Shown here piece by piece: positions 1-64,000 of a stretch of 64,000 nucleotides of DNA. Source of the stretch: Thermoplasmata archaeon (GTDB lineage Archaea; Thermoplasmatota; Thermoplasmata; Halarchaeoplasmatales; Halarchaeoplasmataceae); assembly GCA_003554965.1 (NCBI GenBank), contig PWHR01000085.1, positions 62,001-126,000 on the forward strand. Direction: 5' to 3'. The position numbers and the translations under genes are program-made. How positions within the stretch are numbered: position 1 is the first letter of the stretch; each line of letters begins with the position of its first letter. The notes beneath the pieces were generated by a model. The model did no database searches, was not told the DNA's origin, and saw nothing but the letters and a program-made list of their open reading frames with translations.

Positions 1-243
1 ATGAATTCCCGTTGTACCCACCACCATATCAAATCTTTTGAGCAGGCCCTGATAGTCTTCCACGATTTTTGCCTTTTCCAATAAATCTTTAGCATGCATC
101 GCTCTAGCTTCTGCCTCATCATCGATATTGGTGGGATCCACTAGAAAAATTTCTTTGATGGAAAAGTTAACCATCAGTCTGGCTACCGCACCTATGTTTC
201 CTGAGGTCTGAGGTTCTACCAGCACGACTGAAAATCTAGGCAT
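1..243 (-). CDS. SpoU/TrmJ-type tRNA 2'-O-methyltransferase, N-terminal part
   Basis: The first 81 codons of a SAM-dependent ribose 2'-O-methyltransferase of the SPOUT (SpoU) class; the gene runs off the left edge. It reads from an ATG at 243 and opens with a beta strand followed by VLVEPQTSGNIGAVARLMVN. The Asn-Ile-Gly-Ala-x-Ala-Arg stretch is the SpoU motif 1 that contributes to RNA binding and catalysis. Archaeal members closest to this pattern (TrmJ) methylate tRNA position 32, but the C-terminal SAM-binding knot is outside the window, so the exact target is inference. It is divergent from the aldehyde oxidoreductase gene across about 100 bp that includes a TATA-like TTTATAATT near 268. 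Confidence 0.8.
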   Translation of the reverse strand, partial: MPRFSVVLVEPQTSGNIGAVARLMVNFSIKEIFLVDPTNIDDEAEARAMHAKDLLEKAKIVEDYQGLLKRFDMVVGTTGIH

Positions 244-341
244 ATTAGAAGGATGATTGTGTTTTGCTATTTATAATTGAAGGTCTCTCCTAAACATTAA
301 ATCTATATTACAGAAATCTATTGTTACTCCGGTGTATTGAG

Positions 342-2153
342 ATGAGCGGTTCATGGAATAAGGTATTGAAAGTAGACCTCACGGAAAAGAAAGTAGATAT
401 TGAAGATATAGATGAAGAGATAATCAGAAAATATCTGGGAGGCAACGGCTTGGGTATCAAGCTTCTTCACGATGAGACCGAAGGTGAAGTCGAACCCTTT
501 TCGGAGGAAAACCCACTGATATTCGTTCCGGGTGCATTGAATGGTAGCCAGATACCCATGACGGAAAAGTGCGGATTCTACTCTAAATCTCCTCTAACCG
601 GCATGATGGCTGAAGGCATATTTGGGGGTTCACTTGGAGAGGAAGTCAAAAAGTGCGGCTTTGACGCGGTAGTTTTCAAGGGTAAGAGTGATAAATTGAG
701 TTATCTGGTCATAGAGGAAGACGGAGTGGAGGTAAAAAAGGCGACTGAATTTGAGGGGATGGGTACTAAAAGGACAGAAGAGATCATGAAAAAGAGGCAT
801 GGAGGAAGCGCGGCAGTGATAGGGCCCGCCGGGGAGAACCTAGTCAAATTCGCGATAATTACTGGAGATGATAGAGAAGTCGGTAGGACGGGTCTAGGTG
901 CTGTGATGGGATGGAAGAACCTTAAAGGTATAGTGGCCAACGGCTGGAAAGATATTGAAGCTTCGAAGCCAGATGAACTCAAAAAGTTGAAGAGTGAAGC
1001 CTTTTCGGAATTCACCCAGGAAGGAGGAGAGGGAAAAGAAAGCTTTGACGCTTACAGTTCCCACGGCACGATAAAGTTCACCGAGATGGCCTCGGAACTC
1101 GGTATATTACCGACTAGATACTGGGAGAGCGGATCTTTTGAAGAAGCGGAAAAATTGAGTAGCTACCACTGGGAAGACGATATAAGCGAAAGCAACGGCT
1201 GCCATAGATGTCCATGCAGGTGTGGTCAGGTCTATGCTGATATTGTAGATGTGGAGTATGAGACCTCTTTTTCTTTAGGTTCCAATCTAGAGATAGGGAA
1301 TATAGAAGAAGTGGCGAAAGCAAATCATATGTGCGATGATCTCGGTATGGATACTATAAGTATAGGCAATTCCCTCGGATTCATGATGAGATTGTCCGAA
1401 GAAGGTGAGATCGATGAGGAGATATCTTTCGGTGATGGACAAAAAATCAGGGAACTAATCAGAAAAACTGCATTTAGAGATGATTTAGGTGACGTGATGG
1501 CGGAAGGAGTGAAAGGTATAGGTGAATTCTACGGGAGAGAAGAACTAGCGGTCCATGTCAACGGTATGAGTCCGCCGGCTTATGACCCTAGGGCGTTGAA
1601 AGGCATGGGACTCGGTTTTTATACATCTACGAGAGGAGCCTGCCATCTTAGATCGGACTGCGATGGTCTGCAGCTGGGAGGTGGCAAATCTACCGATGAT
1701 AAAGGGAATTGGGTTGAGATGGAGAAGGAAAGAGCCTCTGTTGAAGACAAAAAATATGTAGCATGGAGAGAAAATTACATAACATTACATGATACGCTAG
1801 GCTCCTGTAAGTTGACTGGAAGGAGCGTTTACTCACCAGAGTTTATGAGTGAATTTGTGAGCGCTTATTTAGGAATCGAGTTGACGGATGAAGAGATATT
1901 TAAGACTGGAGAAAGGATCTACAATATGGAACAACTCTACAATCTGAAACAGAAATCCGATTACGGAAAAACTCTACACGTCCCTGAACAATTTTCTAAT
2001 TCGACTCCAGTTCCGCATTTGGATGGGGCAAAATTGACCGAGCAGCAGTTAAAAAAGATGTTGAAAGAGTACCGTGAAGAAAGAGGTTGGAATGAAAAAG
2101 GTGTTCCTAAAAAAGAAAAATTAGAGGAATTGGGTATTGATGAGGAGATGTAA
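342..2153 (+). CDS. Aldehyde:ferredoxin oxidoreductase family (tungsten enzyme)
   Basis: A 603-residue member of the AOR family, cytosolic enzymes with a tungsten bis-pterin centre and one 4Fe-4S cluster that oxidise aldehydes and reduce ferredoxin. The cluster ligands are visible as C-x2-C-x3-C (residues 287, 290, 294, in CHRCPCRC) plus a distal Cys near 489 (GSCKL). The N-terminal pterin-binding half has the expected Gly-rich GGNGLG and GPAGEN stretches. An in-frame TTG lies upstream at 321, but the ATG at 342 sits 7 bp after GGTG and begins MSGSWNKVLKVDL, the usual family start, so I chose it. No maturation or ferredoxin partner gene is adjacent; the gene stands alone and converges on hom with 21 bp between. 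Which AOR subfamily (AOR, FOR, GOR, WOR) cannot be told here. Confidence 0.93.
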   Translation: MSGSWNKVLKVDLTEKKVDIEDIDEEIIRKYLGGNGLGIKLLHDETEGEVEPFSEENPLIFVPGALNGSQIPMTEKCGFYSKSPLTGMMAEGIFGGSLGEEVKKCGFDAVVFKGKSDKLSYLVIEEDGVEVKKATEFEGMGTKRTEEIMKKRHGGSAAVIGPAGENLVKFAIITGDDREVGRTGLGAVMGWKNLKGIVANGWKDIEASKPDELKKLKSEAFSEFTQEGGEGKESFDAYSSHGTIKFTEMASELGILPTRYWESGSFEEAEKLSSYHWEDDISESNGCHRCPCRCGQVYADIVDVEYETSFSLGSNLEIGNIEEVAKANHMCDDLGMDTISIGNSLGFMMRLSEEGEIDEEISFGDGQKIRELIRKTAFRDDLGDVMAEGVKGIGEFYGREELAVHVNGMSPPAYDPRALKGMGLGFYTSTRGACHLRSDCDGLQLGGGKSTDDKGNWVEMEKERASVEDKKYVAWRENYITLHDTLGSCKLTGRSVYSPEFMSEFVSAYLGIELTDEEIFKTGERIYNMEQLYNLKQKSDYGKTLHVPEQFSNSTPVPHLDGAKLTEQQLKKMLKEYREERGWNEKGVPKKEKLEELGIDEEM

Positions 2154-2174
2154 AAGAACCCCTTATCTATTTCC

Positions 2175-3197
2175 TTAATCTACTATAGACAGTAGATCCA
2201 CTAAAAGGGCGTATCCCGTCTCCTCTTTACCGGCTCCGGGACCTATTATAGTGACATCTCCGAGGTGATCGGTCGTATAGGTTAGAGCATTCGTTGGACC
2301 CATGACTCCTGCTAAAGGATGATCTAGAGGTATTTTTTCAGGTCCGACTTTTGCTTCGATCGCATCATCTTCGACCTCAGCTTTTGATATCAGCTTCCAT
2401 CGCTTGCCTTCATCTTTTGCTTTTTGGACATCGTCCAAAGTTAGTTCCGTTATACCTTCTCTTTCAACCTCATTTAGATCTATATCGGCATCCATCACGG
2501 TATTGGCAAGTATCAGAGTTTTACCCTGGGCGTCTATCCCCTCAACATCACCGGTAGGATCAGCCTCAGCATAACCCAACTTCTGAGCTTTTTGTAGAGC
2601 CTCTTCGTAATCCATGCCCTCTTCCATCTTAGATAGGATGTAATTGGTCGTCCCATTCACTATACCTTTGAACTTATTTATCTCACATCCTGCAAGGTTT
2701 TTAAGGGCTAGATTTACCGCGGGAGTCCCGCTCAGTACCGTTCCTTCAAATTTGTATTCAACGTTATTCTCCTCCGCCAATCTCTGCAATTCAGTGATTT
2801 TCTGGGCTACAGGACCTTTATTTGTACTTATAACGTTTTTACCTTCCTTCAATGCGGTCCGCACATGATCAAGTGCAGGACCACCGGTTTCCATATCGGT
2901 GAAAGTTACCTCTACTATGATGTCTGAATTAGTCTCCTCTATGGTCTCTATCGGCTCCCAACCTGTTTCAGCATCAGGATATTCTGATAAGGACTGCCCA
3001 TTTTCGATCATTTCAAAAATTTTCGTCATGTCTAATCCTTCAGGATCATAAACAGAACCCAGTTTCATATCCGAGATAGCGACTATCTGGAAGTCGAAGT
3101 TGTACTTTTCACGGAGCGTCTCTTCTTTTTTTGCTAATATATCGGCAAATCCCTGTCCTACCACACCGAATCCTATAAAGGCTAATCTATGAGTCAT
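2175..3197 (-). CDS. hom: Homoserine dehydrogenase
   Basis: NAD(P)-dependent reduction of aspartate semialdehyde to homoserine, the branch point to threonine and methionine. The 340-residue protein starts with the Rossmann motif GFGVVGQGFADIL. It continues with KNVISTNKGPVA (nucleotide/substrate region), GTPAVNLALKNLAG, and the catalytic-domain signature FKGIVNGTTNYILSKME followed by GYAEADPTGDVEGIDAQGK. It ends without the C-terminal ACT domain found in longer bacterial enzymes, so feedback by threonine through ACT is not expected. That short form is common in archaea. The gene is monocistronic as far as can be seen, converging with the AOR gene and divergent from the TPR gene. The first ATG at 3197 gives the canonical N-terminus. 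Confidence 0.95.
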   Translation of the reverse strand: MTHRLAFIGFGVVGQGFADILAKKEETLREKYNFDFQIVAISDMKLGSVYDPEGLDMTKIFEMIENGQSLSEYPDAETGWEPIETIEETNSDIIVEVTFTDMETGGPALDHVRTALKEGKNVISTNKGPVAQKITELQRLAEENNVEYKFEGTVLSGTPAVNLALKNLAGCEINKFKGIVNGTTNYILSKMEEGMDYEEALQKAQKLGYAEADPTGDVEGIDAQGKTLILANTVMDADIDLNEVEREGITELTLDDVQKAKDEGKRWKLISKAEVEDDAIEAKVGPEKIPLDHPLAGVMGPTNALTYTTDHLGDVTIIGPGAGKEETGYALLVDLLSIVD

Positions 3198-3370
3198 GAT
3201 GGCATATTATGTGGTTATGTACTTAATTTTTTCGAGGTGTATTACCAGGCCGAGTTAATCCACCGAAGATTTTATATCCTATCTCCACTAATTAGGAATC
3301 AAAGAAAATCAAAGGACCCATTGTCTGATGGATATCCCTCAGACACGATTAAAATCCAAGGAGGATTATA

Positions 3371-4810
3371 TTGCGATTTGGAAAGAGTGGTAGCGAAAAG
3401 CTTTTCGAAGAAATAGAACAGAGGTTATCAAAAGCAAAACGGTATAGGCAAAATGGAAAGATACAAAAGGCTAGATCAGAGTATCTAGATTTATCGGATT
3501 TTGTAACTAAGAATGAGGGAAATCTGAGCAAAGCGTCACACATCTCACAATTCTACACTGATATCGGAAGAGGTTTGTTTGAGGTCGGTGAGAACAGGGA
3601 TGCGATCAAATGTTTTGAGAAAGCGATAAATAGGGATCCGAACAATCTAGACCCCCTTCTTCAAAAGGGTCTGGTATATTTGAGCATGGATGAGATGAAC
3701 AATTATGCTCTAGAGTGCTTTGAAAAAGTTCTTAAGGATGATCCCGAAAACGAAAAGGCACTATCGAATAAAGCAAAAGTTTTGAGATTGATAGGATGGG
3801 AATCGAGAGCGATGACCGCTTTCAGAGAACTTCTCGATAAAGACCCCTCAAACATATCTTACGTTCACAAATTAGTCAAGCAAGATCCAGACGATCCTAA
3901 CCTTTGGAAGATAGAGGCCGAACATTTTGAAGATATAGGTAATGTAGAGAAAGCGATAAAGGCGTATGAAAAGGTTTTAGCCTTGGATCCTGAAGATGAA
4001 GAGGCTTTTGAGAATTTTGTCGATCTGCTTGAAGATGACCCTGATAAGCTGATAGAACATGCGGAAAAACTGGAGAAAGGGGATGGCGGTAAACTAGCCG
4101 ATAAATTATATCAAAAAGCTCAGGAAGAACATCCTGAAGATATCGGGCTGTTGGACAAGATGATAGAAAAGAACCCCGACGACCTTGAATTGTTGGAGAA
4201 AAAGGCAGAAATCCTTGAAAAGGAAGACGAACCGGAGGAAGTCAAAGAGGTATACGAGGAAATTTATGATAAAAAGGATGATGAATTAGGTTATTATAAA
4301 AAGGTATTACAATTAAAACCAGATGACATTGATGTACTCTACGATAAAGGAGAATATCACTACCGGAGAGGGGAATACGAAGAAGCGTTGAAGAGCTATA
4401 ATAGATTGATCGAATTAGGAGAAGATAATATCGATATTTGGCACAACAAAGGTGCCTGTCTTTTCCACTTGGAAGAATATGAGAAAGCATTGACCGCTTT
4501 CGATATAGGCATTGAACGTAACGGAGAGGACATAGGACTAAGGATGAGCAAAGGTCTTGTTCTTTATGAGATGGGGGATTACGAGAAATCAGAAAATTCT
4601 TTCAATGAGGTAGTTAAAAGAAATCAGGATGAACCAAAGGCTTGGTATTACAAGAGCAAGGTCGGTGCTCAGGAAGGAGCGGAGAAAAAAGCAATAAATT
4701 TTCTGAAAAGAGCTGTCAGCTTAAATGATGAATTTAAAGAGAGAGCCAAAGAAGATGAAGCCTTCGCTGAAATGAGAGATATGGACAAATTCAATGGATT
4801 GGTCAGCTGA
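3371..4810 (+). CDS. Tetratricopeptide-repeat protein
   Basis: A 479-residue cytosolic protein made almost entirely of TPR-type helical hairpins. Recognisable units include AIKCFEKAINRDPNN, ALECFEKVLKDDPEN, AIKAYEKVLALDPED, ALKSYNRLIELGEDN and ALTAFDIGIERNGED. The middle (about residues 180-300) is very acidic and the repeats there are degenerate. TPR arrays serve as protein-protein scaffolds; no catalytic domain, signal peptide or membrane helix is visible, so no specific role can be given. A TTG at 3371 lies 5 bp after a strong GGAGGA (3360-3365), which decides the start. A TATA-like TTTTATAT is upstream near 3271. TPR proteins are abundant in this window (see also the genes at 42807 and 50265), which suggests a lineage-specific expansion. 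Confidence 0.85.
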   Translation: MRFGKSGSEKLFEEIEQRLSKAKRYRQNGKIQKARSEYLDLSDFVTKNEGNLSKASHISQFYTDIGRGLFEVGENRDAIKCFEKAINRDPNNLDPLLQKGLVYLSMDEMNNYALECFEKVLKDDPENEKALSNKAKVLRLIGWESRAMTAFRELLDKDPSNISYVHKLVKQDPDDPNLWKIEAEHFEDIGNVEKAIKAYEKVLALDPEDEEAFENFVDLLEDDPDKLIEHAEKLEKGDGGKLADKLYQKAQEEHPEDIGLLDKMIEKNPDDLELLEKKAEILEKEDEPEEVKEVYEEIYDKKDDELGYYKKVLQLKPDDIDVLYDKGEYHYRRGEYEEALKSYNRLIELGEDNIDIWHNKGACLFHLEEYEKALTAFDIGIERNGEDIGLRMSKGLVLYEMGDYEKSENSFNEVVKRNQDEPKAWYYKSKVGAQEGAEKKAINFLKRAVSLNDEFKERAKEDEAFAEMRDMDKFNGLVS

Positions 4811-4847
4811 TTTAAGTAGCATTTTTGCTTCAGCAAGATAGTAAAGT

Positions 4848-4915
4848 TTATATAACTTCTTCTTTCCTCACTCATACGACACCGAAATAAGTTGAGATTC
4901 GGATTATGTATATAA
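4848..4915 (+). promoter_or_regulatory. Two TATA-like promoters upstream of dnaG
   Basis: Two archaeal TATA-like elements, GTTTATATAAC (about 4847-4857) and TGTATATAAAAG (about 4906-4917), lie between the TPR gene and dnaG. Transcription from the second would start near 4940, leaving a leader of about 190 nt before the dnaG ATG at 5135. That is far longer than the near-leaderless starts elsewhere in the window. This is motif recognition by eye, not a mapped start. Confidence 0.45.
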
Positions 4916-4937
4916 AAGATAATAATTCGATCCTTAG

Positions 4938-5134
4938 TATGGATTGATCATTCGATTTCCCCCTTCACCCTTGATCTGCTTAATCTTGTACGTTCCAAAT
5001 CCCTTTAAAACTCCGTAAAAATTGAAGGGACTAGAAAGAGCTCATATCAAGAATTGGCTTTCAGGATGTTATGAGGTAAGGGGGATGAGTCGGATTTCAA
5101 CTTTTTTCGGTGACAATAAGAAGAGGTGTCAATA
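4938..5134 (+). ncRNA. Possible structured leader or small RNA before dnaG
   Basis: This stretch has no convincing reading frame but contains three nested complementary pairs. The outer stem is CCCCCTT(C)ACC at 4959-4969 with GGTAAGGGGG at 5075-5084. The middle is CTTGAT at 4970-4975 with ATCAAG at 5046-5051. The inner is TCCCTT at 5000-5005 with AAGGGA at 5025-5030. The pairs nest without crossing and directly follow a TATA box, as expected for a folded transcript. I see no RNase P, SRP, box C/D or known riboswitch signature. It could be a regulatory leader of dnaG or a separate RNA. The call rests only on complementarity. Confidence 0.3.
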
Positions 5135-6394
5135 ATGGATATTGATCCGAGTACAACTAAATACGTCATAAAGGCAAAATTAGAAGCTAATGGTGTTGTT
5201 GAGAAACCGGATGTCGTAGGTGCGATATTCGGCCAAACAGAAGGACTGCTGGGAGATGAACTCGATTTGAGGGATCTCCAGAAAAGCGGAAGGATGGGTC
5301 GGATTGAAGTGGAAGTAAGTTCTTCTAAAGGAAAGGCGTCAGGAACTATCAGCGTTCCTTCTAGCTTAGATCTGGTCGAGACATCGATACTCGCAGCGGC
5401 ATTCGAAACGATCGATAGAGTTGGACCTTGTAAAGCTAATATAGGTATAGAAGAGATAAAAGACGTCAGAGAATCGAAACGAAACAAGATCGTCCAGCGG
5501 GCAAAGGAACTTCTTTCAGATACAGTTGAGGAGAGTAAAGTACCTACAGGGAATCTGACTGAATCGGTAAGACAGGAAGTGCAGATGGAGGAGATCAGCG
5601 AGTATGGGGGTTCTAAGTCTCCTGCGGGGCCTAATGTAGGAGATTCCGATGCTATAATACTGGTGGAAGGAAGATCGGATGTACTGAATTTGCTAAAATA
5701 TGGGATCAAAAATGCAATAGCGGTAGAAGGAACCGACGTACCTGGAGATATAAAGAAACTCTCCTCAGAAAGGGTAACCACGGCGTTTGTAGATGGAGAC
5801 CGAGGCGGGACATTGATACTCCAAGAACTATTGGAGACTACGGAAATAGATTATGTAGCTCAGGCTCCTGAAAATACGGAGGTTGAGGAGCTCACCCAGA
5901 AACAGATAATGAAAGCTCTGAGAAGCAAGATTCCTGTTGATCAGTATGTCGAAATGTATGATCTTGATATCGATATAGATGATCTACCTGATGCAACAAG
6001 TTATGATAGGAAACCGCCGGTAAAAGGAGAATCCTCATCCAAGGCTGGTAAAGGCTCTGGAAAAAGGGAAAAAAAAATAGATTCAAAAAAAAAATCTGAA
6101 CACGATACCTACAGAGAACTCATAAGCGATATCGGTAAAGATAAAAAGGCCAAACTATTGAATGGAGATAACAACGTCATAAATGAGGTATCAACGAGTG
6201 AACTAGCTGATACCTTGATGGAGAAAGGAGATGAAGTGAAGAAAGTCATTTTTAATGGGATAGTAACCCAGAGACTGGTAGATATCTCAGTAGAAAGCAA
6301 TATAGAGACCATCGTAGGGAGGAAAGTAGGTAACATACCGAAGTTACCGACTTCCCTAGAGGTTTTATCTTGGGATCAACTTAAAAATAATTGA
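5135..6394 (+). CDS. dnaG: Archaeal DnaG-type primase / exosome subunit (TOPRIM)
   Basis: Archaeal DnaG is a TOPRIM-domain protein found as a core subunit of the RNA exosome with Rrp41/Rrp42/Csl4, where it helps recognise poly(A)-rich RNA; primase activity has also been reported. The N-terminus has STTKYVIKAKLEANGVVEKPDVVGAIFGQTEGLL, shown here in two parts: STTKYVIKAKLEANG then VVEKPDVVGAIFGQTEGLL. The TOPRIM core follows with IILVEGRSDV (Glu near residue 179) and the metal-binding AFVDGDRGG (about residue 220), then the YVAQAP strand. A low-complexity Lys/Ser linker (about residues 290-325) contains runs of 9 and 10 A in the DNA, before the C-terminal domain. The ATG at 5135 follows GAGGTG by 6 bp; an in-frame GTG at 5126 overlaps that site and is less likely. 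Confidence 0.93.
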   Translation: MDIDPSTTKYVIKAKLEANGVVEKPDVVGAIFGQTEGLLGDELDLRDLQKSGRMGRIEVEVSSSKGKASGTISVPSSLDLVETSILAAAFETIDRVGPCKANIGIEEIKDVRESKRNKIVQRAKELLSDTVEESKVPTGNLTESVRQEVQMEEISEYGGSKSPAGPNVGDSDAIILVEGRSDVLNLLKYGIKNAIAVEGTDVPGDIKKLSSERVTTAFVDGDRGGTLILQELLETTEIDYVAQAPENTEVEELTQKQIMKALRSKIPVDQYVEMYDLDIDIDDLPDATSYDRKPPVKGESSSKAGKGSGKREKKIDSKKKSEHDTYRELISDIGKDKKAKLLNGDNNVINEVSTSELADTLMEKGDEVKKVIFNGIVTQRLVDISVESNIETIVGRKVGNIPKLPTSLEVLSWDQLKNN

Positions 6395-6469
6395 CTCTTG
6401 ACTACCTAACTTTGTGAAGAACAGGGGCAAAATTTTTTATAACCTTCTTTTTTTCATGGGCTGATATTC

Positions 6470-9091
6470 ATGAATAAGTATGTTTATTCTTTTGAAGAAG
6501 GTAGCGCCGATATGAAGGACCTGTTAGGGGGCAAGGGGTCTAACCTTGCTGAGATGACCACAATCGGTCTGAACGTTCCACCAGGGTTCACAGTGACCAC
6601 AGAAGCTTGTCTGGATTACTTGGAATATGATGAACTACCAGAAGAAGTGAACGAGCAGATGAAAGAGTACATGGAAAAATTGGAAGATCAGATGGATCAG
6701 CAATTCGGCAATGAAGAAGATCCACTTCTCGTATCAGTGAGATCTGGAGCTGCTGTATCGATGCCGGGTATGATGGATACAGTATTGAATTTAGGCTTGA
6801 ACGAAGAAACATTAAAGGGTTTGGTGGAAAAAACCGATGAAAGATTCGCCTATGACAGTTATAGGCGTTTCATAAACATGTTTGGAGAAGTGGTTAGAGG
6901 TATACCTCATCGTGAATTCGAAAAGATCATGGATGAAGTCAAAGATAAAAGAGGGGCAGAAAAAGATGTAGATCTTGATGCTGAGGGTATGAAGGAGGTC
7001 ACTGAAAAATACAAGGAACTTGTTGGAGATATACCCTCTGATCCTTGGAAACAATTACTCGAAGCTACCAAAGCAGTTTTCGGTTCATGGGATAATGAAA
7101 GAGCTGTAAGGTATCGAGATTTGAATGACCTACCCCATGATATGGGTACCGCTGTCAACGTTCAAGCCATGGTTTACGGTAACACTGGAGAGAACTCCGG
7201 AAGTGGTGTTGCCTTCACAAGAGATCCCTCTACCGGTGAAAACGAGGTCTACGGCGAATTTTTACGTAACGCACAGGGTGAAGACGTTGTCGCAGGTATC
7301 AGGACGCCACTAGACATATCAGATCTGAAAGATATCTGGCCAGAAATATACGAAGAACTGGAAGAGGTCTGTCATATTTTAGAGGAAGAGTACAAAGATA
7401 TGCAGGACCTAGAATTTACCATTGAAGATGGAGAACTTTACATACTCCAGACCCGTACGGGAAAAAGAACCCCTAACGCTGCCGTGAAGATTGCCCATGA
7501 TATGCATGAAGAGGGTATCATCAGCAAAAAGGTTGCGCTCCTAAGGATCGACGGAAACCAGATAGAAAAGATACTCCATAAAAGGATCGATCCCGACGCC
7601 GAACTCGACAAGTTGACACAAGGGTTGAACGCCTCACCAGGGGCAGCCTCAGGCAGAGTCGTTTTCGATTCAGATGAGGCCGAAAGGAGAGGAGATGAAG
7701 GCGAATCCGTACTGCTGGTAAGACCTGAAACCACTCCAGAAGACATACATGGTTTGGCAGCAGCCCAGGGAGTTCTCACAAGTAGAGGAGGTATGACCTC
7801 CCATGCAGCGGTCGTGGCAAGAGGCATGGGTGAACCCTGTGTCGCGGGGGCTGAGGAGATCGATATCGATCTGGAATGTGAATTTTTCGAAGTCGACGGT
7901 AAAAAGATAGAAAAGAACGATGTGATTACTATAGATGGAACCACTGGAGATGTGATTTTGGGGGAAGCTCCCCTGATAGAACCTGAATTCACTGAAGAGT
8001 TCGAAAGACTTCTCGAATGGGCCGATAACATCAGAAGGATGGGAGTTTGGACAAATGCTGACACTCCTAAGGATGCACAGAAAGCCTTGGAATTCGGTGC
8101 TGAAGGCGTAGGATTATGCAGAACTGAACACATGTTCTTCGAACCTGGAAGACTGGAAGTAGTGCACGAGATGATAATAGCAGAGGATGAAGAGCAGAGA
8201 GAAAAAGCCCTTAGAGAACTTTTACCGATGCAGAAGAAAGATTTTAAAGAACTATTCAGGGTGATGGATGGTTTACCTTTAACGATAAGGCTTTTGGATC
8301 CTCCACTTCACGAGTTCGCGCCTACTGATAAGGAGTCTCAGAAAGAGCTAGCTAAAAGATTGGATATAGATTTCGAAACTATAAAAAAGAGAGTCAAAAG
8401 GTTGAACGAAGCGAACCCCATGTTGGGTCACCGAGGCTGCAGACTCGGGATCACATACCCTGGAATCTACAGGATGCAGGTAAGAGCGATACTCGAGGCA
8501 GCTCTAGAAGTGAAAAACGAAGGAAAAGAGGTCATCCCTAACATAATGATACCTTTAGCAGGGAACGTAAACGAAGTGAAAAATGTGAAAGAAAAAGTCG
8601 TAGAACCGGTTCACGAGGACATATTCCAAGATGAGGAGGAGCTTCAATATAAGGTAGGTACTATGATAGAAGTTCCTAGAGCCGCGCTAACTGCTGACCA
8701 GATAGCGGAAGAGGCTGAGTTCTTTTCTTTTGGAACGAACGACCTTACCCAGATGGGACTTGGATTCAGCAGGGATGATGTTGGAACCTTTGTACCCAAC
8801 TATCTCGACGAAGGTATCTTAGAAGAAGACCCTTTCCAGGTTTTGGATCAAGAAGGGGTCGGAGAACTTGTTGAGATGGGGACAAAAAGAGGAAGGAAGA
8901 CCAATGAAGACCTTTCAGTCGGTATCTGCGGCGAACACGGCGGTGAACCATCCTCGATAAAATTCTGTTATCGTAGAGACTTGGACTATGTCAGCTGTTC
9001 TCCCTACAGGGTTCCAGTGGCAAGGATAGCGGCCGCGCAGGTCGTCATCGAAGATGAGATGGATGTTGACGAAGGGATAGATGGTTACTGA
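6470..9091 (+). CDS. ppdK: Pyruvate, phosphate dikinase
   Basis: Interconverts pyruvate + ATP + Pi with PEP + AMP + PPi, linking gluconeogenesis and glycolysis; soluble cytosolic enzyme. At 873 residues it has the full family length. The N-terminal ATP-grasp domain starts YSFEEGSADMKDLLGGKGSNLAEM. The swivelling phosphohistidine domain has SRGGMTSHAAVVARGMGEP with the phosphorylated His at residue 445. The C-terminal PEP/pyruvate TIM barrel carries TNADTP, GVGLCRTEHMFF, GHRGCRLG, SFGTNDLTQM and GICGEHGGEP with the acid/base Cys at 820. Every catalytic landmark I know is present. A TATA-like TTTTTTATAACC near 6432-6443 gives a leader of only about 10 nt. It is a single-gene unit. Confidence 0.97.
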   Translation: MNKYVYSFEEGSADMKDLLGGKGSNLAEMTTIGLNVPPGFTVTTEACLDYLEYDELPEEVNEQMKEYMEKLEDQMDQQFGNEEDPLLVSVRSGAAVSMPGMMDTVLNLGLNEETLKGLVEKTDERFAYDSYRRFINMFGEVVRGIPHREFEKIMDEVKDKRGAEKDVDLDAEGMKEVTEKYKELVGDIPSDPWKQLLEATKAVFGSWDNERAVRYRDLNDLPHDMGTAVNVQAMVYGNTGENSGSGVAFTRDPSTGENEVYGEFLRNAQGEDVVAGIRTPLDISDLKDIWPEIYEELEEVCHILEEEYKDMQDLEFTIEDGELYILQTRTGKRTPNAAVKIAHDMHEEGIISKKVALLRIDGNQIEKILHKRIDPDAELDKLTQGLNASPGAASGRVVFDSDEAERRGDEGESVLLVRPETTPEDIHGLAAAQGVLTSRGGMTSHAAVVARGMGEPCVAGAEEIDIDLECEFFEVDGKKIEKNDVITIDGTTGDVILGEAPLIEPEFTEEFERLLEWADNIRRMGVWTNADTPKDAQKALEFGAEGVGLCRTEHMFFEPGRLEVVHEMIIAEDEEQREKALRELLPMQKKDFKELFRVMDGLPLTIRLLDPPLHEFAPTDKESQKELAKRLDIDFETIKKRVKRLNEANPMLGHRGCRLGITYPGIYRMQVRAILEAALEVKNEGKEVIPNIMIPLAGNVNEVKNVKEKVVEPVHEDIFQDEEELQYKVGTMIEVPRAALTADQIAEEAEFFSFGTNDLTQMGLGFSRDDVGTFVPNYLDEGILEEDPFQVLDQEGVGELVEMGTKRGRKTNEDLSVGICGEHGGEPSSIKFCYRRDLDYVSCSPYRVPVARIAAAQVVIEDEMDVDEGIDGY

Positions 9092-9139
9092 AAGCGACTT
9101 CACATAGAGAATCTCGATCCAAAACCTCTTTCTACTTTT

Positions 9140-9589
9140 TCAATCACTAGGCTTTACGTCTGACACATCTTCAGCTGTTTTCTTATATCGTTTATGAGTG
9201 TTTTCGAAACCCATCTTTTCGTAGAAATTTTCGACTCCTGGATTCCCGATATTCAGATGAACTGTAGCACCTTTACCTTTCGGTATGATCTTTTCCGTCA
9301 ACCTTTTTCCGATCCCCAATCCCTGAAATTCCTCTTCCACCGCGATATGCCCTATATGAAATTTGTCGAAAAAGGGTGTATATGTTCCAACCACTGCACC
9401 TATTAATTCACGTTCATGATAGGCTCCTATAACTTCCCCTTTTTCAAAACAGTATTCGATGTCTTCCTTTAATGCTTCCTCTGAGATGTATTGATGTAGG
9501 TATTCGTGAAGAAGCTGTAAAACATCGTCGAGTTGTTTGTTTTTATCTTCTAGATTGATATACTCTATATCTTTATTACTCATGATCAT
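9140..9589 (-). CDS. GNAT-family N-acetyltransferase
   Basis: A 149-residue acetyltransferase of the GNAT fold. The acetyl-CoA pyrophosphate loop is visible as VEEEFQGLGIGKRLTEKII, matching the (Q/R)-x-x-G-x-G/A consensus, followed by VHLNIGNPGVENFYEKMGFENT, whose end (FYEKMGF) is the usual C-terminal helix-strand. The acceptor cannot be read from sequence. Its start codon region (ATG at 9589, or a second ATG at 9583 forming ATGAGTAA with the upstream stop) overlaps the end of the DUF1611 gene, so it is the third cistron of a translationally coupled operon with a PLP enzyme and a DgcN-like protein. An amino acid or amine acceptor from that pathway is a reasonable inference only. Confidence 0.85.
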   Translation of the reverse strand: MIMSNKDIEYINLEDKNKQLDDVLQLLHEYLHQYISEEALKEDIEYCFEKGEVIGAYHERELIGAVVGTYTPFFDKFHIGHIAVEEEFQGLGIGKRLTEKIIPKGKGATVHLNIGNPGVENFYEKMGFENTHKRYKKTAEDVSDVKPSD

Positions 9590-10661
9590 CTAAGTTCCTT
9601 TTTATAAATTCTTCTTCTATCTTGTCCGCCGTTTTCACTGGTCTTTTTATCAGAGCATCCTCCACCGGAAGGCCGTATTTCTTTTCATATTTTTCCACCC
9701 ATTTTTCCACATCAATACCCCCCTCGTGATTAAGACCGATTGCGAATACTGAATCAGGATAGAAGAACTCGATGGTATCTTTTTCCTCCTGTAGGTTGGG
9801 AGGACCGAATTCTTCGGGTAAACCATCCATCTTTTCCCTTCCTGGTGCGTGTATGAGAACGACACCATGCGGATGCGCACCCTTCATCAAAGCTAGAGGG
9901 TTACCACCCTGGGGATGAGCAATGTTAGCTTGCCCTTCTATGATGACCAGATCCGGATCTGTTTCGGTAGACGCTTTCCAAACAACATGCTCTGTTTCCC
10001 CACTTAGAAAGTCTCCTCTTATTCCATCTAAAGGAAAACCGTATTTCGCTCCCTGCATCATACCCGTCTGTCCGGTAGCTACGAAAACGGGGTCATAACC
10101 TCTGTCCTCCATCTCTTTATAAAGCTCGATGCAGAAAGTCCTTTTTCCGATAGCACAGTCCGTGCCAGAAACTAGTATCCTCTGAGGATCGTCTATATTT
10201 CTCAACTTTCCGGAGAAGAAGTGAGGATCTTCCGGTTCCTTTCTCACATCCCATATATCTACATCGTTCTCATCTGCTTTTTCTTTGAAAGGAGATTCCT
10301 CTGAGATATGATCATGGCAGCCGTGTACGATGTTCAATCCTTGTTCAATAGCTTCTAAAAATACTTCCTTTTGATCATAAGGAAAGGCTCCTCCGTCTCT
10401 TGCGATCCCATTTATGAATGTTTGCGGTTTTTCCTCTAATTTTTCTAGAGCCTGGCCTAGATCATGAAATATCGGTATTTTTTTCTCTACATCTTCCAAT
10501 ATTTCGTTTACGTAGTTTTCCTCCTTTGTGCTGTCTATAATCGCTTTTATCTCGTACTTCTCTGAAAAACGGACTAAACCATGGGCTGTCTTTCCATCTA
10601 TATTTCCAAATTCTCCTTCGGCGAATATCAAAGCCGGCGTTTTTTCTTCAATCCCGAACAT
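9576..10661 (-). CDS. DUF1611 / DgcN-like P-loop protein
   Basis: A 361-residue DUF1611 protein. Characterised relatives (DgcN) act as D-glutamate N-acetyltransferases in marine bacteria and halophilic archaea, paired with the cyclase/epimerase-like DgcA. The C-terminal NTPase-like domain has a clear P-loop GTDCAIGKRT, then the family hallmarks TGQTGMMQGAKYG, DLVIIEGQANIAHPQGGNPL and the GAHPHGVVLIHAPGR strand. The N-terminal Rossmann-like half begins EEKTPALIFAEGEFGN. The ATG at 10661 follows AGGTG by 6 bp and lies inside the last codons of the upstream PLP gene (14 bp overlap); an in-frame GTG at 10670 overlaps the ribosome binding site. No DgcA homologue is adjacent; a fold-type II PLP enzyme takes its place. 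Substrate therefore unproven. Confidence 0.85.
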   Translation of the reverse strand: MFGIEEKTPALIFAEGEFGNIDGKTAHGLVRFSEKYEIKAIIDSTKEENYVNEILEDVEKKIPIFHDLGQALEKLEEKPQTFINGIARDGGAFPYDQKEVFLEAIEQGLNIVHGCHDHISEESPFKEKADENDVDIWDVRKEPEDPHFFSGKLRNIDDPQRILVSGTDCAIGKRTFCIELYKEMEDRGYDPVFVATGQTGMMQGAKYGFPLDGIRGDFLSGETEHVVWKASTETDPDLVIIEGQANIAHPQGGNPLALMKGAHPHGVVLIHAPGREKMDGLPEEFGPPNLQEEKDTIEFFYPDSVFAIGLNHEGGIDVEKWVEKYEKKYGLPVEDALIKRPVKTADKIEEEFIKRNLDDHE

Positions 10662-11601
10662 GTTTAACACCTGAAGTTAGGACCACTACATGTGGTCCCG
10701 AGGGGTTATCTTCTGACTCCTTAACAAATCTTTCTAGCACTCCGAGTGCCGATGCGGAGGCGGGAAGACACTTAATTTCTTCCTCTTCTCTTAAAAGCTT
10801 TTGATAGTGGAGTAGATCTTCGTCGGTCAGACCTACGGCCATGCCGTTCGTGTCTGAAATGGCATTGAGGGCCTCTTGACCATCCAACGATCGCCAGTTC
10901 AACAGAGGTTCGTTCACTTCAGTTTCATCGATATCATCTGGATCCAACTCTATCATCTTATTTTTCCCTCTTCTAAATGTTTCTGTTATCGCATTGTTAC
11001 TTTTACTTGATGAGCCTAGCATCGTAGGTATGTGTTCGACTCTATTCTTTCTCCAGAGCATTCGAAAACCGAGATGGATGCCTGCTAAGGTGGTGCCATT
11101 ACCTACAGCCACCGAAATAGTTTCAGGTGGTTCTTTCAGGTAATCCTGTATCTCTTCAGATATGTCAACATAAGCAACCAAAGAGATAGGGGTGTTCTTG
11201 CCGCCCGGGTTTGCATCATACCAGTTCTCTTCTTTTGCCTTCTGTCTGCTCGCCTGAACGGACTCTTCGTAACCACCTTTCACCCTGAAGACTTCGCTGC
11301 CGTAACTTTTCATCTTTTCTATCGTCTCGCCAGTGTACTTTTTTGGCACGAACACTTTGCAGTCTAGTTTGGATTTACTCGCTACGAAACTCATCGCAAC
11401 CCCGTAATTACCACATGATCCGATGGTTATGGTCTCATGATTCCGTATTATCGCATCATCTACATGTTGGATCGCTAACCTGTCTTTATGCGTTCCCGTT
11501 GGATTTTCGCCCTCCAACTTTAAATACAGATTATCGATGGATAAATATTCACTTAAACTTTCCGCTTTGATCATTGAGGTCTCTCCGATTCCGTAGGTCA
11601 T
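10648..11601 (-). CDS. Threonine synthase-like PLP enzyme (fold type II)
   Basis: A 317-residue pyridoxal-phosphate enzyme of the threonine synthase / cysteine synthase fold. LEGENPTGTHKDR contains the Schiff-base Lys. GSCGNYGVAMS is the substrate/cofactor Asn loop, and VAVGNGTTLAGI the Gly-rich phosphate loop. It is clearly shorter than true threonine synthase (about 400 residues) and lacks its N-terminal zinc/cap region. A deaminase, beta-replacement or racemase activity on an amino acid is as likely as threonine formation. It is the first gene of a three-gene operon with the DgcN-like protein and a GNAT, all with overlapping ends. A TATA-like TTTTTTATC lies about 25-30 bp upstream of the ATG, suggesting a leaderless message. 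The operon suggests amino-acid (perhaps D-amino-acid) catabolism; that is inference. Confidence 0.8.
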   Translation of the reverse strand: MTYGIGETSMIKAESLSEYLSIDNLYLKLEGENPTGTHKDRLAIQHVDDAIIRNHETITIGSCGNYGVAMSFVASKSKLDCKVFVPKKYTGETIEKMKSYGSEVFRVKGGYEESVQASRQKAKEENWYDANPGGKNTPISLVAYVDISEEIQDYLKEPPETISVAVGNGTTLAGIHLGFRMLWRKNRVEHIPTMLGSSSKSNNAITETFRRGKNKMIELDPDDIDETEVNEPLLNWRSLDGQEALNAISDTNGMAVGLTDEDLLHYQKLLREEEEIKCLPASASALGVLERFVKESEDNPSGPHVVVLTSGVKHVRD

Positions 11602-11737
11602 AGGTAAAACTATGACAAAACAATAGATAAAAAACTTTCCGTTGGATCATTTATTATTCACTAAACTTTATATTTTTCTATAGGTATGTATGATCTAAGA
11701 TGAAATTGGTTAAAGAAAAAAGGAAAGGATTTTACTT

Positions 11738-12304
11738 TTACTTATATTCCTGACACCTATCGCAGTACAAACTATCGTATTCCTCTATGTATCTCATTTC
11801 ACTGTTGCAGTCAGGACAAACAGAGGCTTGTTGATCACTTGGACTAGGAGGTCTTTGTTGTGTTACTGTGGATGATTTTTGAGACCTCCCTCTCTGAGGT
11901 CCTTGAGCGCCTTGACTACTCGGTGAAGGCTGGCGTCCTCGGGGTGGTTGTCTATCTGGGGGGCTAACTGGCTGTCTTTGTGGAGAAGGAGGAGTGTTTA
12001 TCGGTTCATTCCACGAAGGTTCTAAAGGTTCTTCAACAGCAGATGAGGAGGGGATACCAGTTTTTATGGCATCAGCAACTATCTTATACATTATACCAAA
12101 AAATGCGGAGCCGATCACAATTGCACCGAGTATCCCAAATATTATCATCAGTACGACTCCTACTGCACCCAAAGCCGCACTGAGCCCTGCTATTACAAAC
12201 AGAACTACAGATATAATCAAAAAAATCAGATAGAACCCAAAACATTTCAGTCCGTATTTGAACGCATCTATAAAACCTACATCGTTTTCTGGTCCGAAGC
12301 CCAT
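11738..12304 (-). CDS. Membrane protein with C-terminal zinc ribbon
   Basis: A 188-residue protein I do not recognise as a named family. Residues about 18-75 form two or three hydrophobic segments (YLIFLIISVVLFVIAGL, then VVLMIIFGILGAIVIGSAFF). A long Pro/Gln/Ser/Arg-rich linker follows (about residues 90-160, e.g. PPSPQRQPVSPPDRQPPRG). The C-terminus is a zinc ribbon, CPDCNSEMRYIEEYDSLYCDRC, with two CxxC knuckles. This membrane-linker-ribbon layout is common in archaeal membrane proteins of unknown role. The ATG at 12304 is preceded by GGCGGTGAT. A TATA-like ATTTATAATATA near 12327-12338 lies between the gene and the hairpin array. Confidence 0.75.
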   Translation of the reverse strand: MGFGPENDVGFIDAFKYGLKCFGFYLIFLIISVVLFVIAGLSAALGAVGVVLMIIFGILGAIVIGSAFFGIMYKIVADAIKTGIPSSSAVEEPLEPSWNEPINTPPSPQRQPVSPPDRQPPRGRQPSPSSQGAQGPQRGRSQKSSTVTQQRPPSPSDQQASVCPDCNSEMRYIEEYDSLYCDRCQEYK

Positions 12305-12379
12305 TTTTTCATCACCGCCCTTGAAATATATTATAAATATTTAAATCTTTCGAAACATATATTGTTGGATATTATCTCC

Positions 12380-12598
12380 GGAACCAAATTCCTACGATCG
12401 ATGTAATTGTCAAACAATTCTAGTAGATATTTCTGGAACTTTACACGGAACTTGTTCCGTGAAGTATCAGAATTTTCTTTGAAAATTCTAATGATAGAGG
12501 AATTATTATTCCTCTAATCGATGGAAAATTAAAAATTTTCCAGTAGATGTTCTAGATATCTTAGGAAAGTGATCTTTCCTAAAAGAAGTTTCGACTTC
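12380..12598. repeat. Array of eight consecutive small hairpins, non-coding
   Basis: Between two divergent genes lie eight back-to-back inverted repeats: 12380-12392 (4 bp arms), 12405-12419 (AATTGT/ACAATT), 12444-12461 (CACGGAAC/GTTCCGTG, 2 nt loop), 12469-12489 (AGAATTTTC/GAAAATTCT), 12496-12515 (AGAGGAAT/ATTCCTCT), 12523-12541 (GGAAAATT/AATTTTCC), 12561-12582 (TTAGGAAAG/CTTTCCTAA) and 12585-12598 (GAAGT/ACTTC around a TTCG loop). Arms differ in sequence from one hairpin to the next but pair perfectly. The short spacers recur: ATCGATG occurs before the second and sixth hairpins, and AGTAGATRTT occurs after the same two. The array is palindromic in the sense that either strand folds. It does not resemble a CRISPR, tRNA, rRNA, or known archaeal ncRNA. 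Function unknown. Confidence 0.85.
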
Positions 12599-12707
12599 CA
12601 CTATAATTCACAAAGTCAAAAACGTTTAAAAAATCGGCCTAAAAATAAACATCACCTTTAAAACTAATTATAAAAAAAGCTACAAATACAAGGCAAATGT
12701 CCAAAAA

Positions 12708-12718
12708 AATATTTATAG
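12708..12718 (+). promoter_or_regulatory. TATA box of the surface-protein gene
   Basis: AATATTTATAG lies about 65 bp before the ATG at 12778. It would place the transcription start near 12740 and give a leader of about 40 nt containing a strong ribosome binding site, AAGGAGGA at 12763-12770. The hairpin array ends 110 bp upstream of this box, so it would not be part of this transcript unless another promoter is used. Confidence 0.55.
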
Positions 12719-12777
12719 GGGTGACATCATCATTGCGGCAGTTCCAATTGTTTACACTCTAAAAGGAGGAACTATAG

Positions 12778-15753
12778 ATGAAATCGAGAAAAGTAGGTAA
12801 GATGGCTACTGCCCTGACGGTGCTACTATTGGTGCTGTCTGGGCTCGCTGTAGTCCAATGGAACGCCCAGCCCGTAGAAGCGATCGAGTCTGACGCAGAG
12901 ACTCATACAGTTTATGGATTTATAGAATCAGAATATTCCATCGATGCAGACTTGGATATCAAACTTAGAAACCTTAGAACAGGTGAGATCAGAGATGAAA
13001 TGACCGAAGGAGATTATTATGAATTCGATGATGTTACGCCTGGATGGTATGAAGTCATATTCCCCTCTCAACTTGAGGATGGTATTTCTTATTTCAGAAC
13101 TATGACCGAACCGCTGAAGATAGAAGAGGATACTAGAGAGGATATCGAAGTGATCGATAAAGAAGCCGACATGACCTTGGAAGGATACGTTTTTGAAGAT
13201 GAAGACGCGCCCCTAGAAGGAGCCACGGTGACTTTGGAAGAGGAAGAGAACGGCCATATATTCACTCACACTGTAGACACGGAAAAAGCAGAATTTGAAA
13301 ACGAGAATTATACATATTACTTCGAGACTAAAATCCACGAGGACTTTGAGGGAAGATTTATGGTTGAGAAACCGACTTATTCACCGTATTTCGAGCCAAA
13401 TTTTTCTCCTCCCCCTGATGAAGAACAACCATATAATGTAACTTTAGATGATGAGCCTGCAGTCAACGGCCGCCTTGTAGATGAGGAAGGTAGAGGGATA
13501 AGAGGAAGAATTGATATCACTCTGTACAACGAAGAAGTTGGGCTCATACAGGAAACGAAAGAAGGCCCAAGATCATTTAGAATCGGGGCTCCCGCGGGTT
13601 ACGATTACATAATGGTGGTCGATGCACACGGTGAAGAGACGGAAGATGCCCCTACATATGAACCATTCGTTACGGAGATAGAAGATTTAGAGGGGACTGA
13701 AAGACTAGGCGAATTGGAAGTAGGAGAATCCCAACCGGAAGTGTTCGAAACAACGATCGATTTTGTGGATGCCGATGAAGTGACCGTTGAAAGCACTAGG
13801 ACACTCAATTCAGCTACAAGGATGAGAACGCTTGATCATTCTGACATAGGCTATCTACCTATGCAGTTGGACCTCGCCTTAGGCGAAGGAGATCAAGACA
13901 TCGGAGATGACGTGATTGATTTATTTAAGGAAAGGTTAGAGTACAGTGAGGCAGATATTCCAACGACCCAAGAATTCCTCAAAGTGAACGAGACGATATA
14001 CGAACTTGAAGACTTCACAATCGAATTCGAAGGGATGGATGAATTGGGGGAAGGTGAATTTACAGAACCTTTTGAAGGAGAGATCGTGGTCACAGCTAAC
14101 AGGGAATACGAAGCAGTCGAAGATGTTGGAGAGGGCCCATATCAGTTGGACCTTGTAGTCGATCATGATCATACGTTCGGTAACAGAAGAGAATTCGATT
14201 ACACAGTAGAGCTCATGGATGGCTTCGAGAGATACGATGATATAATGGTTCCGCAAAACGTGGACATAGAGGGATATACAACTCTTGAGATAGATCCTGG
14301 ATATGAAGAGGAGATGAAGACTTCACACCTGATTTTTGCTTTAGAGAGGTCCGAGGTAGGCGAAGTGTCGGTCCATTATGACCCCGGAGAACAGACTGAA
14401 CCTGAGAGAATCTTCCAGAAAAGAGATGATCATTTTGTAATGAGAGATGACACAGAGGCGATATTTAGAGCTCATCATGAAAACCCAGTCAGCCATGTAG
14501 TGAATTACACATGGGAACTTGAAGGTGAAGAGATAGGGTATGAGGAAGAACTCCAATATACTTTCGAGGAGACAGACGTAGAAGAAAAGACTCTCACTTT
14601 AATAGTCGAAGAAAGCAACGGTGAGATCTTAGAGGACACCGTAACAATAGTAATTGATGAAGAAGGCCCCGAAGGAACTATAATGGTCGATGGTGAAGAG
14701 ATCCCAGCAGGAACTAGTACTTCCGTTGATGAAGATCAAGAGGTCAACTTCACCGCTGAGAATTTTGTAGATCATGCAACAGGGAACATCAGTAATTATC
14801 AATGGAATTTCACCGATGAAGATGAGATAGTAAGCGGTGAAGATATGGAACAGGTCAATTACACTTTTGAAGTACCTGGTTCATACGACGTGATTCTCAA
14901 TGTGACCGATCCATTGGACAATTGGAACGAAGTACAGATTACAGTTGACGTTGCGGATACAACACCTCCTGATGTCGTGATCAGGACTGAGTGGAACGAT
15001 GAACACACATATGATGATACCGTGGATCATGATGATCTCAGGATAGGTACCGAAGTCACATTCAATGCGACTGAGTCACAGGCCCATCCTGAATATGAAG
15101 GCGAATTAGAATCATTCGAATGGTTGATCGAGGATGAGGATGGGGAACTAATGATGAGTGAAGAAGACGAGGAAATCCTTGAAAACGTGACCTTCGATCA
15201 TGCGATGACATATACCGTATGGCTGAACGTGACAGATGTCTCAGGAAATTACGCGAACGAATCTATCGATGTAAACGTCCAAAGAGGTCCGACACCGATA
15301 CTTAACGTGGATGATCTTCGTTTCTCAGAGGACACCATTAGAGTTGGAGATTCGGTGACCATAAGCGTGAATGTGACCAACGATGGAGATGCTAATGCAA
15401 CCGATGTGAGAACAGAGTTGAGGATCGACGGTGAACTGATCGATGCTGATTGGACTATGTACAAAGACGGTGAAGAACAAAATGAAATCGGAACAGGTGA
15501 AGAAGTGCGGATAGATATAAACTGGGAACCTGAAGACTCCGGTGAAAAAACTGTCAACGTCAATGTAACAGATGCCGAAGAAAGAGAACATCCAGACCTT
15601 TTGTTTGGCAACGAACAAGAGGAGACAGTGACTGTAGAGGGTCCAGCTTGGAGAGAATGGATAGTTTACATACTGATACCGGTGATCATAATCGGAGTAA
15701 CAGTGGGACTTTACAAGTACAAAGACACGATAAAAGAGAAACTAGGTAAGTAA
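12778..15753 (+). CDS. Large secreted, membrane-anchored PKD/CARDB surface protein
   Basis: A 991-residue acidic protein with a Sec signal peptide (KSRKVGK, hydrophobic ALTVLLLVLSGLAVV, likely cut after VEA near residue 35) and a C-terminal anchor helix (WIVYILIPVIIIGVTVGLYKY) with a short basic tail inside. Outside are two or three carboxypeptidase-regulatory-like beta domains (about 40-95, 130-190, 225-300) and an unassigned region (about 320-540). PKD-like beta sandwiches follow between about 560 and 830 (NYTWELEGEE, NYQWNFTDED, VTDPLDNWNEV), then a CARDB-like domain at about 845-950. Many N-x-S/T sites suggest N-glycosylation. Such proteins usually form part of the cell envelope or bind polymers; no catalytic motif is visible. 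The strong Shine-Dalgarno site suggests high expression. Confidence 0.82.
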   Translation: MKSRKVGKMATALTVLLLVLSGLAVVQWNAQPVEAIESDAETHTVYGFIESEYSIDADLDIKLRNLRTGEIRDEMTEGDYYEFDDVTPGWYEVIFPSQLEDGISYFRTMTEPLKIEEDTREDIEVIDKEADMTLEGYVFEDEDAPLEGATVTLEEEENGHIFTHTVDTEKAEFENENYTYYFETKIHEDFEGRFMVEKPTYSPYFEPNFSPPPDEEQPYNVTLDDEPAVNGRLVDEEGRGIRGRIDITLYNEEVGLIQETKEGPRSFRIGAPAGYDYIMVVDAHGEETEDAPTYEPFVTEIEDLEGTERLGELEVGESQPEVFETTIDFVDADEVTVESTRTLNSATRMRTLDHSDIGYLPMQLDLALGEGDQDIGDDVIDLFKERLEYSEADIPTTQEFLKVNETIYELEDFTIEFEGMDELGEGEFTEPFEGEIVVTANREYEAVEDVGEGPYQLDLVVDHDHTFGNRREFDYTVELMDGFERYDDIMVPQNVDIEGYTTLEIDPGYEEEMKTSHLIFALERSEVGEVSVHYDPGEQTEPERIFQKRDDHFVMRDDTEAIFRAHHENPVSHVVNYTWELEGEEIGYEEELQYTFEETDVEEKTLTLIVEESNGEILEDTVTIVIDEEGPEGTIMVDGEEIPAGTSTSVDEDQEVNFTAENFVDHATGNISNYQWNFTDEDEIVSGEDMEQVNYTFEVPGSYDVILNVTDPLDNWNEVQITVDVADTTPPDVVIRTEWNDEHTYDDTVDHDDLRIGTEVTFNATESQAHPEYEGELESFEWLIEDEDGELMMSEEDEEILENVTFDHAMTYTVWLNVTDVSGNYANESIDVNVQRGPTPILNVDDLRFSEDTIRVGDSVTISVNVTNDGDANATDVRTELRIDGELIDADWTMYKDGEEQNEIGTGEEVRIDINWEPEDSGEKTVNVNVTDAEEREHPDLLFGNEQEETVTVEGPAWREWIVYILIPVIIIGVTVGLYKYKDTIKEKLGK

Positions 15754-15776
15754 AACCCATAAACCCTTTTTTCTTT

Positions 15777-17465
15777 TTACATCCTTTTTGGTTTTTCAAG
15801 ACCTAATGTATCCATCACACTAGCCATCGCGAACTTGAAACTTTTCACGATCGCTATCCTCAATTCTTTTTTCTCTTCAGAATGAAGAACGGGATAGTCT
15901 CTGTAAAATCGGTTGAATTCTGCAGCCAACTCATGAGCGTATTTGGCCAAAAGGTGAGGAGAGTTGTTTTCTCCCGATTCGATCAATATTCTAGGGAATT
16001 CGGCTATCTTCCTTATCAGCTTTATCTCACCCTCTTGGCTATCGGTGAGTTCTAAGTTACCTATATCCAATGATTTCCCGGTCCATTTTTCCAGTATGCT
16101 ATTGGCCCTAGTATAACTGTATTGTATGAAAGGGGCACTGTCTCCTTCAAAGTCTAAAGCTTCCTCCCACTTGAAATCGATCGGTTTTTGAGGTTGTACT
16201 TTTATTATATCGTATCGCACCGCCCCGACTCCTATCTTTTCGGCGATGGCGTTCATATCTTCTGGTTCAACATTCTTCCTTTTCTCTATCTCTAGTTTGG
16301 CTTTTTTTTGGGCTGTATCCATGAAATCATCTAGGGTAACGTAAGTTCCTTTTCTAGTTGACATCTCCTTTCCTTCAAATGTGACGAATGAATGGAATAT
16401 TATTTCTGGTATGGTCTCGATCCCCAAATCTTTTAGCGCTTCTTTAACGAATTCACCGTGGAGTTTATGATCTTCTCCCAATATATTGACCAATTCATCT
16501 GCTTTTTCAGCCTTCCAAACATGATATGCTAGGTCCCTTGCCGGATATAGACTTGTTAGATTTTCTCTAGCAATGAATGTTTTGTTTCCTTCCTTTTCAT
16601 AATAAAGGGCACCATCTTCTTCTCCAACGTTTTCTAGAGAACTTAGATCTTCAATCAATTTTTCAACTGAACCATCGATGATAAGTGAGGATTCATTTTT
16701 AAAGCTGTCTAAATGGATATTTAATCTCTCAAGGGATTCTATTATACCCTCCATCACATCCTCCGCGTTTTCCTTAAAATGTTCTAGAGTTTCTTTATCC
16801 CCCATCTCCATGGATTGGATGATCTCCTGTATTTCCTCTTCCAAACTTTCATCTTCCTCAAGTAATTCATTGACTCTTTGATAATAACGGACCAATTGGT
16901 GATCCTTCTTTTTCCTCTCTACCTTAGCTAGATCGTCTTCTTCAAGGTTGATCAGCCCCCAGACCAACACGGCCATCTGTCTTCCTATGTCATTAACGTA
17001 GTACTGTTTTTCTATCTGATATCCAATTTTTTCATAGATCCTCGCCAGGGTATCTCCGATAACAGGATTTCTCGCTCTTCCAACGTGGAGAGGTCCGTTC
17101 GGATTGGCACTTGTATGTTCCACTAGTATCTTTTTTGACTTCGATGGCAATCTACCAAAACTTTCTTCCGTCATCAAACAGTTCTTGATCGTTTCTTCAA
17201 AAAGATAACTTCTATCGATCTTAAAATTCAAATACGGTCCTGCTCTTTCCACAGTTCCATTTTCGACTTCTAAGTTTTCTTCTAGTTTTTTTGCTATTTC
17301 GTTTGGATCATTTTTGAGTTCTTTAGCGAAGCTATAGCATGGTAAGGCGAACTCCCCCCTCTCTTTCGGGGGTGACTCGAGCTCTATTAACTGTTCAGGC
17401 ACGTCCAAGTAGTCCTTTAATTTCCGGAGTATTTCTTCTTTAAAATCAAGTATAACATATCTCAT
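15777..17465 (-). CDS. argS: Arginyl-tRNA synthetase
   Basis: Class I aminoacyl-tRNA synthetase charging tRNA-Arg. The 562-residue protein has the N-terminal Arg-specific additional domain (about 1-110). The HIGH box appears as NPNGPLHVGRARNPVIGD, and the KMSKS equivalent as GKEMSTRKGTYVT. The C-terminal DALR anticodon-binding region has FIQYSYTRANSIL and ends in the helix ASVMDTLGLEKPKRM. It lies 9 bp downstream of the aRF1 gene on the same strand, giving a tRNA-Lys, prf1, argS order that makes a small translation cluster. The ATG at 17465 yields a normal N-terminus. Confidence 0.96.
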   Translation of the reverse strand: MRYVILDFKEEILRKLKDYLDVPEQLIELESPPKERGEFALPCYSFAKELKNDPNEIAKKLEENLEVENGTVERAGPYLNFKIDRSYLFEETIKNCLMTEESFGRLPSKSKKILVEHTSANPNGPLHVGRARNPVIGDTLARIYEKIGYQIEKQYYVNDIGRQMAVLVWGLINLEEDDLAKVERKKKDHQLVRYYQRVNELLEEDESLEEEIQEIIQSMEMGDKETLEHFKENAEDVMEGIIESLERLNIHLDSFKNESSLIIDGSVEKLIEDLSSLENVGEEDGALYYEKEGNKTFIARENLTSLYPARDLAYHVWKAEKADELVNILGEDHKLHGEFVKEALKDLGIETIPEIIFHSFVTFEGKEMSTRKGTYVTLDDFMDTAQKKAKLEIEKRKNVEPEDMNAIAEKIGVGAVRYDIIKVQPQKPIDFKWEEALDFEGDSAPFIQYSYTRANSILEKWTGKSLDIGNLELTDSQEGEIKLIRKIAEFPRILIESGENNSPHLLAKYAHELAAEFNRFYRDYPVLHSEEKKELRIAIVKSFKFAMASVMDTLGLEKPKRM

Positions 17466-17474
17466 TTTTCGACC

Positions 17475-18716
17475 TCAGTTTATCCTGAAACGTAAGAGCG
17501 CTGCGATACCGCCGAAGGCGTTCCTCAGTAGTTCACCCTCTTCGGATTCATCTGAGATCAACTTGACCTCACTTCCTACTTCCTCGGCCATCTCGTACAA
17601 TTTTTCGATTATGTCTTTGCTCTCAAGGACCTCCATCTCAGCACCACATTCAGGGCAGATACGATCTTCATCCTTGATCTTACCCTCTAGGGTTATCTCG
17701 TCCTGGTGATCACATTCTGGACATTTTACTTTCACCAACTGCTTGTTGATCCCTTCGGATATGAGCAGGGTTTCCACGGCTCCCATCCTTAAAGCCCTCA
17801 TCACTTCTTCTTGCCCATAGCTTGCAAGGCCTCCGTTAGGATTTTTTATCTCCCCCATCAATTCATCTATGAGTTTTTTCTCCTTCATCACTTCTAGTTC
17901 TGAAAGGGTTTCTTGCGCGTTCTCTATCAATTCTTTGAGTCCGTATTCGTCGGTATATCCAGTATTGAAGGTGTCGACGATCTTTTTTTGCAACTCGTGA
18001 TGTAGATGATCCCCTTCTATGAAATCGTCTTTAGTCCTTCCAGGACCGCCTATCAAGACACCGTCAACTTTTTCCTCTAATAAAAGACCGTTAGCCTTAT
18101 CAGCCAATTTTTTAAAATATTCCTGCGCTGCTATCTCTATCCTCCTTTCGAACCTTTGCTGAGAAAATCCACCTTTGGTATGTTTGCTGGGCACCAATGA
18201 TTGTATGTTCTGTAAAGTCTCTACTCTACTACCTCGGAGGATACCTATCGTAGCTTCGCTCCTGTCGAGCACTATGAGACCGTATTTTTCCTTTTCACCA
18301 ACCATATCTAGTAGGGGTTCAACGTAGAATTCTGAATCGCATCGATAAGTGAAAGTTTCAAGCTTTCTAGGCGGTTCTAAAGTCTTGGAGACCATCTCCG
18401 TTTTGTCTCCACTGGCTGAAACGTGGCCTACAAAGAATATCAGACCGTTCTTCGGAGGTTCGTCTAAATATTTTAGCTTTGACAGTATGGATCGAAGTGC
18501 CGCCTGAACATGTTTTCTAGTAGACTTAGATTTGATGTTAGAGCTCTCGGACATCTCTTCATTGAGATAAGAGGTCACGTCGGATATCCTTTTATCTGGA
18601 GGGACGTAAAGGGATATGAGTTCAGTACCTCTTCCCTTCAGGTCCTTGATCTCTTCGATCGCTTTTTTGAAATCATACTCGTCTTTCTTGCTCATCTCCA
18701 TGGATACCAGATACAT
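17475..18716 (-). CDS. prf1: Peptide chain release factor aRF1, with GGF in place of GGQ
   Basis: Archaeal class I release factor, recognising all three stop codons and triggering peptide release with aEF1A/aABCE1. The codon-recognition NIKS motif is at residues 60-63 (SSNIKSKSTRKH), matching human eRF1 numbering. The catalytic M-domain loop reads KHTKGGFSQQRFERR. Residues 182-184 are G-G-F where essentially all eRF1/aRF1 have G-G-Q; the codon is TTT (18165-18167 on the complement). The C domain has a zinc ribbon (CPECDHQDE ... CPECGAEM) and ends in the family hallmark FGGIAALLRF. With NIKS and the C-terminus intact it is otherwise a standard aRF1. The start is the ATG at 18716 or the one at 18701; the TATA-like TTTTTAATATC near 18735 implies little or no leader. 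Confidence 0.9.
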   Translation of the reverse strand: MYLVSMEMSKKDEYDFKKAIEEIKDLKGRGTELISLYVPPDKRISDVTSYLNEEMSESSNIKSKSTRKHVQAALRSILSKLKYLDEPPKNGLIFFVGHVSASGDKTEMVSKTLEPPRKLETFTYRCDSEFYVEPLLDMVGEKEKYGLIVLDRSEATIGILRGSRVETLQNIQSLVPSKHTKGGFSQQRFERRIEIAAQEYFKKLADKANGLLLEEKVDGVLIGGPGRTKDDFIEGDHLHHELQKKIVDTFNTGYTDEYGLKELIENAQETLSELEVMKEKKLIDELMGEIKNPNGGLASYGQEEVMRALRMGAVETLLISEGINKQLVKVKCPECDHQDEITLEGKIKDEDRICPECGAEMEVLESKDIIEKLYEMAEEVGSEVKLISDESEEGELLRNAFGGIAALLRFRIN

Positions 18717-18810
18717 CCTTCACAGGGATGGGATATTAAAAAGGTTTCGAGCGCCGGGATAGAAGATTAGAAAAAAGTGCGAAAAAGTGCAGAACGACGA
18801 AGTAGAAAGA

Positions 18811-18884
18811 CGGGCCTGAGGGGATTTGAACCCCCGGCCGATCGGTTAAGAGCCGATCGCTCTGCCTGTCTGAGCTACAGGCCC
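18811..18884 (-). tRNA. tRNA-Lys (anticodon CTT)
   Basis: A 74-nt cloverleaf on the minus strand. The acceptor stem GGGCCTG pairs with CAGGCCC, the discriminator base is G, and CCA is not encoded. The D arm contains TAGCTCAG, and the T arm ends in GGTTCAAATCC. The anticodon stem ATCGG/CCGAT closes the loop CTCTTAA, placing CTT at positions 34-36 to read AAG codons. There is no intron. It lies upstream of prf1 and argS on the same strand and about 120 bp from the start of the divergent Xer-type recombinase gene. Confidence 0.96.
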
Positions 18885-19005
18885 ACTGGGAAAGGGATGA
18901 GCCGTGTAGATATAAATATTTTTACCTTCTATTCAGTGATCCCCGAAACGTTTTTATATGTTACCCGACCTATATTATATAACCTGTGTCAGACATGGTG
19001 GGTCT

Positions 19006-19557
19006 ATGGGAAAAAAATTGCCTAAATACCTTAAGGAAGAAGAGGTCAGGAAGTTATTGAACGCCCCGGATAGAAGCAAAATACGAGATCGATTGATACT
19101 GAGGATTCTGTATCGATGCGGTCTCAGGGTTTCTGAATTGACGTCTCTCCGAATAGAAGATATCGATTTCGACGAGGGTATGATAACGGTAAGAGGTGGT
19201 AAAGGGGGGAAAGATAGGGTCGTACCTATCGATGACGAAACTTTAGATCTTATCCAACTTTATAAAAGAGATGCGGAAGAGGGTATTCTAATACTTTCTC
19301 AGCGTGGTAATTCACTTTCGACAAGACAAGTCGAAAGGCTAGTGAAAAAGTATGCCGAAAAGGCAGGTATAAATAAAAATGTCTATCCACATATGTTGAG
19401 ACACAGTTTTGCTGTACACTGTTTAAAATCGGGTATGAACTTGAGGAGCGTCCAAAAGATGCTCGGTCATTCATCTTTGACCACGACTCAGGTATATCTT
19501 GATCTTACGGGGAAAGACGTTAAAAGGGATTATGAAGAGCATCCACTCCCTGCCTAA
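19006..19557 (+). CDS. Tyrosine recombinase, Xer-type, catalytic domain only
   Basis: A 183-residue site-specific recombinase. All six catalytic residues of the tyrosine recombinase family are readable: Arg41 (CGLRVSEL), Lys66 (RGGKGGKDR), His129 and Arg132 (PHMLRHS), His155 (LGHSS) and the nucleophile Tyr164 (TQVYLDL). The C-terminus DYEEHPLPA resembles the end of Xer proteins. The N-terminal core-binding (SAM-like) domain of about 100 residues, present in archaeal XerA (about 280 residues), is missing, and there is no room for it upstream because the tRNA-Lys gene and promoter begin there. The ATG at 19006 follows GGTGGGTCT; a longer frame from 18958 adds no domain. It could be the chromosome dimer-resolving XerA in minimal form or a leftover integrase beside a tRNA. 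Confidence 0.82.
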   Translation: MGKKLPKYLKEEEVRKLLNAPDRSKIRDRLILRILYRCGLRVSELTSLRIEDIDFDEGMITVRGGKGGKDRVVPIDDETLDLIQLYKRDAEEGILILSQRGNSLSTRQVERLVKKYAEKAGINKNVYPHMLRHSFAVHCLKSGMNLRSVQKMLGHSSLTTTQVYLDLTGKDVKRDYEEHPLPA

Positions 19558-19605
19558 AACTTATATCTGTTTTATCGGTTAGCATTTTAGCGCCGAGGTA
19601 ATAAG

Positions 19606-20823
19606 ATGGATGAATCTGTGATGGAAAATATAGAAAAATATAGAGAAGAGATGAAAGACACGTTGATGGAATTGATCCGGATCCCAGCTATAGGTCCAGA
19701 CAATGATGGAGATGGAGAAAAAGAAAAGGCCGATTATATAGAAGAGTTGATAGAGGATTTCGGCTTTGATTCAATAGAAAGATTTGATGCTGAAGATGAT
19801 CGCGTTCCAGATGATATAAGACCGAATATCGTAGCTACTAAGAAGGGGGAAGTCGATAAAAATTTAGCAATACTCACCCACATGGATATCGTACCTGAAG
19901 GGGATCTAGATGAATGGGATACGGATCCCTTTGAACCCGTATTCAAGAACGGAAAAATATATGGGAGAGGAGCGGAAGACAACGGTCAGGCCCTTGTTTC
20001 CAGTATCTATGCAGTGAAAGCATTATCTGATTCGGGACAAAAACCTCATTATACGATAAAGATAATAATTGTTTCAGATGAGGAGACAGGGAGTAAATAC
20101 GGAGTTCAGCATGTTTTGGAGAAAGATATATTGGATAAGGACGATCTCGTACTCGTCCCTGATCACAGTGAGGATGAAGGTAAAGGTATCGAGATCGTAG
20201 AGAAATCCGGATTATGGACTAAAATCGAAATCCATGGAAAGCAGGGACACGCAGCCATGCCCTTCGATACGATAAACGCCAATAGGATCATGGCTAGATA
20301 TCAGAATCTTGTAGATGAAGAGTTACGGCATAAATTTGATCAGCAAGATGAACTGTTTTCACCCTCAAATAGTACTTTCGAACCTACAAAGAGATTAGCC
20401 AATGTGCCCAATGTAAATTCTATCCCGGGAAAAGAGACGCAGTACTTTGACTGCAGAATATTACCCACCATACAGCTTGACGAAGTTAAAAAAGTTTTCG
20501 AGGATGCGGCAGATCAATTTGAAGATGAAACAGGTGCTGAGATTAAGGTTGATTATGTTACTGAGATGGAAGCTCCTGAGAAGACGCCTGAAGATTCCGA
20601 AGTGGTTAAAAAACTTATCACGGCCGTAAAGGATACTACTTCCTTTGAACCAGAAGTTGTGGGCATCGGAGGAGGTACTGTTGCAAAACATTTCAGAGAT
20701 AAAGGAATACCTACGGCAGTTTGGTGCTCAAATAAAGGTCTAGCACATCAGCCCAACGAGTACGCTGTACTGGACTACATGATCAGAGACTGCAAAGTCT
20801 TCGCAAGGATGGCTATGGATTGA
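19606..20823 (+). CDS. M20-family metallopeptidase (ArgE/DapE-like)
   Basis: A 405-residue zinc hydrolase of the M20 family, which cleaves N-acyl amino acids or dipeptides. The family landmarks are in order: ILTHMDIVPEGD (zinc His and catalytic Asp), KIYGRGAEDNGQ (bridging Asp), SDEETGSKYG (catalytic Glu pair), DHSEDEG, a dimerisation lid with HGKQGHAAMP, and the terminal zinc His in LAHQPNEY. The WDTDPFEP stretch is typical of the dipeptidase/desuccinylase branch. Substrate cannot be fixed from sequence; homologues carry many names. The ATG at 19606 follows GAGGTAAT. It begins 48 bp after the recombinase on the same strand. Confidence 0.88.
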   Translation: MDESVMENIEKYREEMKDTLMELIRIPAIGPDNDGDGEKEKADYIEELIEDFGFDSIERFDAEDDRVPDDIRPNIVATKKGEVDKNLAILTHMDIVPEGDLDEWDTDPFEPVFKNGKIYGRGAEDNGQALVSSIYAVKALSDSGQKPHYTIKIIIVSDEETGSKYGVQHVLEKDILDKDDLVLVPDHSEDEGKGIEIVEKSGLWTKIEIHGKQGHAAMPFDTINANRIMARYQNLVDEELRHKFDQQDELFSPSNSTFEPTKRLANVPNVNSIPGKETQYFDCRILPTIQLDEVKKVFEDAADQFEDETGAEIKVDYVTEMEAPEKTPEDSEVVKKLITAVKDTTSFEPEVVGIGGGTVAKHFRDKGIPTAVWCSNKGLAHQPNEYAVLDYMIRDCKVFARMAMD

Positions 20824-20838
20824 CTTTGTTTGGGCATT

Positions 20839-22035
20839 TTAAAATACGGTTATCTCGTCTTCCATTATCCTATCCTTGAGATCAAATATGTTATCCAGGT
20901 AGTCTTCTGCGATCGCCTCTACATTATCCAAACTTATATTGTGATGATCTTCTTCTTCGACCACCAGTTGAATACTCGCTACCTGAGGATCGGTGAGCGA
21001 TCTACCTATCTGGGACACTAACCTTACATAGACGTCGTGGACGCTATCTTTTTCCTCTTCATAGGCCCTTTGGGCGATCTCTTTTGCCGCGATGTTGTAA
21101 AGTTTACCAATATGTGTTACGGGATTTTTGCCCGCTGCGGCTTCCATGCTCATAGGTCTAAAAGGAGTTATCAATCCATTTATCCTGTTCCCTCTCCCCA
21201 CGGAACCATCATCTCCGTTCTCCATCGAAAGGCCGGTGACGGTCAGATAATATATACCTTTCTCGTAGTCATCGGCTGTATTGATCATTATATTCACATT
21301 TCTTTCTGTTTTATCTGATATGTAATCTTTTACTCGCTCTTTTACTTCGTTTATCACGTTAATATAATGATCAGCATCAGGAGTCAATCGATCTATCATC
21401 GCCACTGCAATAGTTAAGTTGATTTCTTCTTCTTTTCTAGTTGCCATCACCTTGACGTCCTGTCCAACTTCGGGCAAATCTTCTTTCAAAGGACCATTGA
21501 TGAACTTTTCTGTCTCCAAAGCTACACTTTCGGTTTCACTTAGAGGTGCGTAGGAAACTCCGAAAGAGGTGTCGTTTGCGTTCTGCCTACTGGTATCATA
21601 CACCCCCTGTAGATCAACAGAACCTTTGCCTATCCTACAGTCGAGCATGACTCCTTCTTCTACATCAAGATGGGTACATTTTTCCCTTAGATATTCTTCA
21701 GCTGCGGTCAGGGCTGTAGATTTGTAAGGAAGTCTTTTTCCGTTGACATCGGTGGTAGCTCTTCCCGCTAATAGTATATATACGGGTTCGAGTATCTCAC
21801 CTCCTCCAAACTCGGGGTTAGCCTGTCCTCCTACAATCTGGACTTCGTCCGTATTATGATGAAGGACTCTATCATGTTTTTCGAGATACATACGGGAAAG
21901 ATTTCTACTTATCTCCTCGGCAATCCCGTCAGCTATGCTGTCAGGATGACCAATTCCCTTTCTTTCCACAATCTCGATGTTTTGCTTTTTCATAGGAGTT
22001 TCATAGATTATCTCTGAGGCTATATTTTTGGACAT
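20839..22035 (-). CDS. mat: S-adenosylmethionine synthetase, archaeal type
   Basis: Makes SAM from methionine and ATP. This is the archaeal family, only distantly related to bacterial MetK. The 398-residue protein has the typical start [21 protein letters not shown], shown here as NIASEIIYE and [18 protein letters not shown]. Other family blocks are [37 protein letters not shown] and [17 protein letters not shown]. The length matches the family (about 400). The ATG at 22035 follows AAGGTGGT; the frame is open 9 bp further upstream to a GTG, but that overlaps the ribosome binding site. No SAM riboswitch is visible upstream. It converges on the M20 gene with 15 bp between stops. Confidence 0.95.
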
Positions 22036-22134
22036 ATTTACCACCTTATAGGTTATCGAGTCTGTAAGGAAATAGAGACCTCATAATTAAAATTGTGGTA
22101 TGCAACCGATATCGATTTTTTCGTAGAAGCTGTA

Positions 22135-23883
22135 TCAAAGGCCCCAAAATGGATCCTCTTTTTGTTTTATTTCCCGAACCTCATCTAAAATCCTTTCTTC
22201 ATCGTAAGTGAGGTCAAGTTCCCTTAACTTTACTGCATCCCCTTGAGGTATGTCTATATACAGTTCCTCTCTCTCTTCGATCTGCCTTCCCACAGTTACA
22301 CCAGAGATGGCTATCGCCACCTCGTCACCCTGTTCTGCCTTATCTAGAGATTTTTCTCCACTCCTTATACTCTGTACTCGACCAGCGGTTTCGCAATCTT
22401 TGTTCAACAATCTTCTCTGAGGTCTCAGAGTGCCTGCTAAGACTCTAACACCTACGACGGCCGGCTTAGACATCCGGAAGACGTGATCTTCCAATATACG
22501 TATCTTTGCAGGATGGATCACATCCTCTCTCTTTTTTTCCTCGATCTCTCTCTTTTTTTCCTCTTTCCATTCTTCGTATTCTTCTACCAACCTGTAAACC
22601 ACGTCATTATTAAATATCTTAACATCTTCTTCTTTCAACTTTTCTTCTGCATCTGGTAAGATATCGACATTAAAAGCTAGTATGGCTCTGTAAAGCTGGT
22701 CGTCTATCGCTACAGCGTCAGTTATATCCTTCTTAGAAACATCCCCTACTGATGCTTTCAAAAGAGGGATTTCCGCGTCTTTTAGTTCGTAGGCTAGGCC
22801 TTCTAAAGATCCTATGGCATCGGCTTTGATGATCACCCCTTCTTCTTGAGTTTCTATATCGGCCTGACTCTCCTTTCTCACCATGTCCATGACTTCTTCA
22901 GTCTCTCTATCTCCAACTCCCATTATCGGAGCTCCGGCCAGGACTCCTTCACATTCTGGGGTGACAAGTTTGATACCAGCGGCGGCACCTACTTGGTCCT
23001 CCTCTTCAAATCTCTCACTAGGATCCCTTATTTCATCCATAGGTTTCGGTCTCATCAGAGATTTGATTTTAGTGCGGATAGGTTCGTTCCTAGTTCCTAT
23101 CACTATTTCGTCATTTTTCCTCAGCACACCTTCATGCACTATAGTATCCAAAGTGGTGCCGAGGCCCACTTCTTCTTTCACTTCGAGGACTGTAGCCTCT
23201 CCAGGACCTTCCTCAACTTCTAGTTCGTTTTCAAGGTATGTTTGAGCAAGACCGATCAGCGTCAAGAGTAGGTCCTCTATCCCCTCTCCCGTCAGAGCAC
23301 TCATGGGAACGATACCGATGTTTTCGGAGAAGTCCGAAACTCTATCGTACCTATCTGCGGAGAAACCCTTGTCGTAAAGGTCCCCGATCATATCGTAAAG
23401 AGCATCGGTCATCCTATCTTTAGCATCTTGGGATTGTTCAAGTAGATTTTTTACAAAAGGTTTATCCTCTGAACGCCATCCTGGTATTTTATCTAATTTA
23501 TTAGCTGCAACGATGAAAGGAGTTTTTTCTCTCTTCAAGATCTCCAATGATTCTAGAGATTGAGGCATAAAACCATCGTTGATATCTACTATGAGAACTG
23601 CAAGGTCTGCTAAAGATCCGCCCCTCGAACGGAGATTGACGAATGAATGATGACCAGGAGTATCTATAAATAAAAGACCGGGGAGAGAAAAATCTACCTC
23701 GCAACCTAACTCTGAACAAGCTTCTCTAAGAGCATCTAAAGGTATCTCGGTAGCTCCTATATGCTGTGTTATGGCTCCAGCTTCTCTTTCCTGTACAGCG
23801 GTCCCTCTCACTTTATCCAAAAAAGTCGTCTTGCCGTGGTCGACATGGCCTAGAACACTGACTATCGGTTGTCTTATCCGCAT
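22135..23883 (-). CDS. infB: Translation initiation factor aIF5B
   Basis: GTPase that joins ribosomal subunits and positions initiator tRNA. It is 582 residues, the usual size for the archaeal form, which lacks the long N-terminal extension of eukaryotic eIF5B. G1 is GHVDHGKTT right at the N-terminus. G2 lies in the AITQHIGATEI stretch, G3 is IDTPGHHSF, G4 is ANKLDKIPG and G5 is MSALTGEG. Domains II to IV follow, including FNNDVVYRLVEEYEEW and the conserved KIRILEDHVFRMSKPAVVGV, shown here as ILEDHVFRMSKPAVVGV. A local duplication of the codons for EEKKREI makes a short CT-rich repeat near 22520-22565. It is monocistronic. Confidence 0.96.
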   Translation of the reverse strand: MRIRQPIVSVLGHVDHGKTTFLDKVRGTAVQEREAGAITQHIGATEIPLDALREACSELGCEVDFSLPGLLFIDTPGHHSFVNLRSRGGSLADLAVLIVDINDGFMPQSLESLEILKREKTPFIVAANKLDKIPGWRSEDKPFVKNLLEQSQDAKDRMTDALYDMIGDLYDKGFSADRYDRVSDFSENIGIVPMSALTGEGIEDLLLTLIGLAQTYLENELEVEEGPGEATVLEVKEEVGLGTTLDTIVHEGVLRKNDEIVIGTRNEPIRTKIKSLMRPKPMDEIRDPSERFEEEDQVGAAAGIKLVTPECEGVLAGAPIMGVGDRETEEVMDMVRKESQADIETQEEGVIIKADAIGSLEGLAYELKDAEIPLLKASVGDVSKKDITDAVAIDDQLYRAILAFNVDILPDAEEKLKEEDVKIFNNDVVYRLVEEYEEWKEEKKREIEEKKREDVIHPAKIRILEDHVFRMSKPAVVGVRVLAGTLRPQRRLLNKDCETAGRVQSIRSGEKSLDKAEQGDEVAIAISGVTVGRQIEEREELYIDIPQGDAVKLRELDLTYDEERILDEVREIKQKEDPFWGL

Positions 23884-23936
23884 ACATCGGATTCAAGTAA
23901 TGGTAATATATATGTCTTTTTTCCTCGAAAGCAGGA

Positions 23937-24677
23937 TCAATTTCGAATGCCGCTGAACCAATGGTGTTCTCCTCTTATCTCAAAGCCTAGATCATCTGCC
24001 AAAGAGAGCGAAGCTTCATTATCTTTAAATATTTGAACCGCCGGAACTAGGCTTCTTTTTTCAGACGCTTTACACATCTTTTCGGTCACGGCCTTTGCAA
24101 AGCCTCTTCTCCTCCATCCTTCTTTAACGTGAAGCATACCTAGAACCATGGCTTCATCGGTGATGAAATGAGTGAGGGTCCAAGCTACTAATTCGTCTTT
24201 TTTCCTGATTCCGTAGGCCGGACCATTTTTGATCCTTCTTTTGATGTAATCGGTAGAATCGGTTTCTGAAAGACCCCAATATTCATTTATCATCTCTGAA
24301 TCCTCCTTTTTCAGCTCTTCTACCTCTTTTTCTGTCTCTTTAGGTTTTTCATATACTCTATTCATCAACCACGTAGGTCTGTCATCCTTGATATCAACAA
24401 AATCTTCAACCGCTTTAAAGGATTGAGGATCCACTGCATGAAATCTATATTCTTTATCTTCCTCCAAATGATCTTCGATCAGTTTTTTTCCTGAGGTCAT
24501 GCATCCTCTCATCGTCACAGTTTCATCACTTATTATGAGTACTCCAGAAATATCCTCCGCTCCGTTTATGTATACATCACTCCTGTCTTCGTTCAATCTA
24601 GCTATCTGATATGAATTTACAACGGGTTCTTGTTTAAGGTATTCTTTAGCCATCGCTCTATCGCTTCCCATTTTCAT
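23937..24677 (-). CDS. GNAT-family acetyltransferase, two-domain
   Basis: A 246-residue protein with a C-terminal GNAT domain (about residues 120-245). The acetyl-CoA loop is VKEGWRRRGFAKAVTEKMC and the closing segment is ASLSLADDLGFEIRGEHHW, with FKDNEASL before it. The N-terminal 115 residues (NSYQIARLNEDRSDVYING ...) look like a degenerate second GNAT-like half, as in glycine N-acyltransferase-type or FemABX-like proteins, but I cannot assign them with confidence. Target unknown. It lies downstream of and divergent from NOG1, and its stop is 53 bp from the infB start. Confidence 0.75.
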   Translation of the reverse strand: MKMGSDRAMAKEYLKQEPVVNSYQIARLNEDRSDVYINGAEDISGVLIISDETVTMRGCMTSGKKLIEDHLEEDKEYRFHAVDPQSFKAVEDFVDIKDDRPTWLMNRVYEKPKETEKEVEELKKEDSEMINEYWGLSETDSTDYIKRRIKNGPAYGIRKKDELVAWTLTHFITDEAMVLGMLHVKEGWRRRGFAKAVTEKMCKASEKRSLVPAVQIFKDNEASLSLADDLGFEIRGEHHWFSGIRN

Positions 24678-24744
24678 GCGTACACAAATTTAACGGTGAT
24701 ATTTGATTTTTAAGGGAATCCTCGACCGTTAACCTTATTCATAA

Positions 24745-24759
24745 CCTTTAAATTAAAGG
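24745..24759. promoter_or_regulatory. Perfect inverted repeat covering the NOG1 ribosome binding site
   Basis: CCTTTAAATTAAAGG is a perfect 7-1-7 palindrome ending 4 bp before the ATG at 24764. Its right arm includes AAAGG, the only Shine-Dalgarno-like sequence of this gene. It could be an operator, a TATA-like element on both strands for the divergent GNAT and NOG1 genes, or a hairpin hiding the ribosome binding site. Sequence alone does not decide. Confidence 0.4.
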
Positions 24760-24763
24760 AATT

Positions 24764-25828
24764 ATGGATTTTAATATCACTCCTGTCCTGAACGCCGAAC
24801 AGTTACTAGATAAGGCATTCGGAAGAGCATCAAAGAAGATAAAGCAGGGTAACACCCCTTTAGAGAGAAAGAAAAAAACCGTTTCGGCGAAATTGAATTC
24901 TATAGCTCACACTATCGAAGACACTTTAGGTAGATATGAGGATGAATTTCCTACGTTAGAAGCTTTACCTGAATTTTACTTTGAAATAATAGATATCATC
25001 ATAGGTATCGATAAACTCAAAAAAAGTATAGGGGCCGTGAATTGGGCGAAAAGACGGGTTAAAAGGACGGTGATGGAAGCTGCTAGAGATGTAGTTTCCC
25101 AAGAAAGTCTTGATGAGATAGAAAAGATAAGGCGTAAAGCCTATGCTAGGACTGATTCATTTCTCAAACAGGTGAACGATGATCTAGAATTTTTGGAAGA
25201 ATCTAGAAAAAAACTCAACTCACTTCCCGATATAAAGGCCGATCACCCCTCCGTAGTTGTAGCGGGCTATCCTAACGTGGGTAAATCTGAACTGGTATCT
25301 CAAATCTCGAGCGGTAAACCTAAAATAGCGAAGTATCCATTTACAACAAAAGAGGTAGGGATAGGGCACTTCAGATTGGGATATCAAACTTGTCAGCTAA
25401 TAGATACACCTGGTATGCTCGACAGACCTAAGGAGGAAAGGAACGATATAGAGATGCAGGCGGTTAAAGCATTAGAGAGTCTAGCAGATCTCATCGTTTT
25501 CTTGTTTGACCCTTCTGAAACTTGTGGATATCCACTTGAAAAACAGGAGATCCTTTGTGATGAGATCAAAAGAGAGTTATCTGATGTGGAACTCGTAGAG
25601 GTTGAGAACAAGGTCGATATAGAAAGGACCGATAGCGGCAGAATAAAGATTTCGGCATTAAACGGTGAAAATTTAGGTGAACTAAAAGAATCTATCAAAG
25701 AGATCTTGAGTGATAAGTATCCGATAAAGGAGGTAAGTGATGAAGACCTAGATTATTTTGCTGATCCAGGAAGTGCTCCTCGAGAACCCTTCCCAGAATT
25801 AGATGAGATGGAATTCAAAGATCGATAA
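24764..25828 (+). CDS. NOG1-family ribosome-assembly GTPase
   Basis: A 354-residue GTPase of the Obg/NOG1 group, associated with large-subunit ribosome maturation. The N-terminal helical bundle (about 1-165; NAEQLLDKAFGRASKKIKQ) is characteristic of NOG1. The G domain has G1 GYPNVGKSE (with Glu rather than the usual Ser after Lys-Ser), the switch I stretch YPFTTKEVGIGHF, G3 IDTPGMLDRP, a VENKVD G4 region and ISALNGEN as G5. It lacks the long eukaryotic C-terminal tail. It converges on rpl15e with only 6 bp between stops, and a perfect palindrome covers its ribosome binding site. Confidence 0.92.
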   Translation: MDFNITPVLNAEQLLDKAFGRASKKIKQGNTPLERKKKTVSAKLNSIAHTIEDTLGRYEDEFPTLEALPEFYFEIIDIIIGIDKLKKSIGAVNWAKRRVKRTVMEAARDVVSQESLDEIEKIRRKAYARTDSFLKQVNDDLEFLEESRKKLNSLPDIKADHPSVVVAGYPNVGKSELVSQISSGKPKIAKYPFTTKEVGIGHFRLGYQTCQLIDTPGMLDRPKEERNDIEMQAVKALESLADLIVFLFDPSETCGYPLEKQEILCDEIKRELSDVELVEVENKVDIERTDSGRIKISALNGENLGELKESIKEILSDKYPIKEVSDEDLDYFADPGSAPREPFPELDEMEFKDR

Positions 25829-25834
25829 AGCCGA

Positions 25835-26455
25835 TCATTTACTTTTTTCTTCCGACGGACGGGTTTTTTCAGCACCCTTTCCTCTACTTCTTAGACCTCT
25901 ACCTTTCTTCCCGGCTGAGGTCTTTCCTCGGAAAACTCTTCCCTTTTCATCTTTGTCGCATATCCAATTTATATCGGGGTCGTTCTCGATTGATGGATGA
26001 TTTGGATCGACCATTATCACTTCAAAGTATTTGTGGCGTCCGTCTTCTCCTACCCAATAGGAGTTTAGAATCCGCAGATTCGGATACCTCCTGGAAGTCC
26101 TTTCCTCAGCTATCCTCTGCAAATTCTTTTTCGGCGTTATCTTCTTAACACCCATCCTTTTTGGACCTCTTCCACCAGTAGGCCTAGATTTTCTAAGATT
26201 TCCTCTCCTGACCTTTGCTCTCGCAAGTACGAATCCTTGTTTTGCCTTGTAGCCCAATTTTCGAGCTCTGTCTAGTCTTGTAGGTCTTTTGATTCTTTTG
26301 AAATTGTCCTCTCTACGCCATCTTTTCATGCGCTTTCGCTGCAATTCTTTCAAGAATCCTTCCTTAGGTTGTTCCCAGGCCTTTTCTATGTATTTATACA
26401 TGCTCGGATAGGTTTCCATCGTTTCTTCTTCCTCTGCCGTGAATTCTTCAGACAT
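25835..26455 (-). CDS. rpl15e: Ribosomal protein L15e
   Basis: Large-subunit rRNA-binding protein shared by archaea and eukaryotes. The 206-residue basic protein has the family core [71 protein letters not shown] and the C-terminal Gly/Arg-rich tail [13 protein letters not shown]. Compared with typical L15e (about 190 residues) it has an N-terminal acidic extension of about 17 residues before SMYKYI. The start at 26455 is supported by GTGATAAT just upstream, so the extension is probably real. Confidence 0.95.
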
Positions 26456-26658
26456 ATTATCACTTTTCTCTTGTTTTCGGATTCACCCAAAACTGGGCAC
26501 ATCTCCAACGGGTTTTTCCCGTCACTCGTTTTAATCTATTTAGAGGTATGTGTTATATATGTATTGTGTGACGCCTCAGGTGCTCATCCCCTTAAGGGTT
26601 AATTTTTAATACCCCTCTAACTTATCGCTGATTATCGAATATAGTTCAGGTGTTAGCC

Positions 26659-26898
26659 ATGAAAATTCACAGAGTCAAAGGAAGATTCAGGATGGGAAAA
26701 AGGAAAGGTGACTGGCAGCGCTTCTCCAAAGAGGTCATAAGCAGTAGTGAAGAGGAGGCAAAGGAAAAGATATATTCTCTCTTTGGTAGTAAGCACAGAG
26801 TCAGCAGGACCAATATAAAATTTTATGATATAGAAGAGATAAGTGAAGAAGAAATTGAAGATTACTTGATAAAGAGCAAAATCGAAATGGAGGCATGA
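26659..26898 (+). CDS. rplX: Ribosomal protein L18a / LX
   Basis: A 79-residue archaeal large-subunit protein (LX, eukaryotic L18a/eL20). It starts MKIHRVKGRFRMG and continues FSKEVISSSEEEAKEKIYSL, a typical single-domain LX. The ATG at 26659 follows TTCAGGTG by 6 bp; an in-frame TTG at 26650 overlaps that site. The stop overlaps the start of the prefoldin gene (ATGA), so the two are translationally coupled, a pairing well known in archaea. Confidence 0.93.
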   Translation: MKIHRVKGRFRMGKRKGDWQRFSKEVISSSEEEAKEKIYSLFGSKHRVSRTNIKFYDIEEISEEEIEDYLIKSKIEMEA

Positions 26899-27362
26899 AT
26901 ATAGTGGTTAATCAACGCGAACTACAACAGAAAGCATCTACTCTTGAAGTGATGAAAAACGAAGTAGAAGCCTTGCAGGGACAGAAACAGATGTTGGAAG
27001 AACATATCAACAGACACGACGAAGCGAAAGAAACGATGAAGAATTACAAGGATGAAGAGGAAGGCACGGAAGTTTTAGTGCCAATAGGTGCAGACTCTTA
27101 CATCTATACTGAAGTAAGCAACAATCAGGAAGTACTTATCGGTCTTGGTGCCGATTTATCGGCGGAAAGAGATATAGAGGACGCACTAGATATAATCGAG
27201 AGGAAGAAAGAAAAGATCGGAGAAGAAAAGAAAGAGTTGGAAAAACAGATAGAAGAGATCAGTGAGAATGCAGAGGAACTGGAGAACGAGATAAGGAAGG
27301 AATACCAAGAACTTCAGAGGCAGCAACAACAGCAGCAAGGCGGGGGACAGATAATTCAGTAG
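26895..27362 (+). CDS. pfdA: Prefoldin alpha subunit
   Basis: One of the two subunits of the archaeal prefoldin hexamer that hands unfolded proteins to the thermosome. The 155-residue protein has two long coiled-coil helices (about 1-55 and 95-150) joined by the beta hairpin TEVLVPIGADSYIYTEV and NNQEVLIGLGADLSAER, both diagnostic. The C-terminus is Gln-rich (ELQRQQQQQQGGG). It overlaps the LX gene by 4 bp and is followed by ftsY 70 bp downstream, the LX-pfdA-ftsY order seen in many euryarchaea. Confidence 0.95.
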   Translation: MNIVVNQRELQQKASTLEVMKNEVEALQGQKQMLEEHINRHDEAKETMKNYKDEEEGTEVLVPIGADSYIYTEVSNNQEVLIGLGADLSAERDIEDALDIIERKKEKIGEEKKELEKQIEEISENAEELENEIRKEYQELQRQQQQQQGGGQIIQ

Positions 27363-27432
27363 ATCAGGATTCATTATCTTGTCCGAAGCATATTGATGAT
27401 GATATGCCAAACTAGCTGAATCAGAGGTAATC

Positions 27433-28374
27433 ATGTTTGAAAAATTAAAAGATAAATTATCCGGATTGAAGCAGTCTAGTAAGAAAAAGATAAAGAAAAG
27501 TCCCGAGGAGGCCTTCGTTGACGGGTGGGGTTCTAAGATAAAGGAGAGTAAGGTAGAAGATATCCTTTGGGAGCTGAAGGTATCTTTACTCGAAGCAGAT
27601 GTTGCTCTACCCGTTGCCGAAGAGATACAGGATAAAGTAAAGCAGTACATCCTCGGTAAAAAGATCAGTCGGAAGTATGATCTAGAAGAGGTTGTAGAGG
27701 CAAGCCTGAAAAAAGCTGTTAGATATGCCCTTAAGACTGATAAAATAGATTTCGATAAAAGGGAAGAAAAAGCGGAAAAACCGTTTTCTATAATGTTTGT
27801 AGGAGTGAACGGGACGGGAAAGACCACCACTATAGCGAAGATCGCTAAAAGATTGAAAGACCAGGAATACAGCTGTGTTTTAGCGGCGTCAGACACTTTC
27901 AGAGCCGGAGCCCTTGAACAGATACAAAAGCACGGTAACAATCTCGGCCTTAAGGTAATCAAACACTCCAAAGGCAGTGATCCTGCTGCGGTAGCTTATG
28001 ATGCACTTGAACATGCTGAAGCTAGAGGAAAAGATGTAGTCCTTATAGATACCGCAGGAAGGATGCAGACCAACAAAAACTTGATGAACGAGATGGAGAA
28101 GATCAAAAGGGTCGCTGAACCTGATATGATAATTTTTGTAGGTGACGCTCTTGCAGGTAATGACGCTGTAGAGCAGGCAAAAGAATTTGAGAAATCGGTC
28201 GGGATAGATGGGGTCATACTCACTAAGATCGATGCTGATGCGAAGGGTGGCGCAGCTTTATCAATTGGTCATGCAGTCGGTAAACCGATGCTTTTCGTGG
28301 GGACTGGAGAGGATTACAAAGACCTTGTTGAATTCGACGCAACTTGGATGACTAAAAGGCTTTTCGGTGGCTGA
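27433..28374 (+). CDS. ftsY: Signal recognition particle receptor FtsY
   Basis: SRP-type GTPase that docks ribosome-nascent-chain complexes at the membrane. The 313-residue protein has a short charged N-terminus (lacking the long acidic A domain), an N domain (about 15-105) and the G domain with GVNGTGKTTTIAKIA (G1), DTFRAGALEQ (SRP insertion box), IDTAGRMQTNKNLMNEM (G3) and TKIDADAKGGAALS (G4 and closing loop). The ATG at 27433 follows GAGGTAATC. It completes the LX-pfdA-ftsY operon. Confidence 0.96.
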   Translation: MFEKLKDKLSGLKQSSKKKIKKSPEEAFVDGWGSKIKESKVEDILWELKVSLLEADVALPVAEEIQDKVKQYILGKKISRKYDLEEVVEASLKKAVRYALKTDKIDFDKREEKAEKPFSIMFVGVNGTGKTTTIAKIAKRLKDQEYSCVLAASDTFRAGALEQIQKHGNNLGLKVIKHSKGSDPAAVAYDALEHAEARGKDVVLIDTAGRMQTNKNLMNEMEKIKRVAEPDMIIFVGDALAGNDAVEQAKEFEKSVGIDGVILTKIDADAKGGAALSIGHAVGKPMLFVGTGEDYKDLVEFDATWMTKRLFGG

Positions 28375-28410
28375 TCGATTTTATCGCATAACAACTCTTT
28401 AAAAGAACGG

Positions 28411-29331
28411 TCATCTCTGCAGATAACCTATGCCGTCAGGATGTATACCAGCCTCTATACGTTTGGGTTCTTCTTCTAGTCTATCAATATCGATAACTGA
28501 GATGTCGTTCGTTTTGTTATTAGCTACATAGGCTCTTTCACCAGGATGATCAAATACCACTCCTCCGGGCCATACTCCGACTGGCATACGCTTCACTTCC
28601 CAAGGCACTCTTTCATCATCTCTTTGGAAGTCCGTTTTGATCACTGAAACGTCGTTCGACTCTCTATTGAGGATAAAGGCGTATTTTCCGTCGGGCGAAA
28701 ACACTATTCTTATGGGTGTGGTTCCAACCCTTCTCTTGTATTTGGTATCATAATTTTCAGGGTCTATGACGTAAAGAGTACCATCTTTCTGGTTAGCTAC
28801 ATAGAGATCACCGGTTTCTGGATCCACCGCAGTGCCTTCTGGTCCCTCACCGACAGGAAAATGATTTATCACTTTTTCTTTTTCAACGTCTATAACAGAG
28901 ATGTTATCACTCCCTATATTGGGAACGAAAACTTTTTTTCCATCTTTTGAGAAGGTTATCATGTGGGAATGCTTCTGGTGGGTTGGGAAATGTTTCTTTA
29001 TCTCGTCTTTTTTTGTATCTAGTATGAATATCATATTGCTGTAGGTTGAGGCTACATAGAGTTCGGATCCATCCTCCATCAAACCAACACCGTGTGGAAA
29101 ATCGAACTCTTCATGTTTTATCCTTTTGATGATCTCGAAATTTTCATTATCTACAACATCTATTTCATTACCCAGGGAACAGGTTATGTACGATTTTTTC
29201 CCGTCCTTTGAAACTGCAATCTCATGGGGATTATGACCAGTTTTTATCCTTTTGATTTCATCCTTTTTTTTAATGTCTATTATGGACAAACTGTCTTCAT
29301 CCTTATTCAATACTAACAGATATTCCTCCAT
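28411..29331 (-). CDS. YncE-type beta-propeller protein
   Basis: A 306-residue protein made of about seven YVTN-type propeller blades, with repeated motifs such as DGKKSYITCSLGNEIDVVD, LYVASTYSNMIFILDT, VFVPNIGSDNISVID, LYVANQKDGTLYVID and AYVANNKTNDISVID. Unlike many relatives there is no signal peptide, so it is predicted cytosolic. Propellers of this type bind proteins or small ligands; no catalytic site is apparent. It converges on ftsY (36 bp) and is divergent from the small zinc-knuckle gene. Confidence 0.85.
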   Translation of the reverse strand: MEEYLLVLNKDEDSLSIIDIKKKDEIKRIKTGHNPHEIAVSKDGKKSYITCSLGNEIDVVDNENFEIIKRIKHEEFDFPHGVGLMEDGSELYVASTYSNMIFILDTKKDEIKKHFPTHQKHSHMITFSKDGKKVFVPNIGSDNISVIDVEKEKVINHFPVGEGPEGTAVDPETGDLYVANQKDGTLYVIDPENYDTKYKRRVGTTPIRIVFSPDGKYAFILNRESNDVSVIKTDFQRDDERVPWEVKRMPVGVWPGGVVFDHPGERAYVANNKTNDISVIDIDRLEEEPKRIEAGIHPDGIGYLQR

Positions 29332-29440
29332 TTTATCACACGAGATTAAAGCGGTTAGGTCTTACCTATAGTTTTTCATTAGTCAGACAAAAAGCGTAAA
29401 AGATAAAAGCTATCGAATCTATACCGAATTAGGTGCTATC

Positions 29441-29665
29441 TTGAAACGAAGAAGGAAGAGCAAAAGGAAGAAAGAAAAAACTTGTGATGTTAAAGGTTGC
29501 GATGAAGATAAGAAGAAGTCCCTACCTTCAGAGAAAGTCTCAAAAAAGACTGAACTAACTATTGAGTCTTCTGGAAGAAAGACTTACCTGTGCAAGGAAC
29601 ATTATAAAAAATATAAAAAAGAGACTAAAGAAGAGAGGACCACGAAGAGATTAGCATGGGATTAA
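29441..29665 (+). CDS. Small basic protein with a Cys/His zinc knuckle
   Basis: A 74-residue Lys/Arg-rich protein that I do not recognise by name. It has CDVKGC near residue 15 and a second half-site YLCKEHYKKYKKE near 50, a C-x4-C ... C-x2-H arrangement likely to bind one zinc. The strongly basic ends suggest RNA or ribosome binding. The start is TTG at 29441, 5 bp after AGGTG (29431-29435). It stands alone between a propeller gene and the pilus operon. Confidence 0.7.
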   Translation: MKRRRKSKRKKEKTCDVKGCDEDKKKSLPSEKVSKKTELTIESSGRKTYLCKEHYKKYKKETKEERTTKRLAWD

Positions 29666-29770
29666 AGTCTTTGGTAGATCTTGGTGCTTGATTAACCTCC
29701 TTGAAATGCCATTCTAGAAAACGAAATATAAATTAAAAAAGAGGGAAAAGTTCTTTTAAGGACAAGTTCA

Positions 29771-29785
29771 TTTATAATTATAAAC
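29771..29785 (+). promoter_or_regulatory. TATA box of the pilus-like operon
   Basis: TTTATAATTATAAAC lies about 55 bp before the first plausible ATG (29831) of the five-gene secretion operon. All five genes run in one direction with gaps of -1 to 17 bp and no other clear promoter between them, so this box probably drives the whole unit. Confidence 0.5.
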
Positions 29786-29830
29786 TCGTCTTACGAAAGT
29801 CCGTGTTTGCAAAAGTTATGTGTGATTAAT

Positions 29831-31543
29831 ATGCACAAAAAAGACATACTAGGTCTCTCTTGGTTAGGAATTAAAAAACAACTAGGTCTAATGCTCTTAT
29901 TCTCAGTGATCAATCTTCTAATATTTGAGCCTAAAAAGGCAAAAAGAGTAAAATTGCCTAGGACCGAAGTAGAGGTGCAGAAAACTAAGGAAAGAAAGGG
30001 AGAAGAGTGGATATCTGAATATACAAAGACCCCACCTCTAGAAAGAGATTCTCAGCGTATAGTAGAGGTCTACCCAATAAGAGACCCCTTCAGTTATGCT
30101 AGGATAATATATGATGAAGATAATTCAGAGCATCTGTACCAGGCTATAGAACCTACTTTAAGGGAGGACGAACAAAAATTACTAGAGAAGATAAGAGATA
30201 CACTAGACAGGACTCTTACTTATGAATGGGAGACTATGAAGAAAAAGGATAAAGAAGAGTTCATCAAGGAGTCGGTCAAAAGCTATATCGAGAGCAGAGA
30301 GATGAACATAAACGAGATCACAGAGAAGAGGATACTGTATCATGTCATCAGGAACTATGTCCGTTTTGGCCCCTTAGATGTTTTAATGAGTGATGAAAAT
30401 GTTGAGGATATCTCTTGTGATGGCATAGACATACCTATCTTTATATATCATTCAAAATACGAATCCGTGAAAACCGACATAATATTTGAAAGTGAAAGCA
30501 AATTGAACTCTTATATCATCCAGTTGGGTCAACGATGTGGGAAACAAGTATCTGTATCTCAACCTATCTTGGACGGTACCACCCCCGAAGGTCACAGAGT
30601 TCAGGGTACCTATGCTGATGAAGTCTCTACCCGTGGCTCATCAATAACCATAAGAAGGTTCAAGAAGGAACCATTTACTCCCGTCAAGCTCATAAAGTAC
30701 AATACGGCGAATCCAGAGATGGTGGCCTATCTGTGGTTGATGGTTGAGCATGAGAAGTCCTCTATCGTTGCCGGAGGTACAGCGTGCGGTAAGACCGCGA
30801 CTCTCAACTCCTACACGCTTTTCATTCCTCCAGGTCTGAAGATAGTTTCTCTAGAGGATACCAGGGAGATCAATCTTCCTCATGAAAATTGGATACCCAG
30901 TACCACTCGTTCAGGGATGACTATGAGCCAGGGTAAAGGAAGGGATCCAGGTGAGGTGAACATGTACGATCTCGTCAGGAATGCTTTAAGACAGAGACCA
31001 GATTATATAATCGTGGGTGAGGTGAGAGGTAAAGAAGCCCACACCATGTTCCAGGCCATGGCAACCGGCCATGTGACTTACAGCACCATGCACGCTGATT
31101 CGGTTCAGTCTATGGTTCATAGGTTGGAAAATGATCCCATCAATTGTCCTAGAGTGCTTTTAACAGCGCTCAGATTCGTGATAATCCAAAAATTCGCCAT
31201 GGTAGATGACGAAAGGGTTAGAAGGATACAGGAGATCACGGAGATAGTGGGTTTCGAACCTGAGAGTGACGAGCTGATAACGAATACCGTCTTCAAATGG
31301 AACAGGGAGAATGACAGCTTCAGTTATCAGGGTCACAGCTATAATTTCGACGAGATAATGACCGCTAACAATTGGACTCAAGAAGAGATGGATGAGGAAT
31401 TTGAAAATAGAGTCGAAGTTATTGAATATATGGTAGAAAAAGACATGGTGCATTATAAAGACATTTCCAGGATAGTAGCTTCTTATTATAAAGAACCCGA
31501 AGAAACGTTAGCTAGGATAAGGAGAAAGAGAGGTGATAACTGA
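29831..31543 (+). CDS. Type II/IV secretion ATPase (GspE/FlaI/TadA family), first copy
   Basis: A 570-residue hexameric ATPase expected to power assembly of a type IV pilus-like filament at the cytosolic face of the membrane. It has the N-terminal domain block VEDISCDGIDIPIFIYHSKY, Walker A GGTACGKTA (about residues 314-322), the Asp box SLEDTREINLPHENW, Walker B YIIVGEVRGKEA and the His box YSTMHADSVQSM. Walker A has Cys where its partner at 33525 has Ser, and Ala where that has Thr. The N-terminus carries an odd hydrophobic stretch (GLMLLFSVINLLIF), so the true start may be ATG 29831 or 29891. It overlaps the next gene by 1 bp. Confidence 0.9.
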   Translation: MHKKDILGLSWLGIKKQLGLMLLFSVINLLIFEPKKAKRVKLPRTEVEVQKTKERKGEEWISEYTKTPPLERDSQRIVEVYPIRDPFSYARIIYDEDNSEHLYQAIEPTLREDEQKLLEKIRDTLDRTLTYEWETMKKKDKEEFIKESVKSYIESREMNINEITEKRILYHVIRNYVRFGPLDVLMSDENVEDISCDGIDIPIFIYHSKYESVKTDIIFESESKLNSYIIQLGQRCGKQVSVSQPILDGTTPEGHRVQGTYADEVSTRGSSITIRRFKKEPFTPVKLIKYNTANPEMVAYLWLMVEHEKSSIVAGGTACGKTATLNSYTLFIPPGLKIVSLEDTREINLPHENWIPSTTRSGMTMSQGKGRDPGEVNMYDLVRNALRQRPDYIIVGEVRGKEAHTMFQAMATGHVTYSTMHADSVQSMVHRLENDPINCPRVLLTALRFVIIQKFAMVDDERVRRIQEITEIVGFEPESDELITNTVFKWNRENDSFSYQGHSYNFDEIMTANNWTQEEMDEEFENRVEVIEYMVEKDMVHYKDISRIVASYYKEPEETLARIRRKRGDN

Positions 31544-32559
31544 TGGCGGAAGGAAGTGACATATTTAAAGGGTTCGAATTCAAAGACGAATCATTCTTTT
31601 CCTCCAAGAGAACTGAAGTAACTGAAGAGATAGAAAAGTACGGGCCGCATGTCCAAAGACTCCCTAAAGAAGCGGTACCAGAATATTTGACTTTGACACC
31701 TTATCAAAAATTTTGTTGGAAGATGTTGGGTCCATTGGTAGAAGAAAAAGATGTAGAGGACGAAGACTTGGAAGAAGCTCTTCTTAGGGCCCACATGAAG
31801 ATCAGAGTCGAAGAATATATCGCTTATGTTTGGATGAGCACCATCTTGGCAGCTATTGGCGGGATTGTTGTAGCGGTACTCATGGGTATATTCCTATCTC
31901 CTGTTTTGGGTTTTGCATCTTACTTGCTTGCGGGTATGACAGCACTTCTAGTGCCCGTCGCAGCTTACATTGGACTGAAGTCGATACCTTCTGCTAAAGC
32001 TAATAGTAGGGGTAAAAAGATAGATAAAAAACTTTCAGATGCTATGAGTTTTATAGCTTCCATGTCCTCTGCTAATATCAATCTAGACATGATATTCAAA
32101 GAATTGGCGAGGCAGCCATTATATGGGGAAGTCTGCGAGGAAGCTAAGTTGATCACAAGGGATACTGAGATTTTGGGGTTAGATATCTTGACTGCCTTGG
32201 AAAGAGCTACTGCTAGATCACCTTCTGACAATTTTAGAGAATTTTTGCAGGGAGTGATCACTACCTCAACATCTGGAGGGCAGCTGAAACCCTTTTTCAA
32301 AAGCAAGATGGAGGAATATCAGGATGAGAGACAATTAAGGGTTCAACAGAACATGGAAACATTGGGTATGATGGCTGAATCTTTCGTAACGGTGGTAGTG
32401 GCTTTTCCTCTATTTTTGGTTGTGATAATGGCTATAATGTCCCTAATGGGCATGGGAGCTGGCGATCCAATCCCTGTACTTTACGCTATAGTAGGTCTTA
32501 TGATTCCAGGTTCACAAGCTGGATTTATTGCGATAATATGGTTGATAACCAATGATTAA
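31543..32559 (+). CDS. TadC/FlaJ-like inner membrane platform protein, first copy
   Basis: A 338-residue polytopic protein of the T2SSF/TadC family, the membrane platform paired with GspE-type ATPases. A soluble N-terminus of about 95 residues is followed by two helices (ILAAIGGIVVAVLMGIFL, LLAGMTALLVPVAAYIGL). The cytosolic T2SSF domain comes next (DAMSFIASMSSANINLDMIF, ATARSPSDNFREFLQGVI), then C-terminal helices (VTVVVAFPLFLVVIMAIMSL and PVLYAIVGLMIPGS). The ATG overlaps the stop of the ATPase gene by one base, so the two are coupled. Confidence 0.88.
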   Translation: MAEGSDIFKGFEFKDESFFSSKRTEVTEEIEKYGPHVQRLPKEAVPEYLTLTPYQKFCWKMLGPLVEEKDVEDEDLEEALLRAHMKIRVEEYIAYVWMSTILAAIGGIVVAVLMGIFLSPVLGFASYLLAGMTALLVPVAAYIGLKSIPSAKANSRGKKIDKKLSDAMSFIASMSSANINLDMIFKELARQPLYGEVCEEAKLITRDTEILGLDILTALERATARSPSDNFREFLQGVITTSTSGGQLKPFFKSKMEEYQDERQLRVQQNMETLGMMAESFVTVVVAFPLFLVVIMAIMSLMGMGAGDPIPVLYAIVGLMIPGSQAGFIAIIWLITND

Positions 32560-32576
32560 AAAAGTAGTGTGATAAG

Positions 32577-33515
32577 ATGCCAGGAAAAGAAAGAAAAAGC
32601 GGCTTCGAAAAGATATTGACCCTTGGATACGCAAAAGAATTCTTGATCATTTCATCGGTTGGGGGAGCAGTGATGCTATTCATAGCCTTATTGTCATATC
32701 TAGATGCTGGACCTATCCCCTTGGCACCTATTGATTGGAGCATGATCGCCGCTATGGTTTTCTTTGGGCCCTTTGGAATCTATGTAAGCTATAAACACAA
32801 GCAGATTGAAAGGATAGAAAGAAGATTACCAGATTTCCTCCGAGATGTTTCGGAAGCTGGAAGATTCGGTATGACCCTTGCTGATGCGATAGTGGTTTCG
32901 GCTGAGGGTAGATATGGTGAATTGACCCCAGAAATCAGAAAGATGGCTGCCCAGATCCAGTGGGGTGTACCTGCTAACAAGGCCTTGAACTTATTTGCTC
33001 AAAGGGTTGACACTCCACTTGTGAATAGAGTGGTCGCAATAATAACCAAAGCAAATCAAGCAGGGGGTAATGTGGCTGATGTCCTAACCATGGTATCTCA
33101 GGATGCGAAAAAAGTGCATCAGTCAGAAGATGAACAAAAGATAGCTATGACCTCATATTTAGCAGTAATTTACGTTTCTTTTGCCGTCTTTATCGTAGTT
33201 ATCATAATATTGAATACACAATTTTTGACTGCTATGGAAGAGGCAGGAGCAGAGATGGACATGGATGCGGAAGGTATAGAGGCACCAGGAGGCATGGGTG
33301 GAGGCATGGCTATGGAGATGGAAACTGAGCACATACCGGTTATACAGTATATATTCACCCTGGCGGTATTCGCACATGCAGTTGGAGACGGTATAGTAGC
33401 GGGTATCTTACAAACAGGTAAATTTACAAATGGAATGAAACACAGCTTCATACTTGTTCTTATAGGATTTATCACCTTGAGAGTGATGTTTGGAGGACTA
33501 GGATTGGTGATGTGA
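32577..33515 (+). CDS. TadC/FlaJ-like inner membrane platform protein, second copy
   Basis: A 312-residue T2SSF/TadC-type membrane protein. Two N-terminal helices (FLIISSVGGAVMLFIALLSYL, MIAAMVFFGPFGIYVSY; quoted in parts) precede the cytosolic domain with RRLPDFLRDVSEAGRFGMTL and ANQAGGNVADVLTMVSQDA, the T2SSF signature. C-terminal helices follow (YLAVIYVSFAVFIVVIIIL, HSFILVLIGFITLRVMF) around a Met/Gly-rich loop (PGGMGGGMAMEME). It begins 17 bp after the first copy and is closer than that copy to the canonical FlaJ/TadC pattern. Two platform proteins in tandem recall the TadB/TadC pairing of tight-adherence systems. Confidence 0.88.
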   Translation: MPGKERKSGFEKILTLGYAKEFLIISSVGGAVMLFIALLSYLDAGPIPLAPIDWSMIAAMVFFGPFGIYVSYKHKQIERIERRLPDFLRDVSEAGRFGMTLADAIVVSAEGRYGELTPEIRKMAAQIQWGVPANKALNLFAQRVDTPLVNRVVAIITKANQAGGNVADVLTMVSQDAKKVHQSEDEQKIAMTSYLAVIYVSFAVFIVVIIILNTQFLTAMEEAGAEMDMDAEGIEAPGGMGGGMAMEMETEHIPVIQYIFTLAVFAHAVGDGIVAGILQTGKFTNGMKHSFILVLIGFITLRVMFGGLGLVM

Positions 33516-33524
33516 GGGATCAAG

Positions 33525-35180
33525 ATGGCAACTAGCATAGGAAAAAAACTGAATGAGATATTAGGAAAAGATAAACCAAAGAAGGTTTACGTACCTTCTG
33601 AAGAATCTGTTGGATCTGAAGAAAAGGAGCAGATAACTAAGGTCCCAAAGATAGCAGAGGAGAACGTTAAAGAGATAGAGATTAATGAAGTCGAAGAGCC
33701 TTATACGTATGTAAGAATAAAATATGACAATACTTCTAATGAATATATCTATGAAGTCATCGAACCGCAGCTGACAGATGAGGAAGAAGAGGTTTTGAAA
33801 GCTGTCAAGGACCAGATCGTTGACAGAGTAGAGATGATAGACCTAGATAGTAAAGAAGAGCAAGAAGAATATCTTGGACATAAGATCAACGAGATATTGA
33901 AAGATTTAGACGTTCAATTGAGAAAGATATCTAGGGAGCGTATCAAATATTACGTTAAAAGAGACTTTCTTGGTTTTGGCCCTATAGATGTCATGATGAA
34001 GGATGTAGATCCTGAAGACATCTCCTGTGATGGTGTTGGTATCCCGATCTACGTTTTTCATAGAAAGTACGGGTCAATGAAATCCAACGTTAGTTTCGAT
34101 GATGCAGAGGAATTGGATAATTATGTTATTTGGCTGGCACAGAGAAGTGGAAAACACATCTCTGTTGCGGATCCTATGTTGGATGCTACCATGCCGGATG
34201 GATCAAGACTTCAGGAAACTTTGGGTACGCATGTAACGCAGAAAGGATCCTCATTTACGATAAGACGTTTTGAGGAAGAACCTTACACCCCTGTAAATCT
34301 GATAAACTTTCAAACCTTTAACCCTGAGATGATGGCCTATGCATGGATAGCTATCGAGAACGGCCAATCTATGCTAATCTGTGGGGGAACGGCATCCGGA
34401 AAAACCACCACCTTGAACGCGATCTTACTATTCATACCTCCGCAGGCCAAGATCGTGAGTATCGAGGATACCCGTGAATTGAATCTGCCCCATGAGAATT
34501 GGGTGCCACTCCTCACAAGGAGCGGATTTGGCGAGATCGACGAAGATACAGGCAAAAAAGCAGGAGAAATAGATATGTATCAGTTGCTCCAAGCTGCTCT
34601 AAGACAGCGTCCGGAATACATGATGGTTGGTGAGGTCAGAGGTGAAGAGGCTTACGTGGTTTTCCAAGCTATGGCGACAGGAAAAAGTGCCTACACGACT
34701 TTCCATGCCGATGATGTCCAGACCATGGTGAATAGGATGGAAAATGATCCTATCAATTTACCTCGAGCGCTGATCGGTGCATTGGATGTGGTGGTATTAC
34801 AGGCTAAAGTTAAGGTTGGTACGAAAATGGTTAGAAGGATCAAGGCCATGACCGAGATTGTTAGCGTTGATCCTGAATCCGAGGAATTGATCACCAATAA
34901 GTCATACACATGGAACCCTGCGGACGATTCTTTCAATTACAGCGGTCACAGTTATGTATATTCAAAAGTGGCTCAATCTAAAAGTTGGACTCAAAGGGAG
35001 ATGGAGAGAGAAGTTAAGAGAAGAAAAATTGTATTGGAATATCTGAACCAGGAAGAAATTTATAATTATGAAGATTTTGCCCAAGTGGTTACCTCATATT
35101 ATAGGAACAAAGAAGAGGTCTTGGAAAAAGCAAAGAGAAAGTTAGAAGAGAGTAAAGAAGAAGAATTTAGTAGGAGTTAA
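33525..35180 (+). CDS. Type II/IV secretion ATPase (GspE/FlaI/TadA family), second copy
   Basis: A 551-residue ATPase paralogous along its length to the gene at 29831. It has PEDISCDGVGIPIYVFHRKY, Walker A GGTASGKTT (about residues 286-294), SIEDTRELNLPHENWVP, Walker B YMMVGEVRGEEA and the His box YTTFHADDVQTM. All catalytic motifs are canonical and the N-terminus is soluble and charged. The ATG at 33525 lies 9 bp after the second platform gene. Whether the two ATPases form one mixed hexamer, or act as extension and retraction motors, is not visible in sequence. Confidence 0.93.
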   Translation: MATSIGKKLNEILGKDKPKKVYVPSEESVGSEEKEQITKVPKIAEENVKEIEINEVEEPYTYVRIKYDNTSNEYIYEVIEPQLTDEEEEVLKAVKDQIVDRVEMIDLDSKEEQEEYLGHKINEILKDLDVQLRKISRERIKYYVKRDFLGFGPIDVMMKDVDPEDISCDGVGIPIYVFHRKYGSMKSNVSFDDAEELDNYVIWLAQRSGKHISVADPMLDATMPDGSRLQETLGTHVTQKGSSFTIRRFEEEPYTPVNLINFQTFNPEMMAYAWIAIENGQSMLICGGTASGKTTTLNAILLFIPPQAKIVSIEDTRELNLPHENWVPLLTRSGFGEIDEDTGKKAGEIDMYQLLQAALRQRPEYMMVGEVRGEEAYVVFQAMATGKSAYTTFHADDVQTMVNRMENDPINLPRALIGALDVVVLQAKVKVGTKMVRRIKAMTEIVSVDPESEELITNKSYTWNPADDSFNYSGHSYVYSKVAQSKSWTQREMEREVKRRKIVLEYLNQEEIYNYEDFAQVVTSYYRNKEEVLEKAKRKLEESKEEEFSRS

Positions 35181-35193
35181 AGGGGTCATCTAT

Positions 35194-36051
35194 ATGTCGC
35201 AAGAACCAAAAAGAAGAACTATAAACAGGAGAAAAAATGTCGATCGATCTGAAGAAGGAGTCGCTACCACAGTTGGTACAATAATGGCCCTGTTGGTATT
35301 TTTGAGTCTATTATCTTTGGTGGTTCAGCAGTATATACCTGTGTGGATAGAGGACAACGAAGCATATCACATGGGGGATGTCCAGAGCCAGTTTGCGAAC
35401 ATGAAAAGCGGCATAGATAACTTGGTATTAACGGAACAGCGAGGGTTCCCCAGCTACAATTCCATAAACTTGGGAACTGAAGGTATACCTCTTTTCGCTG
35501 ATAGCACTCCTGGTGTACTCAGACACAGTTCCGGCTTTGGAGAAGATGGAGATGGTATGCGCATAAGTTGGGCTGTAAACGGAGAGGAAATCGTACACGA
35601 GAGCACCGGAAACATATCTTTAGAAGCACAAAATAGGTACTTTGAAGAACAGACAGTGATATATGAACATGGTGCTATACTTCTAGATCAGGCAGAAGGA
35701 GGAGTCATGAGAGCAAGACCCCATATCACCATAGAAGGTGGTGCGATCAGATTAACCATGATAAGCTTAGAAGGGAGCAATCGTCCGGTAGGAGGATCCG
35801 GTACAGTAGGCCTTACGGTAGAGCTAGCTTCGTTGGATAGGGATTCAGTAGATGAACCCGAAGACTTCAATTTCGAGTTAACAACTGCATATCCGGAGAT
35901 TTGGAAAGATTATTTTGAAAACGAGACCGATCTAGAGAATATCGATATTGATGGTAGTAGATTGACCCTCATTGATGGGGAAAATGACGATTATAATGTT
36001 GACGAAGTAGAAATAACAAGAGCTAGATTCGTGGTCGACATCGACGCATGA
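35194..36051 (+). CDS. Type IV pilin-like secreted protein
   Basis: A 285-residue protein with a charged cytosolic start (RRTINRRKNVDRSEEG) and then one hydrophobic helix, VATTVGTIMALLVFLSLLSLV, at about residues 26-46. This is the layout of archaeal class III (prepilin) signals, where the helix is kept and forms the filament core. The remaining 235 residues are predicted extracellular and rich in beta structure (HGAILLDQAEGGVMRARP). It ends the ATPase-TadC-TadC-ATPase operon 13 bp downstream of the second ATPase, as expected for a substrate or minor pilin. No prepilin peptidase gene is in the window. Confidence 0.75.
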   Translation: MSQEPKRRTINRRKNVDRSEEGVATTVGTIMALLVFLSLLSLVVQQYIPVWIEDNEAYHMGDVQSQFANMKSGIDNLVLTEQRGFPSYNSINLGTEGIPLFADSTPGVLRHSSGFGEDGDGMRISWAVNGEEIVHESTGNISLEAQNRYFEEQTVIYEHGAILLDQAEGGVMRARPHITIEGGAIRLTMISLEGSNRPVGGSGTVGLTVELASLDRDSVDEPEDFNFELTTAYPEIWKDYFENETDLENIDIDGSRLTLIDGENDDYNVDEVEITRARFVVDIDA

Positions 36052-36172
36052 AATCTCTAAGGATCACAATCCTATTCTCTTTTGTTTTTCAATAAATATA
36101 TAAAATAATCTGCACTCACTAATATCTGAAAAAAATTTATCGCAACTAGTTAAAGGGCCTTAAATTGATATC

Positions 36173-36340
36173 TCAGTGATCTTTTGCCCAGCTGTAGTCT
36201 CTCCTTTTGGCGGAGTTCCCAAATCCACAGGAGGCGCAGTAGCCCTTTTTGACATTATAGGCTTTCTTTCCACATCTCCTACATGGGATGTGAGTTTTTC
36301 CTGAAGATTTTTTCCCTTTAGCTGGAGTTCCTTTACTCAT
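36173..36340 (-). CDS. rpl37e: Ribosomal protein L37e
   Basis: A short frame of 55 codons encoding the zinc-ribbon ribosomal protein L37e. It begins [19 protein letters not shown] and contains [19 protein letters not shown], giving two CxxC pairs for zinc, followed by [17 protein letters not shown]. It lies 10 bp downstream of the LSm gene on the same strand, the lsm-rpl37e pairing conserved in archaea. Confidence 0.95.
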
Positions 36341-36350
36341 ATATATCCCT

Positions 36351-36578
36351 CTATGGTGACACGTAAACTACGTTGTCTCCTCTTACTAATGCTTTATCCA
36401 TCTCTCTGACCTTTTCTCCGTCTATGAATTCTTTAACGTCCTTCATCACTAGATTCAGATGTGCGTCGTAGCCGTTCAGCTTCCCTCTATACTCTTTATT
36501 GTATCTCAATTCGACTATCACGTTGTTGCCAAGATTTCTGTTCAAGACCGTTAAAGGTCTATTATCTGTTTGAGCCAT
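36351..36578 (-). CDS. Sm-like archaeal protein (LSm)
   Basis: A 75-residue Sm-fold protein that forms heptameric rings binding U-rich RNA. Sm1 is visible as [26 protein letters not shown], quoted in parts as [15 protein letters not shown] and [13 protein letters not shown]; Sm2 is [13 protein letters not shown]. The length and both motifs match archaeal SmAP1. It is cotranscribed with rpl37e. Confidence 0.95.
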
Positions 36579-36661
36579 CGGAAGCTTATCTACTACACAT
36601 ACTTAAATCTAATGCTTCGTTCGATCTACAAATGTACTGTTTTGATTGAATTATCTCGAGG

Positions 36662-37426
36662 TCACTCTGGAACGAGAGTTCCTGAAAATCCCTGCCATGC
36701 TAGGGCGGATTTAGCTACTAGGCTCAGGATTATGTACATCCTTTCCCCGTAGAGATAATCGCGCCAGGGTCCTATTTTCTTGTACTGCAATACTTGGTTC
36801 AATGCGAAGATATTGAAGAAAATCGCTATCGAAATAAAGATCCCTATCACGAAGTTCGGCACATCAACAGGAGATTCCGCGGCCGCTGTCAACAAGCGCA
36901 TGGCGATAGCTATCCATGGAGCTATCCCTGCTATGCAGCCGAATATAAATGGTGACCAGCGTACTTTTTTAGTTTTCTGATTATATGCTTCCATCAACCA
37001 TCCAAAGAGTATCATCGATGCGTTGACGATGAAAAGAACGATCAAGAATGCGAAATCTGTGATACCAACCAACATGGCTATAACAATGATCATCAGCGAG
37101 CTGCTGAAGGAATACTCTATCCATCTAGCCTTGTTGATGTGGTTTTTTAGATTATCTACGTACCAATCATATGCAAATGTTGAAACTACGAAGTGGGCTA
37201 TAGCGGAAAGGAAAAGGAAAGCCGCCACAGTCGGCCCTATCTGTAGTTCGAACAAAGTTTGCGTCCCCATCTCCTCAGTACCGGGGGGGCCTTTCATCCA
37301 ACTGTTGGTTACGGCGATCGAAAAATCCGTACTCAAGTACACCATTAGTACACCTTGAATGAAGTGAAGTACAGCCATAAATCCATTGAATCTTCTCAAC
37401 TTCTGAAATTTTTCTGCATCTGACAT
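36662..37426 (-). CDS. Heliorhodopsin
   Basis: A 254-residue seven-helix retinal protein of the heliorhodopsin family, distinct from type-1 rhodopsins and inserted with the opposite orientation (N-terminus in the cytosol). The Schiff-base Lys239 is in SLVAKSALAWQGFSGT and the counterion Glu104 in RWIEYSFSSSLMI. The two cavity histidines correspond to His21 (LHFIQGVLM) and His78 (AIAHFVVS). Other hallmarks are FIFGCIAGIAPWI and NQVLQYKKIGPWRDYLYGER. Known heliorhodopsins photocycle slowly and do not pump ions; their role (sensing, enzyme regulation) is unsettled. The start at 37426 has GAGGGAG just upstream. I see no carotenoid cleavage (retinal-making) gene nearby; the neighbours are an LSm operon and a carbamoyltransferase. 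Confidence 0.96.
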   Translation of the reverse strand: MSDAEKFQKLRRFNGFMAVLHFIQGVLMVYLSTDFSIAVTNSWMKGPPGTEEMGTQTLFELQIGPTVAAFLFLSAIAHFVVSTFAYDWYVDNLKNHINKARWIEYSFSSSLMIIVIAMLVGITDFAFLIVLFIVNASMILFGWLMEAYNQKTKKVRWSPFIFGCIAGIAPWIAIAMRLLTAAAESPVDVPNFVIGIFISIAIFFNIFALNQVLQYKKIGPWRDYLYGERMYIILSLVAKSALAWQGFSGTLVPE

Positions 37427-37458
37427 GGTCTCCCTCTAACAAAGTAAATGAGATTACA

Positions 37459-37469
37459 ATATATATAAT
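37459..37469 (-). promoter_or_regulatory. TATA box of the heliorhodopsin gene
   Basis: On the minus strand the sequence reads ATTATATATATTG (complement of about 37457-37469), about 35 bp before the ATG at 37426. This is the usual archaeal spacing for a short leader of about 10-15 nt that includes the GAGGGAG ribosome binding site. The heliorhodopsin gene therefore appears to have its own promoter and not to be cotranscribed with the carbamoyltransferase. Confidence 0.5.
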
Positions 37470-37477
37470 TTTCTAAA

Positions 37478-39115
37478 TTAGAATTCCTTTATCAAAAAAT
37501 CTTCTATCAATAACGAATCCAGACCTATCTTGTTAAAAGAACGGAGTGCCTCTCCAGGTCTGCAGACTATCGGTTCACCATGGAGGTTAAAACTCGTGTT
37601 TAGAACCGCTCCTATCTGCGTTCTTTCTTTGAAAGAATCGATTATATCATAATAGGGTTCATTATCCTCTCTCTCGATTATCTGGGGTCTGCAGGTACCA
37701 TCTACGTGTGCCGCTCCCTTAAGATCATTTTCACCTCTTTCAGTCAAGTGGTAGGACATGGTCATGAACTTGTTTGGATCTGGTTCCTGAAGATAGGTAT
37801 GCATAAAACTCCTTAAGATGGTAGGAGAAAAGGGTTGAAAAGGTTCTCTACCGAGTCTTTCGTTCAATTCATCCCGTAGTTCTTCACTTGAAGGATCCAT
37901 CACTATGGACCTATTCCCTAAGGCTCTTGGGCCATATTCCATCCTGCCTTGAAAAAGACCGATGAACTTACCTCCTTCGAGAAGCTCTGCCACTTTTTCA
38001 GGCTCATCCTTCAACTTCTCGTAAACGAACCCTTCTTCTTTCAGGATAGATTCTATATCTTTTGAGAGGAACTTTGGTCCTGAAAGAACACTGTTGAGAT
38101 CACTCTTCCAATCCCAACGGATCTTTCTCTTATCTAATCTCGCCTTAACTTGAAGTGCCGCTCCTAAAGCTAAACCCCCATCGCCCATGTGAGGGAAGAT
38201 CCAGTATTCAGGGAATTCTTTTTTGATCACTTTGTTGGCTTTAACGTTCTGAGCTACACCTCCTACGAAACATACTCTTTTCTTGAATTCATCCTGTATC
38301 ATTTCACTTTTTTTTATATTCTCACACCATTCTTCCAACATATTTTCTAGGTGGTGCTGGGCAGAGCCGGCTATCTTTACCGCAGTATCCCAAAGCTCGT
38401 GATCTTTCTTACCACTTCTCAGAACGTTTGAGCACTCTTTTTTTCGTTTCAGTGGAAAACCTGTTTTTTCGGAAAGTTTTTTGACCGATCCTGATCCAGT
38501 GACCTCTAAGTGGTTCTTGAAACCCAGTCCGCTGACTTCTATACAGTCCTCAAATCCAAAATCGTCTTCACCCTGATGATAACCGCTCAAAGCCATGATC
38601 TTCCCCTCATGCCGCATAGGTACGAAACCCAGCATCTCAGTGATAGAGGCGTAGAAATCTCCCACAGAATCCAAGTAGGACGATTCTGCGATCTTTTTTA
38701 GCTCACCATCATCGCCTATAAAAACAGCGGAGGAGACCCCGTCGCCTGCTGCATCGATAGTTAGCACAAGACACTTTTTCCATCCTGAAGTGAAATAGGC
38801 TCCTGCGGAATGAGCTAGATGGTGATGGACCGTCAAGAGCTCGGTTTCCGGTTCTCCTATGATCTCTTTTATACATTTTTTGAGCTGGAGCAATCGTTTT
38901 TTCTTTCGATAGATACCCGCTGCAGCGACCAGATCGATATCTGCAGGATCAGTAGAAGAGAGTTCTAACACCTCTTTTATGGATCTTTTTGGAAAACCTC
39001 TATGGTACTTCTCTCTGCTCAAACGTTCTTCGTTCACCGCATGTATCTCATCGTCCTTTATCAGAGCGGCGCCGGCGTCGTGGCCGTCGTGTATTCCAAG
39101 TATAGTTACCATCAT
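37478..39115 (-). CDS. Carbamoyltransferase, NodU/CmcH family
   Basis: A 545-residue enzyme of the NodU/CmcH/TobZ family, which transfers carbamoyl from carbamoyl phosphate via carbamoyl-adenylate to hydroxyl groups of sugars or secondary metabolites. The N-terminal Kae1-like domain has TILGIHDGHDAGAALI and the metal site HHHLAHSAGAYF. Further on are GGVAQNVKANKVI and, in the C-terminal YrdC-like part, EYGPRALGNRSIVMDP and PFSPTIL. The frame extends upstream to 39166, but the TATA box (39131-39142) would lie inside it, so I start at the ATG at 39115 (leaderless). No glycosyltransferase or biosynthetic cluster surrounds it, so the acceptor (perhaps a surface glycan) is unknown. Confidence 0.88.
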   Translation of the reverse strand: MMVTILGIHDGHDAGAALIKDDEIHAVNEERLSREKYHRGFPKRSIKEVLELSSTDPADIDLVAAAGIYRKKKRLLQLKKCIKEIIGEPETELLTVHHHLAHSAGAYFTSGWKKCLVLTIDAAGDGVSSAVFIGDDGELKKIAESSYLDSVGDFYASITEMLGFVPMRHEGKIMALSGYHQGEDDFGFEDCIEVSGLGFKNHLEVTGSGSVKKLSEKTGFPLKRKKECSNVLRSGKKDHELWDTAVKIAGSAQHHLENMLEEWCENIKKSEMIQDEFKKRVCFVGGVAQNVKANKVIKKEFPEYWIFPHMGDGGLALGAALQVKARLDKRKIRWDWKSDLNSVLSGPKFLSKDIESILKEEGFVYEKLKDEPEKVAELLEGGKFIGLFQGRMEYGPRALGNRSIVMDPSSEELRDELNERLGREPFQPFSPTILRSFMHTYLQEPDPNKFMTMSYHLTERGENDLKGAAHVDGTCRPQIIEREDNEPYYDIIDSFKERTQIGAVLNTSFNLHGEPIVCRPGEALRSFNKIGLDSLLIEDFLIKEF

Positions 39116-39130
39116 GCTCAAATGAAATAC

Positions 39131-39142
39131 CACATAAATATC
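39131..39142 (-). promoter_or_regulatory. TATA box of the carbamoyltransferase gene
   Basis: The minus strand reads GATATTTATGTG, about 20-25 bp before the paired ATGs at 39115 and 39112. This fits a leaderless transcript and decides between the possible starts. Confidence 0.45.
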
Positions 39143-39240
39143 CTTTACCTTTCTCTGTTTAAACATGAGAAAAAATTAATATAAGGTATTACTTACTTTT
39201 CAAGGGAGAATATATTCACTGAGAAGAGGGAGCATAAAAG

Positions 39241-40431
39241 ATGGATAAGCTCAAAGTGATCGTAGTCGTTATCATATTGGTTGCAGCGGTATTTTCAGCG
39301 ATCATAGTGGATGGATCAACCAGGCAGCATCCAAGTGAAGTGGTTTGGCAACGAAGAAGAATTGATGACTATTCGATAAATGACCAGGGCGCATTTTCAA
39401 TATCTGAGAATGTAATGTTTGTAGGGGCTAGGAGCTTTCCAGAAAGGATGGCTCGCGATGAACTTGTCATAGCGGTGGACATGGACGAGAACGAATTGCT
39501 TTGGAATCATAGTCATCATGAACCGACATCTAGGATATTTTCGGTCTGTTCCAATGAGGATAAGGTATTCAGCAGCTGCCACAGCGGCCAAATCATAGCA
39601 GCCGATATAGAAACTGGAGAACTGATCTGGAATTATACACACCCTGCTGATTATACTCTTTCATGGGCTATACAAAGCACAGAAGAAAGAGTCTATACCG
39701 GTTGGAGGCATAGTGAACTGATCGCTTTCGACGAAGAGACCGGAGAAATCATGTGGAATCATACACTGCATCAGGATGATATTCTCGATATCTATGTAGA
39801 GGATGATGTGGTCTACACCGCCTCAGAAAAGGTGATGGCCACGGATGCAGAAACAGGTGATGAATTATGGACATATTCGCTTCAAAACGGAGAACCAGCG
39901 AGAGTTTTTGTGAAAGAGACAACTCTCTATATCGGTTCTACTGAGGGCGAATTGATCGCCTATGATCTAGAAAAAGAGGAGAGAATTTGGAGTTCTTCAC
40001 ATCACGATGATAATGATGATTGGATAACCTCTATCACCTCGATCGATGGAGGCAACGGAAAAGTATACACTGGCTCTGGGGGCCCATCAGTTATCGCAGT
40101 CGACGCTGAAGATGGTGAGAAAATTTGGGATCATCAATATCATGGAGAATATACCGGGGGTTCATCGCCACATATTGCCGGTATAGAAGTTGTTGAAGAT
40201 GAGATATACAGCGCTTGTGGAGCAAGACGTATGATAGTAGTGGAAGACGAAGGTGGCATTACAACAGGTGTTTCTAGAACCTTTAGCATAATTTCATCGG
40301 CTATTTCAACCGTTCTTGCTGATTACTGGTTCCCCACCCTTCTTATAGCTGTAGCTGTAGGCGGGGTGATAGCATTGATCGTTGGAGAGGACAAAATAGA
40401 TTTTGGTGGTAAAGGCCCAAATACTAGGTAA
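39241..40431 (+). CDS. Membrane-anchored PQQ-type beta-propeller protein
   Basis: A 396-residue exported protein. The N-terminal signal anchor is VIVVVIILVAAVFSAIIVDG (about 6-25), and a second hydrophobic helix near the C-terminus (WFPTLLIAVAVGGVIALIV) is followed by a short charged tail. Between them are PQQ-like propeller blades with the recurring A-x-D-x-E/D-T-G-E-x-x-W pattern: ADIETGELIWNYTH, FDEETGEIMWNHTL, TDAETGDELWTYSL and VDAEDGEKIWDHQYH. Such propellers without dehydrogenase residues are usually scaffolds or BamB-like. Role unknown. It is divergent from the carbamoyltransferase gene. Confidence 0.82.
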   Translation: MDKLKVIVVVIILVAAVFSAIIVDGSTRQHPSEVVWQRRRIDDYSINDQGAFSISENVMFVGARSFPERMARDELVIAVDMDENELLWNHSHHEPTSRIFSVCSNEDKVFSSCHSGQIIAADIETGELIWNYTHPADYTLSWAIQSTEERVYTGWRHSELIAFDEETGEIMWNHTLHQDDILDIYVEDDVVYTASEKVMATDAETGDELWTYSLQNGEPARVFVKETTLYIGSTEGELIAYDLEKEERIWSSSHHDDNDDWITSITSIDGGNGKVYTGSGGPSVIAVDAEDGEKIWDHQYHGEYTGGSSPHIAGIEVVEDEIYSACGARRMIVVEDEGGITTGVSRTFSIISSAISTVLADYWFPTLLIAVAVGGVIALIVGEDKIDFGGKGPNTR

Positions 40432-40500
40432 GGATCGGACATTATGCTATTCTATAGATTTCCAGTAGTATAATATACTCCCACCTTAGTTCTCATAACG

Positions 40501-41277
40501 ATGAAAAGAACACTGATCACCGCGGGCATCCATGGAAACGAGATAGGCTCAGTTCTGATAGCTCGTGAAATAAAAGGATGGATAGAAAGCAGAGGTATAG
40601 AAGAAGTAGAAGTCCTACCTAATGTAAATCTAGAGGCTGTCGAGCATAAACAGAGAAAAAATCCCTTAGATGATAAAGATCTGAACCGTATTTTTCCCGG
40701 AAAGGAGAACGGAACTACTTCGGAGCGCAGAGCTCATAGACTTTTTGAGAAGGCGAAGGAGTTCGATAGACTCATCGATCTTCACACCTATGGAGATGAT
40801 AGCTGGTGTATTCCTTATATGCTTACTGATCTGAACCAAGACTATAACAGAAAGTTGTGTGAAAGAGTAGGTTTGAAAACAGCTGTTCAAACACGGGGTA
40901 CAGATTCACAGCTCTTTTTGGAAACATCAAATATAGGCATACCTTCCATGATCATAGAGGCCGGAGGTGCCCAGAGGTATCGTGAGGAGCTTGAAGAGGT
41001 CAAAAAAACAATGATCGATCTGTTAACAGCTAAAAAAACTTCTTCAGAGAAACCGTCGCCAAAATACTTTGAACATTATGATAGGAAGAGATCGAGCATA
41101 GAGGGATACTTTGAACCGGTGAAAGAACCGGGAGACGAGGTAAAAAATGAAGAAGTCCTAGGTACTATAGATGGAGAAGAGATCAGAGCTGATTTTTCTG
41201 GACTTATACTGGGTATGAAAGAATCTAGCAGTTACGATCCGGAAGAAGAAAGTATTGCAGCCATAGCTAAAAAGTGA
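40501..41277 (+). CDS. Succinylglutamate desuccinylase/aspartoacylase family hydrolase
   Basis: A 258-residue zinc hydrolase of the AstE/AspA family (M14-like fold). The first zinc site is ITAGIHGNEIGSVLIA (His and Glu), then DLNRIFPGK with the substrate-binding Asn-Arg, and LIDLHTYGDDSWCIPY with the second zinc His. The catalytic Glu lies in PSMIIEAGG. The C-terminal beta domain is present. Substrates in the family are N-acyl amino acids; the specific one is not readable. A TATA-like AGTATAATATAC lies about 30 bp before the ATG, so the message is probably leaderless. It converges on the DHH gene with only 2 bp between the stops. Confidence 0.85.
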   Translation: MKRTLITAGIHGNEIGSVLIAREIKGWIESRGIEEVEVLPNVNLEAVEHKQRKNPLDDKDLNRIFPGKENGTTSERRAHRLFEKAKEFDRLIDLHTYGDDSWCIPYMLTDLNQDYNRKLCERVGLKTAVQTRGTDSQLFLETSNIGIPSMIIEAGGAQRYREELEEVKKTMIDLLTAKKTSSEKPSPKYFEHYDRKRSSIEGYFEPVKEPGDEVKNEEVLGTIDGEEIRADFSGLILGMKESSSYDPEEESIAAIAKK

Positions 41278-41279
41278 TT

Positions 41280-42698
41280 TCAGTTCAATTGGGAGTCGAT
41301 CTTCTTTTCGACTTCATTCAAAAATTCTTCTTCTTTACCGTGGGGTATCAAGGCCCCTGCGGCTATATCATGACCTCCTCCTTCTCCGCCAACTTCTTCA
41401 GAACATTCAGACATGACAGAAGAAAGGTCTAAACCTTTTTGGACTAGCTGTTTGGTGCCTCTAGAAGAAACTTTAACTCCCTCTCTATCATCAGAATTCG
41501 CAAAGGCAAAGATGGGTAATCTCTTATCAGCATCTCCAGAACTCAATATCATGCCGGCTACCGTTCCGACCACTGTATCTGGAATACGATCTTCCCCATG
41601 GAAGAACTGTATGTTTTCTCCCTCTTCGATCCCGATAGATTCAACGTAATCTAAACAATCAACGAGTACCTTCTGATGACCCGCCAACAGCTTCATCGCT
41701 TCATCCAAGTATTCATCTCTATCTCCTAAACAAACATGCAATCCTATCTCAGCCTTATCGTACCTTCCACATGAATTCAAAAGAGTAGAGAATTCCTTTG
41801 CCTGACGCAGCATGGTTCCTTTCTCCTCCTCAGTAAGAATGTATATCTCGCCGATAAGCGATTCAACGTTTTCTGTAGAATAACCTCTTCTTAACATCCT
41901 CTTCGCCAACTCTGATAGTATGGTCCTTTTTTCTTCCTTTGAGAGATCATACCATTTTCTCCATTCTCCATCTTTTTTCAGTTCAATATCGTTCTCGACC
42001 AAAAAATTCACGCAGTTGGACTCCTCTCCGGTCAAGCCTGGAAGTATAGGATTCGATGCGTATTCTAGAACTTTATGTAAGGGTCTGCTTTCTAATCCAT
42101 ATAGTGTAGTATCGACTCTCTTTGAAATGACCCCTTCATCAACCGCTTCTCTAAGTATTTCCCTGTTCTTACCAATCAGTTTCCCCTTTTCAGAAGTCTG
42201 AAGATCTCCAACGGCTCCTATAACAGCCAATTTACTCAGATCTCTGTTCTTATCGCTCATCTCCTTTGCAACGAGGTAAGTGGTACCTGAACCTGAGATC
42301 TCCTTAGCTCCATCCAATCCAAAATTGTGTGGATTCAACTCCAATGCTTTGCGGCAGTAACTCAGAATGTTGCCCCGGTCTTCCAGTTTTGGAGTGAGAG
42401 TACTGTTCCCTGGTTCATGGTGATCTGTTATGACACAATCTAAACTTTCTAGTGAGGAAATCTGGCCGCTTCCCAGGTCGGTGAACCATATCAATCCTTG
42501 GTCATCTGCTTTGATCTCTTCGATCTTGCTTTCATCTAACTGTTTGATGAATTCTACGCTTACATCTATTCCGGCTCTATCTAATGCCTTATAAGCGATC
42601 CCAGCAGATGTTATACCATCAGCGTCGATGTGAGAAATTATGTGAACGTTATTTTCTGAAAGCAGTTTTTCTGCTATAGTTTTAGCTTTTTTCTTCAC
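41280..42698 (-). CDS. RecJ-like DHH-family nuclease
   Basis: A 472-residue DHH phosphoesterase of the archaeal RecJ/GAN group, single-strand exonucleases that in several archaea bind GINS at the replication fork. Motif I is HIISHIDADGITSAGIAYKA, motif III is DCVITDHHEPGN, and the DHHA1 domain ends GGEGGGHDIAAGALIP. The protein starts at GTG (42698) and has a short linker between the two domains. Its length fits GAN-type proteins. A role in DNA repair or replication is family knowledge; binding to GINS is inference. Confidence 0.88.
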   Translation of the reverse strand: MKKKAKTIAEKLLSENNVHIISHIDADGITSAGIAYKALDRAGIDVSVEFIKQLDESKIEEIKADDQGLIWFTDLGSGQISSLESLDCVITDHHEPGNSTLTPKLEDRGNILSYCRKALELNPHNFGLDGAKEISGSGTTYLVAKEMSDKNRDLSKLAVIGAVGDLQTSEKGKLIGKNREILREAVDEGVISKRVDTTLYGLESRPLHKVLEYASNPILPGLTGEESNCVNFLVENDIELKKDGEWRKWYDLSKEEKRTILSELAKRMLRRGYSTENVESLIGEIYILTEEEKGTMLRQAKEFSTLLNSCGRYDKAEIGLHVCLGDRDEYLDEAMKLLAGHQKVLVDCLDYVESIGIEEGENIQFFHGEDRIPDTVVGTVAGMILSSGDADKRLPIFAFANSDDREGVKVSSRGTKQLVQKGLDLSSVMSECSEEVGGEGGGHDIAAGALIPHGKEEEFLNEVEKKIDSQLN

Positions 42699-42806
42699 GG
42701 TCTTTGTTTAAGATGAGATGATAAATAAATCTATTCCCCTAGAAGTTTTTGTAAAAATTTACTACGACAATCAAAAAATTTCTTATAGTATACCTTTCTA
42801 ATAAAT

Positions 42807-45320
42807 ATGCATATGGACACAAATTTCACGGCGAAAGAAAAAATCCTGCTTCATCTACTCGATTACTATGGTAAAAATGAAGGATATGCCCTGCCTGTTG
42901 CTATTACTCAGGAAGGGATCGCAGAAAAAGTGGGCCTAAAACAAAATACGGTATCTTATGGAGTAAGAAATCTTGTGAAAGATGGATTTGTCGATGAGGA
43001 AACTAGAAGGATCAGGAACAAAAAACAAAAGCGGAAGGCGTATTTTTTGACAGGTAAAGGAGTGGACAAAGCTGAGAATATCAGAAATAAAGTGGCAGAA
43101 ACTAAGATCAAAGTAGATTTGAATGGCGAGGAAAAAAAGATCAGGATCGGAGAATTGAATGCGTTTCTTAACACCAACCTTTCTTATACTGAGATTTTGA
43201 AAAAAGTAGAGCACGAAGGGAAGATAGAACAAAAAAAAGTCGAGCGTTATCAATCATTGACTAGCTACTATTATCATATGCCGGAACCTCCGCGTAAATC
43301 CGTTTCTCAGGTGGACGAGCTTTTGAAATGGTATGAAGAAGGATCTAAAATAGCTGGTGTAGTTGGGGAGGATGGGTCTGGCAAGACCACGGTCTTATCC
43401 AAGTTCGCTAAGCAGGTGGAAGGGAAGACTAACGTATTCTATTTTAAAGTAAAAGAATGGCAAGACGAGATGTATTTTTGGACACATATCGCTAGATTTC
43501 TAGAGGGTACCGGACAATATAGGTTTTCATCGTACCTTCATGCTCCTGATAGGCTCGACGACAAAGAAATAATGACGAATCTCCGAAAAGACTTCAACTC
43601 ATCTCCTTCCATCTTACTGATCGATGATGTTCATCTCAACGATGAGATCAAAAGAATAGTGAAGCAGTTGATAACATCAGACGACCTTACTTCTGTGAGG
43701 ATCGTATTATCGAAGGACGAGAACACGGTTGAACATCAAGGCCCTTTATTTGAAAAAGCTCACATCATAATGTTGAAACCTTCGATGAAACTCTATGATA
43801 GGATAAAAGATTTCTATGGAGTTAATGAACAACAGAATCCCATAAGACCGGTACTTAAAAAACACTTGACCACTGAAGAGTTCAGAATTTTGGCTTTTCT
43901 TACGATATTGAGGAAACCGATAAGGAAGAAGGAGTTATACAGGCTTTACGCGGTAAATGAGAAAATCGTGAAAAACCTTCTCGTTTCACCTTTACTAGAT
44001 GTAACTGTAAAAAATAAACCGATCATCCATCCAACTGTAAGTAATATCTTAAAAGAACTGCTCATAGAAAAGGAGATCCAAGAGTTACATAAGATAGCTT
44101 ACCAGTGTTATCTAAATGATCCTTTATCGGATGAACATGACAGGCTTGAGGAACTTCATCATATCAGTAGAGCTAAAGAATTTGGACTATTCGAAAAGAG
44201 GATCCAAGAGGTGGGAGAAGACATACTCTCTTCAGGTTTTGGTAATTTACTACTGAAGAGCATAAAATACTACAAGAACGAATTAAAAAGTGATAAAGAA
44301 CCTCAGAGAGATACGTATTTTATTTATTTCTTAGAAGGTGAGTCTTACAGGCAGATAGGGAAAATAGAATTCGCCTTGGAGAAATATGATGAAGTTATAC
44401 AGTCAGCAGAGGATATGGAAATCGTGATCAAGTCACATCATGGAAGAGCGAGCATAAAGGAAAAAGAGGGACAAGACCAAGAAGCTATAAAGGAGTACTA
44501 TGAAGCCGCTAATATCCTTCTAGAGAAGGGTTTGGCGAATGAAAGAAAGGATTTATTGGGTATTTCTCGGATAAGAGTAGGTTCGCTGTTGAATGATAGA
44601 GGGGAATATGATGAAGCAAGAGATAATCTTAACAAAGCTATAGAAGCTTTAGAGGGGGACAATCATTCGTTGCTTACTACAGCTCATTTCATATTGGCTC
44701 GGATAGAAAAATCTGACGGAAATTGGAAAAAAGCGGTAGAACATTTCGAGAGAGGATTGAATTACTGGGAAGAGATCGATGAGACCTACGAGAGGGTCGG
44801 AGGGTTAAAAGAGATCGGAGCTCTGTACACTATCATGAGAGAGTTAGACGATGCGGAAGAACATCTTAGGGAAGCGGTTCAGACATCTGAAAAATTCGGT
44901 TACTGGCAATTGAAAGCCTCGGCCCTTCTTTCTTTGAGCGAGTGTTATCTAGAGAGGAAGATCTTTGATAAAGCTATAGAACACGCAGAAAAAGCAAAGG
45001 ATCTCTTTGAAGAACTCGGAAGTGATGAGGAAAAAGCTCAAGCTCATTCCCTCCTAGGAAAAGCCTATATGTTTGATTCACAGGATGAGAATGCAGAAAA
45101 AGAGCTTACAAAAGCGATTTCGATCTATCAAAGATTGGGTCTATCTTATAGACTAGGATTGACGTATTTCTCTTTGGCGAAACTGAAGGAAAGAATAGGG
45201 AACAAACAGGGAGTTGCTAAGAATTATAGAAAAGCGATACTTTCGTTTTCAGGGAGCGGAGCCAATTGGATGGCTGAAAAAGTGGAAAGAGAGATGGACA
45301 ATATCCCGATTTCTATGTGA
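42807..45320 (+). CDS. Winged-helix / STAND ATPase / TPR signalling protein
   Basis: An 837-residue multidomain regulator with a layout like MalT or apoptotic ATPases. It has an N-terminal winged helix (about 5-90; ITQEGIAEKVGLKQNTVSYG is the recognition helix region) and a P-loop ATPase with Walker A GEDGSGKTT (187-195) and Walker B SILLIDDVHLND (about 268-279). A winged-helix-like region follows, then a C-terminal TPR array (about 490-830; e.g. ALEKYDEVIQSAEDMEI, EHAEKAKDLFEELGSDEEKA). STAND proteins switch on ligand binding; the TPRs are the likely sensor and the wHTH the DNA-binding output. The start (ATG 42807 or 42813) sits about 20 bp after CTTATAGTATACC, so leaderless. The next gene begins within 2 bp of its stop, suggesting an operon. 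Confidence 0.85.
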   Translation: MHMDTNFTAKEKILLHLLDYYGKNEGYALPVAITQEGIAEKVGLKQNTVSYGVRNLVKDGFVDEETRRIRNKKQKRKAYFLTGKGVDKAENIRNKVAETKIKVDLNGEEKKIRIGELNAFLNTNLSYTEILKKVEHEGKIEQKKVERYQSLTSYYYHMPEPPRKSVSQVDELLKWYEEGSKIAGVVGEDGSGKTTVLSKFAKQVEGKTNVFYFKVKEWQDEMYFWTHIARFLEGTGQYRFSSYLHAPDRLDDKEIMTNLRKDFNSSPSILLIDDVHLNDEIKRIVKQLITSDDLTSVRIVLSKDENTVEHQGPLFEKAHIIMLKPSMKLYDRIKDFYGVNEQQNPIRPVLKKHLTTEEFRILAFLTILRKPIRKKELYRLYAVNEKIVKNLLVSPLLDVTVKNKPIIHPTVSNILKELLIEKEIQELHKIAYQCYLNDPLSDEHDRLEELHHISRAKEFGLFEKRIQEVGEDILSSGFGNLLLKSIKYYKNELKSDKEPQRDTYFIYFLEGESYRQIGKIEFALEKYDEVIQSAEDMEIVIKSHHGRASIKEKEGQDQEAIKEYYEAANILLEKGLANERKDLLGISRIRVGSLLNDRGEYDEARDNLNKAIEALEGDNHSLLTTAHFILARIEKSDGNWKKAVEHFERGLNYWEEIDETYERVGGLKEIGALYTIMRELDDAEEHLREAVQTSEKFGYWQLKASALLSLSECYLERKIFDKAIEHAEKAKDLFEELGSDEEKAQAHSLLGKAYMFDSQDENAEKELTKAISIYQRLGLSYRLGLTYFSLAKLKERIGNKQGVAKNYRKAILSFSGSGANWMAEKVEREMDNIPISM

Positions 45321-45321
45321 T

Positions 45322-46275
45322 ATGATGTCAAAATTGAGCCGAAAGCTGATGGATGATCTTATTTTTCAAAAAGAGATATCGGATGAGGATGTTGTGTTGG
45401 GTCCATCCTATGGTGAGGATGCTGCGGTGGTGAAAATAGATGAACAATATCTTATAGCTCATTCTGATCCGATTTCCGGGGCTGTGGAAAATATAGGTTG
45501 GTTAGCGGTGAACATAGCAGCCAATGATATCGCCGTTTGTGGAGCAGCTCCGAGATGGATGCTTCCAACAGTTCAGGTTCCGACAGGCTATTCTGAGGAA
45601 AGTATAATCGAGATCTTCACGGATCTTTATGAGGGAACATCAGAGTTGCAGATAGATATAATAGGAGGTCACTCTGAGATCGTTGATTCTATAGATCAAC
45701 CTTTGGTCAACACCACGATGATGGGGATAACCGAAAATCCTATCTACACCAAAGATGCCGGTCCTGGAGACAAGATCGTCCAGATAAAAAAGGCTGGTAT
45801 CGAAGGGACTTGGATACTCTCGATGGATTATCGGGAAGAGTTGATCGAAAGAGGCGTAGATGCGAGGATAATAGAAAAGGCTGTTAGTCTTAAAAAAGAT
45901 ATAAGTGTTGTAGAAAACGCCCTTTCTGTGAAGGACAAAGTCAATTCAATGCATGATCCCACTGAAGGGGGTATACTTCAAGGTCTTTATGAGATGGCTC
46001 AAGCTTCTAACAAAAGATTCATTCTCGATACAGAACCTAAAGTTGGTGAAACCACTCTCCGTATTTGTGACGCCCTAAATATCGATCCTCTGAGATTGAT
46101 ATCTTCCGGCTGTTTATTGGTGACTGTACCTGAAAATGCCTATATAGAAAAGGGTAAAGTTATCGGCAGAGTTGAAGAAGGAGAAGCTTCATTAATGTAT
46201 AGTGGAAAAGAGATCGAGTCTATACATGAAGACGAATTATTCAAAGCTATAAGAAATTTAGACGATGCAAATTGA
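45322..46275 (+). CDS. AIR synthase-related (HypE-like) ATP-binding protein
   Basis: A 318-residue protein of the PurM/SelD/HypE/ThiL fold. The N-terminal ATP-binding half has GPSYGEDAAVVKIDEQYLIA, SDPISGAVENIGWLAVN, NDIAVCGAAPRWMLPTVQ and GGHSEIV; the C-terminal half has NSMHDPTEGGILQGLYEMA. It resembles archaeal AIR-synthase-related proteins that are not HypE: the C-terminal HypE PRIC cysteine is absent and no other hyp gene is present. The substrate is unknown. It follows the STAND gene with 1 bp between (ATG at 45322 or 45325) and precedes thiE, and its fold relative thiL lies two genes on. Confidence 0.8.
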   Translation: MMSKLSRKLMDDLIFQKEISDEDVVLGPSYGEDAAVVKIDEQYLIAHSDPISGAVENIGWLAVNIAANDIAVCGAAPRWMLPTVQVPTGYSEESIIEIFTDLYEGTSELQIDIIGGHSEIVDSIDQPLVNTTMMGITENPIYTKDAGPGDKIVQIKKAGIEGTWILSMDYREELIERGVDARIIEKAVSLKKDISVVENALSVKDKVNSMHDPTEGGILQGLYEMAQASNKRFILDTEPKVGETTLRICDALNIDPLRLISSGCLLVTVPENAYIEKGKVIGRVEEGEASLMYSGKEIESIHEDELFKAIRNLDDAN

Positions 46276-46329
46276 CAATCTACTGACTGCCGGAGCGTAA
46301 CGTTTTAATCGAATAAAAAATATGGGCTG

Positions 46330-46968
46330 ATGATGTCTGATAAAGTATCACTGGAAGATGTGAATTATTATTTCATAACCGATGAAAGCATAGCCACGCC
46401 TTTGACTGAACAAGCTAGAATAGCGGTCGAAAAGGGGGTGAAGATGATCCAATTCCGGAAAAAAACTGGGAGTGATAGGGATATGTATGACGAAGTGAAA
46501 AAGGTGAGGCAGATTTGTGGTGGGAGAACCCTTCTCACAGTCAATGATAGGATGGATATCGCTCTTTTGGGTGAGACGGATGGAATACATCTAGGTCAAG
46601 ATGATCTTCCACCGAAAGAGGTCAGAAGCCATTCGAAAGATCTTATCATAGGTGTTTCAACTCATAACCTTACACAGGCAAAAGAGGCAGAAAGTGTAGC
46701 GGATTATATCGCAATAGGCCCGGTAAAAAGTACAGATACCAAAACAGATACTGCTGAGGAGTTAGGCATCGAAGGTGCGAAAAATATAGCGGATCAGATA
46801 GAAAAGCCAACCGTCGCAATAGGAGGTATTACGAAGAAAGACATACCTCCTCTATCTGAAAAATTCGATATGGTATGTGCCATCTCTGAAGTGACAAAGG
46901 AAGGAGATTTGGGAGAAAGAATAGATGAGTTTGAATCGACTATCGAAGAAATCAAGAGGATGGATTAG
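46330..46968 (+). CDS. thiE: Thiamine-phosphate synthase
   Basis: Joins HMP-PP and THZ-P to make thiamine phosphate. The 212-residue TIM-barrel protein has VKMIQFRKKTGSDRDMYDE (pyrophosphate Arg/Lys), LLTVNDRMDIAL, GIHLGQDDLPP, IIGVSTHNL, YIAIGPVKSTDTKTDT and TVAIGGITKKD, which are the full set of ThiE motifs. It lies 2 bp upstream of thiL, so the two sequential steps of thiamine pyrophosphate synthesis are in one operon. No TPP riboswitch is visible upstream. Confidence 0.95.
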   Translation: MMSDKVSLEDVNYYFITDESIATPLTEQARIAVEKGVKMIQFRKKTGSDRDMYDEVKKVRQICGGRTLLTVNDRMDIALLGETDGIHLGQDDLPPKEVRSHSKDLIIGVSTHNLTQAKEAESVADYIAIGPVKSTDTKTDTAEELGIEGAKNIADQIEKPTVAIGGITKKDIPPLSEKFDMVCAISEVTKEGDLGERIDEFESTIEEIKRMD

Positions 46969-46970
46969 GT

Positions 46971-47936
46971 ATGACCACAAAAAAGCTTTCGGAATTAGGT
47001 GAATTTGGCTTGATCGATAAGATAGCTGATATGCTTCGTACGTTTGAAAGCGATGAGTTAACTAAAGGGATAGGAGATGACTGTGCCGTTTTAAAGTCTA
47101 GCTGCAAGGACGAAGGATATCTCTTGCTTACTACAGATATGTTGGTTGAAGGTGATCACTTCGATAGAAGTTGGCAGAGTCCTAGACAGATAGGATGGAA
47201 ATCTATAATAGCTAACATATCCGACATCGCTGCGATGGGTGGTCTCCCTAAATGGGGTCTTATATCTATCGCCTTTCCCGATTATATCACTGAGTCTTTT
47301 GCAGATGAGTTGTTTGAGGGCATGGTTTCTTCGTCTCAAAAATATGGTCTTGACTTAGTGGGAGGAGACACCACCCACGGTGATGATTTAGTCGTAAACG
47401 TTGCTTTGATAGGAGAGGTGGAAAAAGAATTCTTAAGCCTCCGCGGAGATGCCAAAGAAGGAGATCTTATATGTGTTTCTGGTGATCTCGGAAAGAGTTG
47501 GGCTGGTTTGGAATTGTTAAGAGCTGGGGAAGAAGGTTACACCGATTACTACCTGAGTCCAGACTGCAGACTGGAATTGGGACGAGATATAGCAAAGCAT
47601 GTCAATGGGATGATCGATGTCAGCGACGGGCTAGCTTCAGAAGTGACCCATATCTCAGAAGAGAGCGGTCTTGGAGCGGAAGTATACAAACAAAAGGTCC
47701 CGATATCTGAGAGGACTAAAAGAACGGGTGAGATATTAGATAAGGACCCGATGTGGTGGGCACTTTCGGGAGGGGAAGATTTTGAATTAGTCTTCACCAT
47801 ACCTCCTGAAAAGTTAGAAATGATAAATGATAAGGATATCTCTGTAGTTGGAAAGATGATAGACGAAGGTCTTTATCTGATCAACGAGGAGGGGCAGAAG
47901 GAAAAGCTGGAAGGAGGATACAACCATTTCGGCTGA
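46971..47936 (+). CDS. thiL: Thiamine-monophosphate kinase
   Basis: Phosphorylates thiamine phosphate to the active cofactor TPP. The 321-residue protein has GEFGLIDKIADM, KGIGDDCAVLK, TTDMLVEGDHFDRSW, IGWKSIIANISDIAAMGG, GGDTTHGDDLVVNV, ISVTGDLG-like LICVSGDLGKSWAGLEL and MIDVSDGLASEV, followed by WWALSGGEDFELVFTI; all are ThiL hallmarks. It is in one unit with thiE (2 bp gap) and converges on a GNAT gene with 6 bp between. Confidence 0.95.
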   Translation: MTTKKLSELGEFGLIDKIADMLRTFESDELTKGIGDDCAVLKSSCKDEGYLLLTTDMLVEGDHFDRSWQSPRQIGWKSIIANISDIAAMGGLPKWGLISIAFPDYITESFADELFEGMVSSSQKYGLDLVGGDTTHGDDLVVNVALIGEVEKEFLSLRGDAKEGDLICVSGDLGKSWAGLELLRAGEEGYTDYYLSPDCRLELGRDIAKHVNGMIDVSDGLASEVTHISEESGLGAEVYKQKVPISERTKRTGEILDKDPMWWALSGGEDFELVFTIPPEKLEMINDKDISVVGKMIDEGLYLINEEGQKEKLEGGYNHFG

Positions 47937-47942
47937 TGTTAC

Positions 47943-48416
47943 TTAATCAAGTTTTGCTCTCTTTTTCAGTAGGTAGGTCTCATAACCCTTTTCTTCCCAG
48001 AATTCTACAGCTTTTTCATTATTGGGAGAAACGGTCAGCACTGCCGACTTCACCCCCTTTTTCTCGAACCACTCTTCAGCTCTTTTCACTAAAAGGGAGC
48101 CGATACCTTCTCCTCTTCTTTCTTCTTTCACGAAAACGTCTAGGATCATCCCGATTTTGGTCTCTTTGAATATATCTAATCTCTCTCTGATCACTACATT
48201 CAAAAAACCGATCAACTCATCATCCTCTTCAGCAACATAAGTACACATGTTTTTCCTTTTAAAACCATCTTCCACGAATTCTTTCCAAGCCTCTTTAGCA
48301 TCTCTAGAGAGATCGTATCCGAAAACTAAATCCTCGTGCATAACTGCAAGTTCGTACCATAGATCGGTAACATCTTTTAAATCAGCCCTTGTGGCTTTTC
48401 TCACTTCTAAAGCCAT
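47943..48416 (-). CDS. GNAT-family N-acetyltransferase
   Basis: A 157-residue single-domain GNAT enzyme. It opens LEVRKATRADLKDVTDLWYE, has the central strands YVAEEDDELIGFLNVVI, the acetyl-CoA loop VKEERRGEGIGSLLVKRAEE, and finishes VSPNNEKAVEFWEEKGYETY. This is the generic small-molecule or ribosomal-protein acetyltransferase form; the substrate cannot be told. It lies between the converging thiL gene and the divergent EF-1alpha gene. Confidence 0.88.
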   Translation of the reverse strand: MALEVRKATRADLKDVTDLWYELAVMHEDLVFGYDLSRDAKEAWKEFVEDGFKRKNMCTYVAEEDDELIGFLNVVIRERLDIFKETKIGMILDVFVKEERRGEGIGSLLVKRAEEWFEKKGVKSAVLTVSPNNEKAVEFWEEKGYETYLLKKRAKLD

Positions 48417-48526
48417 CTTTTCACTTTTCTTATAGATACAATTGAGGACTAGATATATATATTTGCAGTCGATTTACTGTATTGTTTGAGTGGGAAAAGA
48501 ACCTGAAAGAGGAGTTGAGTATAAAA

Positions 48527-48535
48527 TTATAAATA
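48527..48535 (+). promoter_or_regulatory. TATA box of the EF-1alpha/S10 operon
   Basis: TTATAAATA with an A-rich upstream stretch lies about 50 bp before the ATG at 48586. The predicted leader of about 25-30 nt contains the strong ribosome binding site GGAGGT (48573-48578), as expected for one of the most highly expressed genes. Confidence 0.6.
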
Positions 48536-48585
48536 GACCCACTCATTAAAGAGAGCAGATAGACAAATAGTTGGAGGTATAAAGA

Positions 48586-49866
48586 ATGGCAGACGATAAA
48601 CCACATCTAAACCTCGTGTTCATAGGTCACGTGGACCACGGTAAATCAACATTGGTAGGAAGAACATTGTTTGAAACTGGGGCGATCAAAGACCACATAA
48701 TCGAGGAGTATAAGAAAGAGGCAGAAGAAAAAGGCAAAGGCACGTTCGCCTATGCATGGGCTATGGATCAATTGGAAGAAGAGAGAGACAGAGGAGTTAC
48801 TATCGATCTGATGCATAAGCGGTTCGATACCGATAAATATTATTTCACGATCATAGACGCTCCAGGCCACCAGGACTTTGTAAAGAACATGATCACTGGA
48901 ACTTCCCAAGCGGATGCTGCAGTTCTGGTCGTCGCAGCACCTGAAGGCGTGATGGCACAAACTAGAGAGCACACCTTCTTGGCAAGAACGCTTGGTGTCG
49001 ATCAATTAGTGGTCGCTGTGAACAAGATGGACGCCACACAGCCGGAATTCAATGAGGACAGGTACAACGATGTGAAGGACGAAGTAAGTCAGTTGTTGAA
49101 ATCGGTTGGTTACAAGGACGAACAGTTCGATATAGTACCCACCAGTGCCCTCAAGGGTCATAATATCACAAAGGATGGAGAAAAGATAGAATGGTGGGAT
49201 GGAAAACCTTTCCTAGATGCAATTAATAGTTTCGATGAGCCAGAGAAACCGATCGAAAAGGCATTGAGATTGCCTATCCAGGACGTATACTCCATTACAG
49301 GTATAGGAACAGTGCCGGTCGGAAGAGTTGAAACAGGAGTTATGAGACCCGGGGACAAAGTCACATTTATGCCGGCTAACGTTACAGGAGAGGTAAAATC
49401 CATAGAACAGCATCATGAAGAGATACCAAAGGCGGAACCCGGCGATAACGTTGGATTCAACGTGAGAGGCGTTGGCAAAGACGACATCAGGCGAGGAGAC
49501 GTCTGTGGATCAGCCGATAATCCACCGACTGTGGCGGAATCCTTTACAGCTCGTATAATAGTCATAGACCATCCAAGTGTGGTCACTCAAGGCTATACTC
49601 CAGTATTCCACACCCACACTGCACAGGTTGCATGTACTTTCTTGGAACTTCAAAAGAAATTGGATTCGAAGACAGGAGAAGTTAAAGAAGAAAATCCAGA
49701 CTTCCTAAAGACAGGTGAAGCAGCGATAGTGAAAGTTAAACCGACCCGCAACCTATCCATAGAAAAAGTTGAAGAGTTCTCTGAACTTGGAAGGTTCGCG
49801 ATAAGGGACATGGGTAAGACTGTTGCAGCCGGTCAAGTGATCGACATAGAAGAAAAACAGATGTGA
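48586..49866 (+). CDS. tuf: Translation elongation factor EF-1alpha
   Basis: Delivers aminoacyl-tRNA to the ribosome. The 426-residue protein has G1 GHVDHGKST (residues 14-22), switch [14 protein letters not shown]3 [13 protein letters not shown]4 VNKMD and G5 TSALKGHNI. Domains II and III are full length ([18 protein letters not shown]-like [31 protein letters not shown]). Between G3 and G4 the loop reads [12 protein letters not shown], the short euryarchaeal form. It is followed 61 bp later by rps10, but S12, S7 and EF-2, which often precede it in archaea, are not upstream here. Confidence 0.98.
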
Positions 49867-49927
49867 ACAAGAAGAACACACAACACAAAAACCCTTTTAT
49901 ACTATTTCTTTGTGAGGTAAAAATAAC

Positions 49928-50239
49928 ATGGCACAGAAAGCACGAATCTCGCTGAGCGGGACAGATCCAGATCGCATGGAAGATATCTGTGGACAGATAA
50001 AACAGATATCAGATAGGACCGGAGTGGAGATGAAAGGTCCGATACCACTTCCTACCAAGAAGCTGACCGTACCATGTAGGAAATCTCCAGACGGTGAAGG
50101 AAATGAAACATGGGAACGTTGGGAGATGAGGGTACACAAAAGACTGATCGACATAGACGCTGATGAACGAGCTCTACGGCAGCTTATGCGTATACAAGTC
50201 CCAGACGAGATACATATAGAGATAGTTCTTCAGAGCTAA
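49928..50239 (+). CDS. rps10: Ribosomal protein S10
   Basis: Small-subunit protein S10/uS10. The 103-residue product has [40 protein letters not shown] and the C-terminal [20 protein letters not shown], all diagnostic. GAGGT precedes the ATG by about 10 bp. It is cotranscribed with EF-1alpha and ends 25 bp from the convergent TPR/coiled-coil gene. Confidence 0.97.
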
Positions 50240-50264
50240 AAATTGAATTAAGTTTTTTTTGGAT

Positions 50265-53072
50265 TTACCCTTCCAACATTTTTTTTGCTTCCTTAAATTC
50301 AGGATATAATTCAACAGCTTTCTTTATAGATTCTTCCCAATCCTCCATTTCCAGCCTTTTTAAGGCCAATCCTCGATTGTACCATCCGACTGCATCATCT
50401 TCATTCAATTCTACAGCTCTTTCAAAGGTTTGGAGAGCATCTTCCACCATGTTCAGTTCCAGCTGACAGAACCCGAAATTGTTTAAGAATACAGCATCAT
50501 CTGTTTTAGATTCTAGCGCTTCTTCAAATAACTTAATAGCCTCATCAAAAGCTTCCAATTTAGCTGCAAAGCAAGCTAAATTGTTAAATAGTCTTGGATT
50601 TTTTTCAAATCTATCTATCAGATCATCTAGAATTTCAAAACCTTCACTAAAGTTCCTTTCTTTGTATTGAAACACACTGAGCAGGTCCAGAATTAGTGGT
50701 GAATCATTTTCTTCCTTAGACTCATCAAGGATTTCTATCCCATCACTCCAATCATTAACATATACCTCACATCTAGCCTTACTCAAGATGAAATCTATCA
50801 AGGATTCTTCTTCAAGTTCTTCGGCCTTCTCTAAATAATCTATAGCCTTTTCAAAGTTCCCACTTCTTCTCAGAGTCTCTGCATTTTTTTCTAAAAAGGG
50901 AACTGTATCATGGAAACTGTTTTCCTCATCAAAAGATTCGATGAGTTTCGAACCTTCCTTATACCTCTTCTGCTGAAAATATATCTCCTCTAGATTCATG
51001 TATGAGACATCATAAGGTCTCGCATCCTTGAACATATCTTCTGCAGAATCTAGGTCACCCTGGTCGTAAAAGCAGCATCCGATTATATTGAGGGCCCTTT
51101 CTTCCTTTATTTTCGGGGCAATTTTAATGGCTTGTTCACACTCATCTATCCTCCACATCATCGATGCTTCTCTGATCCGTCTCCAATTTCCATATATGCT
51201 TCTTTCCTCAGAGGTCGATGCACTAATTTCCTCTTCATCTACAGTCTTTGGTTCGCTCTTTGACTTTATCTCTTTGATCTTCTTCTCTTTTTTCTGCAAT
51301 TCATCCTTCAAATCTTCTATTTTTTTATCCCTCTTTTTTACCTCCGCCTCTTTCTTTTCGAGACGGTTCTTTAGATTTTCCCTCTCCCCGACGAGCTGAT
51401 CTAAATTTTCTTCCATCTCTTCGATCTCTTCTCTTAGATCCTCTTCTTTTACAGCACTATATTCTTCATCTTTCATTTTTTTTCGAAGCTCGGCTTTCTC
51501 ATCTTCTAATTTTTTGATCTTCTCGTCTTTTTCTTCCAACTTTCTTCCCAATTTTTTCTCCCGCTCTCTTAACTCTTCGGCCCTCTCACTCTCATCTTGT
51601 ATTTTCTCTTCTATCTCCTTTTCTTTCTCTTCCATCCTCTCTTTGATCAATCCTAATTCCTTAGAGAGTTCTTCTATCTCGTTCTCTTTCTCTTCTAGCT
51701 TTCTTTCCAAATCCTCCTTTTTCTTTCTCAAACCACTGATCTCATCACTCTTATCGTCGATCTCCAATTCGAATTTTCCGTCGCCTTTAGATTTTATGTT
51801 CAACATCCCTTCTATCCCAGTTTTCTCTGCAGCGATCTCTATCTCCTCTTCTATATCTTCAGAGGTGATCCGTCTTTTTTCGTCTTCGACGACCGTGCTG
51901 GTTTCATCCTTCCCCAATCTGTCCTGAAGGATGAAGTGCAACTCCTGTGCTCCTTCATGTTCAGGATCCAATTGAAGAGACCTTTGGATACTCTCCCATG
52001 CTTCCTCTTCTTCTCCCATCTTCTCCAGATAAGCACCGTTTATATAATGATACTCAGCTTTTTTAGGATCAGATTTAACCAATTTTTCAGCCATATCTAG
52101 AGCTTGTTTTATTTTTCCTAATTTTTCGAAAACTAGGGCCTTGTTGAGCATCGCTTCTTCAAAATAGGGCTGGATGGTCAAAGCACTGTTTACACAATCC
52201 AAAGCTTCCTTGTATTCCCTTTTTTTCATATGGCATAATCCTTTCTCGTTCCATGACTTGTAATCTTTAGGTTCTATCTCTAATATCCTATCGAAACTCA
52301 TTATCGCTTCATCGTACATCTCTAAATCACGCAGTGCTCTTCCTTTACTTTTCCAAGCTTCTAGATGATCTTCATCGTAGTCCAATGCTTTGTCGTATGC
52401 TTCAACAGCCTTTTCTTTCTCTCCTTTTCGGTAGTAGATGTGCCCAAGCCTTGTCCACGCCTCGGGATTTTCTGGATCGATCTCCAGAGAGTCGTGAAGA
52501 GCCTCTTCTGCTTCATTCAAGCTATTTTTTTCATAGTAGATCATTCCTTTTTTATAAAAAGCCAAAGCTGGATCTTTTTCCTCAGTGATAGCCTGGTTGT
52601 AATGGTCAAGGGCTTGTTTATGGTCTCCTTCCTCAAGATATCTGTCCCCTTCTCGAATGAGCCAACCTCCACCATCCTCAACTTTTTCCTCCACCAATGT
52701 CAAAAGATCGAATTTTTCCAAGAGGCGGTAAAACTTTTCACCGCCTGCAACTTCTATTTTATCCATCTTTAGAATTTTGTCAGGATATATCTCCTCCGTT
52801 GTCAAAAGTAGTCCTCGAGATTTAGGAGTGATCATCTTTTTTAGACTTTCAATTTCCACATTAACTTCGCCGCCGGACCTGGTACATTTGATGACATAAT
52901 CTTCAGCTTTTTCTTTTTTTGTTATCTTCCCCTCCGCTAAGATGTCCCCGCTGATAGATTTGATATCTGATACCTCAAATCCCATGCTTTCAAGGAGTCT
53001 GATACAGATGCTCTCAAACTTATTGCGACTCATCTTTTCGAGGCTTCTTAAACACTCTTCTTTGTCTATCAA
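50265..53072 (-). CDS. Mrr-like domain + TPR + coiled-coil protein
   Basis: A 935-residue modular protein. Residues about 10-130 look like a Mrr-type restriction-endonuclease fold (FESICIRLLESMGFEVSD, SGDILAEGKI, DYVIKCTRSG, RGLLLTTEEIY). The usual Asp ... Q/E-x-K pattern is altered, the strand reading VIKCTR instead of VQxKR, so nuclease activity is doubtful. A first TPR array follows (about 135-385; ALDHYNQAITEEKDP, AVEAYDKALDYDEDH), then a long charged coiled coil (about 440-625; EKEKEIEEKIQDESERAEEL) and a second TPR array (about 645-930). No signal peptide. It could be a nucleic-acid-associated scaffold. It follows the PfkB gene on the same strand by 52 bp. Confidence 0.75.
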   Translation of the reverse strand: MIDKEECLRSLEKMSRNKFESICIRLLESMGFEVSDIKSISGDILAEGKITKKEKAEDYVIKCTRSGGEVNVEIESLKKMITPKSRGLLLTTEEIYPDKILKMDKIEVAGGEKFYRLLEKFDLLTLVEEKVEDGGGWLIREGDRYLEEGDHKQALDHYNQAITEEKDPALAFYKKGMIYYEKNSLNEAEEALHDSLEIDPENPEAWTRLGHIYYRKGEKEKAVEAYDKALDYDEDHLEAWKSKGRALRDLEMYDEAIMSFDRILEIEPKDYKSWNEKGLCHMKKREYKEALDCVNSALTIQPYFEEAMLNKALVFEKLGKIKQALDMAEKLVKSDPKKAEYHYINGAYLEKMGEEEEAWESIQRSLQLDPEHEGAQELHFILQDRLGKDETSTVVEDEKRRITSEDIEEEIEIAAEKTGIEGMLNIKSKGDGKFELEIDDKSDEISGLRKKKEDLERKLEEKENEIEELSKELGLIKERMEEKEKEIEEKIQDESERAEELREREKKLGRKLEEKDEKIKKLEDEKAELRKKMKDEEYSAVKEEDLREEIEEMEENLDQLVGERENLKNRLEKKEAEVKKRDKKIEDLKDELQKKEKKIKEIKSKSEPKTVDEEEISASTSEERSIYGNWRRIREASMMWRIDECEQAIKIAPKIKEERALNIIGCCFYDQGDLDSAEDMFKDARPYDVSYMNLEEIYFQQKRYKEGSKLIESFDEENSFHDTVPFLEKNAETLRRSGNFEKAIDYLEKAEELEEESLIDFILSKARCEVYVNDWSDGIEILDESKEENDSPLILDLLSVFQYKERNFSEGFEILDDLIDRFEKNPRLFNNLACFAAKLEAFDEAIKLFEEALESKTDDAVFLNNFGFCQLELNMVEDALQTFERAVELNEDDAVGWYNRGLALKRLEMEDWEESIKKAVELYPEFKEAKKMLEG

Positions 53073-53124
53073 CTTGCCACCTTTCGTTATAGATTATAAT
53101 TTGAGCCGTATTAATATATTATGT

Positions 53125-54039
53125 TCATTTACTCTCAACTCGGTCGGTGACTTCGTCCCATGAGACCAACTTTTTCTGCGACCCCGAGTGCTCTAACGCG
53201 AAAGAAGCTCTAGCAGAACCGAACCTACAGCAGTCTTCTATAGAAAAGTTTCTACACATCGCGGCGTAAAAACCAGCCCTGAATGCATCTCCTGCGCCAG
53301 TTGCTTCGACCTTTCTATCCGGTTCATAAGCCGTTATGTCTATATCTTCTTCTGGAAAGAAAAGAGTGCTTCCATCTGAACCCTTCGTTACTATCACAAA
53401 GTTCAAAGAATACTCTCTCAAGATGTCTTTTACTGTGTTGAGTTTTAAGTGATCTAAGGCTACATCTTTTTCTTTTTCATTACACATGAAGATATCACTT
53501 TTTTCCAGGATAGCTTTGAAAGTTTTAGCATCATAGACATATTCTAATTCCTGCGCTGGGTCAAAAGCTATGAGCTTATCGTTAGTGTTCAAAAGATCGA
53601 AAAGCTTTTCATAGTAATTAGGTTTCCCTGTACCAATATGGATTACTTCACAGTCTTTCACCGCTTCTACAGGTGGTTCGAATCTATGGGCGTGTTCCAT
53701 AACACCTTGATCGACGAGTGTGAATTCCTTTCCCTCCTGATCTGTCACGATCCAACATCTAGGTGTGCTGTATCCTTCTATTTTTTCCAATCCGGAAAGT
53801 TTCACACCCGATTCTTTTAGCGCCTGGTAATAGTCCTCTGGGAAGTCCTCACCAACAAAAGAGCAGAGAGTAACATTCACACCTAATTTGGCTGAAGCTC
53901 TTGCGATATTGGCTGCGGTTCCTCCAAATCTTCTTACCCTTTCATCGATACCGATGGATGAGTCTATATCGGGTAGGCGGCTGACGCGAATTATTATATC
54001 CAGTGCTGTGTGTCCAAATACTCCTAAATACGGCTCCAT
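53125..54039 (-). CDS. PfkB-family sugar/nucleoside kinase
   Basis: A 304-residue ribokinase-fold kinase. The N-terminus YLGVFGHTALDIIIRVSRLP is followed by the di-Gly hinge RRFGGTAANIARASAKLG. The C-terminal ATP/catalytic motif is KVEATGAGDAFRAGFYAAM, with the catalytic Asp in GAGD. FIVVTKGSDGS-like NFVIVTKGSDGSTLFF is the nucleotide-binding strand. Substrate (ribose, adenosine, fructose-phosphate) cannot be assigned. The ATG at 54039 gives the normal family N-terminus; the frame extends 15 bp further to a TTG. Confidence 0.88.
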   Translation of the reverse strand: MEPYLGVFGHTALDIIIRVSRLPDIDSSIGIDERVRRFGGTAANIARASAKLGVNVTLCSFVGEDFPEDYYQALKESGVKLSGLEKIEGYSTPRCWIVTDQEGKEFTLVDQGVMEHAHRFEPPVEAVKDCEVIHIGTGKPNYYEKLFDLLNTNDKLIAFDPAQELEYVYDAKTFKAILEKSDIFMCNEKEKDVALDHLKLNTVKDILREYSLNFVIVTKGSDGSTLFFPEEDIDITAYEPDRKVEATGAGDAFRAGFYAAMCRNFSIEDCCRFGSARASFALEHSGSQKKLVSWDEVTDRVESK

Positions 54040-54110
54040 GCTAACCAAAAACAATAGAAAAGTAAAAAGGTTTTGAATGTGAGGATTATAAGATTGACCT
54101 CACTTGATCC

Positions 54111-54419
54111 TTATTCAAGTTCTATCTCATCTACAGTTACTTCTTCGACTTCGGGTGCGTCTTCAGGCTCTTCTAGTTCCTCATCTTCACCTTCGTCTTC
54201 GACTTCGACGTCTCTATCGACGACTTCGCCGAAGGCGAGCGTTCGTAGAACCCTCGTGATCTCTATCTCGACTTCGTCCCCGACTTCAGTATCGGGAACA
54301 AAAACCACGAAGTTTTCTACTTTAGCCACTCCGTCTCCTTCCTTCCCAATATCTTCTATCTTTACCTTGTACGTTTCCCCTTCTTCTACAGGGGGTGAAA
54401 CACCTACACCTTCGCTCAT
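54111..54419 (-). CDS. TRAM-domain RNA-binding protein with acidic tail
   Basis: A 102-residue protein. Residues about 12-68 form a TRAM beta barrel (YKVKIEDIGKEGDGVAKVEN, FVVFVPDTEVGDEVEIEITR), an OB-like RNA-binding fold found alone in many archaea, where such proteins act as cold-shock-like RNA chaperones. The last 35 residues are almost all Glu/Asp/Val (EDEGEDEELEEPEDAPE), an unusual acidic tail. A TATA-like TGTATATATAG on the minus strand near 54450-54462 supports its own promoter. Confidence 0.9.
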   Translation of the reverse strand: MSEGVGVSPPVEEGETYKVKIEDIGKEGDGVAKVENFVVFVPDTEVGDEVEIEITRVLRTLAFGEVVDRDVEVEDEGEDEELEEPEDAPEVEEVTVDEIELE

Positions 54420-54528
54420 GAATTTACACCTCTTTTATTTGCTCTATATATACACACCACGTTGTATGATGTGCATGGTGGATGAAAGAAATCAGGGTTA
54501 TTTATCTTTTGTCCCCATAAGCCAAAAC

Positions 54529-55788
54529 TCAGATATATTCGAGTACTTCTTCTGGTCTTTTCAAAATCTGTATGTCTGATCTTCTCTTTTTCTCTTCTAT
54601 GATCTCATCATATAATTTTGTTCCCTTGCCTTCTTCTGTATAATCTCTGTTCTCTATATTTTTCCTTTCGATTAATATCAGTTTTTGATCTTTTATTCCC
54701 TGCTTTATCGCTTCTAGATTTTTGATGTTGCCTTCACCTATAGGAAAATCGGTCAAAACGATCACATCCGCTTCTTTTATCATCTTTAGGTTCTTCTCGA
54801 AAGATTCTTCGCTAATGGGAGAGAACGGGGCCTCAGTAACACATCTTATATCAAAGTTTTTAGCTTTTTCAAGATCCGAATCCATCACGTTGAGGACTCC
54901 GGCAGTCACCTCATAACCATCTTCAATAAGTCTTTTGAACAAAGAACTCGATGATCCTCCACCGCAAACCACATGGACTTTCTTTTCTTTCATCTCCTCG
55001 TTCACTCGTTCGTCTAATGTTGTTACATACAAATTACCATCAACCGGATGACGATGTATCTCTGCATCTATCCCATACACCGCTTTGATATTCGAACGAG
55101 TTAAAACTTTTTCAGGCGCACCAAAACTGTGATCCATCCCATCATCCATTATAAGGATCTTTTCACAGTATCGAGCCGCTAAATTCAAATTGTGATGAAC
55201 CGAGATGACACTCAATCCTCTATTCTCGTTCAACTTTTTCACAGTATCCATTATATCCTTTTTGTGACCTATATCTAAGTGAGAAGTTGCCTCATCAAGT
55301 AATAATAGATCTGGATTTTGAGTCAACGCTCTCGCCACTATGACCCTTTGTATCTCTCCGCCTGAGAGCTCGTTTATCCTTTTATCTTTAAATTTGAGCG
55401 TACTAGTCATTTTCATGCATCTTTTCGCTATTTTTTTATCCTTTTTATCGTAATTTTCGAACCTTGAAAGATATGGATTCCTCCCCATCAAGACGACCTC
55501 TCCCACGCTATAAGGAAAACTTATGTAAGTGTCCTGGGGCACGACAGCTATTGACCTAGCTATCTGCTCCCTTGAAAGTGTCGTGATATGTTCTTCTTTC
55601 AATCTCATATCGCCACTCCAAAATTTTAGAACATTCGTTATAGCTCTCAACAGCGTGCTCTTTCCTGAACCGTTGGGACCCACCACCCCTATGAATTCCC
55701 CCTCATCCATCGAAAAATCTAAACCTTTAAGAACTGATTCCGCACGGGTGTAACCCGCTCTAAGCCTATCTATCTCCAACATCACCAT
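54529..55788 (-). CDS. btuD: Cobalamin ABC transporter ATPase BtuD, with C-terminal extension
   Basis: ATPase of a vitamin B12/corrinoid importer. Residues 1-255 are a FecE/BtuD-type ABC domain with Walker A GPNGSGKST, signature LSGGEIQRVIVARAL, Walker B LLLLDEATSHLD and the switch His in VISVHHNLN. Residues about 265-419 add a Rossmann-like domain (VHVVCGGGSSSSLFKRLIE, TAGVLNVMDSDLEKA, ADVIVLTDFPIGEGNI), the long archaeal BtuD architecture also seen in haloarchaea. The start (ATG 55788 or 55782) overlaps the end of btuC. It is the last gene of the cobO-btuF-btuC-btuD set. Confidence 0.88.
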   Translation of the reverse strand: MVMLEIDRLRAGYTRAESVLKGLDFSMDEGEFIGVVGPNGSGKSTLLRAITNVLKFWSGDMRLKEEHITTLSREQIARSIAVVPQDTYISFPYSVGEVVLMGRNPYLSRFENYDKKDKKIAKRCMKMTSTLKFKDKRINELSGGEIQRVIVARALTQNPDLLLLDEATSHLDIGHKKDIMDTVKKLNENRGLSVISVHHNLNLAARYCEKILIMDDGMDHSFGAPEKVLTRSNIKAVYGIDAEIHRHPVDGNLYVTTLDERVNEEMKEKKVHVVCGGGSSSSLFKRLIEDGYEVTAGVLNVMDSDLEKAKNFDIRCVTEAPFSPISEESFEKNLKMIKEADVIVLTDFPIGEGNIKNLEAIKQGIKDQKLILIERKNIENRDYTEEGKGTKLYDEIIEEKKRRSDIQILKRPEEVLEYI

Positions 55789-56807
55789 CCTGTTTCCCCC
55801 CTATGCTTTATCAAAAGATAGATGAAGAAAGGAGCTCCGAAAAGGCCGGTTATTACTCCCACCCATATCTCACCGCTCATCCTAGCTATAGTGTCACAAA
55901 CGATCAAGAAGCTTCCTCCCAAAAGAGCAGAGATAGGTATGAGCTTTCTGTGATCAGGACCGACTAGCAGTCTAGCGGCGTGCGGGATGATCAGTCCTAC
56001 GAATCCTATGACTCCCGTGAAAGAGATAACTACCGCCGCTAAAAGACTAGCAGCGATTAGCTGGATAACTTTGGTCTTCTCTACCTCTATACCTAATTGT
56101 TTTGCAGAGGTCTCTCCGGTCTGCATGACGTTGAGGTCCCGTGCATAAGCATACACTGCTACTGAGCCGATCAAAGCAACTGGCAAGGTTATCCATACAT
56201 CGTTCCAGACCGTACCGCTCAAAGATCCGTAAGTCCAGGCAACTATGCCCAACATGTCCTCAGGTTCACTCAAGAATAATATCAAACTGGTCAAAGCTGT
56301 CATGAAGAAGTTCATCGCTAGACCGGCGAGGAGTAAAGTGGTGATATCCGTGTGTCCTCTGACCCTACCGAGGAAAAAGACAGTGAAAGTAGTCCCCATC
56401 GCGAAGATGAAAGCCAATAAAGGCAAGAGAGGCCACCACACTCCAAAAAATATGCCGACAGCGGTTCCGAAGACACCTCCTGCTGACACTCCAAGGATGA
56501 AAGGAGAAGCCATCGGATTCTTGAAGACGCCCTGCATGGAGGCTCCTGACACGGAGAGAGCTATGCCGGCGATAATTCCTAAAACGATCCTAGGGAGCCT
56601 GACATCGAGGATGATTGTGGAGTGAGCTCCAGGATGTGAGGGAAAATGGTCACCCAAAAGTGGGATCCTAGAAAGTAGAATTTCCATTATCTTTCTTAAT
56701 GGTATACTTACAGATCCTAAAGATAGAGCTATGATCGCAGTCGCTACAGTCAATAAAGCAAAAGCGGTTAGGGAAGTTTTATAGTGCTTTTTTAATGGAT
56801 GAGTCAT
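55782..56807 (-). CDS. btuC: Cobalamin ABC transporter permease BtuC
   Basis: A 341-residue FecCD-family permease with about ten transmembrane helices. Family landmarks are VRLPRIVLGIIAGIALSVSG, GASMQGVFKNPMASPFILGV, AWTYGSLSGTVWNDVW, the ATPase-coupling FVGLIIPHAARLLVGPDHRK, and the end GAPFFIYLLIKHRG. The FecCD family imports siderophores, haem or B12; B12 is assigned from the neighbouring cobO and BtuD type. Its stop overlaps the btuD start (TGATG). The btuF gene is 42 bp upstream. Confidence 0.88.
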   Translation of the reverse strand: MTHPLKKHYKTSLTAFALLTVATAIIALSLGSVSIPLRKIMEILLSRIPLLGDHFPSHPGAHSTIILDVRLPRIVLGIIAGIALSVSGASMQGVFKNPMASPFILGVSAGGVFGTAVGIFFGVWWPLLPLLAFIFAMGTTFTVFFLGRVRGHTDITTLLLAGLAMNFFMTALTSLILFLSEPEDMLGIVAWTYGSLSGTVWNDVWITLPVALIGSVAVYAYARDLNVMQTGETSAKQLGIEVEKTKVIQLIAASLLAAVVISFTGVIGFVGLIIPHAARLLVGPDHRKLIPISALLGGSFLIVCDTIARMSGEIWVGVITGLFGAPFFIYLLIKHRGETGW

Positions 56808-56849
56808 CGCTTCACCAAGTAACTACTCTTCAACAGATTCTTATTCTTA

Positions 56850-57800
56850 CTACTCAACTCCTTCCAATATATTTACCAAATCTTCCTGGATATCGACGAT
56901 CCGGGGCCCAGGGCGGGAAATCATATCTCCGTCTACGTAGTAGATATCATCGTTTTCAACGGCGGGAATATCTCCCCAAGAATCTTTTTCGGTGAGTTCT
57001 TCCACTTCAATTTGTAGATATTCCGGTGCTATGATGACTTCTGGTTCTCTATCGATTATCTCTTCTTCTCCGACGTTCGACCAGCCTTGTTTATCGGAAA
57101 AGATGTTGTTCGCTCCCGCGTTCGTTAGAAGTGTATCCTGGAAGGTATCATTGCCAGGTGTGTTTATCTCATTCCCTGCGTCTGAGATGTAGAACGTATC
57201 GACTCTTTCTTCCTCAGTAAGATCCTTTGTTTCATTAGTTATCTCCACCATCTCCTCTTCGAGTTCATCCGCTTTTTCTTCAGCCTTTTCGGGTATACCG
57301 CACAAATTTCCTAACAACTGCATGTCCGAGTAAACGTCGTCCAAACTCTCTCCGCTTGTGACGAAAGCCTTCTCTCCGTAATCTTCTAGTTCTCCTCTCA
57401 GGTGGCTCACAGCTTGATTGATAACCACAACGTCGGGTTCCAGCTCTATGATCTTTTCATAGTCCACATTAAAAGAGTCACCTACCGAAGGCAGATCCTG
57501 GGCTTCCGCCGGATAATTACTGTAGTCGTCAACACCGACGATCCTGTCTTGCTCGTCTTCTTCGAGAAGATGGAAAAGGAGTTCCGTGTTCGAAGCCATG
57601 AATGAAACTATCCTTTCCGGCGGTTCTTCTAGTTGCACTTCTTTCCCTGTGGCGTCTTCAACAACGATCTCTCCATTTTCTTCATCCTCACCATCGGTAT
57701 CGATGGTTATTCTTCCAGTCAGAGCGCCTATAACCAACGCCGAAATCAAAACAACCACTACCAGTATACCTAAAGTCATGAACATTTTTCGATCTTTCAT
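56850..57800 (-). CDS. btuF: Cobalamin-binding protein BtuF, membrane-anchored
   Basis: A 316-residue substrate-binding protein of the helical-backbone (BtuF/FepB) class. An N-terminal helix, LGILVVVVLISALVIGALTG (about 10-29), serves as signal anchor; there is no Cys lipobox, so it is held by an uncleaved helix rather than lipid. The two lobes start RIVSFMASNTELLFHLL and IVGVDDYSNYPAEAQDLPSV, with LEPDVVVINQAVS and EVIIAPEYLQIEV, joined by the long helix near 165-185. It would present corrinoid to BtuC outside the membrane. It is in one strand-wise cluster with cobO, btuC and btuD. Confidence 0.88.
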   Translation of the reverse strand: MKDRKMFMTLGILVVVVLISALVIGALTGRITIDTDGEDEENGEIVVEDATGKEVQLEEPPERIVSFMASNTELLFHLLEEDEQDRIVGVDDYSNYPAEAQDLPSVGDSFNVDYEKIIELEPDVVVINQAVSHLRGELEDYGEKAFVTSGESLDDVYSDMQLLGNLCGIPEKAEEKADELEEEMVEITNETKDLTEEERVDTFYISDAGNEINTPGNDTFQDTLLTNAGANNIFSDKQGWSNVGEEEIIDREPEVIIAPEYLQIEVEELTEKDSWGDIPAVENDDIYYVDGDMISRPGPRIVDIQEDLVNILEGVE

Positions 57801-57861
57801 ATTTTTCCTCCATTTTTCTTTAGAAAAGTAAACAAAACTTTAACAATAAAAATTTTTTGTA

Positions 57862-58395
57862 TCACTTTTCGATGCCTATCCTAGCCTTGATACCATCCTG
57901 ATAAGGATGTTTGATCTCCTTCATCTCGGTCACAAGATCTGCTTTACCGATGAGTTCTTCAGGGGCTTTTCTTCCGGTCATCACCAGTTCAACCGTATCA
58001 GGCTTCACTTCCAGTAGCTCGAGTATCATATCCAAAGATAAAAGATCGAAATGATGAGCGACGCATATCTCATCTGCTATGATGACATCGTATTCCCCTG
58101 ACGTTAGATTCTTTTCGATCTCTTGAAGACCTTTTTTCGCCGCCTTCAACTCCTCTTCGAAAGGTTCATCTCTCGTGTGTAAACTCCCTGTCCCGAACTG
58201 TTCTATGGTTATATCATCTTCCATCTTTTCCAACGCGATATGTTCACCGTATTCTCCTAGCTTCATGAATTGGCCTATGTAGACCTTAAAACCCCTTCCG
58301 GCAGCTCTTACAGCCAGACCGACAGCGGCAGTCGTTTTACCTTTACCATCTCCAGTGTATATCTGCACCAATCCTCTTTCGAGTTTCTCGCTCAT
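57862..58395 (-). CDS. cobO: Corrinoid adenosyltransferase (CobO/BtuR type)
   Basis: Transfers the adenosyl group of ATP to cob(I)alamin or cobyrinate diamide. The 177-residue RecA-fold protein has the P-loop YTGDGKGKTTAAVGLAVRAA, YIGQFMKLGEYGE, a Walker B-like DVIIADEICVAHHFDLL and the end VMTGRKAPEELIGKADLVTE. The length is typical. Placed directly upstream of btuF-btuC-btuD, it indicates salvage of outside corrinoids and their conversion to the coenzyme form. No de novo corrin-ring genes are in the window. Confidence 0.95.
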   Translation of the reverse strand: MSEKLERGLVQIYTGDGKGKTTAAVGLAVRAAGRGFKVYIGQFMKLGEYGEHIALEKMEDDITIEQFGTGSLHTRDEPFEEELKAAKKGLQEIEKNLTSGEYDVIIADEICVAHHFDLLSLDMILELLEVKPDTVELVMTGRKAPEELIGKADLVTEMKEIKHPYQDGIKARIGIEK

Positions 58396-58532
58396 CCTGA
58401 TCCACCTTAAATATTGATTGAAATAACTAAAGTTATATTTAGAAATATATCCGATGTATTAAGTCTTTAGGAATTTTAGGCATAATTGTCCAATCGGTAA
58501 AATCCTTATATCTATCAGTAAATTGTTTAACG

Positions 58533-59486
58533 ATGTTGGAAAGATATCACAAAATATTGAGCGGTAAGCTTCAACCCTATTATCTAAATGCGAAAGAAAG
58601 GGATAGAGGTAGAGATTTCTCAAGCCGCACTATGGATGAACTCTGGAATGAGCTTGAAAAGGAGAGCAAACGGGGCATACCTCCACTGGAACTAAAAAGA
58701 GAATTAGCCGACAGGATCATGCGGAACTGTATCCTCTGTGAAAGAATATGTGGAGTTAACAGGGAAAGAGGGGAAGTTGGAGTCTGTAAAGTTTCGGAAA
58801 CAAAGATCTCGTCCGTCTTTACACATCTCGGAGAAGAAAGGGAACTCGTTCCTTCTCAGACAGTTTTCTTCGCCGGATGTAATTTTAAATGCGCGTTCTG
58901 TCAGAACTATGAGATAAGCCAACTAAACCAGGGCAGAAAGGTCGCACCAGAAATGTTGGTAGAGAAGTTGGAAAACAGCGGTGGAAAGAACATCAACTGG
59001 GTCGGCGGTGATCCGACTCCAAACCTGCCATATATCTTGGAGGTGTTGAGCGGTCTATCTAAAGAGGTTCCTCAGATATGGAATTCCAACCTATATCTTA
59101 GTGAAGAATCAATGAAGATACTGTCCAAACTTATGGACGTCTATCTTACAGATTTCAAATATTGGGATGATCGATGTGCTAAAAGACTTTCGAAAGTCGA
59201 AGACTATAAACATGTACTGAAAAAAAATCATCTTTTGGCTGAGGAGACGGGAGACCTTATAATAAGGCATCTAGTGCTTCCTAGTCACATAGAATGCTGC
59301 ACTAAACCGCTGCTGGAATGGATAGATTCTGAACTCGATGAGCCAAGGGTCAACATAATGAGTCAGTACAGGCCTGTATGGAATGCGGATCAACATGAAG
59401 ATATAGGTAGATACTTAAACGCTGAAGAGAAAAGGGAGATAAGGAGACTGAGGGATAAATATTCTCATCTTGGAGCCGATAGATAA
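58533..59486 (+). CDS. Radical SAM protein, PflX/PflA-like
   Basis: A 317-residue radical SAM protein of the PflX group. The cluster motif is FFAGCNFKCAFCQNYEIS (C-x3-C-x2-C), preceded by a Cys-rich block CILCERICGVNRERGEVGVC that may bind a second cluster, and followed by the Gly-rich SAM loop NINWVGGDPTPNLPYIL. The C-terminal half has VYLTDFKYWDDRCAKRL. Substrate unknown; despite the name, no pyruvate-formate lyase gene is nearby. It is divergent from cobO across 137 bp and lies upstream of proS. Confidence 0.85.
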   Translation: MLERYHKILSGKLQPYYLNAKERDRGRDFSSRTMDELWNELEKESKRGIPPLELKRELADRIMRNCILCERICGVNRERGEVGVCKVSETKISSVFTHLGEERELVPSQTVFFAGCNFKCAFCQNYEISQLNQGRKVAPEMLVEKLENSGGKNINWVGGDPTPNLPYILEVLSGLSKEVPQIWNSNLYLSEESMKILSKLMDVYLTDFKYWDDRCAKRLSKVEDYKHVLKKNHLLAEETGDLIIRHLVLPSHIECCTKPLLEWIDSELDEPRVNIMSQYRPVWNADQHEDIGRYLNAEEKREIRRLRDKYSHLGADR

Positions 59487-59495
59487 GGTGACCGA

Positions 59496-59546
59496 ATGAT
59501 TAAAAAAGGAGATGTCTACTTTACTCACGCCGTGAGTGGTGCCTAG
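59496..59546 (+). other. Possible 16-codon leader frame before proS
   Basis: ATG at 59496, followed by 15 codons (IKKGDVYFTHAVSGA) and TAG, sits between the radical SAM gene and proS, with AAGGTGACC just upstream as a fair ribosome binding site. It contains no Pro codon, so classical attenuation is unlikely, and it may be chance. It is listed because an unusual palindrome lies inside it. Confidence 0.2.
59523..59537. promoter_or_regulatory. Perfect 7-1-7 palindrome before proS
   Basis: ACTCACGCCGTGAGT is a perfect inverted repeat about 28 bp before the proS ATG. It is GC-richer than its surroundings, so it could be a hairpin in the leader, an intergenic terminator for the radical SAM gene (no T-run follows), or an operator. 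No TATA box is obvious between the two genes, so proS may be read through from upstream. Confidence 0.4.
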
Positions 59547-59564
59547 AAATCTCAGGTGTTATTT

Positions 59565-60998
59565 ATGGGAAATAAAGAGAAAGAACCTTACGAAAAAGTC
59601 GACTCGCAATACTACAGTGAGTGGTACAACGAGGTAGTTGAAAAGTCCGAGCTTACAGATAAAAGATATCCTGTCAAAGGTATGAATATTTGGAAACCCT
59701 ATGGTTGGGAGCTGATGTCCAACATAGATTCAAGGACGGAGAAACAAATGCGTGAAACAGGCCATCAAAAGGTAAAATTTCCACTATTGATTCCAGAGGA
59801 TGAATTTCAGAAGGAAGCAGATCACATAAAAGGCTTTGGTGACGAAGTTTATTGGGTAACTAGAGCTGGCAGCAATGAATTGGATATACCATTATTGCTT
59901 AGACCCACCAGCGAGACCGCAATGTATCCAGTTTTCGATCTTTGGATAAGATCTCATGCTGATCTACCTTTGAAGATTTTCCAGATGGTCAACGTCTTCA
60001 GATATGAGACCAAGCAGACGAGAGCTTTCACGAGGATGAGAGAGATACATTTCTTCGAGGCCCATACCTGTCACGAGACCGCAGAAGAGGCTGAAGAACA
60101 GATAAAAGAGGACTTAGAGATAATGGAGCAGTTGTCTAAAAAACTCTGTCTGCCCAATCTTGAATTGAAAAGGACTGAATGGGATAAGTTCCCAGGAGGA
60201 GAATACACAGTAGGAGTTGACTCGTTACTGCCCACAGGAAGACTCCTTCAGATCGCGGGCATACACCAGTATAAAACTAATTTTGCTGAAGCCTACGATA
60301 TAACTTACGAGGACGAAGAAGGAGAACACAGGCCCGTGCATCAAACTACCTACGGTATGTCCGCCAGATTGGTCGGAGCCATTATAGGGATCCATGGAGA
60401 CGAAAAAGGCATAGTTCTACCACCGGCGATAGCTCCTATTCAGGTCAGGATCATACCTATCACTTACGGTGACGAAGAAGATGAAATACTCAAATACTGC
60501 GCTGATCTAAAAGAAAATCTCGAATCAGCAGGTATCAGAGTAGATATAGATGATAGAGAAGATGAAAGACCCGGAAGTAAGTTCTACGAAGCGGAGATGA
60601 AAGGTATTCCTTTGAGAATTGATGTCGGCTCTAACGAGTTAGAAGACGAAAGCATCACTTTGGTCAGAAGAGACGAAGGTGAAAAGAGAGAGTATTCCAT
60701 CGAAGGTCTTGTTGAAACGATTGAAAAAGAGATGGAAAATATGGAAGAAGATATGTACAGAAAAGCTGAGGAATTCCTTTACGATAACATCGTGGATGCT
60801 GAAGATATAGCAGATATCACGGAAGAGAAAGTGTACAGGATAGGCTGGTGCGGAGATCGCGAATGTGGTCAGAATATAGAAGAAAGAACGGACAGACACA
60901 TTTTAGGCACTCTTTACGAAGGAGAGGAATTCGAAAGAGGGTGTTTGAACTGCGGGGACGAAAACGCTGATGCAGCCTACCTCTGCAAAAAAGAGTGA
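59565..60998 (+). CDS. proS: Prolyl-tRNA synthetase, archaeal/eukaryotic type
   Basis: Class II synthetase charging tRNA-Pro. The 477-residue protein has YSEWYNEVVEKSEL at the start and GHQKVKFPLLIPEDEF. Motif 2 is VFRYETKQTRAFTRMREIHF, shown as RYETKQTRAFTRMRE, and motif 3 lies in SARLVGAIIGIHGDEKG. The anticodon-binding domain contains DIDDREDERPGSKFYEAEMK-type residues (DDREDERPGSKF). The C-terminal zinc region has WCGDRECG and GCLNCGDENADAAYLC. The ATG at 59565 follows AGGTG by 6 bp; an in-frame GTG at 59556 is part of that site. Confidence 0.95.
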   Translation: MGNKEKEPYEKVDSQYYSEWYNEVVEKSELTDKRYPVKGMNIWKPYGWELMSNIDSRTEKQMRETGHQKVKFPLLIPEDEFQKEADHIKGFGDEVYWVTRAGSNELDIPLLLRPTSETAMYPVFDLWIRSHADLPLKIFQMVNVFRYETKQTRAFTRMREIHFFEAHTCHETAEEAEEQIKEDLEIMEQLSKKLCLPNLELKRTEWDKFPGGEYTVGVDSLLPTGRLLQIAGIHQYKTNFAEAYDITYEDEEGEHRPVHQTTYGMSARLVGAIIGIHGDEKGIVLPPAIAPIQVRIIPITYGDEEDEILKYCADLKENLESAGIRVDIDDREDERPGSKFYEAEMKGIPLRIDVGSNELEDESITLVRRDEGEKREYSIEGLVETIEKEMENMEEDMYRKAEEFLYDNIVDAEDIADITEEKVYRIGWCGDRECGQNIEERTDRHILGTLYEGEEFERGCLNCGDENADAAYLCKKE

Positions 60999-61019
60999 AC
61001 ACTCTTTCCTTTTTTATTT

Positions 61020-61220
61020 TCAATCTTCAACAGAATAAAGTAGGTATCCGAAGATACCGAATCCCACAAGCACTATTGTAACTGAGTAAACGCCCAGATC
61101 TGTCCAAGTACCGTGGAGTAGTGACCAGCCGAAGTAAAAAGCAACTCCCAGTGCCGCTAGAAAGGCGTATAACATACTGACCAGGTCTCGACTGAATAAT
61201 GAATTATCGTTCTCTACCAT
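61020..61220 (-). CDS. Small two-helix membrane protein
   Basis: A 66-residue hydrophobic protein with two predicted transmembrane segments, LVSMLYAFLAALGVAFYFGW and GVYSVTIVLVGFGIFGYLLY, joined by a short loop (HGTWTD). It is not a family I recognise. It converges on proS with 21 bp between stops and lies downstream of its own ATG at 61220. Residue composition and clean start/stop make it a likely real gene, but nothing indicates a role. Confidence 0.6.
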   Translation of the reverse strand: MVENDNSLFSRDLVSMLYAFLAALGVAFYFGWSLLHGTWTDLGVYSVTIVLVGFGIFGYLLYSVED

Positions 61221-61277
61221 GATAGGTCAGATACAATAAAGTTTTATTAAAAGCTTTTCCCCTCCCCATATCAAAGC

Positions 61278-62702
61278 TCATTTTGCCTTTTTCAGATGTA
61301 TAACGAACTTTGCCCCTCCAAGTTCAGAATCTTTTAATTCGATTTCTCCGTCATAACTCCTGATGAGCATCTTCACCAAAAACAACCCTAATCCGGTGCC
61401 TCTCTCTTTTTGAGTGGTGAAACCCTTCTTGAATACTTTTTCTTTTTCCTTATCGGATATACCTCTACCATCATCTTCCACTGTATAGATAACCTCGTCA
61501 TCTTTTATGATCCGAGATATCTTTATTTTTTCTCCATTAGAGTGGTGGATTGAGTTCTCGATCACGTTGGAGAAAACCTCTTTCAATAGGGGACCAGCCT
61601 CGACTATATGTCTTTTAGAAGGATATTCGGTATGTATATCTATCCCATAATCTTTTGCCAGTTCCTTATTCATATCGATGGCGTCACGGAGCTTTTGGGT
61701 TACATTTACTGGTTCTCTCTTTTCTTCTTCGGCTTTTAAAAGCAAATGTATCTTCTTGATCAGATTCGTGCTCTGTTCTGTAGCTTTGAGGGCTTCGCTC
61801 ACGTACTTTTGGGTCTCTTCGCTGAGATCCTCCTCTCTTTCCAACAATTCTAAGTATCCTTTGATCACCTGGGTTTTGTTTCTAATATCGTGTCTCAAGA
61901 TAGAATGAAGCAGATCCTTCCGTTCTTCCGCCTTCTTTTTTTCCGATATGTCTTGAACGATTCCGATCGTACCCGAGATTTCACCGTCTTCCACAAAGTA
62001 GGGTGAAGCGTTGATCAGGACTTCGATAGATCTGCCATCTTTACAGATCAGCTCACTTTCATAAACTTCATATCCTTTATCCCTTGATTTTGTCTTCTCT
62101 TTTATCTTTTCATATTCTTCTGAAGTGGTCAATTCAGAGATGTTCATCCTCTTAAGCTCCTCCTTATCATAGCCTAACATCTCTGCAAAAGCGCTGTTCA
62201 CAAATTCCATGTAATCGTTCAAATCTGTTTTCACGATCCCCACCATCGAGGTCTCTATTAATGTTCTATACCTCTCCTCACTCGCTTTTACCTTCCTCTC
62301 CCACTTCTTTCTTTCATCGATATCGATGACGACTCCAGTGACTTTTTTGTAATCGTCTTCCTCTTCAGTTATAGCCCCAACATCCCGGAACCATTTGTAG
62401 CTGCCGTCTTTTTTCTCTATACGATATTCGACTTCATACCGCTCCTCTTTTCCATCGAGATGGTCACGCATGTGCTGCATAGCCTTATCATGGTCGTCGG
62501 GATGAAGTAACTCTGTGAAGTCTTCGTAATGTTCGAACTTTTCGGGAGGATATCCGAGCATCTCAGCTTTCCTTTGGTTGAACCGGATCTTACCAGAGGG
62601 TAGTTCCATCTCCCACCAGGCTAGATTTCCGGCTTTCATAGCATCCTCCAATCTTTTCTTATAAACGTTCAATATCTCTTCTTTTTCTTCTTCATCTTTC
62701 AT
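61278..62702 (-). CDS. PAS-PAS sensor histidine kinase
   Basis: A 474-residue soluble sensor kinase with no membrane helix. PAS 1 (about 15-135) has NQRKAEMLGYPPEKFEHYED and the PAC stretch RIEKKDGSYKWFRDVGAI. PAS 2 (about 140-255) has GIVKTDLNDYMEFVNSAFAE. The dimerisation/phosphoacceptor helix carries His271 in SILRHDIRNKTQVIKGYLE, the HDIRN form typical of archaeal kinases. The ATPase domain has an N box (FSNVIENSIHHSNG), G1 (VEDDGRGISD) and G2 (RGTGLGLFLVKML). A cytosolic redox, ligand or light signal is likely. It lies 75 bp downstream of a response regulator on the same strand, its probable partner. Confidence 0.92.
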   Translation of the reverse strand: MKDEEEKEEILNVYKKRLEDAMKAGNLAWWEMELPSGKIRFNQRKAEMLGYPPEKFEHYEDFTELLHPDDHDKAMQHMRDHLDGKEERYEVEYRIEKKDGSYKWFRDVGAITEEEDDYKKVTGVVIDIDERKKWERKVKASEERYRTLIETSMVGIVKTDLNDYMEFVNSAFAEMLGYDKEELKRMNISELTTSEEYEKIKEKTKSRDKGYEVYESELICKDGRSIEVLINASPYFVEDGEISGTIGIVQDISEKKKAEERKDLLHSILRHDIRNKTQVIKGYLELLEREEDLSEETQKYVSEALKATEQSTNLIKKIHLLLKAEEEKREPVNVTQKLRDAIDMNKELAKDYGIDIHTEYPSKRHIVEAGPLLKEVFSNVIENSIHHSNGEKIKISRIIKDDEVIYTVEDDGRGISDKEKEKVFKKGFTTQKERGTGLGLFLVKMLIRSYDGEIELKDSELGGAKFVIHLKKAK

Positions 62703-62777
62703 GTTTCCAACCCTTCTTATCTATCATACACTTTGTTGGGTTTATGTCAAATTTTGAGCCACCCACGAATGAATCTT

Positions 62778-63485
62778 TCACTTCACCTTTTCATATGATT
62801 CAGGAAAGACCCCCACCGTTATCACGTACTTGTTTTCGAATATCTGCACATCAATGATATTGATATTTCTCCTATTTTTCACCTGGAAAGAGAACTCGTT
62901 GAACTCATCGTTCGATTCGAATTCGAACATCATCTTCTCTTTTTCGAAATTTTCTGTAGGTTTTTCTGTTATCTTCTTCTGGAAAGCCTCGACATCTTTT
63001 ATGGCCTTCTCCACACGTTCCAGTTTAGAGGGTTCAGGCATCCCTTCAGATATCTTTCTAGCCCTCTCTCCTTCATCTTTTTCCTTCAACATCTTTTGGA
63101 TCGTCAAAAGTAGTTCGTCGGTATCCCAGGGTTTTTCGATATACTGATCTATATCAGCTTTGTTTATGGCTTCTTTAGCCACTTCCAGGTCACCCTGACC
63201 CGTTATCATGAACCTGAGAGTTTCTGGGGATTCTTCTCTGACCTTTTTCAGGAACTCGATGCCGTCCATCCTTGGCATCTTATAATCTGATAGAACGATA
63301 TCGAATACCGACTTCTTTATCTGCTTTAGACCGTATTCACCGTTGGTGGCTATAGTGATATTGTAATCCATCTTTTTAGCGGACTCTAAAGTCCTCTTAA
63401 GGAGTTTCAGTATCTGCGTCTCGTCATCGACTATGAGGACCTCGTATGTCTTTCCTACCGTTGGATCTTCTTTTTCTCTATTCAC
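62778..63485 (-). CDS. Response regulator with novel C-terminal domain
   Basis: A 235-residue response regulator. The receiver domain (about 13-135) has the acidic pair Asp20/Asp21 (LIVDDETQ), the phosphoacceptor Asp67 (IVLSDYKMPRMDG), Thr95 (MITGQGD) and Lys118 (YIEKPW), all expected residues. A helical linker (about 135-185) leads to a small domain ending FSFQVKNRRN, VQIFENKYVITVGVFPE. This is not a DNA-binding output I know; it looks like a short beta-rich protein-interaction domain. Partner kinase is probably the PAS-PAS kinase downstream. Confidence 0.88.
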   Translation of the reverse strand: MNREKEDPTVGKTYEVLIVDDETQILKLLKRTLESAKKMDYNITIATNGEYGLKQIKKSVFDIVLSDYKMPRMDGIEFLKKVREESPETLRFMITGQGDLEVAKEAINKADIDQYIEKPWDTDELLLTIQKMLKEKDEGERARKISEGMPEPSKLERVEKAIKDVEAFQKKITEKPTENFEKEKMMFEFESNDEFNEFSFQVKNRRNINIIDVQIFENKYVITVGVFPESYEKVK

Positions 63486-63602
63486 AACTATAACTAAGGT
63501 CTAGAAGCTATAAAAAACTGTTGTCTTATATACTAAGATACTCAAAGGAAAACATCTAACCTTGTTCCACCCACATCTAAAATTAGTGTGGAGTTCTTCG
63601 TT
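63486..63602. other. Non-coding gap upstream of the response regulator
   Basis: With the broken frame, this is part of a 500 bp stretch without an intact gene. I see AT-rich sequence that would hold the response-regulator promoter (minus-strand TATA-like AAGACAACAGTTTTTTATAGC near 63508-63525, only partly fitting), and no repeats or RNA signatures. Confidence 0.3.
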
Positions 63603-63914
63603 CTAATCCGCCTGTTTTCTTCTAATGGTGTTCTTATGTACAACAACGATGAACTTGCTGTCAACTATTTGGAAACCTCCTCCTTCCATCTCGAACCAGC
63701 GGTTCTTGTCTTGGACATTGAAGTTGAACGGAAATTACTCCCCTAACTGCTCCACGGTTTGGACTCTGCGTTCACAAACAAGCTTCTTTCCTTCAGGTAG
63801 CAAGTGATACCTCAGATCGAAACGGGATGTTATTCTAACGGTTTTTCTATCCAACACTCCCGAAGATTGATAGATAAAGGTCTTATAATGATTTTTGTGA
63901 TAAATATCAATCAA
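63603..63914 (-). pseudogene. Broken reading frame with an in-frame TAA
   Basis: On the minus strand one frame runs from a TTG at 63914 (or a GTG at 63857) to TAG at 63603 but is interrupted by TAA at 63735-63737. The upstream half reads VLDRKTVRITSRFDLRYHL ... VCERRVQTVEQLGE. After the stop the same frame continues FPFNFNVQDKNRWFEMEGGG ... FQIVDSKFIVVVHKN. Protein-like codon use on both sides and the absence of any other frame suggest a gene split by one point mutation. The downstream half resembles the end of the response regulator at 62778 (F-x-F-x-V ... K-Y/F-x-I-x-V). It may also be two small genes or chance. Confidence 0.4.
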
Positions 63915-63983
63915 CGACGTTGGGAAGAGATAACAAAGTTATTAATACCTAAAAAGAATTAATCAGAGTGAGGTTGAAGAATT

Positions 63984-64000
63984 ATGAATCCATCTCGGAC
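63984..64000 (+). CDS. Possible gene start at the right edge
   Basis: ATG at 63984 follows GAGGTTGAAG and begins MNPSR; the frame is open to the window edge, six codons later. A TATA-like TTATTAATACC near 63938-63948 is about 40 bp upstream. Too short to assign. Confidence 0.3.

Follow-up and report, generated by a model that had tools for sequence, protein, structure and literature searches.

Nested hairpins in a Thermoplasmata genome: probable gene-less mobile elements, possibly recognised as folded single strands

REPINs of bacteria are pairs of REP copies in inverted orientation that bear a GT[AG]G foot, and they are linked to a RAYT transposase. The attC arrays of integrons are recognised by their GTTRRRY/RYYYAAC boxes, with cassettes between the sites and an integrase. 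A standard enzyme of the IS200/IS605 type needs a conserved tetranucleotide in the left flank of its target. Compensatory changes in the stems of REPINs are described in the literature (PMC3116915). For the double-hairpin elements of Allomyces, flanking duplications are said to be absent and a route through RNA and reverse transcription is suggested (PMC2800124). A survey of HuH proteins gives archaea the IS200 subclass only of these enzymes (PMC6006769), and Rickettsia palindromic elements are described as inserting in frame (PMC10969869). Among the titles and passages of the open-licence literature that were searched, no archaeal description of such elements was found, and one may still exist. 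The closest kinds to the elements described here are the mitochondrial double-hairpin elements, the bacterial REPINs and the elements derived from IS200/IS605; the full fit is to none of them.

The window, i.e. the whole stretch of 64,000 nucleotides that was analysed, carries an intergenic hairpin array at positions 12380-12598. Five hairpins with perfect arms of 8-9 bp and loops of 2-4 nt occupy positions 12444-12461, 12469-12489, 12495-12516, 12522-12542 and 12561-12582. The initial annotation had counted eight perfect hairpins; the remaining three are weaker, with stems of 6 bp at about 12405-12419, of 4-5 bp (GGAA/TTCC) near 12380-12392, and of 5 bp at about 12584-12598. Beyond the array, just one more hairpin with such arms and loops was present in the 64 kb window, and dinucleotide shuffles of the window (n=300) gave at most two such hairpins per 220 bp. 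Folding was far better than in the shuffled controls on both strands, with z values of -5.1 and -4.9 and none of 200 shuffles as good. The hairpins are genuine and well above chance. The recurring spacers that had been noticed were recovered within a 44-nt repeat, the copies of which lie 120 bp apart and are 70% identical. These copies had been explained by the local duplication of a unit that then evolved in place; they are instead two separate copies of a minus-strand module, TCTAC[hairpin]TCGA, which would have been inserted separately as copies of a dispersed element. Furthermore, folding pairs TCTGGAAC (12432-12439) with GTTCTAGA (12549-12556). Because this outer stem surrounds four hairpins, the array is nested rather than merely tandem.

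The basic element is a double hairpin of about 53-62 nt that carries no gene, TCTAC[hp1]TCGAnn[hp2]nnn. In module X, which is frequent among the loci read, TCTAC[TGGAA..TTCCA]TCGA is followed by a second hairpin. A DNA search with the array returned many partial matches on further contigs of its own genome and matches, mostly strong, in every one of the family's 15 other genomes, whereas other families of the class matched only weakly. Of the 16 family genomes, the host among them, 15 contained the strict X pattern, which was missing from all 134 other genomes of the class and had no match in the reversed control; a sample of the phylum yielded one further match only, with its inner arms unpaired. 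Confinement of the X-type element to one archaeal family, in the samples searched, is thereby strongly supported. The nearest named records, reached through the ArgRS sequence, are the Thermoplasmata MAGs B1Sed10_20 and T1Sed10_113R1, which we take, by their sample names, to originate from soda-lake sediments; a search with the PKD protein led to no named relative. A hairpin survey of 436 kb counted 54 hairpins where 33 were expected, part of them clustered. Viral carriage was considered and rejected, the four pattern matches in viral contigs having no foldable stem and being taken as chance. A number of arrays are situated at the ends of contigs or close to them (contigs C82, C96, C45 and C32 of genome G000), so that the copy numbers in the assemblies are probably underestimates.

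Movement of the element was approached purely by comparison, through uninterrupted homologues of interrupted genes that composite flank searches had found. For a TnpB gene, the empty site CCCTTCACAGCG in locus L159 corresponds to a 54-nt insertion in L141; a Y1 transposase gene is empty in L162 and filled by about 53 nt in L077, and a third gene is filled in L142 and empty in L168. At these sites no target-site duplication was detected beyond at most one ambiguous base. An RHS gene, filled in L154 and L133 and empty in L174 and L180, is consistent with this, though its right junction is less exact, and the junction of L138, ambiguous over a few bases, likewise gives less exact support for insertion. 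Both orientations relative to the gene were seen. The insert in TnpB brings an in-frame TAG and the transposase reading frame of L148 is broken; in L154 the insert is in frame and leaves the RHS reading frame open, though the gene has a stop elsewhere. Taken with the dispersed copies and the nested insertions described below, these comparisons strongly support that the X-type element is multicopy and mobile and enters genes and other hairpin elements, and that it inserts in either orientation without target duplication. A mobile-element relic had been one of the options offered at the outset, and the dispersed copies together with the filled and empty sites speak for it. We consider it probable that the array consists of small, gene-less, non-autonomous mobile elements nested in one another, which would be recognised in a folded single-stranded form and moved in trans. 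In the RHS-type gene, the units found at the same place in L154 (genome G009) and L133 (G005) are identical at 59 of 60 positions across two genera, and their flanks are far more divergent.

The whole nested array extends over 12375..12605, as delimited by folding, shuffles and module coordinates, and all its parts given here are read on the minus strand. Its outermost part belongs to a larger element of 93-98 nt composed of hairpins A and B, with the ends TATAGT and ACTATA and the terminal inverted repeats TAGT/ACTA. One end of this A-B element, TATAGTGGAAGTCGAAACT, is the outer arm of hairpin B at 12587..12605; the same end occurs elsewhere, its commoner form being GTGGAACTCGTAAC. The far end is decayed and possibly lies around 12342-12356; a pairing TCGAAAC/GTTTCGA for this end is suggestive only. 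When L117, L120 and L016 are compared with intact copies, the inserted units fall in the loop of hairpin B. Hairpin R (TCTTTTAGGAAAGATCACTTTCCTAAGA, 12559..12586) has the same place in L016, L017, L019 and L120. The outer hairpin O, uninterrupted in L017, has its first arm TATCTAGAAC at 12549..12558, which pairs with 12432-12439, and its second arm GTTCCAGAAATA at 12428..12439, assigned by folding. Inside its loop is an X-W unit. The first hairpin of this unit is the module X at 12518..12547, TCTAC[TGGAAAATTTTTAATTTTCCA]TCGA, defined by the module pattern, and the second is hairpin W at 12441..12463, TTCACGGAACAAGTTCCGTGTAA; the unit is found as X-W without Y-Z in L012 and L141. Hairpins Y (12495..12516) and Z (12466..12495) form a nested pair: L077 is X-W, and in L018 the same site has X and W separated by an additional Y-Z pair, which is the order of the window. 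A second X module at 12398..12427, TCTAC[TAGAATTGTTTGACAATTACA]TCGA, shares its inner arms and loop with the X of L013 and L117; its outer pairs have decayed without compensation. The weak stem TCGTAGGAATTTGGTTCCGGAGA at 12375..12397 is, by its position after TCGA, the decayed second hairpin of that unit. We thus read the array as an X-W unit in a hairpin loop, a Y-Z pair within X-W, a decayed second X unit and an A-B end. About eight distinct nested insertions were counted by eye, a count subject to detection bias, and every one is in a loop or junction, so that a preference for such positions is suggestive only.

At two empty sites of the A-B element a single TA or TG is present; where the element is inserted, TA flanks it on either side, a pattern that fits a TA-duplicating MITE. 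The A-B element resembles MITEs in its inverted ends and TA duplication, but differs in that a search of 11 family genomes turned up no DDE_3 (IS630-type) transposase; an IS630-type enzyme was for this reason rejected as the mover. In another family of the class, a double hairpin with the ends TATAGTC/GACTATA (L201/L256:789-900, G026:C72) has a layout like that of A-B.

Stem variation was then examined among the copies. The X pattern leaves the inner arms unconstrained in the pairing test. Among 47 distinct X sequences, Watson-Crick pairing was found at the four inner positions in 45/47, 43/47, 41/46 and 30/38 cases, where shuffling gave means of 27, 22, 16 and 11; these shuffles ignore the kinship of the copies and overstate significance to some degree. 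Most pairs also covary among the second hairpins (36 distinct sequences), with T.G and C.A tolerated at one position; the innermost of the pairs tested did not reach significance. As judged from these alignments, the sequence of the stems changes across copies while pairing is kept, and the earlier description of arms that vary with compensation between fixed spacers holds across the dispersed copies. Comparisons of copies at the same site are few. The differences of L133/L154 and of L021/L025 are restricted to one side of the stem; they are also one-sided in L113/L114/L115, of which the poorly aligning flanks make a shared origin less certain, and L091/L142, which may be independent insertions, have one two-sided change. 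Such mostly one-sided change is the outcome that the initial annotation had itself named as refuting the selection on structure which it proposed for the locus. Since stems are paired across copies and change one-sidedly at one site, pairing seems to be needed for movement and not at the resident site.

The same variation bears on a self-templating origin of the stems, in which one arm is recopied from its partner at each jump, or by template switching at replication, so that any change turns palindromic immediately and without selection. Variation indeed grows from the base of the stem to the apex, the loops have a random appearance (NN takes five different forms in TTTGC-NN-GCAAA), and swaps of TA to AT and of CG to GC, for which no wobble intermediate exists, are common. 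We nevertheless hold this origin to be doubtful. One-sided changes remain uncorrected in resident copies, indicating that a simple correction at replication is not efficient, and the gradient from base to apex would also fit the recognition of the stem base plus structure.

A site-specific multi-hairpin ncRNA, or a protein-docking array, under selection at this place would agree with the strong folding of both strands and the intergenic location. It is extremely improbable given the context of the locus. In the nearest relatives, roughly 80-100 bp upstream of the PKD orthologue are conserved and the array is absent. Moreover, related modules interrupt genes, copies at the same site change mainly on one side, and an Rfam search of the window gave nothing at the array, its sole match being a tRNA. 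The segment directly upstream of the PKD protein gene that is conserved in the nearest relatives, 12700-12777, is probably the promoter of this gene, and the array lies outside it.

For the mobile elements, our best guess is single-stranded DNA transposition in trans. The element would be recognised as a folded single strand, its two hairpins forming a nicked dumbbell, and would be moved in trans; the most likely agent is a single-strand transposase, of the HUH/Y1 type or another. If only copies with paired stems move, mobile lineages would gather compensated arms and resident copies would decay one-sidedly. The lack of target duplication fits an HUH enzyme, and Y1 transposases occur in most, not all, family genomes, part of them incomplete, with no linkage of Y1 domains to the units seen. 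The X units share with non-autonomous elements derived from IS200/IS605 the hairpins near both ends and the absence of target duplication. They differ from them in the left flanks (n=52), where conservation does not exceed 0.36 bits per position and a conserved tetranucleotide is lacking. No similarity of their ends was seen to those of L070, the one IS200-type copy read closely. The missing tetranucleotide and the incomplete distribution of Y1 argue against the standard IS200/IS605 scheme, and the Y1 transposase was rejected as the cognate enzyme on account of the tetranucleotide and of the ends not shared with L070. L077 was rejected as a REPtron, as the array beside its Y1 gene turned out to be an insertion into the gene. 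In L087, an array likewise adjoins a Y1 gene and resembled a REPtron at first sight.

Alternatively, a transcript of the double hairpin could be reverse transcribed and then inserted. Such an RNA route would account for the lack of target duplication, an argument also made for the Allomyces elements (PMC2800124). It appears quite improbable here: of 11 family genomes, a single one yielded a reverse-transcriptase domain, in the form of a fragment containing a stop, and strand bias is absent both in folding and in the orientation of insertions. Returning to single-stranded transposition, we suggest very tentatively an undescribed class of archaeal mobile DNA, in which a single-stranded dumbbell would insert without duplication, preferentially in loops and junctions of its own kind, with stems self-templated during movement and an enzyme new for such elements; this broader proposal is rather unlikely to hold as a whole.

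Compared with the known systems, the archaeal units are like mitochondrial double-hairpin elements in being gene-less, mobile and dispersed, with two adjacent hairpins and no target duplication. The likeness is one of layout: the host is an archaeal chromosome, the spacers TCTAC and TCGA are fixed, and a GGAA/TTCC core is shared. With REPINs the units have in common that they are small, palindromic and non-autonomous and show compensatory stem changes. Unlike in REPINs, the 5′ foot is TCTAC, with GTAGA on the 3′ side on the other strand, and the two hairpins differ in sequence and flanks and are not inverted copies; a RAYT linked to the units was not seen. Small palindromic mobile DNA found in genes is also known as MITEs and as Rickettsia palindromic elements, and one RHS insertion is in frame; unlike MITEs, the X units lack the duplication, and in non-RHS genes they disrupt the reading frame or bring in a stop. 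In contrast to attC sites, the X consensus has by inspection no AAC/GTT core and there are no cassettes between the hairpins. The X-type elements, with their many copies, several filled and empty pairs and numerous covarying stems, correspond in archaea to the double-hairpin elements of mitochondria. They make testable how gene-less hairpin elements move without target duplications, and whether it is selection or self-templated copying that produces compensated stems.

A few further loci were noted. A transposase/integrase-like gene (L091:10880-11500, G000:C62) contains two double-hairpin units, and the site of the second is also filled in its homologue in L142, from another genus. On the same contig, hairpins lie directly 3′ of a tRNA-like gene (L092:7774-8060, G000:C62), perhaps a tRNA-Trp with a long intron, as assigned by eye with no call from ARAGORN or Rfam. 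At L113:2699-2919 (G006:C21), a match to the Rfam tRNA model spans 221 bp; in it a long insert comes after a CAT-like anticodon loop, and a four-hairpin array is found within this apparent tRNA intron.
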